Shown one piece after another: positions 1 to 64,000 of a stretch of DNA of 64,000 bases (positions are counted from its first letter, which is position 1; each line of letters opens with the position of its first letter). A model generated the notes under the pieces. That model saw only the letters and a program-made list of their open reading frames with translations, made no database searches and was not told the origin of the DNA. The DNA comes from Enterococcus mundtii (GTDB lineage Bacteria; Bacillota; Bacilli; Lactobacillales; Enterococcaceae): positions 372,001 through 436,000 of the forward strand of contig NZ_CP025473.1 of NCBI RefSeq assembly GCF_003957375.1. Direction: 5' to 3'. Both the position numbers and the translations under genes were made by a program.

Positions 1-810
1 ATGAAGGTTTCTGGTACAAAAGAGAAAAAAGAACTATATCAAGAAGATCAACTGTACCAGACCATCCATCCGGTGATTTCTTTATATCTTAGTCGAACAG
101 CAGCTGATGTTACGGCGTATGAGTCGATGCTGTTTTATAGTTTTCTCGTTACTTTCTCGGTACTGGAGGAAGAGATATTTTATCAATACGAGTTGACTCG
201 TAGCAAAAAGTTACCTACAGCGGTGTTGGATACGTATATTCGAGAAACCATGCTGTGGCATTATCGACCAAGGCGTCTAAAAATCAAGGAAGAGAAAACA
301 ATTGGGTATCACTTGGCACAAATCAATAATGAGTTATACTTTTTTTCTGGCTATTTAACAATCTATGATCCACCACACTTACTCATCCAACAACAACGCA
401 TGTTGGGTGATTCGTTGACTCAATTACTTGAACGATTGAAAAAAACGACAGTCGAACAGCTCCCTATGAAAAAATTGACCCATCAAGTTTTGGATAATCT
501 GATGAGTCAATACGCGAATATTTTGATGATGATCGATTTCTATATTGAAAAATCTGTAGTTATTGGCATCGATCTACAATCCTTACCAATCTATCGGGTT
601 GCTTTCCAACAGTTCTTGATTCGAGAGTTAAAGGGGATTAGCGGAATCGTGATCGAAGAAGTCCAACCAGAAAAAAGTTATGATTTTGTGATCACCTTCA
701 ATCAAGATAAAAAAGGTCAAGAGTACTATTATCTATCTGAGTTTGCTTCAAGTTATGATATTTTAAGGTTAAAGCAAAAAATCGAGCAAGAGAAAAAAGC
801 CAAAAATTAA
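1..810 (+). CDS. Mga-family transcriptional regulator, C-terminal part (5' end outside window)
   Basis: The reading frame is open from the first base of the window and encodes 269 residues. Although it begins with ATG, no upstream sequence is available. Mga/AtxA-type regulators are usually about 480-500 residues, so this is probably the C-terminal half (central PRD-like region plus the C-terminal EIIB-like region), without the N-terminal helix-turn-helix domains. The assignment rests on general character: basic and tyrosine-rich, with no membrane segment. The gene ends 112 bp before glpK and is separated from it by a terminator, so it is a separate unit, though possibly a local regulator of the glycerol genes. 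Family call is moderate and the regulatory target is inferred only. Confidence 0.5.
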   Translation: MKVSGTKEKKELYQEDQLYQTIHPVISLYLSRTAADVTAYESMLFYSFLVTFSVLEEEIFYQYELTRSKKLPTAVLDTYIRETMLWHYRPRRLKIKEEKTIGYHLAQINNELYFFSGYLTIYDPPHLLIQQQRMLGDSLTQLLERLKKTTVEQLPMKKLTHQVLDNLMSQYANILMMIDFYIEKSVVIGIDLQSLPIYRVAFQQFLIRELKGISGIVIEEVQPEKSYDFVITFNQDKKGQEYYYLSEFASSYDILRLKQKIEQEKKAKN

Positions 811-811
811 A

Positions 812-860
812 AAACTGTCAAAAAAAAAGTGAATTGCTATTTTTTTGGCAGTTTCTACTC
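812..860 (+). terminator. Rho-independent terminator after the Mga-like gene
   Basis: AACTGTC plus an A-run pairs with a T-run plus GGCAGTT across an 8-nt loop (one G-U pair), directly after the TAA at 808-810. The arms carry poly-A/poly-T, so it can work in both directions. Confidence 0.75.
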
Positions 861-886
861 CTTAAATAGGTGTACCATAAAAGTAG

Positions 887-2419
<1,533 letters not shown>

Positions 2420-2434
2420 AGGGAGGAACACAAG

Positions 2435-4257
2435 ATGTTTTCAAAAAAAACAAGACAAGATAACATTGACCACATGAAACAAGAAGAATTAGATCTTTTG
2501 ATTATTGGAGGCGGAATCACTGGTGCAGGTGTCGCAATCCAAGCAGCAGCTTCTGGTATTAAAACCGGTTTGATCGAAATGCAGGATTTTGCAGAAGGAA
2601 CTTCTTCACGCTCAACCAAGTTAGTTCATGGGGGATTCGTTACCTAAAAACGTTTGATGTTGAAGTGGTAGCAGATACAGTAGGCGAACGTGCAGTGGTA
2701 CAACAAGTGGCACCGCATATCCCTAAACCAGATCCGATGTTATTGCCGATTTATGAAGGAGAAGGCGCAACGACATTCAATATGTTTTCTGTAAAAGTAG
2801 CGATGGATCTTTATGATAAATTAGCAAAAGTAACTGGAACGAAGTATGAAAACTATACGTTGACACCTGAAGAAGTTCTTGAACGTGAGCCGTTTCTTAA
2901 AAAAGATGGGTTAACAGGTGCAGGGGTTTACTTGGATTTCCGGAACAATGATTCCCGTTTAGTGATCGATAATATCAAAAAAGCGGCAGAAGACGGAGCA
3001 TATCTGGTCAGTAAAATGAAAGCTACCGGTTTTATCTATGAAGGCGACCAGATTATCGGAGTCAAAGCGCGTGATTTGTTAAGTGATGAAGTCATTGAGA
3101 TCCGAGCAAAAGTAGTGATCAACACAAGTGGACCATGGGTGGACAAGATCCGTAACCTGAACTTCAAGCGTGCAATCTCACCAAAAATGCGTCCGACAAA
3201 AGGCGTCCATTTAGTGGTAGACGCGAAGAAACTGCCTGTGCCACAGCCTACTTATTTCGATACAGGAAAACAAGATGGTCGGATGGTCTTTGCGATTCCT
3301 CGTGAAAATAAAACGTATTTTGGGACAACAGATACCGATTACCAAGGCGATTTTACAGATCCTCAGGTAACACAGGAAGATGTGGATTATTTACTAGATG
3401 TGATCAATCATCGTTATCCAGAAGCAAATATCACTTTGGCTGATATCGAATCAAGTTGGGTAGGATTACGTCCGTTATTGATCGGCAATGCTGGTTCTGA
3501 CTACAACGGTGGTGACAACGGTTCGATCTCTGATAAAAGTTTCCGTAAAGTCGTTGATACGGTGACGGATTACAAAGAAAGCAAGGTATCACGTGTAGAA
3601 GTCGAAGATGTGTTGAATCATTTAGAAAGTAGTCGTGATGAAAAAGCACCATCAACTGTTTCTCGCGGTAGTTCATTAGAACGTGAACCAGATGGACTAG
3701 TTACTTTATCTGGTGGTAAAATCACTGATTATCGCAAAATGGCAGAAGGCGCGATGAAATTGATCCGTCAACTGTTACAAGAAGAGTATAGTGTAACTGT
3801 AAAAGAGATTGATTCCAAGACTTATTCGATCTCAGGCGGCGATTTTGATCCGACGAAACAAGAAGAAATGGTCGAAGAATATACAAAAATCGGTGTGGAA
3901 GCAGGTCTTGATGAAAAAGATGCTGCATATATCGCAGATTTCTATGGCACAAATGCGAAACACATCTTTGAATTAGCGAAAGAAATGAGTCCTTATCCAG
4001 GATTGACTTTGGCAGAATCTGCGCGTTTGCGTTACGGCTTAGAAAACGAAATGGTTTTAGTTCCAGGTGACTATTTGATTCGCCGTACCAACCATCTACT
4101 TTTTGAAAGAGATCAGTTAGATACCATCAAACAACCGATCATTGATGCGATTGCTGCATACTTTGAATGGACAGACGAAGAAAAAGAACGTGAAACGCAA
4201 CATTTAGAGCAACTGATCGCTGAGTCAGACTTACGTGACCTGAAAGGAGAAAAATAA
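2435..4257 (+). pseudogene. glpO: Alpha-glycerophosphate oxidase, interrupted by a 1-nt deletion
   Basis: GlpO is a flavoprotein that oxidises glycerol 3-phosphate to dihydroxyacetone phosphate with O2 and releases H2O2. The first frame (2435-2647) holds the FAD-binding GGGITGAG motif and runs to KLVHGG. It then reads FVT and stops, whereas the family continues [15 protein letters not shown], which is encoded from the next base in the other frame and stays open to 4257. One base is missing in the G-run at 2630-2634 (five G where six restore the frame). Restored, the protein would be 607 residues, the length of known enterococcal GlpO, with no other lesion. It could be a recent inactivating mutation, a -1 slippage site or a sequence error. 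GAGG ribosome site; sits between glpK and glpF. Confidence 0.9.
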
Positions 4258-4258
4258 A

Positions 4259-4975
4259 ATGAATGCAGACATGACCCAAATCATGGGGGAATTTATTGGA
4301 ACGATGATTTTGATCCTTTTAGGGGACGGCGTATGTGCAGCAGTGAATTTAAACAAAAGTAAAGCGCAAGCCTCTGGTTGGATCGTCATTGCATTTGGTT
4401 GGGCAATGGCAGTAACAATGGCAGTCTTTATTTCAGGCTTCATGGGACCTGCTCATTTAAATCCGGCGGTAACACTCGGAATGGCAATGACAGGCGCAAT
4501 CGGTTGGAACTTAGTTTTCCCATTCATCATTGCGCAATTATTAGGTGCGATCGTTGGTGCGGTACTTGTTTGGTTATCTTATTTGCCACATTGGTCAGCA
4601 ACAAAGGATCAAGGGGCAATCTTAGGAACCTTTGCGACTGGACCAGCCATCCGCAACTATCCTGCTAACTTTATTACGGAGTTGATTGGTACGTTCGTTT
4701 TAGTCTTAGGACTATTGGCATTTGGCCAAACAGAATTTGCTGGTGGAACAAATGTATTTGCTGTTGGAGGATTGATTTTAGCTATCGGGTTATCACTAGG
4801 TGGTTCAACAGGCTATGCGATCAATCCAGCTCGTGATCTAGGTCCACGTATCGCTCATGCGATTTTACCAATCGCTAATAAAGGTGGTTCCGACTGGGGT
4901 TATTCATGGGTACCGATTGCAGGACCAATGGTTGGTGCAATCGTCGCAGTAGGCATGTACACGTTGATGGTTTAA
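4259..4975 (+). CDS. glpF: Glycerol uptake facilitator (aquaglyceroporin)
   Basis: Membrane channel of the MIP family, 238 residues with six predicted transmembrane segments and two half-helices. Both signature loops are visible: HLNPAVTLG near residue 65 and INPARDLGPR near residue 185. The Asp after the second NPAR is typical of glycerol-conducting members rather than water-only aquaporins. The start lies 1 bp after the glpO stop and uses AAAGGAG inside the glpO 3' end, so translation is probably coupled. It ends the glp operon and is followed by a strong terminator. Supplies glycerol to GlpK. Confidence 0.95.
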   Translation: MNADMTQIMGEFIGTMILILLGDGVCAAVNLNKSKAQASGWIVIAFGWAMAVTMAVFISGFMGPAHLNPAVTLGMAMTGAIGWNLVFPFIIAQLLGAIVGAVLVWLSYLPHWSATKDQGAILGTFATGPAIRNYPANFITELIGTFVLVLGLLAFGQTEFAGGTNVFAVGGLILAIGLSLGGSTGYAINPARDLGPRIAHAILPIANKGGSDWGYSWVPIAGPMVGAIVAVGMYTLMV

Positions 4976-5001
4976 TGAAACAAATTTTCTATATCAAAAT
5001 A

Positions 5002-5047
5002 AATGGTTCTCTTGGTCGTTATTCACAAACCAAGAGAACCATTTTTT
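5002..5047. terminator. Terminator between the convergent glp and rha operons
   Basis: Fourteen-bp perfect stem (AATGGTTCTCTTGG with its complement at 5030-5043) followed by T6 on the plus strand. The minus-strand side has a weaker T-rich tail, so it may also end the rhamnose operon transcript. Confidence 0.88.
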
Positions 5048-5094
5048 ATTGATCAGCCAAGTCATAATAACAATTAACAAGAGAGACGGTAAAT

Positions 5095-6246
5095 TTACAT
5101 CAAGCTTTGATAGATGTCGATGATCTCTGACACGTTCGTTTCTCTTGGATTTCCTGGAGTACAGACATCATGGAACGCGTCTTCAGCAATTTTTGCAATA
5201 TCCGCTTCTTTGACACCTAGTTCGGAAATCGTCGCAGGAATACCAACTTTTTTCGACAAAGCATCAATCGCTTCGCAAGCGGCATCACGAATATCCTCGA
5301 TGGAACGAGATTCTGCGTCTTTGATGTTCAATGCCTTCGCGATTTCTCGATATTTATTGTCTGTAAACTCTTTGTTGTATTTCATGACCGTTGGTAATAA
5401 GACAGCGCAAGCGACGCCGTGGGGGACATCATACCATGCGGATAAAGGATGCGCCATGCCATGCACAAGACCTAAACCAACATTTGAAAAACCCATTCCT
5501 GCAAGGTACTGTCCTAAAGCCATATCTTCTCGGCCTTTTGGATCACCATTCACGGAATCGGCTAAACTACGACCGATGATCTCAATGGCTTTGAGATGGA
5601 ACATATCACTCATTTCCCATGCACCTTTCGTGATCAATCCCTCGATAGCATGAGTCATCGCATCCATCCCAGTTGCCGCACACAAGACTTTCGGCATGCC
5701 CATCATCAAATCACTGTCAACAAAGGCAACGATTGGAATATCATGAGGATCAACACATACAAATTTACGAGAACGCTCTTTGTCAGTGATCACATAGTTG
5801 ATCGTGACTTCAGCGGCCGTACCAGAAGTAGTCGGAACAACTAAGATCGGCAAGCTTGGATGTTTTGTATCTGCCACGCCTTCTAGACTACGGACATCAG
5901 AAAATTCTGGATTTGTTACGATGATTCCAATGGCTTTGGCTGTGTCGATCGGCGAACCTCCGCCAATTGCCAGAATCACATCCGCTTTCGCTTCTTGAAC
6001 GAAAGCCACACCCTCTTTGACATTCTCGATCGTTGGATTAGGTACGATACCGTCGTAGATTTCATAAGCAATCTCTGCCTCATCTAATAAGGTGGTGACT
6101 TTTGCTACGACACCGATTTTATGCAGCTCTTTATCGGTGATCACAACTGCTTTTTTGAAATTTCTTGCATGAAATTCCGTTGGGATAGCTGCAATAGCCC
6201 CTTTTCCATGATAGGATGTTTCATTTAAAATCATTCGATTTGCCAT
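5095..6246 (-). CDS. fucO: Lactaldehyde reductase (1,2-propanediol oxidoreductase)
   Basis: Iron-dependent group III alcohol dehydrogenase, 383 residues, which reduces L-lactaldehyde to L-1,2-propanediol with NADH. The nucleotide motif GGGSPIDTAKAIG is at about residues 95-107. The four metal ligands are D195, H199, H262 and H276, one position before those of E. coli FucO (196, 200, 263, 277). It is the last gene of the rhamnose operon. Its substrate is the lactaldehyde released by RhaD two genes upstream, so its likely role is regenerating NAD+ during anaerobic rhamnose growth. Only 5 bp separate it from the preceding acetyltransferase gene. Confidence 0.94.
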   Translation of the reverse strand: MANRMILNETSYHGKGAIAAIPTEFHARNFKKAVVITDKELHKIGVVAKVTTLLDEAEIAYEIYDGIVPNPTIENVKEGVAFVQEAKADVILAIGGGSPIDTAKAIGIIVTNPEFSDVRSLEGVADTKHPSLPILVVPTTSGTAAEVTINYVITDKERSRKFVCVDPHDIPIVAFVDSDLMMGMPKVLCAATGMDAMTHAIEGLITKGAWEMSDMFHLKAIEIIGRSLADSVNGDPKGREDMALGQYLAGMGFSNVGLGLVHGMAHPLSAWYDVPHGVACAVLLPTVMKYNKEFTDNKYREIAKALNIKDAESRSIEDIRDAACEAIDALSKKVGIPATISELGVKEADIAKIAEDAFHDVCTPGNPRETNVSEIIDIYQSLM

Positions 6247-6251
6247 TTGAT

Positions 6252-6893
6252 TTACTCTCCTTTAGGTAGGTCGGTTTCAGAAATTATATATTCTGATGGA
6301 TAACGCAGTTTTTTGAAATAATAGGTGCGATCCTTTTTATTGAATGTTCGCACCACATGACAAGGATTTCCTACTGCTAAAGAATTAGCTGGGATATCCT
6401 TCGTGACGACACTTCCAGCTCCAATCACTACATGATCACCGATTGTCACCCCAGGCAGTATGGATGTATTTGCACCGATCCAGACGTTGTCGCCGATCGT
6501 AACAGGCGCCCCAAATTCTGCTTGGTACTCTTGACGTAAAACAGGATCTAAGGCATAGCCGGCTGTGTAGATCCCCACATTTGGAGCAAGCAAGACGTCT
6601 CTACCAATCGTGATCGGAGCAACATCAAGCAAGGTGCAATTATTATTTGCTAAAAAGTTTTCTCCAACGGTGATGTTGATTCCATAGTCGCAATGAAAGG
6701 GTTGTTCAACAAAGAGTTTGTCCCCAGTTTGCTTGAACATTTTTTTGATTAATTGCTGACGTTCCGCTAATTTTCGGGGATGGATATGATTGAATTCATA
6801 AAGGAGATCTCTCGTGACCAAACGAAGTTGCAATAATTCTTCATCTTGATGATAGACCTCACCAACAATCATTTTTTCGATATTGGATTTCAT
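6252..6893 (-). CDS. Maltose/galactoside-type sugar O-acetyltransferase; catalytic His position is Tyr
   Basis: Left-handed beta-helix (hexapeptide repeat) acetyltransferase of the Maa/LacA type, 213 residues from the ATG at 6893. That start follows GAGGTG; a GTG four codons upstream overlaps the ribosome site. The N-terminal Maa cap is followed by hexapeptide repeats such as VTIGDNVWIGANTSILPGVT. In LacA the catalytic histidine (His115) lies in a TGH motif before the acetyl-CoA-binding turns. Here the corresponding sequence is IYTAGYALDPVLR, with Tyr (residue 113) in place of His (codon TAT). The enzyme may be weak or inactive, or use another base. It sits between rhaD and fucO; a role in acetylating excess sugar intermediates is inference. 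Confidence 0.85.
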   Translation of the reverse strand: MKSNIEKMIVGEVYHQDEELLQLRLVTRDLLYEFNHIHPRKLAERQQLIKKMFKQTGDKLFVEQPFHCDYGINITVGENFLANNNCTLLDVAPITIGRDVLLAPNVGIYTAGYALDPVLRQEYQAEFGAPVTIGDNVWIGANTSILPGVTIGDHVVIGAGSVVTKDIPANSLAVGNPCHVVRTFNKKDRTYYFKKLRYPSEYIISETDLPKGE

Positions 6894-6910
6894 TTTGCAC
6901 CTCACGATTG

Positions 6911-7735
6911 TTAATCGTTCAAATAGCCAGCACGTGGGACAACTCCAAACGCATCAGCCAGTAATTTCAAATTGCCATCTTCTAACGTTTGTTTGATGCC
7001 ACCTTGAGCCATGACAATCGTATAGACTTGAGCAGCTTTTTCAGCTGTTTCAATCAAACCAAATGTTTCATCCATATCTTTTCCAGAACCATAGATCCCA
7101 TGTTGTGGCCAAACGACTAAACGGGTTTCTTTCATTTTTGCAGCAGTTGCTTCGCCGATTTCATTCGAACCGGGAACTAACCATGGAATGACCGAGATGC
7201 CTTCTGGGAAGACAACTAAGCACTCGGTACACATTTGCCATAATGTACGAGTAAATGCTCGTTCAGAAAGTGGATGGCTAAAAGTCATGGCTAACAAGTG
7301 TGTTGCGTGACAATGCATGACGATGCGGTTATCTGGATCGACACTTAATCGAGCAATATGGCTCATGAAATGACTTGGTAACTCAGAAGTTGGAACAGCA
7401 TCAGGGATTAATCCCCATAAAATATCGATTGCGTGACCATCTGCGGTCACACGGATCAAGCCAAGATTTTCTTCTGGTGCTTCCTGTACATTTTTAAAAT
7501 ATTTTCCAGACCCTGTCACTAAGAAATATCTTCCGGCTAATTGTTGGGCATCAAATAGCAACGGCAGTGTTCGTAAAACTTTCGTAGGGTCGATAAAAGG
7601 TAAGACTTGTGCTTCTTCTAATAAATAGGTGATATTCCCACCATTACGTTCATCCCATCCTAGGCGGTACATATTGGTTGTTGCTTGAATCATCTCTTGT
7701 ACAAATGGAGCAGTGAGCATCGCTAATTTTTTCAC
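6911..7735 (-). CDS. rhaD: Rhamnulose-1-phosphate aldolase
   Basis: Class II, zinc-dependent aldolase that splits L-rhamnulose 1-phosphate into dihydroxyacetone phosphate and L-lactaldehyde. The GTG start at 7735, behind AGAGGT, gives 274 residues, the same length as E. coli RhaD; a longer frame reaches 7777 but adds an unlikely N-terminus. The zinc-binding MHCHATH motif lies near residue 140 and the third histidine is in WPQHGIYGSG near residue 211. It is separated from rhaA by about 490 bp that hold a three-unit repeat array, an unusually large gap for an operon, so it may be expressed at a different level from rhaBA. Confidence 0.95.
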   Translation of the reverse strand: MKKLAMLTAPFVQEMIQATTNMYRLGWDERNGGNITYLLEEAQVLPFIDPTKVLRTLPLLFDAQQLAGRYFLVTGSGKYFKNVQEAPEENLGLIRVTADGHAIDILWGLIPDAVPTSELPSHFMSHIARLSVDPDNRIVMHCHATHLLAMTFSHPLSERAFTRTLWQMCTECLVVFPEGISVIPWLVPGSNEIGEATAAKMKETRLVVWPQHGIYGSGKDMDETFGLIETAEKAAQVYTIVMAQGGIKQTLEDGNLKLLADAFGVVPRAGYLND

Positions 7736-7797
7736 GAGTGAGACCTCTTTTCTTTTTCTGATGAATAGAAGGAACATGTAGTATAGTTATTTTGTAA

Positions 7798-7853
7798 ATC
7801 AACAGAAAGAACCTCAAAATCAGTTAGACGGATTCTCGAAGGCTTCTGTTGAT
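7798..7853 (-). other. Inverted repeat in the rhaD leader
   Basis: ATCAACAGAA at 7798-7807 pairs perfectly with TTCTGTTGAT at 7844-7853 across a 36-nt loop, about 60 nt upstream of the rhaD start in the transcript. It could fold in the rhaA-rhaD mRNA downstream of the repeat array. Function unknown. Confidence 0.4.
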
Positions 7854-7869
7854 CGGCGAGGGGCTTTTT

Positions 7870-8227
7870 TACAACTTGATAGATAGTGTTCATGAAGCAA
7901 CACTTCGGTCATAAGCCAGAAAAATCAAAAATGAACCAGCCATTTTCGATTTTCAGTCTTATGCCTTAGTGCAGATTGCTTCTTTCACGACCTAATAAAT
8001 GGTGTTCGAAAGCCAACTCCTTCAATATTAAATCAAAAATTGAAAAAAGATGAGAAACTATTTTCTCGATTTCCGTCTTAATACTCGGAGCTGAACGGCT
8101 TTCTCACGACCTATGATAAACGGTGTTCAAGAAGCTGACCTTCAACATTAAGCTAAAAAATCATAAAATATGAGGAGCTATTTTTTGATTTTCTATCTTA
8201 CTGCTCAGGCCAGAACGCTTCTTTCAC
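7870..8227 (-). repeat. Three tandem copies of a ~119-bp hairpin repeat inside the rhamnose operon
   Basis: Three imperfect units (about 7870-7988, 7989-8107 and 8108-8227; 119, 119 and 120 bp) lie head to tail. Each ends on the plus strand with TTCTTTCAC or TTTCTCAC and begins with GACCTA or AACTTGA followed by GTGTTC. Between these, an AT-rich inverted repeat around ATTTT/AAAAT would fold in RNA. Read on the minus strand, a unit runs RGGTYGTGARARAG, then CNGTTCAGCTCCGAG, then the hairpin, then GAACACCGTTTAT. The last unit overlaps the rhaA stop: AAG AGG TTG TGA is both the rhaA 3' end and the repeat start. Related single copies occur at about 17.63, 19.6, 28.1 and 47.3 kb. Resembles small intergenic repeats known from enterococci (EFAR-like); identity to a named family is not established. 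Confidence 0.8.
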
Positions 8228-9480
8228 AACCTCTTACTTTGTACGTCTTTTTCGTACTGTAGGACTTCTTGGTACCAGTCCATGCCTACTGGGACGTTGT
8301 TGATTTCACAGAAGTAATTCCAAACGTCAGCGTATGGGAAATCTTTTAATTCTTCAGTGAAGGCTAAGCGTTTGGTGAAGTCGAAGTTTAGTTCGGCTTC
8401 TTTTAATTCTTCGATTGGTTCAAGCATGGCTTTTAACAATGCTTTTTGCGTATTTCTTGTGCCGATTGCCCATGCGGCGATCCGGTTGATGGTTGCATCA
8501 AAGAAATCGAGACCGATCGCTGTTTTTTCAAGTAAATGATTGCGGACTAATTCTTTGCCGATTTCTTGTAATTCATCATCCATGATCACCACATGGTCTG
8601 AATCCCAACGCACAGGACGAGAGACGTGAAGCATGATCCCTTTTGAGAATAAGGCTAAAGACGAAAGTTTGTTGGAGATGACTTCAGTTGGATGGAAGTG
8701 TCCTGCGTCTAGGCAGATCAATTTGTTACGTGTCAATCCATAGCCCATATAAAATTCGTGTGAACCTACTGTGTAAGCTTCGGCACCAAGTCCGAATAGT
8801 TTGGATTCCACGGCATCTTGTGTATATTCTTCGTTGAGTTCTTCTGAGAAAATCTCATCTAAAGATTCCATCAACCGTTGGCGTGGAGATAGGCGGTCGA
8901 TTGGATTGTCTTTCATTCCATCAGGCATCCAAAAATTATCGATACACGTTTGTCCGATTTCTTTTCCCATATACTCGGCGATTTTACGAGCGCGTTTCCC
9001 ATGTTCGATCCAGTAATCCCGTACTTCTTTGTCTGGATGAGCAAGTGTCAAGCCATCTTTCATCATTGGGTGAGAGAAGAAGGTTGGGTTGAAATCAAGA
9101 CCGATCCCTTGTTTTTTTGCCCATGCGACCCATTTCTCGAAATGTTTTGGTTCGATCTCATTTAAATCGACCGGTTCATCTGTATCTAGATACATGGCAT
9201 GTAAGTTCAATTTATGATTCCCAGGAATCAATGAGAAAGCTTTTTCTAAATCTTGGCGTAATTGGTCCGGCGTATGTGCGGCTCCAGGATAGTTTCCTGT
9301 AGCCATGATGCCGCCAGTCAGTTCTCCATCTGGCGTCAAAAATCCTTTGACATCATCGCCTTGCCAACAATGCATCGAAATTTTTACTTCTGCGAGTTTC
9401 TGCAAGACCTCTTCAGTATCGACACCGATACTCGCATATTTTGCTTTGGCTTCTTCATAACGTTCTTTGACATTCATCAT
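8224..9480 (-). CDS. rhaA: L-rhamnose isomerase
   Basis: Converts L-rhamnose to L-rhamnulose in the cytosol using divalent metal ions (Mn/Zn). The product is 418 residues, essentially the E. coli RhaA length (419). The N-terminal KISMHCWQGDD and the metal-site region GLDFNP / LDAGHFHPTE are visible. Two adjacent ATG codons follow AAGGAGAG; the first is used here. It lies directly downstream of rhaB (15 bp). Its final codons and stop are formed by the first conserved block of the downstream repeat array, so the repeat probably inserted at, or spread into, the gene's 3' end. Confidence 0.96.
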   Translation of the reverse strand: MMNVKERYEEAKAKYASIGVDTEEVLQKLAEVKISMHCWQGDDVKGFLTPDGELTGGIMATGNYPGAAHTPDQLRQDLEKAFSLIPGNHKLNLHAMYLDTDEPVDLNEIEPKHFEKWVAWAKKQGIGLDFNPTFFSHPMMKDGLTLAHPDKEVRDYWIEHGKRARKIAEYMGKEIGQTCIDNFWMPDGMKDNPIDRLSPRQRLMESLDEIFSEELNEEYTQDAVESKLFGLGAEAYTVGSHEFYMGYGLTRNKLICLDAGHFHPTEVISNKLSSLALFSKGIMLHVSRPVRWDSDHVVIMDDELQEIGKELVRNHLLEKTAIGLDFFDATINRIAAWAIGTRNTQKALLKAMLEPIEELKEAELNFDFTKRLAFTEELKDFPYADVWNYFCEINNVPVGMDWYQEVLQYEKDVQSKRL

Positions 9481-9495
9481 ATTGAATCTCTCCTT

Positions 9496-10944
9496 TTATA
9501 TTAAAAATTCTTTATATCTAGCAAGTGCTTGTGTCATTTCCTCGGTATGTCGAGGGTGAAAAGTGGTTAATGAAACAGAATCTCTGATCGCTTTACGCGC
9601 CAGTTGCAACGTACCGTAGCCGTTCGTTGCAATCATTTGGACCATTAGATTGCCAATCGCGGTCGCTTCGTCTGGTCCAGCTTCGACTTCGATATTGCAA
9701 ATATCGGCTGTCAGCTGATTGAGGAAAGTATTATTTGAACCCCCACCGACAATGTGTAGTTTATGAAATTCATTTCCGGTGATCCGCGCTAAGTTCTCTA
9801 GTTCGAGGGCATAGCACAAAGCTAAGTTGTCATAGATACAACGAGCCAGTTGACCAGGGGTTTGAGGGATAGATTGGTTTGTTTCTTTACAATAATCTTG
9901 TAATTCTTGAATCATATTTTGGGGATTCAAGAAACGTGGGTCGTTGACATTGATCAATTGTTGGAAAGGCGCTTCCTGTTCTGCCAGTTCTGCCAATTCA
10001 GCAAAACTATAGGCACCATCTTGCAAACGAGCAACTTCTTGGATTAACCACATACCCATGATGTTTTTTAAGAAGCGAATGGTTCCTTGCACACCCCATT
10101 CATTTGTAAAGTTAGCTTCAAATGCTTCTTTTGTTGAAATGCCTTCAGGAATCTCTACACCCATCAACGACCAAGTGCCTGAACTGATGTATGCCCAATC
10201 TTTGCCTGTTGCCGGTGTGCCGACGACTGCTGAAGCTGTGTCGTGAGATGCAATTGTGATAAATGTTGCTTTTGGTAAATCATATTTAGGAAATTGGTCT
10301 GTTTGCAATTCGCCTAGGATCTGTCCTGGATCTGTAATCCGTGGGAAAAGCGTATCATCAATACCTAAAACGGCTAAAATATCGGGGTCCCATTTCCGCG
10401 TTTTTAAGTTCAGAAGCTGCATGGTGGAAGCATTTGTTTTTTCAGTGACAGCTTTTCCTGTGAAAAGATAGCCGAGTAAATCGGGCATCAATAATAAGTG
10501 ATGGGCATTTGCTAACGTTTCATTTTTTTCAACAAGTAATTGGAATACTGTATTGAATGGCTGTAGTTGGATACCTGTTTTTTGATAAAGTTTGTCTAGT
10601 GGTAACTTTTGATCAAAGTGCGAGATTGCTTCTTTCGTACGATCATCCCGATAGCTGGTTGGGTCATCGAGCAAATTGCCATCAGCATCAAGCAAGCCAT
10701 AATCAACGCCCCAAGTATCGATGCCCACATAACATTCGGTGATTCCTTGTCGTTTAGCTTTCTCGAATCCTTTTAAGATTTCTGTGATTAAATGTGTCAA
10801 TGGCCATTTTGCGACACCATCGACTTTTTCGAAGCCATTCTTGAAGCGATGGACTTCCTGTAATTTAAAAATGCCTAATTCGTTCAGATTGGCATGGATC
10901 AAACGGCCACTAGATGCGCCAATATCGATTGCAAGATAATTCAT
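9496..10944 (-). CDS. rhaB: Rhamnulokinase
   Basis: FGGY-family kinase that phosphorylates L-rhamnulose with ATP. It is 482 residues from the ATG at 10944, which follows GGAGG with a 7-nt gap; an ATG two codons upstream is too close to that site. The N-terminal ATPase motif AIDIGASSGR and the C-terminal IVGGGSNNTFLNQLTAD are typical of RhaB. It follows the transporter gene by 40 bp and precedes rhaA by 15 bp, giving the order transporter-rhaB-rhaA-rhaD seen in other Gram-positive rhamnose operons. Confidence 0.95.
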   Translation of the reverse strand: MNYLAIDIGASSGRLIHANLNELGIFKLQEVHRFKNGFEKVDGVAKWPLTHLITEILKGFEKAKRQGITECYVGIDTWGVDYGLLDADGNLLDDPTSYRDDRTKEAISHFDQKLPLDKLYQKTGIQLQPFNTVFQLLVEKNETLANAHHLLLMPDLLGYLFTGKAVTEKTNASTMQLLNLKTRKWDPDILAVLGIDDTLFPRITDPGQILGELQTDQFPKYDLPKATFITIASHDTASAVVGTPATGKDWAYISSGTWSLMGVEIPEGISTKEAFEANFTNEWGVQGTIRFLKNIMGMWLIQEVARLQDGAYSFAELAELAEQEAPFQQLINVNDPRFLNPQNMIQELQDYCKETNQSIPQTPGQLARCIYDNLALCYALELENLARITGNEFHKLHIVGGGSNNTFLNQLTADICNIEVEAGPDEATAIGNLMVQMIATNGYGTLQLARKAIRDSVSLTTFHPRHTEEMTQALARYKEFLI

Positions 10945-10984
10945 CAACATTCCTCCAATTTGTTTTTGCTTGAATCAATGAAAA

Positions 10985-12163
10985 CTAGACTTCATTTGGG
11001 AGTGGCTTCTTTTTAAAAGTAAGGAGAAGAAAAAGAATACCTAAAACAGTCATCAAAATACAGCCATTGATAAAAATATTTTGTAAAGCATCCGAACCGA
11101 TACCGAATGTCTCCAATAATTGATGCCCATATGGTGAAACAAAATTACCGATATTGGCTAAGACGAGAATAAAAGAAGTGGTACTTGCTTTGGCTGACTG
11201 TGGAACTAAACGAGTGGCATCGTTGAAGATGTAAGGAACAAATAAAGCAAATGCGATACCATTGAGTGCTGCCCCTATACCGATCATAAATAAATGATTG
11301 GCTGTCAAGATGAGGAACAAGCTTGCTGCCATGATGAAAAAAGAAATAGGCAACGTCCATCGTTTCAATCCTTTGTAAATCAACCCGAATAAGAAACCAG
11401 CAACCATGTTAGCAATCTGCATAAAAGAAAGAAGCGTTCCGGCATCTGATTCTGTTCCTAGATTTTCAGTCACGATGAAGGTTGAAAGCTTAACGACAAC
11501 GATCATGTAGAAAATACAGAGAAAGAAGATCAAAATGCCATACATGATCGTGGTAGGACGGAGTGCCCCTTTTGCTGATAGTTCTTTTTTGGAAGTGGGG
11601 TTTTCTTTTTTTATTGGTGGTTCGGGGACGAAAGCCATAAATAAGAAGATGATCGGAATGGTGATCAAGTAAACTAAGAATACTTTTTGCCAGCCAAAAG
11701 TGAGGAGACGTCCGGCAGTGAAGGTCATGACTGCCGCTCCTAACCCTTGAAAGGCGGATTGGAAGCCAATCAATGTGGCAGCTTCTTCGCCTTCAAAAAA
11801 TTCACTGATCATACTGACCGCCAACGAATTGAAGAGACCAAAGCCAGCACCTAATGATGCGCGAGAGATCATCAATAAATAGAAGTTGGCAGTGAAGACA
11901 GGTAACACGCCAGCAACTCCAGCAAGCAACAACCCAAGTAAGACAGTTTGTTTCTGTCCGATGGCTTTTGCAATCAAACTACTCAAAGCAATAAAAATCA
12001 CAACAGTTAGTTGAGGAATGGTCATCAGTAGTTCGACGGATGAAGCCGATTGATCATTGAAGTAGCCTAACATCATCGGTAAAGCAGATGCGATAGCAGT
12101 ATTCGACGTTAAAACTAAGGAAATGGATAACAGTGACAGTTTCATCAACCAAGTCTTTCTCAT
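10985..12163 (-). CDS. MFS transporter, probable L-rhamnose permease
   Basis: Integral membrane protein of 392 residues with about 12 hydrophobic segments and a central charged loop near residue 200, as expected for the major facilitator superfamily. The start at 12163 follows GGAGG with 8 nt; the longer open frame (to 12199) includes this ribosome site and is unlikely. It is the promoter-proximal gene of the rhamnose operon, so rhamnose uptake is the natural guess. It is not recognisably RhaT, and sequence alone does not prove the substrate. Its promoter overlaps a cre-like site. Confidence 0.75.
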   Translation of the reverse strand: MRKTWLMKLSLLSISLVLTSNTAIASALPMMLGYFNDQSASSVELLMTIPQLTVVIFIALSSLIAKAIGQKQTVLLGLLLAGVAGVLPVFTANFYLLMISRASLGAGFGLFNSLAVSMISEFFEGEEAATLIGFQSAFQGLGAAVMTFTAGRLLTFGWQKVFLVYLITIPIIFLFMAFVPEPPIKKENPTSKKELSAKGALRPTTIMYGILIFFLCIFYMIVVVKLSTFIVTENLGTESDAGTLLSFMQIANMVAGFLFGLIYKGLKRWTLPISFFIMAASLFLILTANHLFMIGIGAALNGIAFALFVPYIFNDATRLVPQSAKASTTSFILVLANIGNFVSPYGHQLLETFGIGSDALQNIFINGCILMTVLGILFLLLTFKKKPLPNEV

Positions 12164-12201
12164 AGCTTGTTCCTCCAGATGAAGATGTATTTGTTGCACT
12201 C

Positions 12202-12230
12202 ATCATATCTTGTAACCCTTTTCACAACAA
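12202..12230 (-). promoter_or_regulatory. Rhamnose operon promoter with a cre-like site in the spacer
   Basis: On the minus strand TTGTTG (12225-12230) and TATGAT (12202-12207) are spaced by 17 bp. TGAAAAGGGTTACA, complementary to 12211-12224, fits the cre consensus except for one central base. Its position between -35 and -10 predicts direct CcpA repression. Confidence 0.6.
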
Positions 12231-12250
12231 TGTCAGTATGTTACTATATT
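12221..12250 (+). promoter_or_regulatory. Putative promoter of the divergent AraC gene
   Basis: TTCACA (12221-12226), an 18-bp spacer and TATATT (12245-12250), about 35 bp before the AraC start. The -35 overlaps the rhamnose promoter on the other strand, so both genes may be controlled from one small region. Confidence 0.5.
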
Positions 12251-12285
12251 GGTGTCAAATTTACATATCAAGGGGGAGGAAAACC

Positions 12286-13266
12286 ATGAATCCTTTTGTA
12301 CAAAAGATCTTTCTGCCGTATACACCCGAAGAGATAGAACAGCAAAAGACAAGGCAATGGATCAAGGAATTTGAAGGAGAAAACTTAGATGAACAGGACA
12401 AACAATTCAAATTAGACGATCATCATCTTTTTCAAGAAAATAATATTTTGATTCGCCAACATCGACGCTTTGCGCATTATCCACTACATTCCCACCATTT
12501 TTTAGAATTCAATTATATGTATTGCGGTACTTCAGAACAGATCGTCAACGGTCTGCCAATCACTTTGAAAGAAGGACAATTATTACTTTTAGATACAAAT
12601 AGTCGCCATGAACTGATGCCTTTGGGTGAACATGATATTTTGCTGAATTTCTTATTCAAAACGAATGATATCAACATCGATCTTCTGAAAAAAATCGATA
12701 ATCGCAGTGGGGGATTGACCTATAATTTTTTAATGAATGCCATTTTAGAACCCGGCTATAATGAAACACATCTTTTGTTACACTTAGCAAAAGAACCAGA
12801 GATCCAAGTCACCTTGGATCAAATGATCCTCGAATATTTTTCAAAAAAACATCTAGGAAATGAAATCATGAACGCTTTTTCACAAGTGTTATTTTTACAG
12901 CTTTCTAGGGTGTATCATTCGCAATTAGCAAAGATATATAAAAAAGATGGACAAAGTAATTTGATGATCAAAATCCTGCAACGGATCGAAAGTGACTATC
13001 GAACATTGAACCTAAAAAGATTGGCAGAGGAGTTAGGGTATAATCCGAATTATTTATCTAATTTGATAAAACAACAGACAGGTAAATCCTTCAAACAGTT
13101 GATGACAAACCAACGCTTACATGAAGCGCAGGATCTAATTAGATCTACCCGTTTTTCGATTGAGGAGATTGCGGCTAGTGTAGGTTTTTCCAATAAAACA
13201 CATTTTTACAAAAAATATCGAGAATATTTTGGGGATACGCCGATCGCCATTCGTAAACGACGTTGA
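12286..13266 (+). CDS. AraC-family regulator, probable activator of the rhamnose operon
   Basis: Protein of 326 residues. The ATG at 12286 follows GGGGGAGG; an open frame extends upstream without a ribosome site. The N-terminal part has a cupin-like sugar-binding region (HRRFAHYPLHSHHFLEFNY near residue 60). The C-terminal ~100 residues contain two helix-turn-helix motifs of the AraC/XylS family, ending IEEIAASVGFSNKTHFYKKY. It is transcribed away from the rhamnose operon with 122 bp between the starts, which suggests it is the rhamnose-responsive activator (RhaS/RhaR-like). The ligand is inferred from context. Confidence 0.85.
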   Translation: MNPFVQKIFLPYTPEEIEQQKTRQWIKEFEGENLDEQDKQFKLDDHHLFQENNILIRQHRRFAHYPLHSHHFLEFNYMYCGTSEQIVNGLPITLKEGQLLLLDTNSRHELMPLGEHDILLNFLFKTNDINIDLLKKIDNRSGGLTYNFLMNAILEPGYNETHLLLHLAKEPEIQVTLDQMILEYFSKKHLGNEIMNAFSQVLFLQLSRVYHSQLAKIYKKDGQSNLMIKILQRIESDYRTLNLKRLAEELGYNPNYLSNLIKQQTGKSFKQLMTNQRLHEAQDLIRSTRFSIEEIAASVGFSNKTHFYKKYREYFGDTPIAIRKRR

Positions 13267-13284
13267 GGACGTGGGCGATACATA

Positions 13285-13334
13285 AAAAAACAACTGCGAA
13301 ACGCTGTTAAAGCGTAGATCGCAGTTGTTTTTTT
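13285..13334. terminator. Bidirectional terminator between the AraC and YxeA genes
   Basis: AACAACTGCGA (13289-13299) pairs with TCGCAGTTGTT (13319-13329), flanked by A- and T-runs. It serves the convergent genes on both sides. Confidence 0.88.
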
Positions 13335-13335
13335 A

Positions 13336-13716
13336 TTAATACAACATAGTTAAAACATTTTTTGGTACTTGCTTTTCATTAATCGTTGTTGGTCCAGAGG
13401 TTACTCGTTTTTGGCTGACCTCTGCTTTGACAAAACTATTTGGTTCTAATGGTGTTGGATTTTCTGAGGCGATTGTATAAGGCAATTTGACCGTTTTGCC
13501 ATCTTTAGTGACAAAGGTCAATTCATAGTCATATGCTTTCCAATTCCACATTTTCTCTCCGCTAGAACTCAACGCATCAGTTAATGGTGGTACTGTTTCT
13601 GGTACTTTTGCATAGGCAACCTGGCTGTTGTAGGTTTGATCATAATATTGATAACCTTTGTAACCACCAAATAACAACAATAAGAGAGCAATTGTTCCAA
13701 TCAATTTTTTCATCAT
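13336..13716 (-). CDS. YxeA-family secreted/membrane-anchored protein
   Basis: Small protein of about 126 residues with an N-terminal hydrophobic segment (KKLIGTIALLLLLFGGY) that acts as a signal or anchor, then an extracytoplasmic beta-rich domain with the pattern YDYELTFVTKDGKTVKLPY. This matches the YxeA (DUF1093) family. Three candidate starts lie within 9 bp (13722, 13716, 13713); 13716 has the best spacing to AAAGGA. A second YxeA-like protein is encoded at 59864-60241 beside an ABC transporter, whereas this copy stands alone. Function unknown; some relatives sit in peptide-stress operons. Confidence 0.75.
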   Translation of the reverse strand: MMKKLIGTIALLLLLFGGYKGYQYYDQTYNSQVAYAKVPETVPPLTDALSSSGEKMWNWKAYDYELTFVTKDGKTVKLPYTIASENPTPLEPNSFVKAEVSQKRVTSGPTTINEKQVPKNVLTMLY

Positions 13717-13842
13717 ATCCATCCTTTTATGATTCTTGATATATCCAATTATCGCCGATTGATAAAGTGTTTGAAAATCGAAAAACGTGACAATTTTGAA
13801 ATATTATTAAAATAATGCCATTCAGACTCGTTCAGTATCTGT

Positions 13843-13871
13843 TTGACATTCTGACAACCGCTTGCTATAGT
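13843..13871 (+). promoter_or_regulatory. Strong promoter of the MutS2-like gene leader
   Basis: TTGACA (13843-13848), 17-bp spacer and TATAGT (13866-13871): one of the best sigma-A-type promoters in the window. Transcription should start near 13878, about 255 nt upstream of the coding start. Confidence 0.85.
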
Positions 13872-13914
13872 AAAAAGGAAAAATAAATAAAACCTAGATG
13901 AACGAGGTATTTTG

Positions 13915-13935
13915 ATGAGTGTAGTAGGTATCTAA
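13915..13935 (+). CDS. Putative leader peptide MSVVGI
   Basis: ATG AGT GTA GTA GGT ATC TAA, preceded by GAGG with 7-nt spacing. Its ATG overlaps the stop of an even smaller frame (MNEVF, 13898-13915) that has no well-spaced ribosome site. The ORF overlaps one strand of the leader's main stem, the usual position for an attenuation peptide. No protein evidence is available. Confidence 0.4.
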   Translation: MSVVGI

Positions 13936-14026
13936 TCGAGTAAGTTGAATAACCAATAAAGCAGTAGGCTTATTTGGTGTGCTTATAGATGGTACCTGTC
14001 TGAAACATTTCTTGTAATCAAATCAA

Positions 14027-14066
14027 GGGGAGGACATGTCTTATTTTAGCTGTGTCCTGCCCTTTT
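14027..14066 (+). terminator. Terminator inside the MutS2-like gene leader
   Basis: GGGGAGGACA pairs with TGTCCTGCCC (one G/G mismatch) across a 16-nt loop and is followed by TTTTATT. It lies between a strong promoter and the gene that promoter should serve. Confidence 0.75.
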
Positions 14067-14132
14067 ATTCTATTTTAGTTTAGGTCTTTATTTATTTTGG
14101 GGACAGGTATCTCTTCAAGAAAAGGAGAGAAT

Positions 14133-16016
14133 ATGAATCATACAATCAAACAATTACAATTTGAACAAATTAGAAAAGAAGTGGTTGCCCGAGCAATCGG
14201 AGATCACACGAAAGAACGTCTGGCAGAAATGTCAATCCCGACAAATCTTCAGACCGTAGAAACAAGACAAACAGAAACGAAAGAAGCCCGTACGATTTTA
14301 GAAAGTAGCCAGCACGTGCCCTTTATGGGGCTGACACGAATTGTGGCATTAACTGACCAAGTGAAAAAAGGTTTGATATTAAGCCCCGCTGAATTGATTG
14401 AATACGCCGATTTTTTAAGAAGCAGTCGAATGATCACTCGCTTTTTTGAAAAAAACCAATATCAAACGCCATTACTGTATGCGTACAGTAAAAATCTACC
14501 GGATCTTCAATCGATAGAGGACTTAGTTTATGAACAAATCAAGAACCAACAAGTCGCAGATGAAGCATCGAGAAATCTACGTAAAGTACGCAAACAAATC
14601 CAAACGGTAGAAAAAGAAATCCAAGATCGTTTGTTAAAATTTTTGCGACATCCTGGGAATAAAGAAATGATCCAAGAAGCGATGATCGTCCAAAAAGGGG
14701 AACACGCAACGATCCCAATCAAAGCGAGTTATAAAAATAAAGTAGCCGGAACGATCATTGAACAGTCGAATAAAGGCACGACGGTATTTATCGAACCAAC
14801 AGTAGTCGCTAAAGCAAGCGTACAACATCAATTATTGAAAGCAGAAGAAATTGCTGAAGAATATCAAATTCTAGCTAGCTTGACTGGCGCATTAGCTGAA
14901 AATGAACAGGCAATCGATCAAATCATCGAGACGGTCACCGTTTTTGATATTATTTTCGCACGTGGAAAATACAGTAGAGAGATCAATGGCATCACACCTA
15001 TCATCAATAAATCAGAACGCATCCATCTGAAACAAGCGAGACATCCACTGTTATCAGAAAAAGCTGTTCCCTTAGATTTTGATTTGGGTGCAGAATATCG
15101 TGGTTTAGTGATCACAGGTGCAAATGCTGGTGGGAAAACAGTTGTTTTGAAAACAGTCGGATTGCTGACGTTGATGGCAATGTTTGGTCTGCAAGTACCA
15201 GCAAAAGATGGAACAGAGCTTGCCGTATTCGACGAAGTCTTTGTCGATGTCGGCGACCAACAAGATTTAGCGAATGCATTGAGTACTTTTTCTGGACATA
15301 TGCAAAATATCGCACAGATTTTGAATAAAGTGGGTAGGAATACCCTAGTTTTACTTGATGAGATCGGTAGTGGAACAGAACCAACGGAAGGGGCAGCTTT
15401 AGCAATCGCGATCATGTCTGCGATTTACGAGAAAGGTGCGCTGATGGTTGCAACGACCCATTACGGCGAAATCAAAGAGTTTGCGGAACGACATGAAGAT
15501 TTTGTGCCGGCAGCAATGGCTTTTGACCGAGAAGCCTTACAACCAAAGTATCAATTACAGGTAGGGAAAACAGGGGAAAGCCAAGCATTGTGGATCGCTA
15601 AAAAAATGCAAATGTCAGAGGACTTGATCCAACAAGCTCAGCAGTATCTTTCTACGAAAGACTATTCAAGGGAAAAACGCCTATTCAAACAACAGGTGAA
15701 GAAGCAAGAAGTCAAGAACGAAGAAAAGGTTTTATTTTCAAAAGGGGATCGGGTATATGCCACCCAATACAAAAAAGAAGCATTAGTCTTTGAAGATACT
15801 GGCGAAGAAACGATCGTGATTTTTGTCGATAACCACAAAGAAACGGTCCTTCGCCAGCGTCTCCTTTTAAAAATGAGAGCAGAAGAACTTTATCCTGTAG
15901 GCTATGAGATCGATCATCTATTTACAGATTTTAAAACGAGAAAATGGGAGCGAGATATCGAACGTGGTTCAAAAAAAGCCCACAAAAAATTATTAAAAGA
16001 AACCCGTCAGCGTTAG
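14133..16016 (+). CDS. MutS2-like ATPase lacking the Smr domain
   Basis: MutS-family P-loop protein of 627 residues; the start at 14133 follows AAAGGAGAG. It has the MutS2 layout: an N-terminal helical core, long coiled-coil levers (residues ~150-280) and an ABC-type ATPase with Walker A TGANAGGKT near residue 329 and Walker B LVLLDEIGSGTEP near 407. Classical MutS2 (about 780 residues) ends with a Smr nuclease-like domain. This protein instead ends in a short basic tail (KKAHKKLLKETRQR), so it is a paralogue without Smr. B. subtilis MutS2 is known to act on collided ribosomes, and older work gave MutS2 an anti-recombination role. A ribosome-linked function would fit the attenuator-like leader, but that is inference. 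Confidence 0.85.
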   Translation: MNHTIKQLQFEQIRKEVVARAIGDHTKERLAEMSIPTNLQTVETRQTETKEARTILESSQHVPFMGLTRIVALTDQVKKGLILSPAELIEYADFLRSSRMITRFFEKNQYQTPLLYAYSKNLPDLQSIEDLVYEQIKNQQVADEASRNLRKVRKQIQTVEKEIQDRLLKFLRHPGNKEMIQEAMIVQKGEHATIPIKASYKNKVAGTIIEQSNKGTTVFIEPTVVAKASVQHQLLKAEEIAEEYQILASLTGALAENEQAIDQIIETVTVFDIIFARGKYSREINGITPIINKSERIHLKQARHPLLSEKAVPLDFDLGAEYRGLVITGANAGGKTVVLKTVGLLTLMAMFGLQVPAKDGTELAVFDEVFVDVGDQQDLANALSTFSGHMQNIAQILNKVGRNTLVLLDEIGSGTEPTEGAALAIAIMSAIYEKGALMVATTHYGEIKEFAERHEDFVPAAMAFDREALQPKYQLQVGKTGESQALWIAKKMQMSEDLIQQAQQYLSTKDYSREKRLFKQQVKKQEVKNEEKVLFSKGDRVYATQYKKEALVFEDTGEETIVIFVDNHKETVLRQRLLLKMRAEELYPVGYEIDHLFTDFKTRKWERDIERGSKKAHKKLLKETRQR

Positions 16017-16172
16017 GCTGCGCGAAATGAAAACTCCGAAAAAAAATAATAACAGATTCACAATGGCATACGAAGGATTGGAAGAGCTCGCAATAAAAAA
16101 CCGACAATTAATTGGTTACACGTGGAAAGTACGGTAAAATAGATGAAATGACATTTTGGGAGTTGTTAAGTA

Positions 16173-16724
16173 ATGAATGGAGCATCTGATTGGCGAAAAG
16201 AAATTCGCACGATTCCGAATCTACTATCGATTATAAGAATTCTTTTATTGCCTTTTTATTTGTATTTTATGAGTAAGCAAGCTTTCTATCTGGCTGGATC
16301 GATCATCCTCTTTTCAGGAGTCACAGACTTTTTAGATGGATACATCGCCCGAAGATTCAATCAGATCACAGAACTTGGAAAAGTTCTTGATCCAATCGGT
16401 GATAAGTTGACCCAATTGGTCTTGATCATCTCCATGGCATGGGAACGTCCGTATATCTGGCTCGTTTTAGTTTTATTTATTGTGAAAGAAGCATTTATGC
16501 TGATTGCTGGGATCGTTGCTTTGCGTAAACAGGTCAAATTAGATGGAGCAAAGTGGTATGGTAAATGGGCGACAGCTGTGATTTATGTAGGGATGATCTT
16601 GCTGTTACTTTTCCCGGCGATTCCTGAAGGATGGGTCATGGTCATATTTGCAATCATTACCTACAGTTTGGCTCAGTCCTTTGTTTTATATGCTTTGGAG
16701 TATCATAAACTACTAAAGCGCTAG
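16173..16724 (+). CDS. CDP-alcohol phosphatidyltransferase family protein (PgsA-like)
   Basis: Membrane enzyme of 183 residues with about five hydrophobic segments. The full CDP-alcohol phosphotransferase signature DG-x2-AR-x8-G-x3-D-x3-D is present (DGYIARRF...GKVLDPIGD, residues ~50-72). It is most similar in layout to phosphatidylglycerophosphate synthase, which makes PGP from CDP-diacylglycerol and glycerol 3-phosphate. The housekeeping pgsA of enterococci is normally in a different neighbourhood, so this may be a second copy or a cardiolipin-related enzyme. GGGAG lies 10 nt before the ATG. Not obviously in an operon with the MutS2-like gene (156-bp gap). Confidence 0.8.
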   Translation: MNGASDWRKEIRTIPNLLSIIRILLLPFYLYFMSKQAFYLAGSIILFSGVTDFLDGYIARRFNQITELGKVLDPIGDKLTQLVLIISMAWERPYIWLVLVLFIVKEAFMLIAGIVALRKQVKLDGAKWYGKWATAVIYVGMILLLLFPAIPEGWVMVIFAIITYSLAQSFVLYALEYHKLLKR

Positions 16725-16798
16725 GTAGTTTGGTGTATCTTATTGTTGTAACAGCGAATGAGAAGAGCACCGTGGCAATTTAAGTGAAGAATTTATCG

Positions 16799-16840
16799 AA
16801 AATCAATCGAAGTCAAAACTGGCTGAGATTGATTTTTTTT
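16799..16840 (+). terminator. Terminator after the PgsA-like gene; remaining gap featureless
   Basis: AAAATCAATC (16799-16808) pairs with GATTGATTTT (16827-16836) followed by more T. The rest of the gap to 17095 shows only AT-rich sequence and no frame or strong structure that I can support. Confidence 0.75.
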
Positions 16841-17095
16841 AGTTTAAGAATAAAATCAACTTAATGAAAAAAATAGCTGGTAATATGCCGAAGCATAGAC
16901 GTAGTAATGATTCAAGAGTAAATATTTCAAGGAGTTAGGCAATATGTGAAGTTGAAATTACACAGAGAAGCCTATATGATTTTATTATAATCTATTCGAG
17001 AAGCAGATAGTTCACAAAAAAAATAAGGTCGATTCAATCAGTCGCAAGTACATATTTTAGGTTTTACTATCAATCATCAGAAGGAGAGGTAATTT

Positions 17096-17467
17096 ATGAA
17101 TCTATCAAATATTCAATCTAGTGAAGAATACTTAAAACATTATGGAGAATTCATGGAAAACTGTTTTTCCATCAACTATCCACTTTTAGCTTCTTTTTAC
17201 AAAGAACTTCATCATCGTTTTTTAGAGGTCGTCTCTCAAAAGGACGGTCCTGTGTTTGAGCAATTACAAGAGCTGTTAGGGATCGATGCACAGCTACAGA
17301 TACTTTACGAAATGGCGGAATGTATCGAATCGTTGAAATTAGAAATGAATGAAGAGAAAATCATTGAAATGATCAAGAGAGATAGCTTCTCTTTTTATAG
17401 AGAACGGATAGGGTTAACGAAGAAAGATCCTATTCCACGCGGATTGATCTATCTGAGTGAAAAATAG
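17096..17467 (+). CDS. Hypothetical protein, 123 aa
   Basis: Intact frame with a strong ribosome site (AGAAGGAGAGG, 6 nt before ATG). The product is soluble, acidic and apparently all-helical, with no signal peptide or membrane segment. The C-terminus ends with RERIGLTKKDPIPRGLIYLSEK-like basic residues. I do not recognise a family. It stands alone between the PgsA-like gene and the convergent LacI gene, with long flanking gaps, so no operon context helps. Confidence 0.7.
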   Translation: MNLSNIQSSEEYLKHYGEFMENCFSINYPLLASFYKELHHRFLEVVSQKDGPVFEQLQELLGIDAQLQILYEMAECIESLKLEMNEEKIIEMIKRDSFSFYRERIGLTKKDPIPRGLIYLSEK

Positions 17468-17627
17468 CCAGTCAAGTTTACAGCTATTTTTCTATCAAGG
17501 GAAAAGATTCGACATAGTTTTTAATACACATGATCAGCGACTGTTTATCTAGTAGAACATCTCTTTTGTCCTATTCTTGTGACAATTATCATGTATTCTA
17601 TAATGGATTGGATTTTAATATACAAAA

Positions 17628-17734
17628 AAAGCTGTGACCTAAGTGTTCAGCTCTGAGAAATAAGCGTGAAACCCAGAAAATTTCTCTTGGAATTTTTGAG
17701 GTCTCACGCTTATTTCTCCAGGAGCTACTTCACA
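17628..17734. repeat. Dispersed hairpin repeat, copy at a convergent gene junction
   Basis: GTGACCTAAGTGTTCAGCTC leads into a 15-bp perfect stem (GAGAAATAAGCGTGA at 17655-17669 with its complement at 17704-17718), and the outer GCTC/GAGC also pair. The inner loop has the AAAATTT...AATTTTT motif of the other copies. It ends exactly at the 3' end of the LacI gene and may act as its terminator or mRNA-stabilising hairpin. Confidence 0.75.
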
Positions 17735-18682
17735 TTAGCGCCAAATAATTACTGGATCTTCTGCTTGCACGATCCTGTCAGTCTGGGATAAGAGAAAATC
17801 TACTGCGGAGGCGCCGATTTTTTTAGGGGAGAAATCAATAGTTGAAAAGGCTAATATCTCACTATATGGTAGATTTCCTTCACCTATGATGGTGAAATCT
17901 TTTTTATGAATGAATCCTGCCTGTTTCATTCCTGAAATTACACCGGCTGCTGTATCATCGCCATTGACATAGATTAACTCTGGAATAGAGGCGTGAGTTG
18001 TAATCTCTATTGCGAACGCATAGCCATCTGCATAGGTTTCGATACCAGTGAAATAGTTTTTTCCTTCAATCGCTTTTCCAAAATACGTTTCATAAGCAGT
18101 TAATTTGTTTTTGGTAGTCTGGCTTTGTGAAGCACTGCGTTTAGTAGTAAAGATGACCCTGGAAATCCCACGGGTATGCAGGGTAAGAAACAATTGATCA
18201 TACGCTTTTTTTCGATCTGGATAAATCATGGCAAGGTCGTCATTGTCCATCTTTTCAGTTGAGACGATTTTTCCTTTGAAGCGAAGAGGTTCAAGTAGTT
18301 CATCATTTTTTGTTCGTGACGTCAGAATAAGACCGTCGATCATTTTTTGCTCTAGTAGTGTGTAATAGTGCCTCTCCGTCTCCTTTTCGTAATAAGTAGG
18401 GAGTAATAATACTTGATACCCTTTACTTTTTGCCTGATACAAGATACTATCCACCAATTGATTATAACAAGAACTGTTGTTAGGCAAGGTCACACCTAAA
18501 GTATAGGTTTCTCCTTTACTCAATTTTACAGCATTGCCGTTCACCACATAGTTCGTCTCTTCAATAACGGATTGGACTTTTCTTCGTAAATCATCGGACA
18601 CGTAACGGTCGTTATTTATCACTCTGGAAACGGTAGATTTGGATACTCCTGACATTTTTGCGATTTCTCGAATCGTAACGAT
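17735..18682 (-). CDS. LacI-family regulator with an apparent ATC start codon
   Basis: Protein of 315 residues with an N-terminal LacI helix-turn-helix (VTIREIAKMSGVSKSTVSRVIN) and a periplasmic-binding-protein-like effector domain. The normal family start (MVTI) falls on ATC at 18682-18680, which sits 8 nt after a strong AAGGAGGG. No ATG, GTG or TTG lies between that site and the HTH; the nearest upstream alternative is a TTG at 18766, far from any ribosome site and inside the divergent gene. Either ATC is used as a weak start or the gene is poorly translated. It is divergent from the HAD gene and shares a palindromic operator with it. Effector unknown. Confidence 0.75.
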   Translation of the reverse strand: MVTIREIAKMSGVSKSTVSRVINNDRYVSDDLRRKVQSVIEETNYVVNGNAVKLSKGETYTLGVTLPNNSSCYNQLVDSILYQAKSKGYQVLLLPTYYEKETERHYYTLLEQKMIDGLILTSRTKNDELLEPLRFKGKIVSTEKMDNDDLAMIYPDRKKAYDQLFLTLHTRGISRVIFTTKRSASQSQTTKNKLTAYETYFGKAIEGKNYFTGIETYADGYAFAIEITTHASIPELIYVNGDDTAAGVISGMKQAGFIHKKDFTIIGEGNLPYSEILAFSTIDFSPKKIGASAVDFLLSQTDRIVQAEDPVIIWR

Positions 18683-18702
18683 GGGATTTCCCTCCTTTTC
18701 TC

Positions 18703-18733
18703 TTGACTTGGGACGCGTCCCAGTAGGTATACT
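18703..18733 (+). promoter_or_regulatory. HAD gene promoter with a perfect LacI-type palindrome
   Basis: TTGACT (18703-18708) and TATACT (18728-18733) are separated by 19 bp. The spacer holds the perfect 14-bp palindrome TGGGACGCGTCCCA (18709-18722) with the central CG typical of LacI-family operators. The adjacent LacI gene is the obvious repressor. Confidence 0.72.
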
Positions 18734-18755
18734 TTTTCTGAAAGGTGGTAATGGA

Positions 18756-19571
18756 ATGACAATCAAAATGATCGCTGTAGATATGGATGGTACATTTTTG
18801 AATGATCAAAAGAAATACAATGAAGAACGTTTTAAGAAACTTTTTGACTTACTACAGGAAAAAGAAATAAAGTTTGTTGTAGCAAGTGGAAATCAATATT
18901 TCCAGTTGCGTTCATTCTTCCCGGATCTTTATAAAAGTATAGCATTCGTAGCAGAAAATGGGGCAAATATTTTAATTGGCGAAGACCATGTGTACAATGC
19001 AGAATTACCTCCTGAAAAAATCGTTCAGACATTAGATGTATTGGAAGAGTTAGCGCCAATGAACTTGATCTTATGTGGGAAACAGAGTGCCTATCTCTCT
19101 AACACGGTTTCTAAGGAGTTGTTTGAACGTGCAAGTTTTTACTACCCTAAGCTTGAAAAGGTAGAAGATCTATATACGTTAGCTAAGGGAGAAGATACGA
19201 TTTTCAAGTTTGCTTTATCCTTCGATGAGCAAGAAGCAGTAGAAAAACTAACTGCCTTAAAGAATTCTTTAGGGGAGGGATTGATACCGGTCTCTAGTGG
19301 TCATGGAGATATCGATTTGATCATCCCTGGTGTCCACAAACTAAACGGATTACGCTTATTAGGCAAAAAATGGGGAATCAACGAGGACGAGATTGCTACG
19401 TTTGGCGATAGCGGGAATGACTTTGAAATGATCCAACAGATCAAGCACAGTTTTGCTATGGAAAATGGACAGCCCAAGATCAAAGAAGCAGCTACGACGA
19501 TTATAGGATCAAATAATACAGAGGCTGTACTCGATACGATCCAAGCAATTGTAGAAGGGAAATATACGTAA
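18756..19571 (+). CDS. Cof-type HAD-IIB family phosphatase
   Basis: Cytosolic phosphatase of 271 residues. The ATG at 18756 follows AAAGGTGG. HAD motif I is DMDGTFLN (residues 8-15), the motif III lysine lies in the C-terminal third, and motif IV is GDSGNDFEM. The C2-type cap between them places it in subfamily IIB (Cof/YidA), which usually hydrolyses sugar phosphates or other small phosphate esters. Control by the divergent LacI regulator suggests that the substrate is a sugar phosphate, but nothing in the sequence identifies it. Confidence 0.88.
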   Translation: MTIKMIAVDMDGTFLNDQKKYNEERFKKLFDLLQEKEIKFVVASGNQYFQLRSFFPDLYKSIAFVAENGANILIGEDHVYNAELPPEKIVQTLDVLEELAPMNLILCGKQSAYLSNTVSKELFERASFYYPKLEKVEDLYTLAKGEDTIFKFALSFDEQEAVEKLTALKNSLGEGLIPVSSGHGDIDLIIPGVHKLNGLRLLGKKWGINEDEIATFGDSGNDFEMIQQIKHSFAMENGQPKIKEAATTIIGSNNTEAVLDTIQAIVEGKYT

Positions 19572-19592
19572 CTTAGTGATAGCGATTAACAA

Positions 19593-19672
19593 AATATTGA
19601 GCTATAAGAAATAAGGCGTCATCCACGGAAATTGTTTTTTTAATTTTTGTGGATGACGCCTTATTTTTTGAA
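19593..19672. repeat. Dispersed hairpin repeat acting as a terminator between HAD and cstR
   Basis: An 18-bp perfect stem (19609-19626 with 19649-19666; core AAATAAGGCGTCATCCAC) with the AAATTG/AATTTTT loop of the repeat family, then T6. TTGAGCTATAAGAAATAAGG before it matches the start of the other copies. It lies at the 3' ends of two convergent genes. Confidence 0.8.
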
Positions 19673-19768
19673 GAGGTTACTTTTGTTCCTGCCGTTGATT
19701 CGGTTTTAGTCGGTGCAAGAGGGTTACTGTTCCAGAAACTTGTGGTACTGATTTTTTAAGTTCTGTGT

Positions 19769-20029
19769 TTATTTTTTGATGATCATATTGATGGCTTGTT
19801 CCATTTTTTTTGCTTGTTCCTCCACACTGTTCTCTGGATGCTCCAAGCAGTTTTTTAAATTTTCGGCAACGATCATCCCCATGACACGATCAATACTCGA
19901 ACGAACAGCGCTTAATTGTGTAATGATATCCATGCACTCTTTTTCCTCGTCAATCATTTTTTGGATACCACGAATTTGTCCTTCTGTACGTCTCAAGCGA
20001 TTTAGAATTGTTTTGTTGTCAATAGTCAT
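19769..20029 (-). CDS. cstR: CstR-type persulfide-sensing repressor (CsoR family)
   Basis: All-helical repressor of 86 residues from the ATG at 20029, behind GGAGG. Copper-sensing CsoR uses Cys-His-Cys. Here the cysteines are at 32 and 61 and the histidine position is Asn (AENLKNC), which is the pattern of CstR (Cys31/Cys60 in S. aureus). CstR senses hydropersulfides through these cysteines and releases sulfur-detoxification genes. The divergent genes encode a rhodanese and a CoA-disulfide/persulfide reductase, matching the sulfide-stress operon known in E. faecalis. Two GGTAT-type inverted repeats lie between them. Confidence 0.9.
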   Translation of the reverse strand: MTIDNKTILNRLRRTEGQIRGIQKMIDEEKECMDIITQLSAVRSSIDRVMGMIVAENLKNCLEHPENSVEEQAKKMEQAINMIIKK

Positions 20030-20050
20030 CGTAGAACCTCCCACTCTTTT

Positions 20051-20087
20051 TTTGCAAATAATACCCTATAAAGGTATTATTTGCAAA
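20051..20087. promoter_or_regulatory. CstR operator candidate in front of cstR
   Basis: TTTGCAAATAATACC (20051-20065) and its exact complement at 20073-20087 form 15-bp arms around 7 bp, centred 40 bp upstream of the cstR start. The inner ATACC/GGTAT is the core known for CsoR/CstR operators. Autoregulation is inferred. Confidence 0.7.
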
Positions 20088-20125
20088 TGAAAACTGCAAC
20101 TTTCTGAAATTAAAAGTTTTAATGG

Positions 20126-20173
20126 TTGACATAATCGTATTTATCGTGTTGAATATACCCAAGTAGGTATATT
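20126..20173 (+). promoter_or_regulatory. Rhodanese promoter with CstR operator
   Basis: TTGACA at 20126-20131. Where the -10 should be lies the inverted repeat AATATACC (20152-20159) / GGTATATT (20166-20173) with a 6-bp spacer. The operator would cover the -10 and +1 region, so bound CstR should block transcription. Confidence 0.7.
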
Positions 20174-20193
20174 TTTTAAAAAAAGAGGAGAGA

Positions 20194-20511
20194 ATGAAAA
20201 TGGGATTATTTCAACTTAGTCAATCAATAACAGTAAAGGATTTGCAAGATAAATTAAAAGAAAACATCCAATTGATCGATGTTAGAACACCGACTGAATA
20301 CCGAGGTGGGCATATTAAGCAAGCGGAAAATATTCCTTTACACCGTATTAGTACTTATAATGGAGATAAACAAGCACCAGTATACGTTATTTGTCAGTCA
20401 GGAATGCGTAGTAAGCAAGCGACGAAAGAATTAAAAAATCTTGGTTATCAGGCAATCAATATTCGTGGCGGGATGAATCAATGGTTTGGGGAAAAGATTG
20501 GAGGAAGATAA
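20194..20511 (+). CDS. Single-domain rhodanese
   Basis: Sulfurtransferase of 105 residues. The active-site loop is CQSGMRSK with the catalytic cysteine at residue 67, and the N-terminal CH2A-like motif LIDVRTPTEYRGGHI is intact. It transfers sulfane sulfur between persulfides, thiosulfate and acceptor thiols. The ATG at 20200 (MGLFQLSQ) has better spacing to GAGGAG than the one at 20194, so the true start may be two codons later. It is the first gene after the CstR operator and lies 3 bp from the reductase gene, so the two are certainly cotranscribed. Confidence 0.9.
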   Translation: MKMGLFQLSQSITVKDLQDKLKENIQLIDVRTPTEYRGGHIKQAENIPLHRISTYNGDKQAPVYVICQSGMRSKQATKELKNLGYQAINIRGGMNQWFGEKIGGR

Positions 20512-20514
20512 AAA

Positions 20515-22170
20515 ATGAAATTTGTGATAATTGGCGGTGTTGCTGGAGGGATGTCCGCGGCCACTCGTTTAAGACGACTCCAAGAAGATGCAGAAATCGT
20601 TGTTTTTGAAAAAGGGCCCAATGTTTCTTTTGCTAATTGTGGCCTTCCTTACTATCTTTCTGGTGAAATCGATGAAAGAGAAAAGCTCTTGATCCAAACA
20701 CCTGAAAGTTTAGCTGCACGCTTTCGTTTGGACGTTCGAGTGGAGCATGAAGTCACAGCGATTTTTCCAGAAACAAAAGAAGTGGAAGTTTCTCATGGAG
20801 GGGGATCCCACAAAGAATCGTATGATGCCCTTTTGCTTTCTCCAGGAGCTACACCATTTATACCTGAGATCACAGGCTTGTCTGAGGCGAAAAATGTATT
20901 TACTGTGAGAAATGTTCCAGATGTTGATGCTATCATGGAAAAATTAGAGGAACAACCTCGTAAAGCAGTAGTTATTGGCGCAGGTTTTATTGGTATCGAA
21001 GTAGCAGAAAATCTAAAAAAACGTGGACTGGATGTAACGATCGTCGAACGGACTCCGCAAGTCGTACCGACGTTGGATGAAGAGATGGCTTCTTTTGTAC
21101 AAAAAGAATTAGAAAAAAATGATGTTCAAGTTTTAACAAATTGTGCCGTTACTAGTTTTGAAGAACAAGGAAACATGCTTCTTCTAGAAAATGGCGAAAT
21201 GTTAGAGTCAGATTTGACGATTCTTTCGGTGGGGGTCCAACCAGATAGTCGCTTAGCTGAGATGGCAGATTTAACGTTGGGATTACGTGGCGGCATCGTT
21301 GTGGATGAGCATTATCAAACGAGTGATCCGGCAATCTTTGCAGTAGGAGATGCGATTGTCGTGAAACATCAAATCACGAAGGAACCTGCATTGATTTCTT
21401 TAGCTTCGCCTGCGAATCGACAAGGACGACAAGCTGCTGATAATATGGCCGGGCGACCACGTCTGAATCAAGGCAGCCTTGGAACGGCGATTGTTCGAGC
21501 ATTTGGTCAGACAGCTGCCTCCACAGGTATCACTGAACGACAAGCAAAAAAAGCAGGTTTATCTTTTCAAGTCCTCCATGCTTCAGGTAAAGATCATGCT
21601 GGTTATTACCCTGGTGCAACGGACGTGTTGTTGAAATTGATCTTCCATCCGGAAACTGGGGAAATCTATGGAGCTCAAGGAATCGGTAAAAAAGGGATAG
21701 ATAAACGAATCGATATTCTTGCGACAGCCATTAAAGGGCATTTGACAGTCTTCGACCTTCCAGAGTTAGAATTGACTTATGCACCGCCTTTTGGTTCAGC
21801 GAAAGATCCAGTAAATATGCTAGGCTATATTGCGATGAATGTCATCGAAGGATTGAGTGAGATGATACAGTGGCATGAATTGCCAGAAGAATTAGCACAA
21901 GGGAGACAATTGCTTGATGTTCGGAATAAGGAAGAATTGCAAAAAGGTTATTTCCCAAAAGCTAGCCATATCCCTTTATCTGAATTACGTCAGCGATTGG
22001 GTGAATTGGATAAAGAGCAAGAATATATCGTCAGTTGTCATAGTGGATTACGTAGCTACTTAGCAGAAAGAATCTTAAAACAAGCGGGATTCACTGTGAA
22101 AAATTTAGATGGCGCTTTTTCTCTGTACCAAGCCGTCAGACCAGATGAATTATGCTATCCTCAAGGGTAG
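20515..22170 (+). CDS. CoA-disulfide/CoA-persulfide reductase with C-terminal rhodanese domain
   Basis: Two-domain protein of 551 residues. Residues 1-445 are an FAD/NAD(P)H pyridine-nucleotide disulfide oxidoreductase (IIGGVAGGMSAATRLRR at the N-terminus, single active-site Cys42 in SFANCGLPYY, second nucleotide site VIGAGFIGIEVAENL). Residues ~460-551 are a rhodanese domain with active-site loop SCHSGLRSY. This fusion is the CoADR-RHD/CoAPR type, which reduces CoA persulfides or disulfides and lowers cellular persulfide load. Together with the rhodanese and CstR it makes a complete hydrogen-sulfide stress module. Confidence 0.92.
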   Translation: MKFVIIGGVAGGMSAATRLRRLQEDAEIVVFEKGPNVSFANCGLPYYLSGEIDEREKLLIQTPESLAARFRLDVRVEHEVTAIFPETKEVEVSHGGGSHKESYDALLLSPGATPFIPEITGLSEAKNVFTVRNVPDVDAIMEKLEEQPRKAVVIGAGFIGIEVAENLKKRGLDVTIVERTPQVVPTLDEEMASFVQKELEKNDVQVLTNCAVTSFEEQGNMLLLENGEMLESDLTILSVGVQPDSRLAEMADLTLGLRGGIVVDEHYQTSDPAIFAVGDAIVVKHQITKEPALISLASPANRQGRQAADNMAGRPRLNQGSLGTAIVRAFGQTAASTGITERQAKKAGLSFQVLHASGKDHAGYYPGATDVLLKLIFHPETGEIYGAQGIGKKGIDKRIDILATAIKGHLTVFDLPELELTYAPPFGSAKDPVNMLGYIAMNVIEGLSEMIQWHELPEELAQGRQLLDVRNKEELQKGYFPKASHIPLSELRQRLGELDKEQEYIVSCHSGLRSYLAERILKQAGFTVKNLDGAFSLYQAVRPDELCYPQG

Positions 22171-22410
22171 AACTTGAGGGTATAACCGATGAGCTTTGTA
22201 AGGGAAGTAGTAAGCTTGGATGATTGTTTTTCTATTTTTAGAACTTGGGGCGCTTTTTTAGGCTATTTTTTTGAAGGATAGGAGCTGACGAATGACAACA
22301 CTCCAACCTTTCATCGATACAACTAGACAGAATACGTCAATTGTTTATAGGCGATTCCTTAGTTTTTTTCTATAATGAACAACTAGTGAAAATGAAAGGG
22401 GATGGCAGAG

Positions 22411-23193
22411 ATGCACAAAATGAAAAAAGTACTTTTTGCTGCACTGATCGCCAGCAGTTTCTTTCTTTGTCAGACAGTTCGGGCAGATTCAAGTCAGCCA
22501 GCATCAGAAACCAGTGAGTCACAGATTCAGGAGAGTCAGGAGCCGCTAAAGTCGTCACATACACCTTTTAACGAAACTGATCCATCAGATTCGACTCGCT
22601 GGGAGAAGTTGGAGCAACAACGTAAAGAAGTGGAAGATACGTTGGAACAAGCGAAACAACAACTTATCGAAAAACAAAGGGGAATCGATCAAACAGTGAA
22701 CGATTTAGCAAATCAAGTAGCGAGTGATCGCGATGAGTTAGCTGATAAAGTAGCTGAAGAGCGAGAAAAAGCCGAATTAGCCAAACAAAAAATAGCATCT
22801 GCAACCCAACGGGCAACCGAAGTACAAACGGAATTGCAAGATTTAGCAACGTCTACGGTTGCGTCAGTGGATCAGACACAAGCAGATATTCAAGCAGCTC
22901 GTACGGAGATCCATGAAAAAGCAGCAGAAGCTCAAGCGGCAATGGCCGATTTCGAAGCAAGGAAAGCAGATTTGTCTGCCAGTATCGAAAGAATCAAGGC
23001 GACCTTACATTCCGCCGGAAAACAGTCGGTAGAAGCGGGGACAGTTACTGAAACAGAAACAAAAGTAGTGGAAGAACAACCCGCGAAGACATTACCAAAA
23101 ACGGACGATCGTCGGTCAATTTATTTGTCAGTGATCGGTAGCTTGTGCTTGCTGGTTGTTTTTGTCGGTGCTGTGTATCAAAAAAGAGTTTGA
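22411..23193 (+). CDS. Coiled-coil surface protein with LPKTD variant sorting signal
   Basis: Predicted cell-wall protein of 260 residues. The ATG at 22411 is 9 nt after AAAGGGG. A signal peptide (KKVLFAALIASSFFLCQTVRA) is followed by a Ser/Glu-rich stretch and a long charged coiled coil (~residues 60-210) rich in Ala, Glu, Lys and Gln. The C-terminus looks like an LPXTG anchor (Pro/Thr-rich spacer, motif, hydrophobic helix, KKRV-like tail), but the motif is LPKTD (residues 228-232), with Asp where sortase A needs Gly. It may be anchored poorly, remain membrane-bound, or use another sortase. Function unknown; the stop codon lies inside its terminator hairpin. Confidence 0.8.
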   Translation: MHKMKKVLFAALIASSFFLCQTVRADSSQPASETSESQIQESQEPLKSSHTPFNETDPSDSTRWEKLEQQRKEVEDTLEQAKQQLIEKQRGIDQTVNDLANQVASDRDELADKVAEEREKAELAKQKIASATQRATEVQTELQDLATSTVASVDQTQADIQAARTEIHEKAAEAQAAMADFEARKADLSASIERIKATLHSAGKQSVEAGTVTETETKVVEEQPAKTLPKTDDRRSIYLSVIGSLCLLVVFVGAVYQKRV

Positions 23194-23217
23194 GAGTGAT
23201 ATCTCAAACTCTTTTTT
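23179..23217. terminator. Terminator overlapping the surface protein stop codon
   Basis: AAAAAAGAGTTTGAGA pairs with TCTCAAACTCTTTTTT around a 5-nt loop. The left arm contains the last codons and the TGA. Confidence 0.85.
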
Positions 23218-23462
23218 GTTGTTTGAAAACAATGGATTGACTATTGGTCTATATTTATTTTTTGGAAAAAATAATCGGATAATAGATTTTTCCGTTCTTT
23301 TTCGTTGTTTTTGCTGGTTTTTCAAATATATTTAATCAACACTTCCTCTTTTTTTGAATAAATGGTATACTCGTTTTATTGTTTTTAGATATTTTCTAGA
23401 AAATTTACAAAAATAACGATAAACGCTCTTTCACGAGCGGAGAGAAAATAGGAGTGGAAAGA

Positions 23463-25457
23463 ATGAAAGCATATATGCAACGAATGGGTCGCTCATTGAT
23501 GTTGCCAGTAGCAGTCTTACCAGCGGCTTCATTACTGGTTGGTCTTGCGAATTGGTTCGTAGGAGTAGGCATCAGTAATGCGGGGACGACCTTCTTAATG
23601 AATGCGGGGCTAGCGATTCTTAACCATCTTGCCCTATTGTTTGCGGTGGGTTTGGCATTGGGAATGTCAAAAGACAAAGATGGAGCAGCTGCTTTGGCAG
23701 GACTGGTCGCTTACTTGATCCCTCAAACTGTTTTATCTGCTGATTCAGTACAAGGATTATTGCATCTGGGAGATCTCACTGAAGTTAATCCAGCTTTCAA
23801 TACAATGGATAACAATGTATTTGTTGGAATTGTGGCAGGATTAGTCGCTGCTGCGATGTATAATCGGTTTAGCCAAGTGAAATTACCTATGGCCTTATCC
23901 TTTTTTAGTGGGAAACGCTTAGTTCCAATCATGTCTGCCTTGAGCATGTTGGTTATTTCTGCGATATTATTATTTATTTGGCCAACTGTTTATGATGTAC
24001 TGGTTTCCTTTGGGAAGGGGATTTCTCAATTAGGGTTTGTCGGTGCAGGACTATACGGTTTCTTCAATCGTTTATTGATTCCAACAGGCTTACATCATGC
24101 ATTGAATTCTGTTTTTTGGTTCGATGTGGCAGGTATCAATGATATTGGGAACTTTTTAGCTGGACAACAAGCGTTAGATAGTGGAAAAGCAATGATTGGA
24201 CAAACCGGTATGTATCAAGCTGGATTTTTCCCAGTCATGATGTTCGGTTTACCTGCTGGGGCCTTTGCTATTTATCAAAGTGCACGTCCAGAAAAGAAAA
24301 AACAAGTCGCTTCCTTGATGCTAGCAGCTGGTTTTGCTGCGTTCTTTACCGGTGTGACTGAACCATTAGAATTTTCATTTATGTTTGTGGCGTGGCCGTT
24401 GTATGTCATCCATGCCGTTTTTACAGGAATTTCATTAGCAATCAGTGCCTTTTTCCATTGGACAGCTGGTTTTGCTTTTAGCGCTGGTTTTGTGGATTAC
24501 TTTTTGTCGTTGCAAAATCCAGTCGCCAATCAACCATTGATGTTGCTTGTTCAAGGAGTATTTTTTGCAGCTATCTATTATTTTGGCTTTCGCTTTGCCA
24601 TCAACAAGTTCAATTTGATGACGCCAGGAAGAGAAACAGAAATGGGCGAAGAGACACCTGATATTGCTACGGGAACTAATGAATTTAGTCAACTAGCTGC
24701 GGTGATCTATGATGCACTAGGTGGAAAAGAAAATGTAAAAGCAATTGATAATTGTACGACACGTTTGCGCCTACAGGTAAAGGACACAGCAAAAGTAAAT
24801 CAAGAAGCGATTAAACAAACTGGCGTCCCAGGGGTAAAAGTAATTGATCAAACAAATATCCAAGTCATTGTAGGTACACAGGTCCAATTTGTGGTAGACG
24901 AAATGACGAAACTCCAACAAGGTAGTAAGGTAGAGAAAGAGACTGCTACGTCCATTTCTCGCCAAGATAAGCCAGTTTCCGTTGCTAAAAATAGTAATCA
25001 AATAGTTGAACTTTATGCACCGGCGCTCGGTAAAATCATTCCGATCACTGAAGTCAGTGATCCTGTTTTTGCAGAAAAAATGATGGGTGATGGCTATGCA
25101 GTTTTGCCGGAAGCAAAGGAAATATTTACACCAATCAGTGGAACGATCACTAGTATATTTCCAACAAAACATGCGCTGGGGATCGAAACAGACAATGGGC
25201 TTGAAGTGTTGGTGCATATGGGAATCAACACCGTTGATCTACAAGGAGAACCCTTCACTCTTTATGTCAAACAAGCACAACGAGTGGAACGAGGTCAATT
25301 ATTGGCAGTTGTTGACTTAGCGATGCTAGAAAAAGCAGGCAAACAAACAGATATGATCGTTGTATTTACAAATAGTGAGAAAGTTGAAAGTCTAACCATT
25401 GAAAAAAGAGCGATGGTTGAGGCAAATGAGGTGATTGGACAAGTCCAGTCATTGTGA
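23463..25457 (+). CDS. nagE: PTS EIICBA, N-acetylglucosamine type
   Basis: Three-domain sugar phosphotransferase permease of 664 residues. EIIC is membrane-embedded (residues ~1-385, with FNRLLIPTGLHHALNSVFWF and the GVTEPLEF substrate motif). EIIB carries phospho-cysteine 431 in DNCTTRLRL. EIIA carries phospho-histidine 585 in LVHMGI. The EIIC loop is closer to GlcNAc-specific NagE than to glucose PtsG, so uptake and phosphorylation of GlcNAc is the best call. GGAG lies 8 nt before the ATG; a GTG three codons upstream is less likely. A small CGCTC/GAGCG hairpin lies just before the ribosome site. Single-gene unit. Confidence 0.88.
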   Translation: MKAYMQRMGRSLMLPVAVLPAASLLVGLANWFVGVGISNAGTTFLMNAGLAILNHLALLFAVGLALGMSKDKDGAAALAGLVAYLIPQTVLSADSVQGLLHLGDLTEVNPAFNTMDNNVFVGIVAGLVAAAMYNRFSQVKLPMALSFFSGKRLVPIMSALSMLVISAILLFIWPTVYDVLVSFGKGISQLGFVGAGLYGFFNRLLIPTGLHHALNSVFWFDVAGINDIGNFLAGQQALDSGKAMIGQTGMYQAGFFPVMMFGLPAGAFAIYQSARPEKKKQVASLMLAAGFAAFFTGVTEPLEFSFMFVAWPLYVIHAVFTGISLAISAFFHWTAGFAFSAGFVDYFLSLQNPVANQPLMLLVQGVFFAAIYYFGFRFAINKFNLMTPGRETEMGEETPDIATGTNEFSQLAAVIYDALGGKENVKAIDNCTTRLRLQVKDTAKVNQEAIKQTGVPGVKVIDQTNIQVIVGTQVQFVVDEMTKLQQGSKVEKETATSISRQDKPVSVAKNSNQIVELYAPALGKIIPITEVSDPVFAEKMMGDGYAVLPEAKEIFTPISGTITSIFPTKHALGIETDNGLEVLVHMGINTVDLQGEPFTLYVKQAQRVERGQLLAVVDLAMLEKAGKQTDMIVVFTNSEKVESLTIEKRAMVEANEVIGQVQSL

Positions 25458-25481
25458 AGCGTATGTGAGTGAAAAAAACAA

Positions 25482-25520
25482 GTGGAGACCCAAATTTGGC
25501 GGGTCTTCACTCGTTTTTTT
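25482..25520. terminator. Terminator after nagE
   Basis: GTGGAGACCC pairs with GGGTCTTCAC (one G-U) across 9 nt and is followed by TCG and T8. Confidence 0.85.
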
Positions 25521-25533
25521 TGTTTCGTTTTTG

Positions 25534-25854
25534 TTAAATCAATCGAACAGCTGTCCCGCTACAAGTGACCATCAACATCCCGTTATCTGAACCTAAGACT
25601 TCATAATCCATCTTCATCCCGATGATTGCGTTTGCGCCAAGTGCTTCTGCGCGTTGTGCCATTTCAGCTAATGCTTCTTCTCTTGCTGTCAATAATTCCC
25701 CTTCGTAACTTTTTGAGCGTCCGCCAAAAACGTTACGAATCCCTGCACCCAAATCTTTTAAGACGTTGATTCCCGTAATGACTTCACCAAAAACAATTCC
25801 CTCATAAGACTCAATGACTTGATGTTCTACGCTATTGGTTGTTGTAATGATCAT
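25534..25854 (-). CDS. YbjQ/UPF0145 family protein
   Basis: Soluble protein of 106 residues. The ATG at 25854 is 8 nt after AAGGAG; the longer GTG frame includes the ribosome site. The conserved core reads [19 protein letters not shown] followed by a GGRS loop and [17 protein letters not shown], which is characteristic of YbjQ (sometimes called a heavy-metal-binding domain). It forms pentameric rings in solved relatives; biochemical function is unknown. Monocistronic, convergent with nagE. Confidence 0.9.
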
Positions 25855-26000
25855 TTTGATCACTCCTTTCTTTAAGGAAAGTATAGCAAATATCTCTTTT
25901 TCGTCCTATCTTTATCTTCATGTAAATAAAAAACTATCGTTCATTATATCGCATTATTTCCATTACCCATAGGAGTTGATATATACTTAATATAGCGCTA

Positions 26001-26014
26001 AGAAAACCCTTACA
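26001..26014 (+). promoter_or_regulatory. cre-like site upstream of dhaM
   Basis: AGAAAACCCTTACA differs from the cre consensus at two positions. It lies 35 bp before dhaM, close to where transcription should start. Weak but consistent with catabolite control of the dihydroxyacetone genes. Confidence 0.35.
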
Positions 26015-26048
26015 AAAAAAGGGGGATGAACTGAAGGAGGAGAATTCG

Positions 26049-26446
26049 TTGAAGAAAAGTATCTTATTGCTTTCTCATAGTAAGAAGGTCACAGACGGCA
26101 TCAAAGAGATGATTGAACAAATGCAACAAACTGATGACGTAGAAGTATTATCACTTGGCGGAATCGAAGAGGGAGAACTGGGTTCTGATCCGATGAAGAT
26201 CGTTGATGCTGTCAATCAATCAGCCGATTCATCTGCTTATTTTGTCTTTGCTGATCTTGGTAGCGCAGTGATGAATTCAGAAATGGCAAAAGATTTATTG
26301 GAGGAATCTCAACAAAAAAACTACTACTTGGTGGATGCCCCTTAGTAGAAGGAGCCTTTGCGGCTGCTATTACAGCAGGAACAACCGACAATATCGAACA
26401 AATCATAGAAGAAGCACGACAAGCAGGGAAGAAAGGGTGGATGTAA
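26049..26446 (+). pseudogene. dhaM: DhaM, PTS-dependent dihydroxyacetone phosphotransferase subunit, 1-nt deletion
   Basis: DhaM is the EIIA-like subunit that passes phosphate from HPr to DhaL-bound ADP. The gene starts with TTG behind AAGGAGG and encodes KKSILLLSHSKKVTDGI (mannose-EIIA fold; the His of LLSHS is the phosphorylation site) up to YYLVDAP, where it hits TAG at 26343. One base earlier in frame the sequence continues LVEGAFAAAITAGTTDNIEQ...GKKGWM to the TAA at 26446. The lesion lies at CCCCTT (26338-26343), where one C or T is missing. Restored length is 132 residues, normal for lactic acid bacteria. It may be a real mutation or a base-call error. Precedes dhaK by 1 bp. Confidence 0.85.
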
Positions 26447-26447
26447 A

Positions 26448-27431
26448 TTGAAAAAAATCATGAATGAACCTGGGGATATCGTAGAAGAAATGCTAGAAGG
26501 GATCGTAAAGAGTTATCCAGAACTAGTACATCGTGTAGAAGCTTCTCGTGTAATTGCGAAAAATCAGTTGAACGAACAAGTTGGGTTAGTTTCTGGAGGT
26601 GGTAGTGGACATGAACCAGCTCACGCAGGTTTTGTCGGAGATGGTATGTTAAGTGCAGCAGTCTTGGGGGATGTTTTTACCTCACCGACACCTGATCAAA
26701 TCCAACTAGCGATCAAAGAAGCAGATCAAGGTCAAGGTGTGTTATTGATCGTCAAAAACTATACTGGAGATATATTGAATTTTGAAATGGCAAAAGAGTT
26801 AGCTGCTATGGATGGGATTGACGTCGAAGAAGTAGTGGTCGATGATGATATCGCGGTAGAAAATAGCACGTATACGGCAGGGAAGCGTGGCGTAGCGGGG
26901 ACTATTCTTGTTCATAAGATTTTAGGAGATGCTGCCAAAAATGGCGCGAGCTTGACTCAACTGAAGGAATTAGGAGAGCAAGTAGTTGCTGCGACCAAAA
27001 CAATTGGTGTCGCATTACGGGCTGCGACTGTCCCAGAAGTAGGAAAGCCTGGTTTTGACCTAAATGAAGATGAGATCGAATACGGCGTAGGGATTCATGG
27101 CGAACCAGGTTATCGTCGAGAAAAACTGCAACCCTCTAAATTATTAGCGAAAGAGTTAGTCATGAAAATTTTGAGTGAGTATACTGAAACACCCAAAGAA
27201 GTCGGTGTCTTAGTGAATGGGATGGGTGGTACACCATTGATGGAACAATTTGTATTCATGAATGATGTGTTGGCGTTATTGAGTGAAGAACAGGTGGATG
27301 TTACTTTCCATAAAGTCGGTGATTTGATGACTTCATTGGATATGCAAGGACTATCATTAACAATGGTTGACTTAACAGAAACCACTTGGAAAGCTGCTTT
27401 AACAAGTCACGTAAAAACGATAGCATGGTAA
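26448..27431 (+). CDS. dhaK: Dihydroxyacetone kinase subunit DhaK
   Basis: Binds dihydroxyacetone covalently through a histidine (GVGIHGEPGYRR, His near residue 217) for phosphorylation by DhaL-ADP. The product is 327 residues and full length, with the glycine loop SGGGSGHEPAHAGFVG near residue 50. The start is TTG at 26448, directly after the dhaM stop; an ATG four codons later is possible. Middle gene of dhaM-dhaK-dhaL. No glycerol dehydrogenase gene lies nearby, so the dihydroxyacetone source (GldA or import) must be encoded elsewhere. Confidence 0.93.
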   Translation: MKKIMNEPGDIVEEMLEGIVKSYPELVHRVEASRVIAKNQLNEQVGLVSGGGSGHEPAHAGFVGDGMLSAAVLGDVFTSPTPDQIQLAIKEADQGQGVLLIVKNYTGDILNFEMAKELAAMDGIDVEEVVVDDDIAVENSTYTAGKRGVAGTILVHKILGDAAKNGASLTQLKELGEQVVAATKTIGVALRAATVPEVGKPGFDLNEDEIEYGVGIHGEPGYRREKLQPSKLLAKELVMKILSEYTETPKEVGVLVNGMGGTPLMEQFVFMNDVLALLSEEQVDVTFHKVGDLMTSLDMQGLSLTMVDLTETTWKAALTSHVKTIAW

Positions 27432-27443
27432 AGGATGATGAAA

Positions 27444-28049
27444 ATGAAGTTGACGGTAAAAGAGATCCAAGCATGGCTTAACCGCTTTGCTGAAGAGATC
27501 AAAGAGAAAAAAGCGTATCTAAGTGATTTAGATACCCCCATTGGCGATGGGGATCATGGGAATAATATGGGAAGAGGTGTGACAGCCTATGAAGTAGCTT
27601 TTCAACAGGGGGCACCTGACACTATTAGTGATACGTTCAAGATGTTCTCTATGGCGATGATTTCTAAAGTGGGAGGCGCTTCGGGTCCTCTTTACGGTTC
27701 TGCGTTTATGAACTTGATGAAAGCGACAAAAGGAGTAGAGCAGATCGATTCACAGGAACAATTAGGTGAGATCATCCGTGAAGGAGCGAACGGCATCCAA
27801 GCAAGAGGAAAAGCGGAACAAGAAGATAAAACCATGTTAGATGTTTGGTTCCCTGTAGCTGAAGCACTAACCGCAGGCAATCTGACGAAAGAAGTAATTG
27901 AGCAAGCAAAAGAACACACAGCAGAATTAGTCGCGAAAAAAGGACGTGCTTCTTATTTAGGTGAACGTTCAATCGGACATATTGATCCTGGTGCGGCATC
28001 TAGTGCCATCTTGTTTACTACGTTATTAGAAATAATCGACGAAATATAA
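27444..28049 (+). CDS. dhaL: Dihydroxyacetone kinase subunit DhaL
   Basis: Nucleotide-binding subunit of PTS-dependent dihydroxyacetone kinase, 201 residues. The ATG at 27444 is 8 nt after AAAGGA; two earlier ATG codons overlap that site. The Mg-ADP motif TPIGDGDHGNNMGRG is at residues ~28-42, and GHIDPGAASSAIL near the C-terminus is typical. DhaL keeps ADP bound and is rephosphorylated by DhaM, so without a working DhaM the complex would be inactive. A dispersed hairpin repeat follows the gene. Confidence 0.93.
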   Translation: MKLTVKEIQAWLNRFAEEIKEKKAYLSDLDTPIGDGDHGNNMGRGVTAYEVAFQQGAPDTISDTFKMFSMAMISKVGGASGPLYGSAFMNLMKATKGVEQIDSQEQLGEIIREGANGIQARGKAEQEDKTMLDVWFPVAEALTAGNLTKEVIEQAKEHTAELVAKKGRASYLGERSIGHIDPGAASSAILFTTLLEIIDEI

Positions 28050-28092
28050 AAGGTGGGTGAAAAAAGTTTCTAACCTAGGGAAAAGGAGGTTA

Positions 28093-28300
28093 TGACAGAA
28101 GTATCTAGCTCCGAGAAATAAGTCGAGAGACTCGAAAATTGTTCGTCAAATTTTTGAGATTCTTGGCTTATTTCTGAAGGGATTGCTTCTGGAACACTGT
28201 TTACAAGAGGTTGTGAAAGGCGCGATCAGCACAGAGGCATAAGAAAGAAAAATAGAAAATGGTTCTTTCATTTTTTATTTTTTATTCCTTCTTTCTAAAA
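28093..28300. repeat. Dispersed hairpin repeat, one full and one partial unit
   Basis: GACAGAAGTATCTAGCTCCG starts a unit whose stem pairs AAATAAG with CTTATTT and CTCGAAAATT with AAATTTTTGAG. It ends GGAACACTGTTTACAAGAGG followed by TTGTGAAAG (28190-28219), the same block as the rhamnose-operon array. A second, diverged unit (28220-28300, AATAGAAAATGGTTCTTTCA) follows directly. Lies downstream of dhaL. Confidence 0.75.
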
Positions 28301-28554
28301 TAATTTTTAATACCTATAACAATATAACAGCTGTTTGAATTATTAACGTAACGACAATTATGTAATTAAAATAATGGTACATGCAAGATGCGTGCAATAA
28401 GAAAAACATTTTCAACAAATCGAGCGGTAAATGCCCCTATATTCTAGCGATGGAATCAATAAAGGCTTCTTCAATTCAATCAATTTCCGCCTATTTCAAG
28501 ATTAAAAAGCGACGTTATTTTTTGTCGTTCGAATGATCAAGAAAAATTTTTTTG

Positions 28555-28583
28555 TTGACAAAAAAAACAGTGCGTTCTAAGAT
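28555..28583 (+). promoter_or_regulatory. Promoter of the tyrS T-box transcript
   Basis: TTGACA (28555-28560), 17-bp spacer, TAAGAT (28578-28583). Transcription should start near 28590, directly before the T-box leader. Confidence 0.8.
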
Positions 28584-28589
28584 AGGAGA

Positions 28590-28829
28590 TAGATGAATAA
28601 GGAATTAGACGATGAATAAAACGAAGTAGTGGGTAAAGCCAATGTTTCAGAAAGCTAGTGGTTGCTGTGAACTAGTACATGCTTTAGCGCGAATTACATT
28701 TTAGGAGTCTATGGCATGAAGCCACGCGACAGCGTTAAATGTTAGAGAGATATGTTTGGGAAACAAGCATATAATTTGGGTGGTACCGCGAATTTTCGTC
28801 CCTTGACTTGATTGTCAAGGGATTTTTTT
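28590..28829 (+). promoter_or_regulatory. Tyrosine T-box leader
   Basis: The T-box sequence GGGTGGTACCGCG is at 28778-28790, followed by the terminator TCCCTTGAC / GTCAAGGGA and T7 (28799-28829). The specifier codon is probably TAC (28676-28678) in AACTAGTACATGC, which matches tRNA-Tyr. Uncharged tRNA-Tyr would stabilise the antiterminator and switch tyrS on when tyrosine is scarce. Confidence 0.93.
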
Positions 28830-28901
28830 GTTGTCTGCCCGTTAATAAATGACATGCTGGCAGGGACCTGCTTTCATAAAAAAGATATGGAGGGAAATGT
28901 T

Positions 28902-30158
28902 ATGAATATTATTGATGAATTAACTTGGCGTGATGCCATTAACCAACAAACCAACGAAGAAAGACTTCGCGAGCTTGTTGAAGAAAAGAGTATCTCGCTT
29001 TACTGTGGTGTCGATCCAACAGGAGATTCGATGCATATTGGGCATTTGATCCCGTTTATGATGATGAAAAGATTCCAATTAGCAGGGCATCATCCATACA
29101 TCTTGATTGGTGGAGGAACTGGAACGATCGGTGACCCAAGTGGACGTACAAGTGAACGTGTTTTACAAACGATGGAACAAGTCCAACATAATGTGGATGC
29201 ACTAACGAACCAAATGCGTAAACTGTTTGGGAAAGATGCCAACATCACATTCGTGAACAACTATGACTGGTTATCAAATATTTCTTTATTAGAATTTTTA
29301 AGAGACTACGGAAAGAATTTCAACATCAATACGATGTTAGCAAAAGATATCGTGGCAAGTCGTTTGGAAGTCGGAATTTCATTTACCGAATTTACTTACC
29401 AAATCTTGCAATCGATCGACTTCTTGCACTTACACAGAACATACGATGTGCAATTACAGATCGGTGGAGCTGACCAATGGGGAAACATCACTGCTGGTTT
29501 AGATCTGATTCGTAAATTGGAAGGACCAGAAGCGGAAGCCTTTGGGTTGACGATTCCATTGATGCTAAAAGCAGATGGAACAAAGTTCGGAAAAACTGCC
29601 GGTGGGGCAATCTGGCTAGATCCTGAAAAAACATCCCCTTACGAATTCTACCAATTCTGGTTGAATCAAGATGATCGGGATGTTGTGAAATACTTGAAAT
29701 TCTTTACTTTCTTATCACAAGAAGAAATCAATGAATTAGCGAAAAAAGTGGAGACAGAACCTGAAAAACGTGAAGCACAACGCCGTTTAGCAGAAGAAGT
29801 GACACGTTTTGTCCACAGCGAAGAAGACTTACAAGAAGCGCAAAAAATCACAGCTGCATTGTTCTCTGGAAATATCAAAGAACTAAATGCGTCAGAAATC
29901 GAACAAGGCTTTGGAAACATGCCGAATGTAGAGATTTCAAGTACCCCTGAAAATATCGTGGAACTACTTGTTTCCACAAAAATCGAGCCATCAAAACGTC
30001 AAGCGCGTGAAGATGTGTCGAACGGAGCTATAAGTATTAACGGTGATCGCGTAACCGATTTAAATTTTGTCATTGATCCAGCTACAGAATTTGATGGTAA
30101 ATTCGTAGTGATCAGAAAAGGGAAAAAACGCTACTTTTTGGCCAAAGTAGTTGATTAG
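28902..30158 (+). CDS. tyrS: Tyrosyl-tRNA synthetase linked to the tyramine cluster
   Basis: Class I aminoacyl-tRNA synthetase of 418 residues; the ATG at 28902 follows GGAGG. The HIGH signature appears as HIGHLIP (~residue 48) and the KMSKS-equivalent as KFGKT (~residue 230). A C-terminal S4 RNA-binding domain follows (~residues 350-418). It is the extra TyrS that precedes tyrosine decarboxylase in tyramine-forming enterococci. The T-box makes it respond to tyrosine starvation, so it may act as a local gauge of tyrosine. A terminator separates it from the decarboxylase. Confidence 0.95.
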   Translation: MNIIDELTWRDAINQQTNEERLRELVEEKSISLYCGVDPTGDSMHIGHLIPFMMMKRFQLAGHHPYILIGGGTGTIGDPSGRTSERVLQTMEQVQHNVDALTNQMRKLFGKDANITFVNNYDWLSNISLLEFLRDYGKNFNINTMLAKDIVASRLEVGISFTEFTYQILQSIDFLHLHRTYDVQLQIGGADQWGNITAGLDLIRKLEGPEAEAFGLTIPLMLKADGTKFGKTAGGAIWLDPEKTSPYEFYQFWLNQDDRDVVKYLKFFTFLSQEEINELAKKVETEPEKREAQRRLAEEVTRFVHSEEDLQEAQKITAALFSGNIKELNASEIEQGFGNMPNVEISSTPENIVELLVSTKIEPSKRQAREDVSNGAISINGDRVTDLNFVIDPATEFDGKFVVIRKGKKRYFLAKVVD

Positions 30159-30262
30159 AATTTAGTAATTTTTTACCTTGTAAAAGGTCTATTCCATTAC
30201 AAAATTCCAATTTTTGAAACTTATCCTAATAGTTACGTCGGTTGTCGTTAATACAATCATGA

Positions 30263-30299
30263 GGAGGGAATTTACATTTGTAAATTCCCTCCTTTTTTT
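30263..30299 (+). terminator. Terminator between tyrS and the decarboxylase gene
   Basis: Perfect 13-bp stem GGAGGGAATTTAC / GTAAATTCCCTCC around ATTT, followed by T7. Confidence 0.93.
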
Positions 30300-30375
30300 A
30301 ATTTTTATTAATTGTACCAACAATTCAAACAATTAAAAACATTAAAATGAAATGAGAAAAATAGAAAAAGTGATA

Positions 30376-30404
30376 TTTACAGAAATAAAAAACAGGTGTA
30401 ATCT
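30376..30404 (+). promoter_or_regulatory. Promoter of the tyrosine decarboxylase operon
   Basis: TTTACA (30376-30381), 17-bp spacer, TAATCT (30399-30404), 44 bp before the start codon. Confidence 0.65.
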
Positions 30405-30448
30405 AAGCCTCGACAAAATTTAAAAAATTATTTTAGGAGGGTTTCTAA

Positions 30449-32323
30449 ATGGAATCAAAGGTAAATGATTTAAATTTAAATGCACTATTCATTGGAGACA
30501 AAGCAGAGAATGGCCAAATCTATAAAGCTTTGTTAAATGAATTAGTGGACGAACACTTAGGATGGCGTCAAAATTATATGCCACAAGATATGCCGATCAT
30601 TACGCCGGAAGAAAAAAGCAGTGAAAGCTTTGCGCACACGATCAATAAAACAAAAGATGTGTTAGCTGAAATCTCTACGCGGATGCGCACACACTCTGTC
30701 CCATGGCATAATGCAGGTCGTTATTGGGGTCATATGAACTCTGAAACATTGATGCCATCGTTATTAGCCTATAATTTTGCGATGTTATGGAATGGAAATA
30801 ACGTCGCATATGAATCTTCTCCAGCAACAAGTCAAATGGAAGAAGAAGTCGGAATGGAATTTGCTACATTGATGGGGTACAAAAATGGCTGGGGCCATAT
30901 CGTGGCAGATGGCTCGTTAGCAAATTTAGAAGGTCTTTGGTATGCCCGTAACATCAAATCTTTACCCCTTGCGATGAAAGAAGTGACACCTGAATTGGTT
31001 TCAGGTCAAACAGATTGGGAATTAATGAATCTTTCAACTCGGGAAATCATCGATCTGTTAGATCAAGTGCCAGAAAAAATCGATGAGATCAAAGCACATT
31101 CTGCACGCAGTGGAAAACATCTTCAACAATTAGGTAAATGGTTAGTCCCACAAACAAAACACTATTCTTGGTTGAAGGCAGCAGATATTATTGGTGTCGG
31201 TCTAGATCAAGTCATCCCAGTACCTGTTGATCATAATTATCGCATGGATATCAATGAACTTGAAGCAATCATCCGTGAGTTGGCTGCTGAACAAATCCCA
31301 GTATTAGGCGTTGTAGGAGTTGTTGGTTCTACCGAAGAAGGAGCAATTGATGAAATCGACAAAATCGTTGCATTACGTCGGGAGCTAGAAAAAGAAGGCA
31401 TTTACTTCTATCTACACGTCGACGCTGCTTACGGTGGTTACGGACGTGCGATCTTCCTTGATGAAAACAATGAATTCATCCCATTTGACCAATTGAAAGA
31501 AGTACACGCAAAACATCATGTCTTCACAGAAAATAAAGATTATCTTTTAGAAGAAGTACATCGCGCGTATCAAGCAATTGAAGAAGCAGAATCAGTAACG
31601 ATCGATCCACATAAAATGGGCTATGTTCCTTACTCTGCTGGGGGAATTGTAATCAAAGACATTCGTATGCGTGATGTGATCTCTTACTTTGCAACGTACG
31701 TATTTGAAAAAGGTGCAGATATCCCAGCATTGCTTGGTGCTTATATCCTAGAAGGATCAAAAGCTGGAGCAACTGCCGCAAGTGTTTGGGCAGCACATCA
31801 TGTACTACCGCTTAATGTGACTGGTTATGGCAAATTGATGGGCGCATCAATTGAAGGCGCACATCGTTTCTTCCACTTCTTGAACAATTTAACCTTCAAA
31901 GTAGGGGATAAAGAAATCGAAGTGCATCCATTGACTTATCCGGATTTCAATATGGTCGATTACGTATTCAAAGAAAAAGGCAATAATGATCTGGTAGCAA
32001 TGAACCAATTGAATCATGATGTATATGATTATTCTTCTTATGTCAAAGGAAGCATCTATGGCAATGAATTCTTGACATCCCATACAGACTTTGCAATTCC
32101 AGATTATGGCAACAGCCCATTACAATTTGTAAAACAATTAGGATTTACAGAAGAAGAATGGGAACGTGCTGGAAAAGTCACAGTCTTGCGTGCCAGTGTC
32201 ATGACGCCTTATATGAATAAAGCAGAACATTTTGAAGAATATGCAGAAAAAATCAAAGCAGCGCTTCAAAGCAAACTAGAAAAAATCTATGCAGATCAGT
32301 TAGTGGCAAACGAAACAAAATAA
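30449..32323 (+). CDS. tdcA: Tyrosine decarboxylase
   Basis: PLP-dependent group II decarboxylase of 624 residues that converts L-tyrosine to tyramine and CO2, consuming a cytosolic proton. The PLP lysine lies in [16 protein letters not shown] at residue ~389, and the cofactor region [11 protein letters not shown] is near residue 325. Length and motifs match enterococcal TDC. AGGAGG lies 8 nt before the ATG. With TyrP it forms an acid-resistance and proton-motive-force module, and makes the strain a likely tyramine producer. It also often accepts phenylalanine and L-DOPA in this genus, which is family knowledge, not seen here. Confidence 0.97.
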
Positions 32324-32344
32324 ATGTAAATCTTTTTATGAACG

Positions 32345-32410
32345 AAGAGAAAGTAAGTAGAATGGGCGCTCATTTCTCGTTCAAAACGAATAATGAGCCT
32401 CCTTTCTCTT
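32345..32410 (+). other. Long stem-loop between tdcA and tyrP
   Basis: AAGAGAAAG pairs with CTTTCTCTT and GCGCTCATT with AATGAGC across a loop, with internal bulges and no T-run. It could set relative expression of tdcA and tyrP by RNA processing or partial termination. Confidence 0.5.
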
Positions 32411-32563
32411 ATTGAATAATTCATGTTGACGTGCCTTTGAAGCTTGATGATCCAAGCAAAGAATACTCAAAGCACAAGTTGGCCATACGTTTGCTTTTAG
32501 TTGCTGTTAATGAAAAGTTTCAAAGACACGCCTATTTATTTATGAATAAGGAGAGTGTCAAAA

Positions 32564-33982
32564 TTGAGTAAAGCTCAAGTTAGTAAAATGGGGCTAGGAA
32601 CATTCATTGGGTTGACCATGGCGTTATGTGCCACTGTTCGTAGTATCCCAACATTGTCAGCTGTTGGTTGGACATTGATTTTTTACACGATTTTTGCCGT
32701 CTTGTTTTTTGCTGGACCCCTTTCAATGATTTCTGGGGAATTATCAACGATGCTGCCACAAGAAGGAGGCCCACAACTTTGGGTCAAAACAGCTCTAGGT
32801 AGTAAATGGGGATTTGTCGTTGCATGGTTACTTTGGGTGCAAATGTTCCCAGGAATGGTCATGGTCGCTTCTACCTTAGGTCCATTATTAGGGAATACGT
32901 TTGGGAACGCCGCTCTTGGCAACAATCACTATTTCGTTTTAGGGTGTATCTTAGTCATTTACTGGATCATCACCTTGCTCAACTTGAAGTTTGACATGGC
33001 GAAAGTTGGCGGGAATATTGGTGTTTGGTTGGGCGTTTATATTCCTGTGGTGATCATGTTTATTTTGGGGATCTTAGCGTTTTTCAAAGTGGGACTTGTT
33101 TCAAATGGCTATCTGGGGGATTTTTCATGGTCGAAAGCATTGCCTGATCTACAACACAGTGATTCATTGAAATATTTAGCAGGGATCACATTTATTTTTG
33201 TGGGAATCGAAATGAGCTCAGTGTATATGCCTCGTTTGAAAGATGCAACGAAGAACTATACTAAAGGGGTCTTTATTGCATTGATCGGACTAGTGTTATT
33301 GAATGTCATCAATGCCTTGTTTGTTGCAAATGTCGTCCCAGAAGGAACAATGGAATTGGCAAACATCACACAACCAGTATTGATCTATTGTGATATTTTA
33401 GGATTACCAACGTTCATCGGTAATATCTTCAGCTTTATGGTCTTTATTGGTGTGTTACTACAATTGTCTGCTTGGGTAACTGGACCTTCTAAAACGATCA
33501 TCCAAGTAGCACGTGAAGGATTCTTACCACCAAAATTTGGCTTCCATAAAGAAAATGAATATGGTGTTTCAAGAAATGTGGTATTGACGCAATCAGTAGT
33601 TATTTCCCTCTTTGCGTTACTTTATGGCGTCATGGATGATGTAAGTGCGGTCTTTCTTACATTGACGAATGCAACCACTGTGATTTATTGTATCGTCTAT
33701 CTGTTGATTGCTATATCTTTAGTGAAAATGAGAACTAGCCATCCAGAATTGCCTCGTCCTTATCGAATCGGTAAAAAAGGAAATGGCTTTGCGTGGCTGG
33801 TTAGCTGTATGCTGATGTTGGCAATTATCGCCGTTGTTGTTTCAACGTTAGGAACTTCAACGTTAGCGGATGCATTGCTTGTTGCGGTCATCGCGATCGT
33901 GATGTTTGTTATTCCGCTGATCATCAATCACGTGAAGAAAACAACCTGGTTGACTGAGGTTGAAGCAGACTTAAAAGAATAG
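32564..33982 (+). CDS. tyrP: Tyrosine/tyramine antiporter
   Basis: APC-superfamily transporter of about 472 residues with 12 hydrophobic segments, exchanging external tyrosine for internal tyramine. The probable start is TTG at 32564, 10 nt after AGGAG; a GTG at 32555 overlaps the ribosome site. Sequence beginning SKAQVSKMGLGTFIGLTMAL and the EGGPQLWVK loop match the tyramine-cluster permease family. The nhaC-type Na+/H+ antiporter gene that often follows tyrP in enterococci is not here; a terminator and a maltose locus follow instead. Confidence 0.93.
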   Translation: MSKAQVSKMGLGTFIGLTMALCATVRSIPTLSAVGWTLIFYTIFAVLFFAGPLSMISGELSTMLPQEGGPQLWVKTALGSKWGFVVAWLLWVQMFPGMVMVASTLGPLLGNTFGNAALGNNHYFVLGCILVIYWIITLLNLKFDMAKVGGNIGVWLGVYIPVVIMFILGILAFFKVGLVSNGYLGDFSWSKALPDLQHSDSLKYLAGITFIFVGIEMSSVYMPRLKDATKNYTKGVFIALIGLVLLNVINALFVANVVPEGTMELANITQPVLIYCDILGLPTFIGNIFSFMVFIGVLLQLSAWVTGPSKTIIQVAREGFLPPKFGFHKENEYGVSRNVVLTQSVVISLFALLYGVMDDVSAVFLTLTNATTVIYCIVYLLIAISLVKMRTSHPELPRPYRIGKKGNGFAWLVSCMLMLAIIAVVVSTLGTSTLADALLVAVIAIVMFVIPLIINHVKKTTWLTEVEADLKE

Positions 33983-34011
33983 TGGGGGAAACTCCCTCTT
34001 AGAGGATATAA

Positions 34012-34056
34012 AACAACACCTATGAAGAACTATTTTCTTCGTAGGTGTTGTTTTTC
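34012..34056 (+). terminator. Terminator after tyrP
   Basis: AACAACACCTATGAAGA pairs with TCTTCGTAGGTGTTGTT (one mismatch) across 7 nt, followed by a T-rich run. Confidence 0.88.
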
Positions 34057-34071
34057 TTAAAAAATCAAGAG

Positions 34072-34190
34072 CAAAAAAATAGAGCCGTCTCAACTTTTGG
34101 CCAAGTAGACGTGCTCTAAAGCTCCTATCGATGCCATCCGCTTTGAACGGACTACAGGGGGCATGTTAACGCATACCTATTTACCCACGT
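34072..34190 (-). ncRNA. Possible structured RNA ending in a terminator (minus strand)
   Basis: On the minus strand three adjacent hairpins can form: GGTATG/CATGCC with a 6-nt loop (34160-34177), ATGCC/GGCAT enclosing CCG/CGG (34131-34164, competing with the first), and AGAGC...GACGGCTCT (34081-34117). The last is followed by a T7 run, as in an intrinsic terminator. No reading frame explains this conserved-looking stretch, which lies between tyrP and malR outside any gene. No clear promoter was found, so it may be an sRNA, a 3'-UTR element or an element remnant. Confidence 0.35.
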
Positions 34191-34299
34191 TATAAGGGAT
34201 TTTTAGAAAAAATGGAAGAGATTTCATTTTTTTGATTATTTCTAATTAACTACAAATTTGGACTTATCGTTAGTGGATCAGTTGATTACTAGTAAAAAT

Positions 34300-34352
34300 A
34301 AATAGCAAAGTATCTTTTGTCCTAAGACAAGATGCTTTGCTATTTTTTTTTG
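34300..34352. terminator. Terminator after malR
   Basis: AAATAGCAAAGTATCTT pairs with AAGATGCTTTGCTATTT (one mismatch) around 12 nt, flanked by T-rich sequence on the plus side and ATTTATTTTTA on the minus side. Serves minus-strand malR. Confidence 0.75.
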
Positions 34353-34373
34353 ATTCGCCTAGGAATGGCTACC

Positions 34374-35390
34374 CTATTTTTCTTTCAATGGAACGACCGT
34401 TTCTCGTTTGATCAAACGATGGGGGATCACTAAGCGTACACCATTGCTCACTTCTTCATGGATCAGTTCTTGCAATTTTTGCATCGCGACTCGACCTAAC
34501 TCAGAGATATCGATGTCGATACTTGTTAAGTAAGGATGCATCAATGTAGAAAAAATCGAGTTATTGAAGCTGATCATCGAAAGGGTTTCCGGGATGATAT
34601 AGCCATACATTTGGGCGAGTTGCATCGTGCGTAAAGCAAAAATATCATCGATAACAACTAGCGCTGTCGCTTCAGCTTTTTTTAAGATCGTGTCAAAATC
34701 TAAGTAATCTTCAGCCTGTTCCAAAGTCACACTTGGTTGGGCACTCAGTCCTGCTAACATCATCGCTTTTTGATAACCGAAATAGCGTTCAAAGTATAAA
34801 CTTTCATGTGTTGTATTGGTCACGAAAAGAATATTTTTATGGCCATTATCGATCAAAAATTCGGTGGCTTGTTTTCCTAATAGTTGATTGTCGTTATCAA
34901 TGTAGATGATTTCGTTCTCATGATGATACGGTTGTCCGATCAGTGTGAACGGAATCTGTTGTTCATAAAGGTAATCGATGACTGGATCGTCACTATCGGA
35001 GTAGACTAGGATAAAACCATCAACTTGTTTTTGTAAATGCATACGCTGAACGTTCTCTAATAAGACGTCGAAACTTTTTGCGGTAGCAATAGCTGTTGTT
35101 ACACCGTGATGTCGTGCTTCTTCGTTGATTGCTTCCATGATTTCTAAATAAAACGGGTTGCCAAGACGCTCTTTGGAATCGAGTGGTGGAAGAATGACAC
35201 CTACAGCGCTTGATACACGTTTACCAAGATTTCTCGCTGTGATATTGGGAACATATCCTAGTTCATCCATGATTTTTCGTACTTTCTTTTTCGTTGTTTC
35301 GGAAATACTTGGATGGTCATTGATCACGCGAGAAACAGTAGATGTCGCTACGCCTGCTTTTTTTGCAACATCTTTCACTGTAATTGCCAT
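34374..35390 (-). CDS. malR: LacI-family maltose repressor
   Basis: Protein of 338 residues with a canonical LacI helix-turn-helix (VKDVAKKAGVATSTVSRVIND, residues 5-25) and a C-terminal sugar-binding domain. It lies 64 bp downstream of the epimerase gene in the same direction and is the last gene of the mapA-pgmB-epimerase unit. Two palindromic sites with the LacI-type core AACCGRTT lie in the mapA/malT promoter region, strongly suggesting it controls both directions. MalR identity is by context and family resemblance. Confidence 0.87.
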   Translation of the reverse strand: MAITVKDVAKKAGVATSTVSRVINDHPSISETTKKKVRKIMDELGYVPNITARNLGKRVSSAVGVILPPLDSKERLGNPFYLEIMEAINEEARHHGVTTAIATAKSFDVLLENVQRMHLQKQVDGFILVYSDSDDPVIDYLYEQQIPFTLIGQPYHHENEIIYIDNDNQLLGKQATEFLIDNGHKNILFVTNTTHESLYFERYFGYQKAMMLAGLSAQPSVTLEQAEDYLDFDTILKKAEATALVVIDDIFALRTMQLAQMYGYIIPETLSMISFNNSIFSTLMHPYLTSIDIDISELGRVAMQKLQELIHEEVSNGVRLVIPHRLIKRETVVPLKEK

Positions 35391-35454
35391 AAGTTAAATC
35401 ACCTTTCTTTTTCATCGTCCATCGTCTTGTTGAAACCAAGTTAAATCAAACTGG

Positions 35455-36465
35455 TTAAGTGAATGTACTAAATTCATAAGTTGTTTGGCTGACGCGTTCT
35501 TGTCCAGGTCGCAGCGTAATCGAGCCAAACTCCGGAAAATGAACGATATCTGGTATTTCTTGTGGTTCGATCGCTAAGCCAAAATGAGAATGCATGTGTT
35601 GACCGTTGATCTGTAAATCTGCATCGAACCCAGTTGTAGAAAATAATACCATACTTTTGTTCGTAGTTGCTATATTCATTTGGCGACCGGAAGCTTCTTC
35701 TGATAAAGTTAAGCTGTTTTTGGTGAGTTTAGGCGTATTTAATAAAAAAACGTCATCAAGACCTAAAGGATACTTGGATAAAATCTCTGTCACTGTATTT
35801 GATTCTTGAAAATTGATTGGTAAGTCCGCTTTGTCCAGGGTTTCCCCTGTAGGTAATTTGTCATGATCCAAAAGTAATAAGCTATCTAATTGAATCTGGA
35901 GTTGATGGGAATCAATATCACGTTTTCCATTTCCAGATAGATTGAAATAGGCATGATTTGTCGGGTTACAAATCGTTTCTACTACACTGTTGGCTTTAGT
36001 GATCATGACTAATCTATTTCCTTCTAATTGATAAGTCACAGTCGCGGTGATTGGTCCAGGATAACCTGAAAATGTATCTTTTAAATAAAAGACGACACCC
36101 ACTGCTTGAGGTGATTTGAATACTTCTACCTCCCAAAACTGAAAGGACCAGCCGTTTGTTCCGCCGTGGATATGATGCTTGCCATGATTTTTTTCTAGTC
36201 GGTGAGGTCCCCATTCACCGTTTCTGATCCTACCTGCCACTGGACCAACAGTTGCACCGAAAAAACTATGATCAGATAAAACATCTTGAAGATGGTCGTA
36301 AGAGAGTAAGATATTTTCCATTTTTCCCACTCTATCTACTGTGAATATTTGATGCAAGCGAGCACCATAATTGAGAAGAACGACTTCTAGCTCGTCGTTC
36401 TTCAATGTGATTTTTTTTAGATTTGTTTGTTTGATGGGGAGGACAGAAATGCTTGGTTCAGACAT
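35455..36465 (-). CDS. Aldose 1-epimerase (mutarotase)
   Basis: GalM-family enzyme of 336 residues that interconverts alpha and beta anomers of sugars. The catalytic pair is visible as His in [12 protein letters not shown] (~residue 180) and Glu in AIEPQEIPD (~residue 303); the substrate-binding HHIHGG is near residue 97. Maltose phosphorylase produces beta-glucose 1-phosphate and glucose, and acts on a particular anomer of maltose, so an epimerase in this operon probably supplies or removes anomers. It overlaps pgmB by 8 bp, so translation is coupled. Confidence 0.92.
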
Positions 36466-37123
36466 CTTTGCGCCAAACGTGTTGTAGATAGTCGAGTGTT
36501 AACGAAGACGTATCAGCGACGATCGGAATGTCCTCCCCAAGATCTTCCTTGCGTCCAATGCCTACAGGATAAGCGCCACTTGCAATGATCGCTTGGATGC
36601 CTGCTTTTGCATCTTCAATACCTAAACAATCAGTCGCCTCTAATCCGATTTCTTTGGCTGCTAATAAAAAGATATCAGGGGCGGGTTTGCCACTTGCTAC
36701 TTTGCTAGGATCAGCAATCGCATCAAAGTAATCCGCCAATTGCATTTTATCTAGTAAGAATGGCCCGTTTTTACTAGCAGAAGCTAAGGCGATCTTGATG
36801 CCAGCTTTCTTTAATTCTGTTAATAAAGGGACAATACCCGGAAATACGTCTGCTGGCGTGATTTCTTGAATCATTTCTAGATAATACTCATTTTTACGTT
36901 TGGCTAAAGCAGCGAATTCTTCGTTTGAAAAGACATTTTCTTTCTTTCCATAAGCAAGAAGCAATGTTAATGAATCTTCTCGGCTGACTCCTTTTAATTG
37001 TTCGTTGAAGTTTCGGTCGATTGAAATCCCGATTTCTTCACCAAGTTTTTTCCAGGCGCGATAATGGAATTCTGCTGTGTCGGTGATGACACCGTCTAAA
37101 TCAAATAGGACACCTTTAAACAT
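36458..37123 (-). CDS. pgmB: Beta-phosphoglucomutase
   Basis: HAD-superfamily mutase of 221 residues converting beta-glucose 1-phosphate to glucose 6-phosphate through beta-glucose 1,6-bisphosphate. The nucleophile and acid/base aspartates are in [18 protein letters not shown] (residues 7-24), the substrate-binding lysine region is [10 protein letters not shown], and the Mg2+ aspartates are in GIEDAKAGI. The ATG at 37123 follows AAGGA with 8-nt spacing and overlaps the mapA stop; an ATG at 37129 is too close. Acts directly after maltose phosphorylase. Confidence 0.95.
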
Positions 37124-39410
37124 GTGCATCGTCCTTTCTTAATGGAATCGTTAGTTGATCTGCTAGCTCTTGTGTTTGTCCATACACAGTCAATTCCAGT
37201 GCCTCACCATTCAGTAAGGTAAATGTGACTTGTTCATCAGAAACAGCGATGAAAATCAAGCGACCGCGGTAATTGATATGGAAAGAATAGGCATTCCATG
37301 TGTTTGGTAAAAATGGTGCAAAAGATAATTCGCCATGGGCGGTTTTCATTTGCGCAAAACCTTGAACGATCGCTAACCAACTACCTGTCATTGAGGTGAT
37401 ATGCAATCCATCTTCTGTATCGTTGTTATAGTTATCCAAATCTAAGCGAGCAGTACGCTGATACATTTCGACCGCTTTTTCTTCCAAGCCAAGTTCAGCA
37501 GCTAAAATCGCATGGATACTTGGAGAAAGAGAAGATTCATGAACCGTCATCGGTTCATAGAAATCAAAGTTCCGTTGTTTTTCCTCTTTTGTAAATTCTT
37601 CATTGAAGAAATAGATGCCTTGTAACACATCTGCTTGTTTAATGAAGCAAGAACGCAAGATCTTATCCCAAGACCATTTTTGGTTCAAAGGCAATTCGCT
37701 AAGTGGTAAATCCGAAACTGGCATCAAATCTTTGTCTAGGAATGTATCATGTTGTACAAAAATTCCTTGTTCCTCGTCGATCGGGTAGTACATGTTTTCG
37801 ACAATATCAGCCCATTTTGCTAATTCTTCTTCGCTGATTTCAATTGTTGTTTCTTCTTTGAACGCTAAATAATTTTCACGAGTATAACGAAGGACCCAAG
37901 CGGCAATCGTATTCGTGTACCAATTGTTATTGATATTGTTTTCGTATTCGTTCGGACCAGTCACACCATGGATCATATACTTATTTTGACGTTTTGAGTA
38001 ATGGACACGATCCGCCCAGAAACGAGCAATCTCAGCCAATACTTCAAGTCCTTCATTTTTCAGATAAGACGTATCGCCTGTATAATTTGTATAATTGTAG
38101 ATCGCGTAAGCAATCGCACCGTTACGATGGATTTCTTCAAAGGTGATTTCCCACTCGTTGTGGCACTCGACACCTGTAAAGGTCACCATTGGATAAAGCG
38201 CCCCTTTCAATCCTTGTTGTTGAGCATTGTGGATTGCTTGTGGTAATTGATTGTGACGGTATTTCAATAAATTTTTTGTGACTTCTGGGTCAGCTAATGC
38301 TAGATATAATGGCACGGCGTAAGCTTCTGTGTCCCAGTATGTCGCACCACCGTATTTTTCGCCAGTGAAGCCTTTTGGTCCAATATTCAAGCGCTCATCT
38401 TCACCATAATAAGTAGAGAATAATTGGAAAAGGTTGAAACGGATGCCTTGTTGCGCTTCATCGTCGCCTTCGATCACTACGTCAGCCAATTCCCAACGTT
38501 TTGCCCAAGCGGTTGTTTGCTCTTCTTTGGCTGCATCATAATGGGTAGTTAACTGGTCAAATTCAGCCATAAGTGTTGTGAATTGTTGTGCTTCAGGAAT
38601 ATCACGACTCGTCAAAATCAAGACTTCTTTATCCACGATCACAGGTTCATTTAGTGTTAGGTCATATGTGAAGACCCCTTGTAAAGCTAAAGTTTCTTCT
38701 TCAAATACAGGGATAGCTACTTCTCCGTTGATCAAATGGCGCATTCCGGCAGTGACAGTGAATTGCTCAATATCAAAAGCGTTAGGGATCGTTTTTGTCG
38801 TCAAATAGCCGATTGAGTCTTTTGTACCACGGTCAATTTGGTTCCAGAAATGCTCATCATAGTTACTATCTTCATTTTGTACATGTCCATCCAGTTTCGA
38901 AACGAACTTCACGGTGGCTGAACCAGCAAGCAATTCAACTTTTACACGAATATAGGCAGCTTCTCTTTTGGCGATACTCAAGAAACGTTCAAATGAGAAA
39001 TGGACTTTATTCGTTGCTGTTGTGATAGTGAAGTGACGAGATAAGACCCCGTTTTGCATATCTAATTCCCAATGAAAATCTTCTGGATCAAGGGAAGCTA
39101 AATCGATCAATTGGTCATTGATATAAATATCCATTGCGATAAAGTTGACCGCATTGATGACTTTCCCAAAATATTCAGGATAACCGTTTTTCCACCAACC
39201 CACACGAGTTTTATCAGGATACCAGATGCCTGCTAAATAAGTGCCTTGGTGATGATCGCCAGAGTACGTTTCTTCGAAGTTTCCACGCATTCCCATGTAG
39301 CCGTTTCCAATGCTTGTCAATGACTCTTGCAAACGTAAGTTTTCTTTATCTAATGTTGTCGTACTGATTTTCCAAGGGTCGATTTGGAATAAGCGTTTGA
39401 TTTGTTTCAT
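37116..39410 (-). CDS. mapA: Maltose phosphorylase
   Basis: GH65 phosphorylase of 764 residues that splits maltose with phosphate into glucose and beta-glucose 1-phosphate. The catalytic acid Glu488 lies in [13 protein letters not shown], equivalent to Glu487 of the L. brevis enzyme. The GH65 N-terminal beta-sandwich, (alpha/alpha)6 barrel and small C-terminal domains fit the length. GGAGGAG precedes the ATG. First gene of the minus-strand maltose unit, with a MalR-type operator inside its promoter. Related phosphorylases act on trehalose or kojibiose, but context supports maltose. Confidence 0.94.
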
Positions 39411-39444
39411 GATTCTCCTCCTAAATGTTTCATTTCTTAGGTTT

Positions 39445-39474
39445 ATAATAAACGCAACCGGTTGCGTCAGTCAA
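39445..39474 (-). promoter_or_regulatory. mapA promoter with perfect MalR-type operator
   Basis: Minus-strand TTGACT (39469-39474) and TATTAT (39445-39450) are 18 bp apart. The spacer holds the perfect palindrome CGCAACCGGTTGCG (39453-39466). A repressor there would block polymerase. Confidence 0.78.
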
Positions 39475-39625
39475 TAGTAAACTGATAAATACTCAATCTT
39501 TTTTATTGTAGAACACTTCGCAAGAGGGTGGAAAGTATCATTGCCCTAGTTTTTCTGTATAGTTCTTATTGTATCTGTTGTATCATGCTTCTGGATAAAA
39601 AAATAAATAAAATAAAAATAAAGCA

Positions 39626-39678
39626 TTTACAAAAAAAGGAATTACCTCTATAATACGGATTAACGAAACCGATTGCGT
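39626..39678 (+). promoter_or_regulatory. malT promoter with second MalR-type operator
   Basis: TTTACA (39626-39631), 17-bp spacer, TATAAT (39649-39654). Right after the -10, ACGAAACCGATTGCGT (39663-39678) is an imperfect copy of the mapA operator, covering the transcription start. Confidence 0.78.
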
Positions 39679-39694
39679 AAAGGAGAGGTAGAAA

Positions 39695-41857
39695 TTGAAG
39701 AAAATGTTTAGTTTTGATTTTTGGCAGAAATTTGGAAAGGCTTTAATGGTCGTTGTAGCAGTTATGCCAGCTGCTGGTTTAATGATCAGTATCGGGAAAT
39801 CGATCCCATTGATCAACCCGAACATGGCAGCACTTGTCACTACGGGTGGTGTTCTTGAAAGTATTGGTTGGGCAATTATTGGGAACTTGCATTTATTATT
39901 TGCATTAGCGATAGGTGGTAGTTGGGCAAAAGAACGAGCAGGTGGTGCATTCGCTGCCGGAATCTCGTTTGTTTTGATCAATCGGATCACAGGAGCGATC
40001 TTCGGTGTCACAACAGAGATGTTAGCCAATGAAGATGCCTTCACACATACGTTGTTTGGTACACGAATCATGGTGAAAGGATTCTTTACGAGTGTCTTAG
40101 AAGCTCCTGCATTGAACATGGGAGTATTCGTAGGGATCATCGCTGGGTTCGTCGGTGCGATGGCTTATAACAAATACTATAACTACCGTAAATTACCAGA
40201 TGCACTTTCTTTCTTTAATGGGAAACGATTTGTTCCCTTTGTAGTGATTCTTTGGTCAACGATCGTAGCTCTTATTTTGGCAGCAGTTTGGCCAGCAATT
40301 CAAGCAGGAATCAATAATTTTGGTTTATGGATTGCACAATCACAAGATAGCGCACCGATTTTAGCACCATTTTTATATGGAACATTAGAACGTTTATTAC
40401 TACCTTTTGGTTTACACCACATGTTGACGATTCCAATCAACTATACGCAATTAGGTGGAACATATGAGATTTTATCTGGCGCACAAGCCGGTACACAAGT
40501 ATTTGGACAAGATCCATTATGGTTAGCTTGGGCAACTGACTTAGTGAACCTACGAGGTGCAGGAGACATGGCACAGTATGAATTCGTATTGAACAATTGG
40601 ACACCCGCACGTTTCAAAGTCGGTCAAATGATTGGTTCTTCTGGTATTTTGATGGGGATGGCGCTTGCGATGTATCGCAATGTCGATCCAGACAAAAAAG
40701 CAAAATACAAATCCATGTATTTCTCAGCTGCTTTAGCTGTCTTTTTAACAGGGGTAACAGAACCATTAGAATTTATGTTTATGTTTGCAGCAGTTCCACT
40801 GTATGCGATCTATGCAGTCATTCAAGGAGCAGCTTTTGCGATGGCGGATATCTTACCATTGCGTGTCCATTCCTTCGGGAATATCGAATTATTGACACGA
40901 ACACCATTAGGAATTAAAGCAGGGCTTGGCGGCGATTTAATCAACTTCGTCATTTGTGTCATTCTCTTTGGCGTAGTGACTTATTTCTTAGCAAACTTCT
41001 TGATTAAGAAGTTCAACTTTGCTACACCAGGACGTAACGGGAACTATGATAATGACAGTGAAGAAACAACAACTGGCACGACAACAGGAGTGGTGGATCA
41101 ACAAATTATCCAAATCATCCATTTATTAGGTGGAAAAGAAAATATCAAAGACGTGGATGCTTGTATGACACGTTTACGTGTAACAGTGGCAGATCGAGGC
41201 AGAGTTGGTTCAGAAGACGCGTGGAAACGTGCTGGCGCAATGGGATTGATCGTCAAAGACAATGGTGTCCAAGCCGTTTATGGGCCAAAAGCAGATGTGT
41301 TAAAATCAGATATTGAAGATTTATTGCAATCAGGCGCAGATATTCCTGAACCACAAGTCAAAGAAGTCGTGATGGAAAAAGAAACAGCGACAGCAGCATT
41401 AGGAATCGAAAAAGAATTATACGCAGTAGCCAAAGGAGAAGTGATTGCTTTAGCAGCGGTCAATGATCCAGTCTTTTCACAAAAAATGATGGGTGACGGT
41501 TTTGCAGTCATTCCTGAAACAGATACGATCACTGCTCCAGTAGCGGGTAAAATCGTTAGCGTATTCCCAACGAAGCACGCTATTGGGATGGAAACAGCTG
41601 AAGGCGCAGAAGTACTGATCCACATGGGAATCGATACTGTCCAAATGGCGCAACCTGCATTTGAAATATCTGTGAAAGAAGGACAAGAAGTCACACCAGG
41701 TATGCCGATTGCACGCATGGATCTTGCAAAAGTCAAAGAACAAGGAAAAGATACAACGATCATGGTTGTTTTCACGGATGATAAAGTGAAAGAAATTGCG
41801 ATCACTACACTGGGTTCTGTTGAAATGGGTACAGAAATCGGAAAAATCAAGCTATAA
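39695..41857 (+). CDS. malT: PTS EIICBA for maltose
   Basis: Maltose PTS permease of 720 residues. EIIC (residues ~1-440) has the GVTEPLEFMFMF motif; EIIB carries phospho-Cys490 in VDACMTRLRV; EIIA carries phospho-His643 in LIHMGIDTV. The start is TTG at 39695 with GAGG 6 nt away; an ATG three codons later is possible. It resembles MalT of E. faecalis. In that species maltose 6'-phosphate is cleaved by a dedicated phosphatase. Here the neighbours are phosphorylase genes instead, so how the imported phosphate ester reaches MapA is not explained by this window. Divergent from mapA. Confidence 0.9.
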   Translation: MKKMFSFDFWQKFGKALMVVVAVMPAAGLMISIGKSIPLINPNMAALVTTGGVLESIGWAIIGNLHLLFALAIGGSWAKERAGGAFAAGISFVLINRITGAIFGVTTEMLANEDAFTHTLFGTRIMVKGFFTSVLEAPALNMGVFVGIIAGFVGAMAYNKYYNYRKLPDALSFFNGKRFVPFVVILWSTIVALILAAVWPAIQAGINNFGLWIAQSQDSAPILAPFLYGTLERLLLPFGLHHMLTIPINYTQLGGTYEILSGAQAGTQVFGQDPLWLAWATDLVNLRGAGDMAQYEFVLNNWTPARFKVGQMIGSSGILMGMALAMYRNVDPDKKAKYKSMYFSAALAVFLTGVTEPLEFMFMFAAVPLYAIYAVIQGAAFAMADILPLRVHSFGNIELLTRTPLGIKAGLGGDLINFVICVILFGVVTYFLANFLIKKFNFATPGRNGNYDNDSEETTTGTTTGVVDQQIIQIIHLLGGKENIKDVDACMTRLRVTVADRGRVGSEDAWKRAGAMGLIVKDNGVQAVYGPKADVLKSDIEDLLQSGADIPEPQVKEVVMEKETATAALGIEKELYAVAKGEVIALAAVNDPVFSQKMMGDGFAVIPETDTITAPVAGKIVSVFPTKHAIGMETAEGAEVLIHMGIDTVQMAQPAFEISVKEGQEVTPGMPIARMDLAKVKEQGKDTTIMVVFTDDKVKEIAITTLGSVEMGTEIGKIKL

Positions 41858-41870
41858 TAAATACAAGAAG

Positions 41871-41956
41871 TGATCAGAGATTGTGACGAAAAAGCGAGAC
41901 GATTGAGGAGAGATTTCTTCAATGATCAGCGCTGACGTAACAGTCTCTGATTTTTA
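41871..41956 (+). terminator. Long stem-loop with T-run after malT
   Basis: ATCAGAGA (41873-41880) pairs with TCTCTGAT (41944-41951), with GACG/CGTC-like internal pairing, followed by T5. It may end most malT transcripts before the nuclease-family gene. Confidence 0.55.
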
Positions 41957-41985
41957 TGTAAAAATAGAAAAGAGGTTCCAAAAAA

Positions 41986-42813
41986 ATGAAAATAATGACG
42001 TTGAATACACATAGTTGGTTGGAAGAAGAACCATTAACTAAACTACAAGACCTTGCAGATAAGATTTTAGTTGAGCGCTATGATGTGATTGCTTTGCAAG
42101 AGGTCAATCAACTGATTGAAACAAAAATCGTAAATGAACAAGAGCTAGTCGGTTTTTGTCCAGTAACGAATCAGACCCCAATCCACAAAGATAATTTCGC
42201 TTATTGCTTGATCCAACGACTGGCAGAAGCAGGGGAATCCTATTTTTGGAGTTGGGAAATGAGTCATATTGGTTATGATAAGTACGAAGAAGGAAACGCT
42301 ATTTTATCAAAGGTTCTTTTGGATAGTCGGGCATACATAGTGTCTGAAACAAAAGAAAAAGAAAACTACCGTACCCGCATGATCCTTGTGGCCGAAACAG
42401 TAATTGACAACCAACCAATCGTTGTCGCAAGCTGTCATTTCTCTTGGTGGTCAGATATAGAAACGGGCTTTGCCTACGAGTGGCAATTCTTACAGAGAGA
42501 ACTCTTAACTTATCAAATACCTTGCTTGTTGATGGGTGATTTTAATAATCCAGCAGGTGAGGAAGGGTATTGCTTAGTGGCAGACAATCAATTGAATATC
42601 AAAGATGCGTATGTTCTAGCAGAGCAAAAATCTGAAGAAGCCACGATCGAGAAAAAAATCGATGGCTGGGAAAACAATACAGAAGCACTGCGAATCGACT
42701 ATATTTTCGTTCCGATGGAGAGTAAAGTCAGTTCGTATATCCGTGTCTTTGATGGGACGAATGGTTCAATCGTTAGTGATCATTTTGGGGTAGCTGTGGA
42801 AATGGAGCTATAA
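41986..42813 (+). CDS. Endonuclease/exonuclease/phosphatase family protein
   Basis: DNase I-fold metal hydrolase of 275 residues. The family motifs are seen in order: TLNTHSW near residue 6, ALQEVNQ near 36 (metal Glu), SCHFSWW near 150, MGDFNNPAG near 185 (metal Asp/Asn) and SDHFGVAVEM at the end (catalytic Asp-His). Members cut nucleic acids, lipids or inositol phosphates; the trimmed loops and lack of a signal peptide argue for a cytosolic small-phosphoester substrate. It follows malT, so a phosphatase role on a maltose-derived phosphate is a testable idea but only inference. Confidence 0.85.
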   Translation: MKIMTLNTHSWLEEEPLTKLQDLADKILVERYDVIALQEVNQLIETKIVNEQELVGFCPVTNQTPIHKDNFAYCLIQRLAEAGESYFWSWEMSHIGYDKYEEGNAILSKVLLDSRAYIVSETKEKENYRTRMILVAETVIDNQPIVVASCHFSWWSDIETGFAYEWQFLQRELLTYQIPCLLMGDFNNPAGEEGYCLVADNQLNIKDAYVLAEQKSEEATIEKKIDGWENNTEALRIDYIFVPMESKVSSYIRVFDGTNGSIVSDHFGVAVEMEL

Positions 42814-42845
42814 AGTGAGAGTGAAAATATAAAAAGGCGAATAAC

Positions 42846-42897
42846 AAAAAAGCACATCTTTAAAAAACAGTCAGTTGTTTTAAATGATGTGCTTTTA
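42846..42897. terminator. Terminator after the EEP-family gene
   Basis: AAAAAGCACATC pairs with GATGTGCTTTT, with inner AAAAACA/TGTTTT pairing, followed by TTTTAT. Confidence 0.82.
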
Positions 42898-43080
42898 TAG
42901 CGTTGCTGACTATTATTGGTGATCTAGAAAAACATTTGTAAACTAATTTTAGAATAGCTAGATAAAAATTGGGATAATTAGACTTGGTTTGCAGTATACT
43001 AAGCTGTTTAGAAGGAATATTGATATAATCGAAGTAATGATATGAAAAGAGCAAGCTAAAATAAATAGGAGTGAAAATCT

Positions 43081-43488
43081 ATGATAAATTATCAGACCAA
43101 TGTACAGATACATAAAAGTGAACTTGAAAATCTATATGCCAGTGTAGGATGGACTAGTTATACGAATGACTTGGATAGGTTAGAAAAAGCAATCGCTCAT
43201 TCCTTATCCGTAATAACTGCTTGGCATCAAGATAAATTAGTGGGGTTGATCAGAGTGGTTGGTGATGGTCAGACAATTATATATATACAAGATCTCTTAG
43301 TTCATCCTGATTACCAAAATAAAAAGATAGGAACTTATTTACTGGCTGAGATTTTACAGGAATATAAAGAGGTAAGACAGAAAATACTTTTGACTGAAGA
43401 TGCTCCAGATGTAAGGTACTTTTATGAGGGATTTGGATTTGTTTCTTGCGACAAAGGTAATCTCGTATCGTTTTACAAAGAGTTTTAG
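43081..43488 (+). CDS. GNAT family acetyltransferase
   Basis: Small N-acetyltransferase of 135 residues. Acetyl-CoA motif A is IQDLLVHPDYQNKKIGTYLL (~residues 74-93), and the C-terminal RYFYEGFGFVSCDKG matches motif B. TAGGAG precedes the ATG. Substrate unknown; it stands alone, with a decayed gene downstream. Confidence 0.88.
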   Translation: MINYQTNVQIHKSELENLYASVGWTSYTNDLDRLEKAIAHSLSVITAWHQDKLVGLIRVVGDGQTIIYIQDLLVHPDYQNKKIGTYLLAEILQEYKEVRQKILLTEDAPDVRYFYEGFGFVSCDKGNLVSFYKEF

Positions 43489-43593
43489 TTGTTGAAGATA
43501 AGATAATTAAAGTATTTCATCGTTTTGATAACAGTTTCGAAGGAATGGTTTGAGTGCTTGTCAATGAATACTATGATTAAGGAGAATGAGGAT

Positions 43594-44011
43594 ATGAAAC
43601 TAAATAAAGCGGAAGTTTTATCAGATAAACAGAATGAACCCACAGAAAAATCAATAAAAATGTTTATTGGTGAGGATGCTTGCGAACGACTATCTAAGAT
43701 AGAAGAGTTGTTAAATAATCTCTAGGATGTGAAACGTGAATTGAGATTTTGGGATAGTTGGCAATTTAGTTATTGCCATAAAAAAAGTAGCTATTTGATA
43801 TTATTTAAAAAAAGAATGGCTTGATCGGAATAATGACGATAACCGATAAGAAAGTGAGTGAAATGGAAAGACTACAGGCCGTATTACAACCGGAGATCCA
43901 AGAAATCTGGAAAAAAAGAAAAAATTCGGTCCATCTAGTTGGCCCTTGCTATTTTAAGTAAAGACAGAAGCAGACATCAGCGTTTTGATGAAGATTGTGG
44001 CAATCCGATAA
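43594..44011 (+). pseudogene. Decayed DUF3788-like gene
   Basis: From the ATG at 43594 (ribosome site GAGG) the frame reads KLNKAEVLSDKQNEPTEKSI to ELLNNL and stops at TAG (43723-43725). It then continues in the same frame as DVKRELRFWDSWQFSYCHKK and SSYLILFKKRMA. After a frameshift the next piece is KKVSEMERLQAVLQPEIQEI (from ATG 43833), and after another break TEADISVLMKIVAIR ends at 44011. The order and spacing of these pieces resemble one DUF3788-type protein of ~140 residues broken by at least three lesions. Genuine decay rather than a single sequencing slip. Confidence 0.6.
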
Positions 44012-44075
44012 CCATAAAAAAATAAACGTATTTAGTAGAGAAAGGAGGAGATTTCCTACTTTCAAAGTTCAAAAT

Positions 44076-44116
44076 TAAGCGGGACTGCGACAGTCAGCCT
44101 GTCACAGTCCCGCTTA
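44076..44116 (-). terminator. Terminator of the large membrane protein gene
   Basis: TAAGCGGGACTGCGACAG pairs with CTGTCACAGTCCCGCTTA (one mismatch). The minus-strand side is followed by ATTTTG. Confidence 0.75.
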
Positions 44117-44151
44117 TCGTACGTGTTTTGCATAATCTAAACAATGATGGT

Positions 44152-45831
44152 CTAACTGATTTTCACATTTTTTTCTTTCCTAAAATTAAACTTTTGTGAA
44201 AGATAGATTCCTAAAAAGGATAGCCAACCTGCAATAGTCGCAGCAACAACGAAGTAGAAATAGACGGGAAGGTCGTAATAGAGAATGATCTCGTTGATGC
44301 CATTATGCTGTTTGACGATCGGTGTACCGATATCGGTCAATTCAAAATCCGTCAATTTCTGTCCATTTTGCATCAAGACGGTTCGATCATACACGATAAC
44401 TGGCACATGAACAGTCGGTTCACCGGTATTTTTCCATTTGATACTCAACCGACCATCAGGATGTGATTTGATGAATGTTGTTTCATTTTCCAGGATTTCT
44501 TCATTGTATCGATCGTATTTATTTGCCTTTGTTTGTTTATAGATCGGCAAATAATCTGGCGTAGTTTTCTGGAAAACAAATAAACTTTTGGACATATCAC
44601 GACTGTAGAAAGTTTTTCTTGCTTCATCAGGTGTATCGAACAAATACGTATGACGACTGACGAAGGTTTCATCTTCCCATTTATTGAGGTGACGGTATAA
44701 GTTTTGGATGGTCTGAACAGAACTGATCAGGATCAGTAAGGTCGCAGCTATCCGTAACCAGGTTTTGTTTTCCCAACGATTGGCGACGATTGCAAAGTAA
44801 AGTAAAAAAAGCAAGGTAAATGGGACAAAGAAACGAAATGGAAACTGAATCAAGCTAATAAATGGCACTTCGTTTTCAACTAATGTATTCCAAGGGATCA
44901 GGCTGGTTGAAAGTAAGAAGAACACAACACTTGTGCGCAACAAAAGTTTTGGAAACAGTTCTTCTCGCTTTCGGAACAATAAGAAAAATAAAAAACCAGT
45001 AAATAAAACGACAGGAAGGATTTTCGGATAATTCAACCAGTAACTTCCCTCAAGGTTGATTGATTTCTCTGTCATTCGTCGATTGACGAAAGGTGGAAGA
45101 ATCTTATTCCCACTGTAAACCATTGCCATACCTACCCAAATATTTGCCGTTAGGATAAAGTATAGAAGAATTGATTTACCTAACTGTAAAAGAGCTTTCC
45201 CTTTATTTGTTTGTGTGAAGAAATAATACCCATAAAAAGGAATATACATCAATACTAACATCACAGAAGATAGTAGATGGATCTGCGTCATCAATGCAAT
45301 CGCTGCAGTTACTTTAAGTACAGGGAATTTTTTATGCACGATGAAATCAACGAGCGGGATCATACATAAAGGATAAAACACGGTGCCCCAGCTCGTAAAA
45401 CCTTGATTGACAGCCCAATATTGAATCGAATAGGTCGTCATGAACAAGACTGAAACCGGCACACTCACCCAATCACGTACTTTTACATAACGCAACAAAG
45501 TCAACATGGAACAACCTGCGATAAGGAAGAGAATAAAATTCGATAAAATCTGGTAATGATACCAACTTCTAGCAACAAGTACGATCAACCCTTGAAAGTA
45601 GGAGAATAAGGGACCGTAGATTGCATTGACGATCCGACCGCTTTGTTGAAAGCCATACATCGATGGGAAGTAGTGTAAGTCTCCGTGAATAATTTGTTGG
45701 GCTGCATCATAAAAACGATTGTAATGAAATGGCGCATCCGCCCCGATGATCAATTTGTGTGATAAGATATTTGGCAATACGAAAATAATTGCGAAAATAA
45801 AAATCAAAAAATATGGTCTATATTTTTTCAA
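44152..45831 (-). CDS. Polytopic membrane protein, GT-C-like (YfhO/6-pyruvoyl-tetrahydropterin-synthase-related type)
   Basis: 559 residues with about 11-12 hydrophobic segments plus a soluble beta-rich region near residues 400-510. An acidic motif in the first external loop (GADAPFHYNRFYDA, residues ~31-44) resembles the catalytic aspartate site of GT-C glycosyltransferases that use lipid-linked sugars. Some Gram-positive relatives are annotated as 6-pyruvoyl-tetrahydropterin-synthase-related membrane proteins. A role in modifying cell-wall polymers is plausible, but no partner genes are adjacent. Monocistronic; the ATG is followed by KKYRPYF. Confidence 0.65.
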   Translation of the reverse strand: MKKYRPYFLIFIFAIIFVLPNILSHKLIIGADAPFHYNRFYDAAQQIIHGDLHYFPSMYGFQQSGRIVNAIYGPLFSYFQGLIVLVARSWYHYQILSNFILFLIAGCSMLTLLRYVKVRDWVSVPVSVLFMTTYSIQYWAVNQGFTSWGTVFYPLCMIPLVDFIVHKKFPVLKVTAAIALMTQIHLLSSVMLVLMYIPFYGYYFFTQTNKGKALLQLGKSILLYFILTANIWVGMAMVYSGNKILPPFVNRRMTEKSINLEGSYWLNYPKILPVVLFTGFLFFLLFRKREELFPKLLLRTSVVFFLLSTSLIPWNTLVENEVPFISLIQFPFRFFVPFTLLFLLYFAIVANRWENKTWLRIAATLLILISSVQTIQNLYRHLNKWEDETFVSRHTYLFDTPDEARKTFYSRDMSKSLFVFQKTTPDYLPIYKQTKANKYDRYNEEILENETTFIKSHPDGRLSIKWKNTGEPTVHVPVIVYDRTVLMQNGQKLTDFELTDIGTPIVKQHNGINEIILYYDLPVYFYFVVAATIAGWLSFLGIYLSQKFNFRKEKNVKIS

Positions 45832-46027
45832 CTGTTTGGCTCCTTTTCATATAATAACTAAACTTATCATAAAGGTTAATGAAAGGAGAGGCAAGGAATT
45901 AGAAAAAAATTGAAAATAACATGAAATTATTTATGTAAATCATAAAGAAATCAATTGGAAAAGTTAAATGACCATATTTATTTACAATAAAATAAAAGGT
46001 AGAAACAAAAGCCTCCATTTATAATGA

Positions 46028-46072
46028 TCAAAAAGCCACTGGTCTTCATCAATTGAAGGAGTGGCTTTTGAT
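46028..46072 (-). terminator. Terminator of padC
   Basis: AAAAGCCACT pairs with AGTGGCTTTT, with inner CTTC/GAAG pairing. On the minus strand a T5 run follows. Located just past the padC stop. Confidence 0.8.
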
Positions 46073-46090
46073 TTTATACTAGTAGAGTGA

Positions 46091-46624
46091 TTATTTATTG
46101 ATGCGACGGTAGTTTTCGTCGAAGTAACGACCTTCACGAATGTCTTTTGGCATTCCTTCATAAGGTTCTTCGCTAATTACATCTTCATTATCAACACCCG
46201 CATCACCCATATAAGTAATTGTCGCAAATTCTGGAACGACTAATTTTGGATATGTTTCATATTTTTCACGAGCAGCTTCCATTTCCGCAAGATGTTCGTT
46301 TTGGAAAGTGACAGTGATCTCTGGATGTTCTTCGACCCATTTAGGGAAGAAAATCGTGCCATGGAGTTTTTTCTCATTTGGCATAAAGTCTAAAGCAACG
46401 TCTGTACCAGTTGGTTCAGTCCAAGTGATTTTAAAAACACCATCTGTTAATTTTACGATATCTGCTTCTTGATCTTTGACCCAACGCCCTTTGACCATCC
46501 CGCCATGAATACGATAGTCAACGGTGTGGTCATTTTTTGCATACCATTCATATTCCCAACCATTGTCATACGTATAGATAAAGTGAGTTCCGATAAAATC
46601 TTCTAAGTTTTTGAATTGTTTCAT
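46091..46624 (-). CDS. padC: Phenolic acid decarboxylase
   Basis: Cofactor-free enzyme of 177 residues (L. plantarum PAD is 178) that decarboxylates p-coumaric, ferulic and caffeic acids to vinylphenols. The active-site tyrosine region [14 protein letters not shown] (residues ~15-28) and [11 protein letters not shown] are intact. The ATG at 46624 is used; an ATG three codons earlier abuts the AAGGGAG site. Divergent from padR with a perfect PadR palindrome between them, so it should be induced by phenolic acids. Confidence 0.97.
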
Positions 46625-46646
46625 GTAAAACATCTCCCTTTAAATT

Positions 46647-46714
46647 AAAACATGTAATAATTTACATGTTTTTGATTACGTGATTATGATAGAATGATTT
46701 TGAGAGAATGTCAA
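46647..46714. promoter_or_regulatory. padC/padR divergent promoters and PadR operator
   Basis: Perfect 11-bp arms AAAACATGTAA / TTACATGTTTT (46647-46672) separated by TAAT form a textbook PadR box (ATGT-N8-ACAT). padC promoter on the minus strand: TTGACA (46709-46714), 17 bp, TATCAT (46686-46691). padR promoter on the plus strand: TTTACA (46661-46666) inside the operator, 18 bp, TATGAT (46685-46690). Both genes should be repressed by PadR. Confidence 0.88.
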
Positions 46715-46727
46715 GGAGGAAATTTTG

Positions 46728-47276
46728 ATGGCTAGAAAAAACACATTACGCTATATATTACTGGGATTACTGAGCAAAAAAAATCAAACGGGGTATGAAT
46801 TGAATCAGGCATTCAAAAATGAAATCGGTGAATTCTGGCAGGCAAAGCATAGTCAGATTTATCCTGAACTGGCCAAAATGGAAGAACTAGGAATCATCAA
46901 ACATGAAGTAGGGATCACTGGAGTCAAGCTAGAAAAGAAAATTTATCAGCTGACTGAAGAAGGACGTGTTTTGTTAAACGAATGGATCCATACCTCACCA
47001 AATGAACTTCCAGTCAATCGAGACGAATTTGTCTTGAAACTTTATTTTGTGAAAGATATCAATGATCCAACATGGATCGAGATTCTTGAACAGCAAAAGG
47101 AGCTTCATGAAGAAAAAAGACAGCATTTATTCGCCCGACAACAAGTGATTTTCCCGACAGAAAAAGATCAACATGAAAATTATGGCCATTATCTGATCTT
47201 GTCTCACGCAATCAATCGAGAAACCGAATATATCAACTGGTTGACACAAGTATTGGAACAAGAAATAAGAAAATAA
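46728..47276 (+). CDS. padR: Phenolic-acid-responsive repressor PadR
   Basis: Winged-helix repressor of 182 residues. The ATG at 46728 follows AAGGAGGA. The N-terminal PadR domain begins LRYILLGLLSKKNQTGYELN, and the C-terminal helical dimerisation region (~residues 95-182) gives the full PadR (subfamily 1) layout. In relatives it is released from the operator by p-coumaric acid. Divergent from padC. Confidence 0.95.
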   Translation: MARKNTLRYILLGLLSKKNQTGYELNQAFKNEIGEFWQAKHSQIYPELAKMEELGIIKHEVGITGVKLEKKIYQLTEEGRVLLNEWIHTSPNELPVNRDEFVLKLYFVKDINDPTWIEILEQQKELHEEKRQHLFARQQVIFPTEKDQHENYGHYLILSHAINRETEYINWLTQVLEQEIRK

Positions 47277-47299
47277 ATGGAAAGTTTATGACAAACAGC

Positions 47300-47395
47300 T
47301 TAAAAAGGCGCCAATCACAAAAATTTGAAAAACAATTTTCGTGGTTGGCGCCTATTTCTCGAGGCTGAACACTTCTGTCCCGACCTCGTGGTGGT
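47300..47395. repeat. Dispersed hairpin repeat between padR and the MerR gene
   Basis: Inverted arms AGGCGCCAA (47306-47314) and TTGGCGCCT (47345-47353), with CAC/GTG and AAAATT/AATTTT inside. On the minus strand the unit begins GACAGAAGTGTTCAGCCTCG, then AGAAATAGG, matching the 28.1-kb copy. A minus-strand T-run follows, so it also serves as the MerR gene terminator. Confidence 0.75.
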
Positions 47396-47465
47396 TTTTT
47401 TATTTAACTATAACATGTCGGCTACAAGCTCTAATGGAGTAAAAAAATCAATCTGCGCTCTTTTC

Positions 47466-47933
47466 TTATTTTTTCAGTACTTTTTTAGGATCGATCGTTT
47501 CATCTGCTGGAAGGATCTTATAAGAAAGTTCATCCGTTTCTTCGTCATGAATAATGCATAGCTGTTCCAGATCATTGAAGTCGCCAATTAAAAGGAGTGT
47601 ATAACGTTCATCAATCAATTGAATGTCTTTGATGGATTTTGAGAAGACTTTTCGGACATGGTGCATTTTGTTTAAACGTTCCTGAGCTTTTTCAGCGGCT
47701 TTGGTCAACGTGTACCCTTCATCTAAAAATTTCTTGATGATCTCCACTTTGACCACTGTCGGTAATCGGTATTTTCTTGAACAATTTGCGTCAGCAGTAA
47801 CGGATTGGATAAAGCCTTTTTGTTCCCAGTATCTCAATTGTCGTGGTGAAACTCCGACAATCTCACTCAATTCACTAATACCTACTAATAAATGGTCATT
47901 TTCCAATAATTGTTTAAGTGAAGCCCCCACCAT
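47466..47933 (-). CDS. MerR-family regulator
   Basis: Protein of 155 residues with a winged-helix MerR domain (LVGISELSEIVGVSPRQLRYW, residues ~15-35) and a dimerisation helix. The short C-terminal effector part (DDE-rich, residues ~110-155) has one cysteine and no known drug-binding fold. It is divergent from a multidrug-type transporter gene, the usual MerR arrangement. The promoter region contains inverted TTGAC/GTCAA repeats. Effector unknown. Confidence 0.85.
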   Translation of the reverse strand: MVGASLKQLLENDHLLVGISELSEIVGVSPRQLRYWEQKGFIQSVTADANCSRKYRLPTVVKVEIIKKFLDEGYTLTKAAEKAQERLNKMHHVRKVFSKSIKDIQLIDERYTLLLIGDFNDLEQLCIIHDEETDELSYKILPADETIDPKKVLKK

Positions 47934-47964
47934 TCGTCACACTCCTTTGTTGGTTGTTCCCTTA

Positions 47965-48026
47965 ATTATACTTTTGTTGACTATTGTGTCAAGTAGGTTG
48001 ACAAAAGGCAAAAATAGGAATAAAGT
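47965..48026. promoter_or_regulatory. MerR/MFS divergent promoters with TTGAC inverted repeats
   Basis: Minus-strand merR promoter: TTGACA (47987-47992), 16 bp, TATAAT (47965-47970). Plus-strand MFS promoter: TTGACA (47998-48003), 17 bp, TAAAGT (48021-48026). TTGAC TATTGT GTCAA (47977-47992) is a perfect inverted repeat that overlaps both, and GTCAA/TTGAC repeats again 5 bp further. Confidence 0.7.
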
Positions 48027-48067
48027 ATCTTAGTGATTTCAGAAAACATTCAGAAAGAAGGAGACAT

Positions 48068-49540
48068 ATGAGTAAGAATCAACCCGTAGATATTTACGGA
48101 AAACCATATAATCGTACACTATTAGTTGTTGTGTTATTGATTGGGACATTTTGTACAGTCTTGAATCAGACCTTATTGACAACTGCTTTTCCAGCATTGA
48201 TGAAAGCTTTTGATATTTCAGCTTCTGATGTGCAATGGTTGACAACAGGCTTTTTACTAGTGAACGGGATCATGATTCCGATTACTGCTTGGTTGATCAA
48301 TAAGTTCAGTTCTAGAAAATTATATCTGTCTGCTATGACGATTTTTTTGATTGGGACGATCACCTGTTTTACTGCTCCTAATTTTAGTACACTATTGATT
48401 GGACGATTAATCCAAGCGTGTGGTGTAGGGGTATCTATGCCATTATTGCAAAATATCATGCTATCGATCTTCCCACCAGAAAAAAGAGGTTCGGCTATGG
48501 GAATGTCTGGGATCGTTATCGGATTAGCCCCAGCATTAGGCCCAACATTATCTGGCTATATCATTGATAACTATCATTGGCGCGATTTATTTGGAATGGT
48601 TATTCCCATCGTCGTTCTTGTTTTAGTACTTGCATTCTTTTTGATGAAGAGTGTGATTCCTTTGTCCAATCCAAGTATCGATATTTTCTCTGCTATTCTT
48701 TCAACGATTGGATTTGGTAGTTTACTTTATGGATTCTCAAGCGTAGGAGACGCCGGTTGGGGAAGTACGAAGGTAATCAGCTTTTTGATTGTTGGTGTGA
48801 TTTTCATCGTCGCATTTGCTTGGCGGCAATTACATTTAGAACATCCATTCTTAGAGTTGCGTGTTTTTAAGTCACCAACCTTTACGATTGCAGCGATCCT
48901 AGCAGGCGTAACGAATATGGCGATGGTCGGAGCAGAAATGGTCGTTCCCTTATATATTCAAAATATTCGTGGAGAATCGGCATTCCACTCAGGTTTGATG
49001 TTGCTTCCGGGTGCATTGATCATGGGAGCAATGATGCCAATCACTGGTGCGATCTTTGACAAACACGGGGCAAAACGTCTTGCGATTGTTGGGATGTTCA
49101 TCCTAACAGCAGCTACAGCACCTTTTGCCTTCTTGACTGAAACGACACCTGTTTTGTATATCGTCATTCTTTATGCGATCCGAATGTTTGGGATCTCGAT
49201 GGTCATGATGCCGGTGACAACATCAGGAATGAATGCTTTACCTAACCACTTGATCAGTCACGGAACAGCAGTGAACAATACCTTCCGCCAAATTGCAAGT
49301 TCAATCGGAACTGCGATTTTGATCAGTGTGTTGACGAATGTTACGAAAGACAATCTACCAACTGATGCTGTGTTGAAAAGTACACCTTTAGCCTATAAAG
49401 ATCAAGCAATCAACGCGACTTTATCTGGTTACCATGCAGCTTTCTTTGTCGCAATCATATTCGGCTTGATCGGCTTTGCGATTGCTTTCTTCTTAAAAAG
49501 AAAAGAACCAGTAGTGATGGAAGTGGGGGATAACGCATGA
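48068..49540 (+). CDS. DHA2-type (14-TM) MFS multidrug transporter
   Basis: Membrane protein of 490 residues with about 14 hydrophobic segments. The DHA2 signatures are visible: LNQTLLTTAFPALMKAFDIS in TM1 (motif D1-like) and GRLIQACGVGVSMPLLQNI. The antiporter motif C reads LAPALGPTLSGYII. Related proteins (QacA, EmrB, LmrB) export lipophilic drugs with proton exchange. It is divergent from the MerR gene and overlaps the DUF4811 gene by 4 bp, so the pair is translationally coupled. Substrate unknown. Confidence 0.88.
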   Translation: MSKNQPVDIYGKPYNRTLLVVVLLIGTFCTVLNQTLLTTAFPALMKAFDISASDVQWLTTGFLLVNGIMIPITAWLINKFSSRKLYLSAMTIFLIGTITCFTAPNFSTLLIGRLIQACGVGVSMPLLQNIMLSIFPPEKRGSAMGMSGIVIGLAPALGPTLSGYIIDNYHWRDLFGMVIPIVVLVLVLAFFLMKSVIPLSNPSIDIFSAILSTIGFGSLLYGFSSVGDAGWGSTKVISFLIVGVIFIVAFAWRQLHLEHPFLELRVFKSPTFTIAAILAGVTNMAMVGAEMVVPLYIQNIRGESAFHSGLMLLPGALIMGAMMPITGAIFDKHGAKRLAIVGMFILTAATAPFAFLTETTPVLYIVILYAIRMFGISMVMMPVTTSGMNALPNHLISHGTAVNNTFRQIASSIGTAILISVLTNVTKDNLPTDAVLKSTPLAYKDQAINATLSGYHAAFFVAIIFGLIGFAIAFFLKRKEPVVMEVGDNA

Positions 49541-50244
49541 TTATTTTCGTATTGATTGCCAGTGTCATTGCCTTTGCTTTGACAAATGTTTTTGCCAAAA
49601 AAATGTGGCAAACATTTCTTTCACTCGTCTTTGGCTTACTGTTTGTTCTCTCGTTAGGACTGATCGTAGGAAATATCACGAATCATTTTGGGATGGAAGA
49701 AGTGACAGAAACAAAAACGACTCCGCTCGTTTCCAGTGCGGATCAGTCAGAAGTAAATATGTTGCTTTATCAGTCACTAGGAGATGGGACAGAAAAAGTC
49801 TACTTATATCGAACAGATGACAAGCAAAAAGAACCAAAAGCAACTGGCACAAAAAATGAAACAAATAAGGTCGAACAAACGGACGGAAAAGCAGAAAAAG
49901 TCAGTGAAACAACTTATTGGGTTTATAAAAATGACCAATACAAATTCTGGTTCAACTTAGCGGATAATAACCATGAATATGAACGCCGGGTCAATACGTT
50001 CAAACTTCCCGCGGATTGGATCGAATTAAGTACTGACCAAGCTTCTGAGTTGGCAAAACGTGTCAAAGAACAAAAAAGCACGATGGAAGCCGATGCACAA
50101 AAGGTTGTAAAAGAAGGCTTGATGAAAGCCATTGCCCAAAATCCAGCGATGTCTCAAGAAGAACAACAACAAGTATCAAAAGACTTAGCGACAGCTTATC
50201 AAAAACAAGCATTGGCAAAATTAGTCGCAGAAGTGAAGAAGTAA
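49537..50244 (+). CDS. DUF4811-type membrane protein coupled to the MFS gene
   Basis: 235 residues: two N-terminal transmembrane helices (residues 1-20 and ~26-48), then a lysine/glutamate-rich extracytoplasmic domain with a beta-strand region (SETTYWVYKNDQYKFWFNLA) and a helical C-terminus rich in Gln. ATGA overlap with the transporter stop. DUF4811 proteins are commonly found next to DHA2 transporters in lactobacilli and enterococci, suggesting an accessory role. Function not known. Confidence 0.75.
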   Translation: MIIFVLIASVIAFALTNVFAKKMWQTFLSLVFGLLFVLSLGLIVGNITNHFGMEEVTETKTTPLVSSADQSEVNMLLYQSLGDGTEKVYLYRTDDKQKEPKATGTKNETNKVEQTDGKAEKVSETTYWVYKNDQYKFWFNLADNNHEYERRVNTFKLPADWIELSTDQASELAKRVKEQKSTMEADAQKVVKEGLMKAIAQNPAMSQEEQQQVSKDLATAYQKQALAKLVAEVKK

Positions 50245-50262
50245 ATAGTTTAATAATATGAC

Positions 50263-50312
50263 AAAAATAGTGGATGAAGTATTCGACAACATACTTTGTC
50301 CACTATTTTTTT
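50263..50312. terminator. Terminator after the DUF4811 gene
   Basis: AAATAGTGGA pairs with TCCACTATTT, followed by a T-run on the plus strand. Confidence 0.82.
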
Positions 50313-50459
50313 ATGGAAAAAGGAATAAAGATAAATTACATTTATACGTATTTAAAGAGTATAGACAGCAAGTTCCTAAAAGAAAGGAGGAAATGAAATA
50401 CGAATAAGAAAATCACCACTAAAGATAATTATGTATATACATAGAGGAGGTCGTTTATA

Positions 50460-50720
50460 ATGGAGATGTTACCAATAAAAAAATGGAGAAACAGTAATGG
50501 TCTTAGATTGCCAAAATACATTATGGAATACCTTGAAATCCATACAGAAGATAAAGTGAAAATCATATAAGAAGAGAAGAATGGGAAAAAATGTTTGATC
50601 CTCGAAGCGGCTACTCCAGAAAATGAATGGACAATTGAGCAATTGTTTGCAAACTACAAAAAAAGGGCTCATGTAGATCTACAGGATCTAGGTGAGGTAG
50701 GAGGAAATGAAAAATGGTGA
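50460..50720 (+). pseudogene. MazE-like antitoxin with an in-frame stop at codon 37
   Basis: An AbrB/MazE-like frame behind TAGAGGAGG begins MEMLPIKKWRNSNGLRLPKY (the swapped-hairpin DNA-binding domain) and reaches KVKII. It meets TAA at 50568-50570, then continues in the same frame as EEKNGKKCLILEAATPENEW and on to NEKW, with TGA (50718-50720) overlapping the toxin start. The C-terminal part is the region that normally wraps and neutralises MazF, so the stop removes the toxin-binding tail. It is a substitution, since the frame is unbroken. Restored length would be 86 residues. Internal restart at TTG is possible but has no clear ribosome site. Confidence 0.8.
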
Positions 50721-51064
50721 GAACCCCTAGACAAGGGGTCATTTTATTATTAAATACAGTGCCTAGATCTGGATATGAACAAACAGGAAAACGTCCATAT
50801 ATTGTTTTGAGTCACGATATTATTGCAGAAAATAGTAATGTTGTAACTGTTGCACCCATTTCAACTACCAATAGAAGCTATCCGTTGGATGTACCTATTC
50901 GTTCTTCTTATGGAATGAAGACTGTAGGAAAAGTATTGTTAGATCAATTAACAACAATTGATCATGAAGCAAGACAATTTGTTTTCCTAGAAAAAGCGCA
51001 TAAAAGGTTAGTCGATGAGTTGTTACAGAAGACAAAGCTGATATTTCAAAAAGTAAACAATTGA
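50714..51064 (+). CDS. MazF/PemK-family endoribonuclease toxin
   Basis: Intact 116-residue toxin of type II toxin-antitoxin systems that cuts mRNA at short sequence motifs. The fold markers are present: RQGVILLLN at strand 1, GYEQTGKRPYIVLS with the conserved Arg, VAPISTTNR with the catalytic Thr region, and DQLTTIDHEAR. The ATG overlaps the end of the antitoxin frame by 7 bp, and GTAGGAGG precedes it. As the antitoxin is interrupted, the toxin must be silent, weak, or neutralised by another antitoxin. Confidence 0.9.
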   Translation: MVRTPRQGVILLLNTVPRSGYEQTGKRPYIVLSHDIIAENSNVVTVAPISTTNRSYPLDVPIRSSYGMKTVGKVLLDQLTTIDHEARQFVFLEKAHKRLVDELLQKTKLIFQKVNN

Positions 51065-51139
51065 ATAAAGAATTTTTTCTGGTTTGGTCAATAACTATAC
51101 TACGACATTTGTATATCAGATAAGATGTATTGAACGATA

Positions 51140-51192
51140 AAAAAAACACGTTTGATTTTGACAAAGATCCTCAAAATCAAACGTGTTTTTTT
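51140..51192. terminator. Bidirectional terminator between mazF and the ABC transporter
   Basis: AAAAAACACGTTTGATTTTGA pairs perfectly with its complement at 51171-51190 around a 9-nt loop, flanked by A- and T-runs. Confidence 0.92.
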
Positions 51193-51206
51193 ATAAATAC
51201 TTGTTA

Positions 51207-53543
51207 TTATTCTGCTCTCAAAGCAATCGCTGCATCTTTCTTCGCTGCCATACGAGCTGGGATGTGTCCGCCTAACATCGTTAAGATCGTTGATACAACA
51301 ATCAGAATCAAGGCGTGTACAGGATTTAGTTGAGCAACATTTTCTAAATCAGTCATATTGTACAAGAGACTATTGATTGGGAAAGTCGCTAGCCAAGCAA
51401 TCAGGACCCCTAGTAAACCAGAAGAAATCCCTAAGATACAAGTCTCAGCATCGAATACTCGTGTGATATCTTTCTTACGCGCACCTAATGCTTTCAAGAC
51501 ACCGATTTCCTTCGTCCGCTCGATCACAGAAGTATAAGTGATGATGCTGATCATGATCATGCTGGTAACGAGTGAAATACCAGCAAAAGCAATCAGGACA
51601 TACGTGATGGCATCCATCAATCCACCAGTCAATTCGGTCATCGTTCCAGCTAAATCAGAATAGATGATTTTATCTTCATCTGATTTTCCTTTGTTGAATT
51701 CATCTAAATAGTTTAGAATCTCTTCTTTATCGCCAAAATTATTTGGATAGATCATGATGCTTGAAGGTAAGCTATCTCCACCTAAGTAGCTGATCAATGT
51801 TTGTTTTGCTGAGTCATCTACTTTTTCGGTCGTCAATACGTTCATATCACTATCTTTTTGTGCTTGAACAATTTCAGAATCTTTGTTTTCATTGACGATT
51901 TCTGTTGTCAATTGGTCGCTGTAAGCAATACCAGGAGATAATAGATTCATCGTAGAAGAAGATTTGACACGCAAAATACCAGAAATCTTAACTTCTCTTG
52001 TTGCATCGTCGTACATTGCTTGGTAATCCGTATTAGGAATGAAGTTTCCTGTCGGTAATTTTGTATAGTACGTATCATTGTTCACTAATTTGAAAGTCGT
52101 TTCGACGATTTTGTCAAAATCAAGCGTTTCGCCGTCTTTCACATCAAAGCCTAAATTTTTCAACGCATTGATGTTGGTATTATTATTGCCATCCACGATC
52201 AATACGACATCATTTGCAGAGTTCGGATAACTACCAGAAAGCAATGAGTAATTTGATTCTAAGAAATTGTCTTTTTGGTCGTCTAGTTGTGTTGGGAAAC
52301 TAGAAACACCTACGCCAGTCATGGAAGACATGGCACTTGAGAAGGACAGTGATTCAGAATCTGGGTTTTGATTCGAAAAGCTAACAGGCTGTACTTCGCC
52401 GTCAACATCTCTTAACAAATTAATACCAGTCGTGCGGGTAAAACCAATATTATTACTTAAATCAGGATCGATACTCGTTACATAATCAACATATTCTTGG
52501 TCGATATTATTCGTATGTTGTGCACGGTCTTCATCGCTGATTTTTGCCGTAACAGTTTTTGTGTCTGGATATTCGGCTGTGTTGGAACTCAAGCCATCCG
52601 ATTCAGAAGGAGGGCTAGTGGTGACTCTGGAAATCGTGATTGGAAAACGAGCCATCGTTTCTGACTGTGTTTGATCAATTTGTTTTTGGAATCCTGTAGA
52701 TAGGGCTAATACGATCGCAATCCCAATAATCCCGATACTTGAAGCAAAGGAAGTCAAAAATGTCCGGCCTTTTTTTGTGCGAATATTATTGAAAGATAAT
52801 TTTAATGCGGTCCAAAAGCTCATCTTTGTCCGACGTAGATTAAATTGATCATCTTTTGGACGTTCGATATGTGGGTTAGAATCAGAAACGATTTTTCCAT
52901 CTGAAAACTCAATGATCCGATCGGCATATTCATGTGCCAACTCAGGGTTATGTGTGACCATGATCACTAGTTTTTCATTGGATAGTTCTTCGATCAACTT
53001 CATGATTTGGACACTTGTTTCTGTATCTAAAGCACCGGTTGGCTCATCACATAAAAGGATGTCAGGATCATTGGCTAAAGCACGTGCAATTGCGACACGT
53101 TGCATTTGGCCCCCAGATAATTGATTGGGTTTTTTGTGCATGTGGTCGGTCAAGCCAACGCGACGCAATGATTCCTCGGCTTTTTTCCGTTTCTCATCTC
53201 TAGAGACACCACTTAATGTCATGCCAAGCTCAACATTTTCAATGATCCCTAAATGACCGATCAAGTTATAACTTTGGAAAACAAAACCGATGGAATTATT
53301 ACGGTAAGCATCCCAATCGCTATCTTTAAAATCTTTTGTGGACTTTCCGTTGATGATCATATCGCCAGAGTCATAATTATCCAAGCCGCCGATCACGTTC
53401 AGCATAGTTGTTTTACCAGAACCACTAGGACCTAGAATAGCTACAAATTCTTTTTTTCTAAAAGCGACGGATACGCCGTCTAATGCTTTTGTCGTTGTTT
53501 CACCAACTTTATAATATTTCTTTATCTCTTTTAATTGTAACAT
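51207..53543 (-). CDS. MacB-like ABC transporter, fused ATPase and FtsX permease
   Basis: 778 residues; the ATG at 53543 follows AAGGGTG at good spacing. Residues ~1-225 are an ABC ATPase (Walker A GPSGSGKTT, signature LSGGQMQRVAIARALA, Walker B ILLCDEPTGALD). Then come one membrane helix (~270-290), a large extracellular domain rich in Ser, Asp and Asn (~300-640), and three C-terminal FtsX-type helices. This type VII/MacB layout moves peptides or antibiotics by mechanotransmission rather than classic import. It is divergent from a two-component system, with a perfect palindrome between them, so it is probably that system's target. Confidence 0.88.
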   Translation of the reverse strand: MLQLKEIKKYYKVGETTTKALDGVSVAFRKKEFVAILGPSGSGKTTMLNVIGGLDNYDSGDMIINGKSTKDFKDSDWDAYRNNSIGFVFQSYNLIGHLGIIENVELGMTLSGVSRDEKRKKAEESLRRVGLTDHMHKKPNQLSGGQMQRVAIARALANDPDILLCDEPTGALDTETSVQIMKLIEELSNEKLVIMVTHNPELAHEYADRIIEFSDGKIVSDSNPHIERPKDDQFNLRRTKMSFWTALKLSFNNIRTKKGRTFLTSFASSIGIIGIAIVLALSTGFQKQIDQTQSETMARFPITISRVTTSPPSESDGLSSNTAEYPDTKTVTAKISDEDRAQHTNNIDQEYVDYVTSIDPDLSNNIGFTRTTGINLLRDVDGEVQPVSFSNQNPDSESLSFSSAMSSMTGVGVSSFPTQLDDQKDNFLESNYSLLSGSYPNSANDVVLIVDGNNNTNINALKNLGFDVKDGETLDFDKIVETTFKLVNNDTYYTKLPTGNFIPNTDYQAMYDDATREVKISGILRVKSSSTMNLLSPGIAYSDQLTTEIVNENKDSEIVQAQKDSDMNVLTTEKVDDSAKQTLISYLGGDSLPSSIMIYPNNFGDKEEILNYLDEFNKGKSDEDKIIYSDLAGTMTELTGGLMDAITYVLIAFAGISLVTSMIMISIITYTSVIERTKEIGVLKALGARKKDITRVFDAETCILGISSGLLGVLIAWLATFPINSLLYNMTDLENVAQLNPVHALILIVVSTILTMLGGHIPARMAAKKDAAIALRAE

Positions 53544-53572
53544 TGTCACCCTTCTTTCCATTTGAAATATTC

Positions 53573-53592
53573 GTTATACTAATAAGTATAAC
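53573..53592. promoter_or_regulatory. Palindrome between the ABC transporter and two-component genes
   Basis: GTTATACT (53573-53580) and AGTATAAC (53585-53592) are perfect arms around AATA, with TATACT -10-like hexamers on both strands. It may be overlapping divergent -10 elements or a response-regulator site; no clear -35 was found. Confidence 0.45.
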
Positions 53593-53688
53593 AGAACAAT
53601 GAACGTAGTATAATGAATGAATGTTAACTGAATATGAACAATCAGAAAAAAAACTGAAATTTTTCAAATAATTGTATGAGGAGAAATG

Positions 53689-54357
53689 ATGAATCGAATA
53701 TTACTAGTAGAAGATGATGAGCGTTTGCAACAACTTTATCAATCCGTTTTAGAACGCGCTGGTTTTTTGGTTTTCGCAGTCGCAAATGGGACCGAAGCTT
53801 TGAAGCAATTAGAGAGTACTCAAGTGGATGTGATCATCACAGATATTATGATGCCTGTGATGGATGGGTATGAACTGTTGGAAACTTTACGAAGCAGTCA
53901 CGTAGAAACACCTATGTTGATCATCACAGCGAAAGCAGATTTTGAAGATAAAAAGAAGGGATTTCAACTAGGAACGGATGACTATATGACGAAACCAGTA
54001 GATGTCAATGAAATGGTGTTGCGGGTAGAGGCCTTGTTACGGCGAGCAAAAATCAATCATAGCCACCAATTGAACATTGGACACACTAGCTTGAACCAAG
54101 AAACGTATGAAGTGATCAAGCAGGATCAAGCCATCTTACTTCCACAAAAAGAATTTCAATTATTGTACAAACTACTTTCTTATCCAAATAAGATTTTTAC
54201 ACGACAACAATTAATGGATGATATATGGGGGTTGGATACCAATACGGAAGAACGGACGATCGATGTGCATATCAAACGATTACGCACGCGTTTTATTGAA
54301 AATGATGATTTTCAGATCATAACAGTTCGTGGCTTAGGCTATAAGGCGGTGATTTGA
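53689..54357 (+). CDS. OmpR/PhoB-family response regulator
   Basis: 222 residues; the start at 53689 gives better spacing to GAGGAG than the ATG one codon upstream. The receiver domain has acidic pocket VEDD (8-10), phospho-acceptor Asp52 (IITDIMMPVMDG) and the conserved lysine in TKPVD. The C-terminal winged helix includes RTIDVHIKRLRTRF. Overlaps the histidine kinase gene by 1 bp (TGATG). Likely regulates the divergent ABC transporter. Confidence 0.93.
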   Translation: MNRILLVEDDERLQQLYQSVLERAGFLVFAVANGTEALKQLESTQVDVIITDIMMPVMDGYELLETLRSSHVETPMLIITAKADFEDKKKGFQLGTDDYMTKPVDVNEMVLRVEALLRRAKINHSHQLNIGHTSLNQETYEVIKQDQAILLPQKEFQLLYKLLSYPNKIFTRQQLMDDIWGLDTNTEERTIDVHIKRLRTRFIENDDFQIITVRGLGYKAVI

Positions 54358-55421
54358 TGCGTAAAAAAATCTTTTCCCAATTATGGATTTATTTTGCTTG
54401 CATTGTGTTTCTTTCCATTTTAGTTACTTTGTTATGTTTCTTAGGTTTTATTTTCTTACTGTCACACAAAACAGTCCCCGCTGCAGAGCAACAAGCGACA
54501 TGGGTTCCTTTAGTCGTTTTTGCAGGATTTAGTATGATGGTGGGCACAGGGATCTCGATCTTTGTCGGTCGTCGGATCTTGCTGCCGATCAGTGATTTAC
54601 GAACCAATATGAGTAAAGTAGCAACTGGCGATTTTTCGATTCGGATGGATGAGCAACAAAAAGTCGAAGAGGTGCAGCAACTATATAAAGATTTCAACGT
54701 GATGGTCCAAGAATTGAGTAGTATCGAAACGTTACGAAATGACTTTGTTTCCAATGTTTCTCATGAATTTAAGACCCCTCTTGCCACGATCCAAGGATAC
54801 GTCCAATTATTGCAAGCACCTAACATTTCAGAAGAAGAAAAGCAGATTTTCTTGCAACGGATCATTGAGAGCATCACTCAGCTTTCGCAATTGACAGAGA
54901 ACACACTGAAATTGAATAAATTAGAAAACCAGCGAATCAAATTAGAAAAGCGCCCTTTTTGTTTAGATGAACAGATCCGTGAAGTGATTGTTTTTTTACA
55001 ACCTAAATGGGAGCAAGAACACCTTCAACTGGAGATCGATCTGGAAAGTGTCAACTTTGTCGGTAATGAAGAATTTCTATATCAAGTCTGGCTGAATCTC
55101 ATGGACAATGCCATCAAGTACAATCAACCACAAGGGAAAATCAAGATTCGCCTAACACAAAATGCCACTCAAGTGATCGTTGAAGTGACAGATTCTGGCG
55201 TGGGTATGGATCAAGAAACACAAGCACGACTCTTTGAGAAATTTTATCAAGGGGAATCCAGTCGTCAATTTTCTGGGAACGGGCTGGGCTTGTCATTAGT
55301 CAAAAAAATCGTGGAATTGCATCATGGAAAAATTAGTTATAACAGTATCCCAAAAGTAGGTACGACTGTCGTCATCCAATTAGACAAAGAAAACACGTCG
55401 CTAACTTATCCGGTGGAATAA
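54357..55421 (+). CDS. Membrane sensor histidine kinase
   Basis: 354 residues with two membrane helices (residues ~10-36 and ~52-72) that leave a very short extracellular loop (~15 residues), so it probably senses through the membrane or a partner. Then come a HAMP domain, the HisKA phospho-acceptor His136 in NVSHEFKTPLATIQ, and an ATPase domain with N (NLMDNAIKYN), G1 (DSGVGM) and G2 (GNGLGLSLV) boxes. Small-loop kinases paired with ABC transporters often respond to cell-envelope antibiotics; here that is inference. Confidence 0.93.
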   Translation: MRKKIFSQLWIYFACIVFLSILVTLLCFLGFIFLLSHKTVPAAEQQATWVPLVVFAGFSMMVGTGISIFVGRRILLPISDLRTNMSKVATGDFSIRMDEQQKVEEVQQLYKDFNVMVQELSSIETLRNDFVSNVSHEFKTPLATIQGYVQLLQAPNISEEEKQIFLQRIIESITQLSQLTENTLKLNKLENQRIKLEKRPFCLDEQIREVIVFLQPKWEQEHLQLEIDLESVNFVGNEEFLYQVWLNLMDNAIKYNQPQGKIKIRLTQNATQVIVEVTDSGVGMDQETQARLFEKFYQGESSRQFSGNGLGLSLVKKIVELHHGKISYNSIPKVGTTVVIQLDKENTSLTYPVE

Positions 55422-55592
55422 GATTCAGGGAAATGAACAGTTAATGAGCTATGGGAGCCATAAATCAACAAAAATAAAGAAAAAAACAACGCGTTAGATT
55501 AAATCGATCATGAGTCTTCTTTTCAAGTCATATAAAGATGGAAAAGTGTACGAAGTCATGTCGTACATAAGAGAGCAGAGGAATGATAGAAA

Positions 55593-55886
55593 ATGAAAAA
55601 ACAAGTCGGTTTATTGCTCGGACTTTTGACGTTAAGTGTTGGGCTAAGTGGAGCCAATCCCATAGTCATTGCAGAGGAAACAACTCATTCTCATGATACT
55701 CCCGTGGCATTATTGAAACAGGATACGGTCTTAAGTACACTTGTGGCAAATGCAAGTGCAGAGGATGAAAAACAAACCGATCGTGGCATCGGCTATTACT
55801 GGAAATGCCACACCTGTGGCTATAATAGTGAGTGGCATCTCTTTTCTGGAACAGCTGTTTCTGCTGCCAATAAACATGCACAGTAA
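55593..55886 (+). CDS. Small secreted protein with CxxC/His motif
   Basis: 97 residues; signal peptide KKQVGLLLGLLTLSVGLSG with likely cleavage near residue 28. The mature C-terminus has a compact motif YYWKCHTCGYNSEWHLFSG followed by TAVSAANKHAQ: two Cys two residues apart and two histidines at positions that could bind Zn, resembling a miniature zinc-finger-like fold found in some small secreted Firmicutes proteins. It could be a metal-binding, signalling or bacteriocin-like peptide; no double-glycine leader or immunity gene is clear. Weak ribosome site (GAGGAATG). Confidence 0.65.
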   Translation: MKKQVGLLLGLLTLSVGLSGANPIVIAEETTHSHDTPVALLKQDTVLSTLVANASAEDEKQTDRGIGYYWKCHTCGYNSEWHLFSGTAVSAANKHAQ

Positions 55887-55953
55887 TACAATCATGTCAC
55901 CTCTGTCTATCCAAATTAGCAAGCGATCACTTTAGAATGGAGTGGAACAAACA

Positions 55954-56058
55954 ATGAATGAAACGTGGTTGAGTAGAAATAAAAAAGAATTGATCCGTCT
56001 CTTACTTGCAGTTTTTCTAGGCTTTATGCTAAGTTTTATTGTGTTTGCATTGTTGTAG
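55954..56058 (+). CDS. Single-helix membrane peptide, 34 aa
   Basis: Encodes MNETWLSRNKKELIRLLLAV followed by a hydrophobic tail to FALL. Basic N-terminus then one transmembrane helix with no polar residues. GGAG lies 11 nt before the ATG, slightly long. It lies 67 bp after the secreted protein and may be cotranscribed with it, possibly as a partner or immunity-like peptide. Could also be a chance ORF, although composition and position favour a real gene. Confidence 0.5.
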   Translation: MNETWLSRNKKELIRLLLAVFLGFMLSFIVFALL

Positions 56059-56083
56059 GTAAGAGGAGAATAAAAAAGTATTC

Positions 56084-56129
56084 AAAAGGAACAAAGACCA
56101 GAAATTATTACGGTCTTTGTTCCTTTTTT
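56084..56129 (+). terminator. Terminator after the small membrane peptide
   Basis: AAAAGGAACAAAGACC pairs with GGTCTTTGTTCCTTTT around 12 nt, followed by more T. Confidence 0.92.
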
Positions 56130-56206
56130 GTCAGTAGAGGTTTATGATACTCAGCGTTATTTTCGCGAATATTCAAGTAATTAGTGGGTATGATTGTGAA
56201 TTTTAC

Positions 56207-56260
56207 TTGCAAACAATATTATACATGATATAATATTGGTGAATATAAAATATTGCAAAC
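56207..56260. promoter_or_regulatory. PadR-like operator and promoter of the DUF1700 operon
   Basis: TTGCAA (56207-56212) and TATAAT (56229-56234) are 16 bp apart. CAATATTATA (56214-56223) and TATAATATTG (56229-56238) are perfect 10-bp arms around 5 bp, covering the promoter. TTGCAAAC occurs at 56207 and again near 56253. The downstream PadR-like gene is probably autoregulated here. Confidence 0.7.
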
Positions 56261-56278
56261 TATAAAGAAGGTGAAGTA

Positions 56279-56596
56279 ATGCATATCCAAGTCCCAACAG
56301 TTTTACTCGATGGTACAGTTTTAGCGGCTTTGAGCAGAGAAGACATGTACGGTTACGCATTAACGAAAATCGTCCAAGAAAGTTTATCTGTCAGTGAATC
56401 AACGATGTATCCTGTTTTACGCAGATTAAAAAAAGAAGAATACTTAGAAACATACGACGAACCATTCGAAGGTAGAAATCGCCGATATTACCGCTTAACT
56501 CCGAAAGGACGTCAACATTTAGAAGAAATCATTGATAAATGGATCGTGTTTCGAGATTCCTTAAACCGATTACTGGAGGAGAATACGAATGAATGA
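56279..56596 (+). CDS. PadR-family regulator (short type)
   Basis: 105-residue winged-helix protein with the PadR core LALSREDMYGYALTKIVQES and ESTMYPVLRRLKKEEYLETY. It lacks the C-terminal domain of phenolic-acid PadR, as in subfamily 2 regulators such as LmrR. It overlaps the DUF1700 gene by 8 bp, so it is the first gene of PadR-DUF1700-DUF4097. Such operons are linked to envelope-stress or antimicrobial-peptide responses in Firmicutes. Autoregulated through the upstream palindrome, by inference. Confidence 0.92.
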   Translation: MHIQVPTVLLDGTVLAALSREDMYGYALTKIVQESLSVSESTMYPVLRRLKKEEYLETYDEPFEGRNRRYYRLTPKGRQHLEEIIDKWIVFRDSLNRLLEENTNE

Positions 56597-57203
56597 ATAT
56601 TTAAATGATGTGTTGGACGAACTTCAAGAAATACCTGAAGATGATCGCTTTGATATTATTCAGTATTATGAAGAATACTTCTTGGATTCTGGCAAAACAG
56701 TAGAAGAAGTCGTGGATGAATATGGCTCACCAAAGCAATTTGCCCTGAAACTGAAAATCAATTATTACTCGGAACAAGACGACGATGAATCAGAATACAG
56801 CCAAAGTCCTAAACGGAAAATCCGTTTGATTTGGATGATCGTTATCGGGTTGTGTGCATCACCTTTATTGATTCCTTTGGCATTAGCTTTTATTCTAGCG
56901 ATTTTTGGTATTCTGATTGGCTTAATTGGCGTGATCATTGGAATCTATGTCGTATGTATCAGTATTTTAGGAGCTGGTTTATTTTCGATTATTTCAGGTG
57001 TTGCTGTCTTGCAACAATCGATTGCTAGTGGGTTGTTCTTTGTAGGATTAGGGTTACTTGCCACGGGAGGGGCTGTCTTCTTTGCACCATTACTGTTAAA
57101 AGGAACTAAATGGTTATTCCAAATGATGATGAACTTTGTCAAGTGGGTAGGACGCCGGTTTATTACGAAACGAGCGATTCATACGACGAATAGTGGGGTG
57201 TAA
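56589..57203 (+). CDS. DUF1700/HAAS-domain membrane protein
   Basis: 204 residues: an N-terminal helical cytoplasmic domain (residues 1-75, with the DDRFDIIQYYEEYFLD and EVVDEYGSPKQFA pattern of the HAAS/DUF1700 family), then four predicted membrane helices (~80-185) and a basic tail. GGAGGAG in the padR 3' end serves as ribosome site. DUF1700 proteins are typically paired with a PadR regulator and a DUF4097 protein. Possibly a membrane sensor or anti-regulator. Confidence 0.9.
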   Translation: MNEYLNDVLDELQEIPEDDRFDIIQYYEEYFLDSGKTVEEVVDEYGSPKQFALKLKINYYSEQDDDESEYSQSPKRKIRLIWMIVIGLCASPLLIPLALAFILAIFGILIGLIGVIIGIYVVCISILGAGLFSIISGVAVLQQSIASGLFFVGLGLLATGGAVFFAPLLLKGTKWLFQMMMNFVKWVGRRFITKRAIHTTNSGV

Positions 57204-57206
57204 AAA

Positions 57207-58070
57207 ATGAAATTAAAATATATCTTGGGGATAGGTTTAGGACTGATGATCATTGGTGGCTTGACGGCAGGATTAAGTTATGCCTCTGGTGCCCAAACGA
57301 GTCTGACTTGGGAAGGTGGTCCAAGAATCATAGAAATGACTCGTGAAATAAAAGATTTTTCGTCTGAAAAAATTGAAAAAATCGTTGTACGAGCAGATCA
57401 CCAAAATATCATGATCCAACGAGGCGTGAACTTTGAGGTTGAAACGTCTCATGACAAAGCGCAAAAACCAAAAATCAATCTGGAAGATCACACATTGGAT
57501 ATTTCAGCTGATGGTCAAACACCGGCAGTGATGATCAATGTGACAGACACACGTTCGATGTTGAAAATCACGATCCCTAAAACCATTTCCTTAAAAGAAT
57601 TAGTGATTGAAGGAAAAAACAATGAATTGTTTTTAGATGAATTTAGTAGTAAGAATATCAACTTGAATTTAGCCAATACTTGGACGTCGATCAATGAAGT
57701 AAGTGGGGAACTTCTTACTGTTGAAAATCAAATGGGCTCACTAGATTTACAGGAGTTTTCGATAGATAAAGTCAAATTAGCTACAAGTGATGGCAGTATC
57801 ATTTTTAACGATAACGAAAAATCAATCAAAGGCGAAGTCACACTTCATAATAGTAGTGTTGATTTTTATAACAACCAAGAGCAAGGACTAGCTGTGACCC
57901 TAGAAGGGGATTCTTATATCAACAAAAATTATGAATCTTTGACAACCAAGACGTACAATCAAGGAAACAAAGATCTCAAAGTAACTGCTTATAATAGTCA
58001 AGTGAACTTGACGAATGAAGATTATGAAGAGCCTCCGATGGATGATAAAGATTATGGAGAGTATGATTAA
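57207..58070 (+). CDS. DUF4097 beta-helix family protein
   Basis: 287 residues: one N-terminal hydrophobic segment (LGIGLGLMIIGGLTAGLSYA) and an extracytoplasmic right-handed beta-helix built from short repeats (MLKITIPKTISLKELVIEG, LNLANTWTSINEVSGELLTV). This is the adhesin-like domain of DUF4097 proteins (YvlB, LiaX relatives). Acidic C-terminus (DYEEPPMDDKDYGEYD). Begins 3 bp after the DUF1700 gene. In E. faecalis a related protein, LiaX, modulates daptomycin and peptide responses; direct orthology is not claimed. Confidence 0.88.
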   Translation: MKLKYILGIGLGLMIIGGLTAGLSYASGAQTSLTWEGGPRIIEMTREIKDFSSEKIEKIVVRADHQNIMIQRGVNFEVETSHDKAQKPKINLEDHTLDISADGQTPAVMINVTDTRSMLKITIPKTISLKELVIEGKNNELFLDEFSSKNINLNLANTWTSINEVSGELLTVENQMGSLDLQEFSIDKVKLATSDGSIIFNDNEKSIKGEVTLHNSSVDFYNNQEQGLAVTLEGDSYINKNYESLTTKTYNQGNKDLKVTAYNSQVNLTNEDYEEPPMDDKDYGEYD

Positions 58071-58122
58071 TCGTTGAACAGTCAAGACTGTCTTTTTCAA
58101 AATAACGAATAAATAGTTGAAG

Positions 58123-58166
58123 AAGCGTATAATTCTTTATGGAATAAGGAATTATACGCTTTTTTA
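58123..58166 (+). terminator. Terminator after the DUF4097 gene
   Basis: AAGCGTATAATTC pairs with GAATTATACGCTT around 12 nt, followed by T5. A smaller hairpin (ACAGTC/GACTGT) lies just upstream. Confidence 0.85.
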
Positions 58167-58265
58167 TTTATTTTACATGAAATATCATCGCCTATCATTC
58201 AATAATATAGTAGAATAAGGAAAGGGAAAAACGTACATATATGGGGAAAATAGGGTGAATATTGA

Positions 58266-58757
58266 ATGAAAACAGAGGAAATCAAGCGGGAAGAATTGAA
58301 AAGTGAATTAGGGAAATTGCATCATTTTTTAACAGAACTGAGTACCAAGTATTATGATACAGACAAAGAAAGGGTAACGATCCAATATCCAAATAACTCC
58401 GAAGGTCGACAACTTGAACAAGTGTACAACGAAATGTTCAAACATCTATTGAAAGTGAAAAAAGAATTAGATTATTATTCACTGCCAATCATTGATACGG
58501 GTATTTTAAAATACGATCAAGCAAGTGAGCGATTTGTCTTCAAGTCGGTTCGTGAGAATCTTGAATTATCCGCCGGTATGGACCTAGAGATCTTAGTGGA
58601 AGACTATTTTACTGAAACGAAACAGTGGGTCCGTACACGATTAGAATATTTGCCAGAAGCATCAGGTGGTGTACACGAAAACGGTTGGTATATCACGGAA
58701 GACAAAGAATTGGAACTAGAAGGAGCCATGGCAAGGATTCGTAAAAAAACAGAATAG
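58266..58757 (+). CDS. Hypothetical protein, possibly DUF5348-like
   Basis: 163 residues. N-terminal half (1-85) is a charged helical hairpin; the C-terminal half (ERFVFKSVRENLELSAGMDL, then VEDYFTETKQWVRTRLEY and GWYITEDKELELEGAMARIR) has the strand pattern of DUF5348 proteins, small beta-barrel-like modules. No signal peptide. It is 25 bp upstream of the SPFH gene and probably cotranscribed with it. Function unknown. Confidence 0.7.
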   Translation: MKTEEIKREELKSELGKLHHFLTELSTKYYDTDKERVTIQYPNNSEGRQLEQVYNEMFKHLLKVKKELDYYSLPIIDTGILKYDQASERFVFKSVRENLELSAGMDLEILVEDYFTETKQWVRTRLEYLPEASGGVHENGWYITEDKELELEGAMARIRKKTE

Positions 58758-58782
58758 AACCAAAAAAATTAGGAGTGAGTAA

Positions 58783-59651
58783 ATGAAAGAAAAAAGGCTT
58801 TCACTATCAATGGCTATATCGGGCTATTTATTATTCTTCTAATGTTTGTCGTAGGAATCTTACTATTTTTCATAGGGGTTGCTCGATTTTTAGTTGGCTT
58901 TTCAATTGTTGGGATTTTCTTGTGGTTGCTGGTTTTCTTAGCAATCAGCGGACTGACAGTAGTCAGCCCCAATCAAGCAAAGGCCATCGTCTTTTTTGGG
59001 CAATACATCGGAACGATTCGTGAGAGCGGGTTTTTCTTAACGATTCCTTTTGCACAAAAAATCAACTTGTCGTTAAAAGTTCGAAACTTCAATAGTTCGC
59101 TGTTGAAGGTCAATGACTTAGATGGAAATCCAATCGAGATTTCCGCTGTCGTCGTTTTTAAAGTAGTAGATACAGCTAAGGCGCTTTTTGATGTAGCAAA
59201 CTATCATCAATTTGTTGAAATCCAAAGTGAAACCGCCATTCGTCATATCGCCAGTCAATATCCATATGACACATTCAACGAGGATGATCTTACTTTACGT
59301 GGAAATACCACTGCGATTTCAGATGAATTGGCAAAGGAATTACAAGAACGTTTATCGGTGGCGGGGGTCGAAGTTTTAGAGACGAGATTGAATCACCTGG
59401 CTTATGCAACAGAAATTGCCAGTGCGATGTTGCAACGACAACAAGCTAAGGCCATTTTATCTGCCCGTCAAACCATCGTTGAAGGCGCAGTGACGATGAC
59501 ACAAATGGCTCTGGAACAAATCGAAGCAGGTCAGGATATGACCTTTACCGATGATCGAAAGATCCAGTTGATCAACAATCTACTTGTATCGATTATTACG
59601 GATAAAGGCACACAACCAGTGATCAATACGGGCAATAACAAAGGAAAATAG
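58783..59651 (+). pseudogene. SPFH/Band 7 family membrane protein, N-terminal frameshift
   Basis: The ATG at 58783 has a strong AGGAGTGAGTAA ribosome site, but its frame stops after 19 codons. One base further the frame reads KKAFTINGYIGLFIILLM and continues openly as the full SPFH protein (VVGILLFFIGVARFL, then VSPNQAKAIVFFGQYIGTIR). Adding one A to the A6 run at 58790-58795 restores a 289-residue protein with two membrane helices, a Band 7 domain (~residues 55-250) and a coiled coil. Without it, translation must restart at ATG 58842, which has no ribosome site and loses part of the first helix. Flotillin-like scaffold role by family. Confidence 0.8.
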
Positions 59652-59713
59652 CTGAATGAGGAAAGCATCCGCCAATGGAGCGTTTATCCAACGAATATCG
59701 GTTTGAATCAATA

Positions 59714-59759
59714 AAAAGAAATTTGGAGTGATTTACACTTCCAGATTTCTTTTTTTTTG
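59714..59759. terminator. Terminator after the SPFH gene
   Basis: AAGAAATTTGGA pairs imperfectly with TCCAGATTTCTT around 11-12 nt, followed by T8. Confidence 0.78.
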
Positions 59760-59863
59760 GAAACATATGACAATAATGAAAGAGGTTTGATAGTAAAAAG
59801 AAAGGAATTTTCACGGATACTTGACTATACTTAATTTATCAGAACAGGAAAGAAGGAGTCACA

Positions 59864-60241
59864 ATGAAAAAATTATTGATTGGGTTGGGAGCATTTATCA
59901 TCATCGCTTTTGGTGGCTACCGTTTAGCAGATCATTTGATCATGGGTGGTGAAAGCTACTATGTTCAAATCACAACGGATGGTGAGAAACAGGTGGATCG
60001 CGCTGACGGTGGACAAGAGATCATTAGTTATCGTTATGAACTACCGGGGTTTAATAAAGAAGGTAAAGAAAAAATAATGGATTTCAACGGCTCTCAAGAG
60101 CGACCATTAAGAAAAGATGCATTTTTGAAAGTAACTTGGAATAAAAACAAAGGCGTGACGTCGTATGAAGAAGTACAGGCAAAAGATATTCCGTCAGCAG
60201 CACAAGAAAAATTAAGTAAAGGAACGGTCAATAATGGATAA
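59864..60241 (+). CDS. YxeA-family protein of an ABC transporter operon
   Basis: 125 residues: signal/anchor helix (KKLLIGLGAFIIIAFGGY), then the YxeA beta domain (ISYRYELPGFNKEGKEKIMDF, LKVTWNKNKGVTSYEEV). A paralogue lies at 13336-13716. It overlaps the ATPase gene by 8 bp, so the three genes YxeA-ATPase-permease form one operon, the same trio as B. subtilis yxdL-yxdM-yxeA but in a different order. That operon is induced by the peptide LL-37 in B. subtilis. Function of YxeA itself is unknown. Confidence 0.88.
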   Translation: MKKLLIGLGAFIIIAFGGYRLADHLIMGGESYYVQITTDGEKQVDRADGGQEIISYRYELPGFNKEGKEKIMDFNGSQERPLRKDAFLKVTWNKNKGVTSYEEVQAKDIPSAAQEKLSKGTVNNG

Positions 60242-60986
60242 AATCGTAGAAATCAATAATGTAACAAAAGTTTACGGAAAAAGTAATGAGAAACAGACAC
60301 AAGCCTTGAATGGTATCAGTTTTAGTGTAGAAAAAGGTGAATTCATTGGCATCATGGGGGCTTCTGGATCAGGTAAATCAACCTTATTGAATATCTTATC
60401 AACATTAGATAAACCAACAAGTGGCACGATCCATATCAACCAAGCAGATGTCACGAAGTTGAAAGGAAATCAGTTAGCCGATTTTCGAGCAAAAGAAATC
60501 GGCTTTATTTTCCAAGATTTTAATCTTTTAGAAAACTTGACTGCACAAGAAAATATTGCAGTTCCGCTTTCTTTACAAGGCGTGAAACCAAAAGAAATCA
60601 AGAAAAAAGTCAATGCAGTCGCTGAACGTTTGTCAATCACTCATATCTTGGACAGCTATCCAGCGAAAATCTCAGGTGGACAAAAACAACGGGTAGCAGC
60701 AGCCCGGGCACTAGTTACGCAACCAACGATTCTATTAGGGGATGAACCAACTGGTGCGTTGGATTCAAAAAGTGCGAAAGACCTATTAGATACGATGGAA
60801 GAATTGAATACAAATGATAAGGTTTCGATTCTGTTGGTGACACATGACGCTTTTTCAGCAAGTTACTGTCAACGAATCTTGTTTATTAAAGATGGCGTGA
60901 TCCATCAGGAAGTTAAACGCGGAGAACAAAGCCGTCCAGACTTTTATCGTCAAATATTAACGATTCTAGGTAATCTAGAACAGTAA
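60234..60986 (+). CDS. Peptide-detoxification type ABC ATPase (BceA/YxdL-like)
   Basis: 250-residue ATPase with Walker A GASGSGKSTL, a Q-loop IFQDFNLLENLT, signature ISGGQKQRVAAARAL and Walker B ILLGDEPTGALDS. The LLENLTAQENI motif and LVTHDAFSASYC are typical of BceA-type exporters. Pairs with the FtsX-type permease 15 bp downstream. Probably removes cell-wall-active peptides from the membrane; which ones cannot be read from the sequence. No dedicated two-component system is adjacent; the nearest is at 53.7 kb. Confidence 0.93.
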   Translation: MDKIVEINNVTKVYGKSNEKQTQALNGISFSVEKGEFIGIMGASGSGKSTLLNILSTLDKPTSGTIHINQADVTKLKGNQLADFRAKEIGFIFQDFNLLENLTAQENIAVPLSLQGVKPKEIKKKVNAVAERLSITHILDSYPAKISGGQKQRVAAARALVTQPTILLGDEPTGALDSKSAKDLLDTMEELNTNDKVSILLVTHDAFSASYCQRILFIKDGVIHQEVKRGEQSRPDFYRQILTILGNLEQ

Positions 60987-61001
60987 GGGGGAAACTTGAA
61001 C

Positions 61002-62816
61002 ATGCTTTGGAAATTATCACTTACTGGGATCAAGAGTCGGTTAAGAGACTATATTGTTCTATTTTCAGGTTTAGTCATGGCTTCAGCCATCTTTTATATG
61101 TTCGAATCAATGGCAAGTAACACAGATTTTTTGAAAAATAATTCTACATTAGCGATGACTGTGATCATCTTCCGTTTTGGTTCGGTTCTATTGGGTATTA
61201 TTACGTTTGTCTATATTCTTTATGCTAACTCATTTTTGATGACGATGCGACAAAAAGATTATGCAATGTTTATGATGCTAGGAGCAAAAGGCCGAAAGAT
61301 TGCCCAAATGATTTTCTCTGAGACTTTGATTGTCGGAACAATTGCCACATTAGTTGGTTCAGTGTTGGGGATTGGTTTGACAAGTGTCGTCCATCGACTA
61401 TTAGTGGCACAGTTGAATATTGAAATCACCCATTTTACGCCATTGAATATGGATGGATTATTGATTACCTTGCTATTTTTCATCGTATTATTCTTATTAG
61501 CCGCGTTTGTCAACGCATTCTCGATTGTCAAAAAGCCAATTTTGACCTTACTACGTGCAGACCAAACACCTGCACAGATGAAACAACACAAATTCTTGTT
61601 TTTCCTTGAAGTGGTTTTAGGAATCATTTTTATTGGCGTAGGTTACTACATGATGGCAAATATCGGAACATATCAGTTGATGGCCATCGCCATCGCGTTA
61701 GTTACAATCGTTTTAGGAACGTACTTTATTTTCCATTCGGTCATCATTTTCTTCCTTAAACTATTGAAGAAAACAGAAAATATTTCGATGAAAAAACTGA
61801 ATAATTTTACGTTATCACAGTTAAGTTTCCGTATCCGTGAGTACACGCAAATGCTGTCAATGGTGGCAATGTTACTAGCATTAGCATTAGGTGCATTGAC
61901 AGTCGGCCTAGGCTTTAAAAATCAAATCACCCAATTGACGAATGAAGCATCCAATTATGATTTAGTATTGAATCAATCAGAATTGATCGATCAATCAAAG
62001 GTGGAGAAACTTTCACCAACGATCAATGCGGTCTATCAACAAAAAGAAGACGAAAAAACAGTGTACTATAATTATAGTGAATTTGAACAAAATCCATTTT
62101 TGATCATGGAAAATCAAACACCTAACACTGGGGAAAGAAACGTCAAAACAAAAAAAGTAACAGCAGAGGAATTAGCGACAAACTTAAACTATCAAGATGA
62201 GCTACGCTATTACGAGTTGCCAGAACAACGAGCAAAAGAAATCAAATTATTACCAGCAGAAGAATTTGCCCAATTAACTCTTCCACAAACAAGTCTACAA
62301 CTGATTCAAGCAAAAGATTTCCATGAGAGTATTGAACAGATTGGGAATCTGGTAGCAGAAAATAATAAAAACAATGAATCATTAAAAGATGAAATGTTAA
62401 GTTTCACACAAAAATATGATGCTTACCAATTGATCAACAGTATGTTCTCAGGCTTTGAATTTATGGGATTCTTTTTAGGGATCGCCTTCTTGACGATGTT
62501 AGCAAGCTGTTTGATGTTCAAGATTCTTTCAGGTAGCAAAAGTGATGTTGTTCGTTATGAAATGCTCGGTAAAATTGGTGCTCGACAAGCATTATTAAAA
62601 CAATCGATTCGCCGAGAAATCGGGATTCTCTTCTTAGCACCAGGAATTCTAGGAGCTATCCATGTATTATTTGGCCTTCAAATGTTTACTGTTTTGATGG
62701 ATGATCCATATCATGACTTATGGATACCATTTGCAATCTTCTTTGTTCTTTACTTTATCTACTATGCGTTAACCACTTGGTTGTATACAGGCATTGTGTT
62801 GAACAAAAAAGAATGA
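61002..62816 (+). CDS. FtsX-like permease (BceB/YxdM-like)
   Basis: 604 residues with ten predicted helices in a 4+6 arrangement and a large extracellular loop (~residues 310-470) between helices 7 and 8, the BceB hallmark. Start taken as ATG 61002; TTG 60996 is also possible with AAGGGGG. N-terminal MLWKLSLTGIKSRLRDY is typical. Forms the export complex with the preceding ATPase. Followed by a strong terminator. Confidence 0.92.
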   Translation: MLWKLSLTGIKSRLRDYIVLFSGLVMASAIFYMFESMASNTDFLKNNSTLAMTVIIFRFGSVLLGIITFVYILYANSFLMTMRQKDYAMFMMLGAKGRKIAQMIFSETLIVGTIATLVGSVLGIGLTSVVHRLLVAQLNIEITHFTPLNMDGLLITLLFFIVLFLLAAFVNAFSIVKKPILTLLRADQTPAQMKQHKFLFFLEVVLGIIFIGVGYYMMANIGTYQLMAIAIALVTIVLGTYFIFHSVIIFFLKLLKKTENISMKKLNNFTLSQLSFRIREYTQMLSMVAMLLALALGALTVGLGFKNQITQLTNEASNYDLVLNQSELIDQSKVEKLSPTINAVYQQKEDEKTVYYNYSEFEQNPFLIMENQTPNTGERNVKTKKVTAEELATNLNYQDELRYYELPEQRAKEIKLLPAEEFAQLTLPQTSLQLIQAKDFHESIEQIGNLVAENNKNNESLKDEMLSFTQKYDAYQLINSMFSGFEFMGFFLGIAFLTMLASCLMFKILSGSKSDVVRYEMLGKIGARQALLKQSIRREIGILFLAPGILGAIHVLFGLQMFTVLMDDPYHDLWIPFAIFFVLYFIYYALTTWLYTGIVLNKKE

Positions 62817-62837
62817 TACTTGAATAGGGATGGATCA

Positions 62838-62881
62838 AACACGTGAAGAAAGTTCGTAGAAGAACTTTCTTCACGTGTTTT
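62838..62881. terminator. Terminator after the permease gene
   Basis: AACACGTGAAGAAAGTTC pairs perfectly with its complement at 62862-62879 around GTAGAA, followed by T's. Confidence 0.92.
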
Positions 62882-62959
62882 CTATACCATCGATAAAATT
62901 TTCTTGAAGCATGATCAAATAGAGAAGAGACCACTGGATATGATGGAAGGATATCGGTT

Positions 62960-63220
62960 ATGAGGGAACTGGCGAATTTTTTCAAAGACGGACAACCACA
63001 ATAGATACCTAGAAAAAAATAAACGCTTGCTTTTGGATTATCTTTATTCAAAGTTTGGATTTGATAAAGATGATTTAGAAAATGAGATCAATACGATTCT
63101 AAAAAATATTTATTCTGACCATGCGATATTACGTCGCTACCTCGCCGATTACCGTTATCTTGATCGAGAAAAGGGCGGTTCGATCTATAAAAAGACAGTG
63201 AGAGAGACAGAATCAAATAA
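62960..63220 (+). pseudogene. DUF2087-like small protein, nonsense and frameshift
   Basis: The ATG at 62960 (AAGGA 8 nt before) encodes MRELANFFKDGQPQ, then TAG, then IPRKK, then a frame loss in an A7 run (63013-63019). One extra A restores NKRLLLDYLYSKFGFDKDDL and INTILKNIYSDHAILRRYLA then DYRYLDREKGGSIYKK. Together this is the DUF2087 pattern (FFKDG...IPRK...LDYLYSKF...LRR.L.DY.YLDRE) of about 90 residues. The two lesions are independent, so this gene is probably dead even if the A-run is a read error. Confidence 0.7.
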
Positions 63221-63271
63221 AAAAACGCATCTCTTTATAAGCCATATTGGCAAGCAAGAGATGCGTTTTTT
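63219..63271. terminator. Terminator of the RpiR gene and upstream fragment
   Basis: AAAAAACGCATCTCTT pairs with AAGAGATGCGTTTTTT around about 20 nt; A- and T-runs make it bidirectional. Confidence 0.85.
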
Positions 63272-64000
63272 AGGAACTTTTATTTATTTGTTTTTGCCAA
63301 CCATCATATTTCAACAAAAAATATTCGATCACGAAAAAAAGCGTCGAAGTTGTTTCAAAAGGTGTAAGGATATCTTCTCGATCTTGTACTTCAGGATTCA
63401 AGAAGAAAATCGTTTCATCACAAAGTTTTGAGACAGTTGAGTTCCTAAGTTTTGTGATACCAATTGTCTGGATTTTTCGTTGTTTCAGTTGCTTCGCTAA
63501 TTTGACGACTTCAGGAGACTCACCATTTAGCGTGATCAACAGGACTAAGTCTTCTGGCTGAATGATTTGGTAAAACTGCTTGTTGATGGAAACGGCACCG
63601 AAGTCATAGAGTATCAATCCGTTGTGTACGAAGAGCAATTTCATATAACTCGAAACTAGCGTTTGTATATCACCTGATCCATAGATAAAAATCCGATTAG
63701 CATTAGCCATCATTGTACATAGATCAGTGAAATCTTTTTTCTTAAGGTTTTCAATTGTTTGGATATGATTTTCCAAGATTTCCCCCTCAAACTCAGATAG
63801 ACGTACATTTTCCTGTGTCAGTTCATTTTTTAGATGATATTTGAATTCTGAGAAACCATCAAACCCTAATTTTTGGCAAAAACGCATGATTGTCGTGCGA
63901 GAAACGTTGCATTGTTTCGCCAGTTCGTTAATGGACATTGTTAAAGAATTTTTTTTGTGATTTGTGATATAGGACCAGATAAGAAAATCATTTTCAGTCA
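63270..64000 (-). CDS. RpiR/MurR-family regulator (5' end outside window)
   Basis: The frame stays open through the window edge: upstream of an internal ATG (63938) it reads ENDFLIWSYITNHKKNSLT, the normal helix before the RpiR helix-turn-helix, so the start lies beyond 64000. The N-terminal HTH (SINELAKQCNVSRTTIMRFC) is followed by a SIS sugar-phosphate-binding domain (FIYGSGDIQTLVSSYMKLL, TLNGESPEVVKLAKQLKQR). RpiR regulators respond to phosphosugars such as MurNAc-6-P; the ligand here is unknown because neighbouring genes on that side are not visible. Confidence 0.9.
   Translation of the reverse strand, partial: TENDFLIWSYITNHKKNSLTMSINELAKQCNVSRTTIMRFCQKLGFDGFSEFKYHLKNELTQENVRLSEFEGEILENHIQTIENLKKKDFTDLCTMMANANRIFIYGSGDIQTLVSSYMKLLFVHNGLILYDFGAVSINKQFYQIIQPEDLVLLITLNGESPEVVKLAKQLKQRKIQTIGITKLRNSTVSKLCDETIFFLNPEVQDREDILTPFETTSTLFFVIEYFLLKYDGWQKQINKSS

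Follow-up and report, generated by a model that had tools for sequence, protein, structure and literature searches.

What controls the gene of the Smr-less MutS2-like ATPase of Enterococcus mundtii, and to what does the control respond? In the window, the whole stretch of 64,000 nucleotides that was analyzed, this gene (14133-16016, + strand, 627 aa) is preceded by a 255-nt leader that holds a short upstream open reading frame (uORF), a hairpin between segments A and B, an intrinsic terminator, and a further segment, C. The original prediction had proposed attenuation controlled by the uORF, and this idea held up: the uORF is conserved at the amino acid level, the pairings A:B, B:C, and P0 are conserved, and the leader is reused in front of ribosome-protection-like, efflux, and ribosome-GTPase genes. 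Attenuation by ribosome stalling, as in erm and vmlR leaders, is the mechanism that we consider likely.

All leader elements lie on the + strand. The promoter (TTGACA-17-TATAGT with an extended -10 element, 13843-13871) has 11 of 12 consensus bases, the transcript likely starts near 13878, and the same place is promoter-like in orthologues by eye; the scan as a whole gave 10 promoter-like sites versus 7.9 ± 2.9 in shuffles, which is not above chance. The 5' strand of P0 (13879-13897) is followed by an SD-like ribosome-binding site, AACGAGGT (13901-13908), a G-rich motif with similar spacing in orthologues by eye, and by the six-codon uORF (13915-13935; ATG AGT GTA GTA GGT ATC TAA, encoding MSVVGI). 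Segment A (strand 1, 13925-13935) occupies the 3' end and the stop codon of the uORF, and its GGTATC (13927-13932) pairs with GGTACC within segment B (strand 2, 13988-14000, GATGGTACCTGTC), whose partner is either A or C. Between A and B lies the P2/P3 hairpin (13940-13986) with a conserved internal loop, UUGAAUA / GYRUG. The terminator (14027-14070) combines a stem-loop at 14027-14062 (-18.8 kcal/mol) with a T-rich tail, and downstream of it are the 3' strand of P0 (14079-14098; the duplex was computed) and segment C (strand 3, 14100-14113), in which GACAGGTATC at 14102-14111 pairs with B. The 5' arm of an SD-sequestering hairpin (14110-14130, -7.6 kcal/mol; arms TCTCTTC at 14110-14116 and GGAGAGA at 14124-14130) overlaps C, and the Shine-Dalgarno (SD) site of the main gene is at 14120-14127.

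The near-consensus promoter, the six-codon ORF with its ribosome site, the stem with its 5' strand inside that ORF, the terminator, and the second partner for the 3' strand of the stem were thus all located as predicted, and P0 and the SD-sequestering hairpin are two elements beyond them. None of 200 dinucleotide shuffles folded as well as the leader of the window, whose z was -3.68 over 13878-14070 and -4.06 over 13878-14140. Its terminator was absent from the terminator scan of the program, probably because the stem is interrupted and the loop long, and from the calls of the strict finder. A DUF1093 protein (128 aa, 13336-13722, - strand) is encoded divergently from the leader. Elsewhere in the window, a T-box leader (28603-28806, + strand) scored 112.3 bits, above its Rfam gathering score.

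The small ORF, on whose conservation the prediction hinged, was found in 85 of 85 Enterococcaceae orthologues, with five or six codons, and in all 40 sampled short-form genes of other Bacilli (29 by automatic scan, nine by eye, and two by pattern). The Enterococcaceae orthologues came from a protein search that detected the gene in 85 of 105 genomes. Their uORFs start with GTG (66) or ATG (19), have AGT as codon 2 without exception, GTA, GTC, GTG, or GTT as codon 3 in 84 cases and GCA in one, and end in TAA (84) or TAG (1). Over 194 uORFs, counts that take in model-found leaders and near-identical relatives, the start codon was GTG in 106, ATG in 70, and TTG in 18, and the length ranged from three to eight codons, the shortest encoding just Met-Ser-Val. 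Serine occupied position 2 in 173 of them, through AGT (141), TCG (17), AGC (13), TCT (1), or TCC (1); the exceptions were Leu (16), Thr (2), and one each of Arg, Ala, and Phe. Among short-form uORFs, 14 of 166 lacked Ser2. The exchange between AGY and TCN codon boxes at Ser2 points to selection on the peptide and not on the RNA alone. The stop codons of the 194 uORFs were TAA (160) and TAG (34), never TGA, so that release factor 1 could read them all; the absence of TGA may merely be a pairing constraint.

A covariance model built from 51 non-redundant leaders (R1) matched 84 of 103 Enterococcaceae genomes: 83 of 83 gene-bearing ones (two of the 85 lay outside this search) and, of 20 gene-lacking ones, only G101, where the match stands before another gene. 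Across 395 Lactobacillales genomes, R1 matched 84 and its successor R2 matched 88. R2 matched 10 of 398 Bacilli genomes, seven of them outside Lactobacillales and all of these before a MutS2-like frame of 535-660 aa. By eye, such a uORF is also present on replicons of Acetoanaerobium (Clostridia), Paenibacillus, and Cytobacillus, where R2 scored weakly (15-23 bits). The protein search gave five plasmid hits, of which the Vescimonas one, a 795-aa annotated MutS2, was left out of the count; the viral contigs searched held no relative of the MutS2-like protein.

The 40 short-form genes form a model-free sample, taken from about 62 short-frame hits (hand count) of a protein search in 250 Bacilli genomes; frame length was the sole criterion of shortness, and close relatives from a single genus are among them. 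The automatic scan looked for a uORF of 4-9 codons that follows an SD and can pair, through its 3' end, with a strand located 25-180 nt further downstream. Helices of at least nine pairs were found at 29 of the 40 genes versus 9 of 200 shuffles and 1 of 20 full-length mutS2 genes, and helices of at least ten pairs at 26 of the 40 versus 0 of the 20. The full-length genes are therefore without the uORF leader (0-1 of 20 qualify). One of the 29 hits, L210, has the right uORF and a chance helix. Run at E 0.1 on 35 sources, R2 gave nine matches, all weak and all within the 12 loci L210-L221, and none in the 20 full-length genes or in L002-L004 of the host; the scores of L210 and L215 are on the minus strand, these loci having been stored unturned, as were L216 and L217. 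The protein-search sets are the 85, the 40, and the plasmid hits, and L131-L204, being model-found, are uninformative on leader frequency.

The original prediction also called for covariation in its stems. In alignment A1, P1 (A:B) and P3 were paired in 93.3% of cells. Both-side changes were seen in 45 cells versus 12.5 in shuffles, and none of 500 shuffles reached this number; every one of these cells belongs to P3. P1 varies on one side only, with no pair changed on both sides. In the model-fitted alignment A2, which is biased towards its own structure and has one false row, L043 (+ strand, 20.6 bits), both-side changes occurred in 10 of 11 pairs (120 cells versus 30.6). A first RNAalifold run recovered P3 only, and MAFFT aligned the A and B strands of all clades poorly. 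In Paenibacillus-type leaders, A is GUUCUUAAC(UAA) and B is (UUA)GUUAAGAAC; since both have changed, A:B has been compensated independently. A swap test of A against B was not significant (p 0.11, n 28), as expected from two nearly invariant sides. The lack of covariation in the proposed stems that would have counted against the prediction was not observed. In three leaders (L011, L018, and L038) the last uORF codon is AAC and not ATC, which breaks one A:B pair; the uORF is kept.

Both longer-range pairings favored their own partners. For P0, a swap test over 47 leaders other than that of the window gave -20.6 kcal/mol for cognate pairs versus -14.7 kcal/mol (p 2.9e-12, 42 of 47), with a reversed control at p 0.92. 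B:C reached a z below -2 in 71 of 83 MutS2-like leaders (mean -3.66; 12 fell short of -2; L099, with no start found, was left out), and in the window it has -19.6 kcal/mol and a z of -4.9. Its cognate preference was -16.9 versus -12.8 (p 1.1e-7, 38 of 46), the reversed control being much weaker (p 0.031). Of 37 further MutS2-like loci, 22 had segment C close to the start codon; two leaders of the VLN type, L198 and L204, had none there. L065, which by eye has the uORF and B, was left out of the early alignment, terminator, swap, and folding tests.

Blocking C lowered the computed cost of opening the SD site from 4.94 to 1.87 kcal/mol (easier in 62 and harder in three, n = 71), versus a cost of 4.68 when other stretches were blocked instead. 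The effect was small in the leader of the window (3.7 to 2.9 kcal/mol). When whole read-through transcripts were folded with the uORF blocked, SD opening was eased in 18 of 44 and hardened in two; nested folding of this kind is weak as a test of the switch, as it cannot model the crossing pairings P0 and B:C. The MutS2-like leaders thus contain mutually exclusive pairings, 1:2 and 3:4 versus 2:3 (A:B, the SD hairpin, and B:C), and the choice of C between B and the SD region follows the logic of translational attenuation. The second partner named in the original prediction does pair with B and is conserved; its role needs correction, as it acts most plausibly on translation, by freeing the SD of the gene.

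We propose the following mechanism. In growing cells, a ribosome would quickly translate the six-codon uORF and depart, and A would pair with B. Most transcripts would then end at the terminator, and C would help to hide the SD of the ATPase gene in the read-through ones. A ribosome stalled anywhere on the uORF would cover A, and the freed B would pair with C, pulling it off the SD region and opening translation of the ATPase gene. By joining the transcript 5' end to the strand that immediately precedes C, P0 may keep C close to B, forming a pseudoknot with B:C. The ATPase could possibly clear ribosomes from its own leader, closing a negative feedback loop. That the uORF is translated and that ribosomes stall on it is our inference. 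With only 3-8 codons in the uORF, a stalled ribosome would mask A at any stopping point, a design well suited to sensing stalling in general. The switch probably turns on rescue and drug-defense genes when ribosomes stall.

The same parts could be read as a purely transcriptional device, in which B, released by the stalled ribosome, and the 5' arm of the terminator make up an antiterminator with a small hairpin at its apex, and C is incidental. An antiterminator of a similar kind has been proposed for vmlR (PMC9226507), the strict finder called terminators in all but four of 51 non-redundant orthologous leaders (47), and leaders before MFS genes and most polyamine genes have a terminator (by eye) and no C. 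Complementarity of B to the terminator arm reached a z below -1 in 24 of 47 leaders, about half of the set, and below -2 in seven, and two clades have no plausible pairing of this kind. B showed no cognate preference for the 5' arm (p 0.35; with the linker, 0.052; a further swap test, 0.074), and conservation is much stronger for B:C. Their own terminator arm was favored by an extended B and by the 14 nt that follow B (p 0.0006 and 0.0012), a preference that was not counted because these stretches can overlap the upstream bases of the arm; reversed B is a poor control here, as it still holds CTGTC. As a general switch the antiterminator is not supported by the swap tests, only part of the set shows the complementarity, and we regard the purely transcriptional reading as unlikely. 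B:terminator pairing may thus not account for read-through past the terminator.

Alternatively, the internal loop between A and B might bind a ribosomal protein, the ATPase, or a small molecule, leaving the uORF secondary. The loop UUGAAUA / GYRUG is indeed kept across Enterococcaceae and several gene contexts. Against such a sensor stand the codon-level conservation of the uORF, including the serine codon exchange and in-frame length changes, and its persistence in Bacillales leaders where the loop is unrecognizable by eye; Rfam, queried with the leader of the window and eight loci, gave no match at the gathering score and weak ones below it. We judge this explanation quite improbable. Attenuation by amino acid starvation, with the ribosome reading Ser, Val, or Ile codons, would fit the nearly invariant Ser2 and the common Val3, but it is hardly credible for uORFs that have no run of any one amino acid and whose identified downstream genes are not biosynthetic for Ser, Val, or Ile.

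For the stalling attenuator that we favor, our best guess is that drugs against the ribosome, or elongation stress of another kind, provide the inducing signal. Given the near-fixed Met-Ser start, peptidyl-transferase-center drugs (phenicols and oxazolidinones) are the first candidates. According to PMC8987054, chloramphenicol and linezolid arrest ribosomes best with a penultimate Ala and less well with Ser or Thr. We hypothesize that Met-Ser-Val would present Ser in the penultimate position for drug arrest when Val is in the P site.

The original prediction of a Smr-less MutS2-like ATPase was borne out: the protein has a MutS core with ATPase and Walker motifs that matches MutS2, the ribosome splitter of B. 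subtilis (PDB 7qv3 and 8qpp; 36% identity over 499 residues in structural alignment; of the fold-search rows, those for MutS2 and MutS proteins were used), Pfam finds MutS_V only and no C-terminal SMR domain, and the alignment to the full-length MutS2 of the host itself stops before the SMR region. A putative KOW-like segment appears as beta strands at 540-581 in the predicted model, which aligns to 9a5o_B through residue 591 (rmsd 25.4 over all); the profile of KOW, the uS10-binding domain of MutS2, gave no hit in the protein. The C-terminus is a basic tail, RGSKKA, and there is no long coiled-coil. By analogy with MutS2, we infer that the ATPase would split or rescue stalled ribosomes. The MutS core with its ATPase is shared with B. 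subtilis MutS2 as described in PMC10897456, whereas the lack of an SMR domain and long coiled-coil, the KOW-like segment, the RGSKKA tail, and the uORF leader set the window protein apart.

The same leader was found 5' of genes for an RsgA-RNHCP GTPase, Mef-like efflux, Tet-protection-like, and GNAT proteins, and polyamine synthases. All eight GTPase loci (L131-L135 and L137-L139) were confirmed as uORF-led RsgA fused to a C-terminal RNHCP domain, a combination for which no paper naming both was found. C (GGCAGATATC or close) is present in seven of the eight at a z below -2; it is separated from the RsgA start by 79-99 nt and lies, by eye, upstream of a second small ORF. The two GNAT loci had C near the start codon in the one tested. 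Each of the seven Mef(A)-like MFS loci is hit by an MFS or Mef profile, though with scores far short of the curated Mef cut-offs, and none has C near the start codon (L143, z -0.14). The MFS frames of L143 and L147 are broken; their leader uORFs are intact. Of the six polyamine-synthase loci, L145, L146, L151, and L180 have both BpsA_C and AdoMet decarboxylase by Pfam, L150 has the decarboxylase by NCBIfam, and L169 has BpsA_C only; C lies near the start in at most one (L169, z -2.04; L150, -0.04; L180, 0.33). By eye, P0 closes before the terminator at the polyamine loci, not after it.

At five loci in three genomes, the leader is followed by a Tet-type ribosomal protection gene that scores below the curated cut-off (L152, L199, and L203 were scanned), with C near the start in three of three tested and, by eye, inside a terminator-like hairpin. 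These five leaders have a uORF that starts Met-Leu-Arg (MLR(S/G)IS(K/L)) and score weakest (37.9 bits with R1; 46.2 and 37.1 with R2), and their membership in the leader family is probable but not certain. At L152, L153, and L182 the leader, the Tet-type protection gene, and a Tet(L)-like efflux gene form a tandem triplicate; families were scanned for L152, and the other two were judged by frames of the same lengths. The contig matches E. saigonensis plasmid NZ_AP022824.1 (25,275 bases), where the gene database label is tet(36). Taken with the MutS2-like loci, the best reading is that the leader serves an inducible ribosome-rescue and drug-response gene set.

Parts of this design are familiar. 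Attenuators of erm genes alternate between 1:2 / 3:4 and 2:3 pairing. Strand 1 lies in their uORFs, which encode longer stalling peptides, and strand 4 is the SD region. The leader of E. mundtii has the same pairing logic, a strand 1 in the uORF, and the SD region as strand 4; it differs from erm in its uORF type of 3-8 codons, the added terminator and P0, and the MutS2-like ATPase downstream. In vmlR of B. subtilis, an ABC-F gene, PMC9226507 describes a first stem-loop that contains the uORF (MIN), then another hairpin, a terminator, and an SD-sequestering hairpin that base-pairing upon read-through would open, and dual transcription and translation attenuation is proposed. Both leaders thus arrange a very short uORF, a hairpin, an intrinsic terminator, and then an SD-sequestering hairpin, but that of E. 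mundtii has another gene family, another uORF, a long conserved B:C helix, and P0, is of a type common to several gene families, and shows no support for an antiterminator in the swap tests.

Two further systems are related in outline. In rli80-hflXr of Listeria monocytogenes, described in PMC6310831 (which also mentions ermC), a 14-codon uORF with an RLR motif controls transcription of an HflX-like splitter; there too a uORF attenuator governs a homologue of a ribosome-splitting factor, and hflXr gives drug resistance. The RLR motif is absent from the window uORF (MSVVGI). In E. coli topAI, at least five drug classes act through the single short uORF toiL, where stalled ribosomes are proposed to open the SD, according to PMC12121999; sequence, gene, and host are different, and termination is Rho-dependent in toiL. 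A search of the open-access literature gave no title or abstract describing this leader or a Smr-less MutS2 in Firmicutes. The leader family has a mini-peptide and RNA architecture of its own and a gene set built round an uncharacterized splitter-like ATPase, with a logic already known from erm and vmlR.

A wider reading, whose chances we put slightly below even, is that one ancient class of leader RNA with a Met-Ser-Val/Ala mini-peptide, present in Bacilli and at least one Clostridia species, links ribosome stalling to an inducible second MutS2-type splitter and has been copied before a ribosome GTPase, macrolide-efflux-like, tetracycline-protection-like, and acetyltransferase genes, and polyamine synthases. 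The start of the peptide would then be a minimal arrest motif for peptidyl-transferase drugs (penultimate Ser, Ala, or Thr), and drug tolerance would be an intrinsic function of Smr-less MutS2. As a candidate for natural arrest, the M-S-V mini-peptide would be very short. PMC11633108 concludes that MutS2 is likely not the only ribosome splitter of B. subtilis, and further splitters are thus being sought. Genes for Smr-less MutS2, RsgA-RNHCP, GNAT, and BpsA_C/AdoMet decarboxylase proteins gain a testable function. The shared RNA sensor suggests a way to mark candidate members of a translation-stress gene set, and our results suggest that the full-length MutS2 is, in many Bacilli, accompanied by a second MutS2-like protein inducible by stress.
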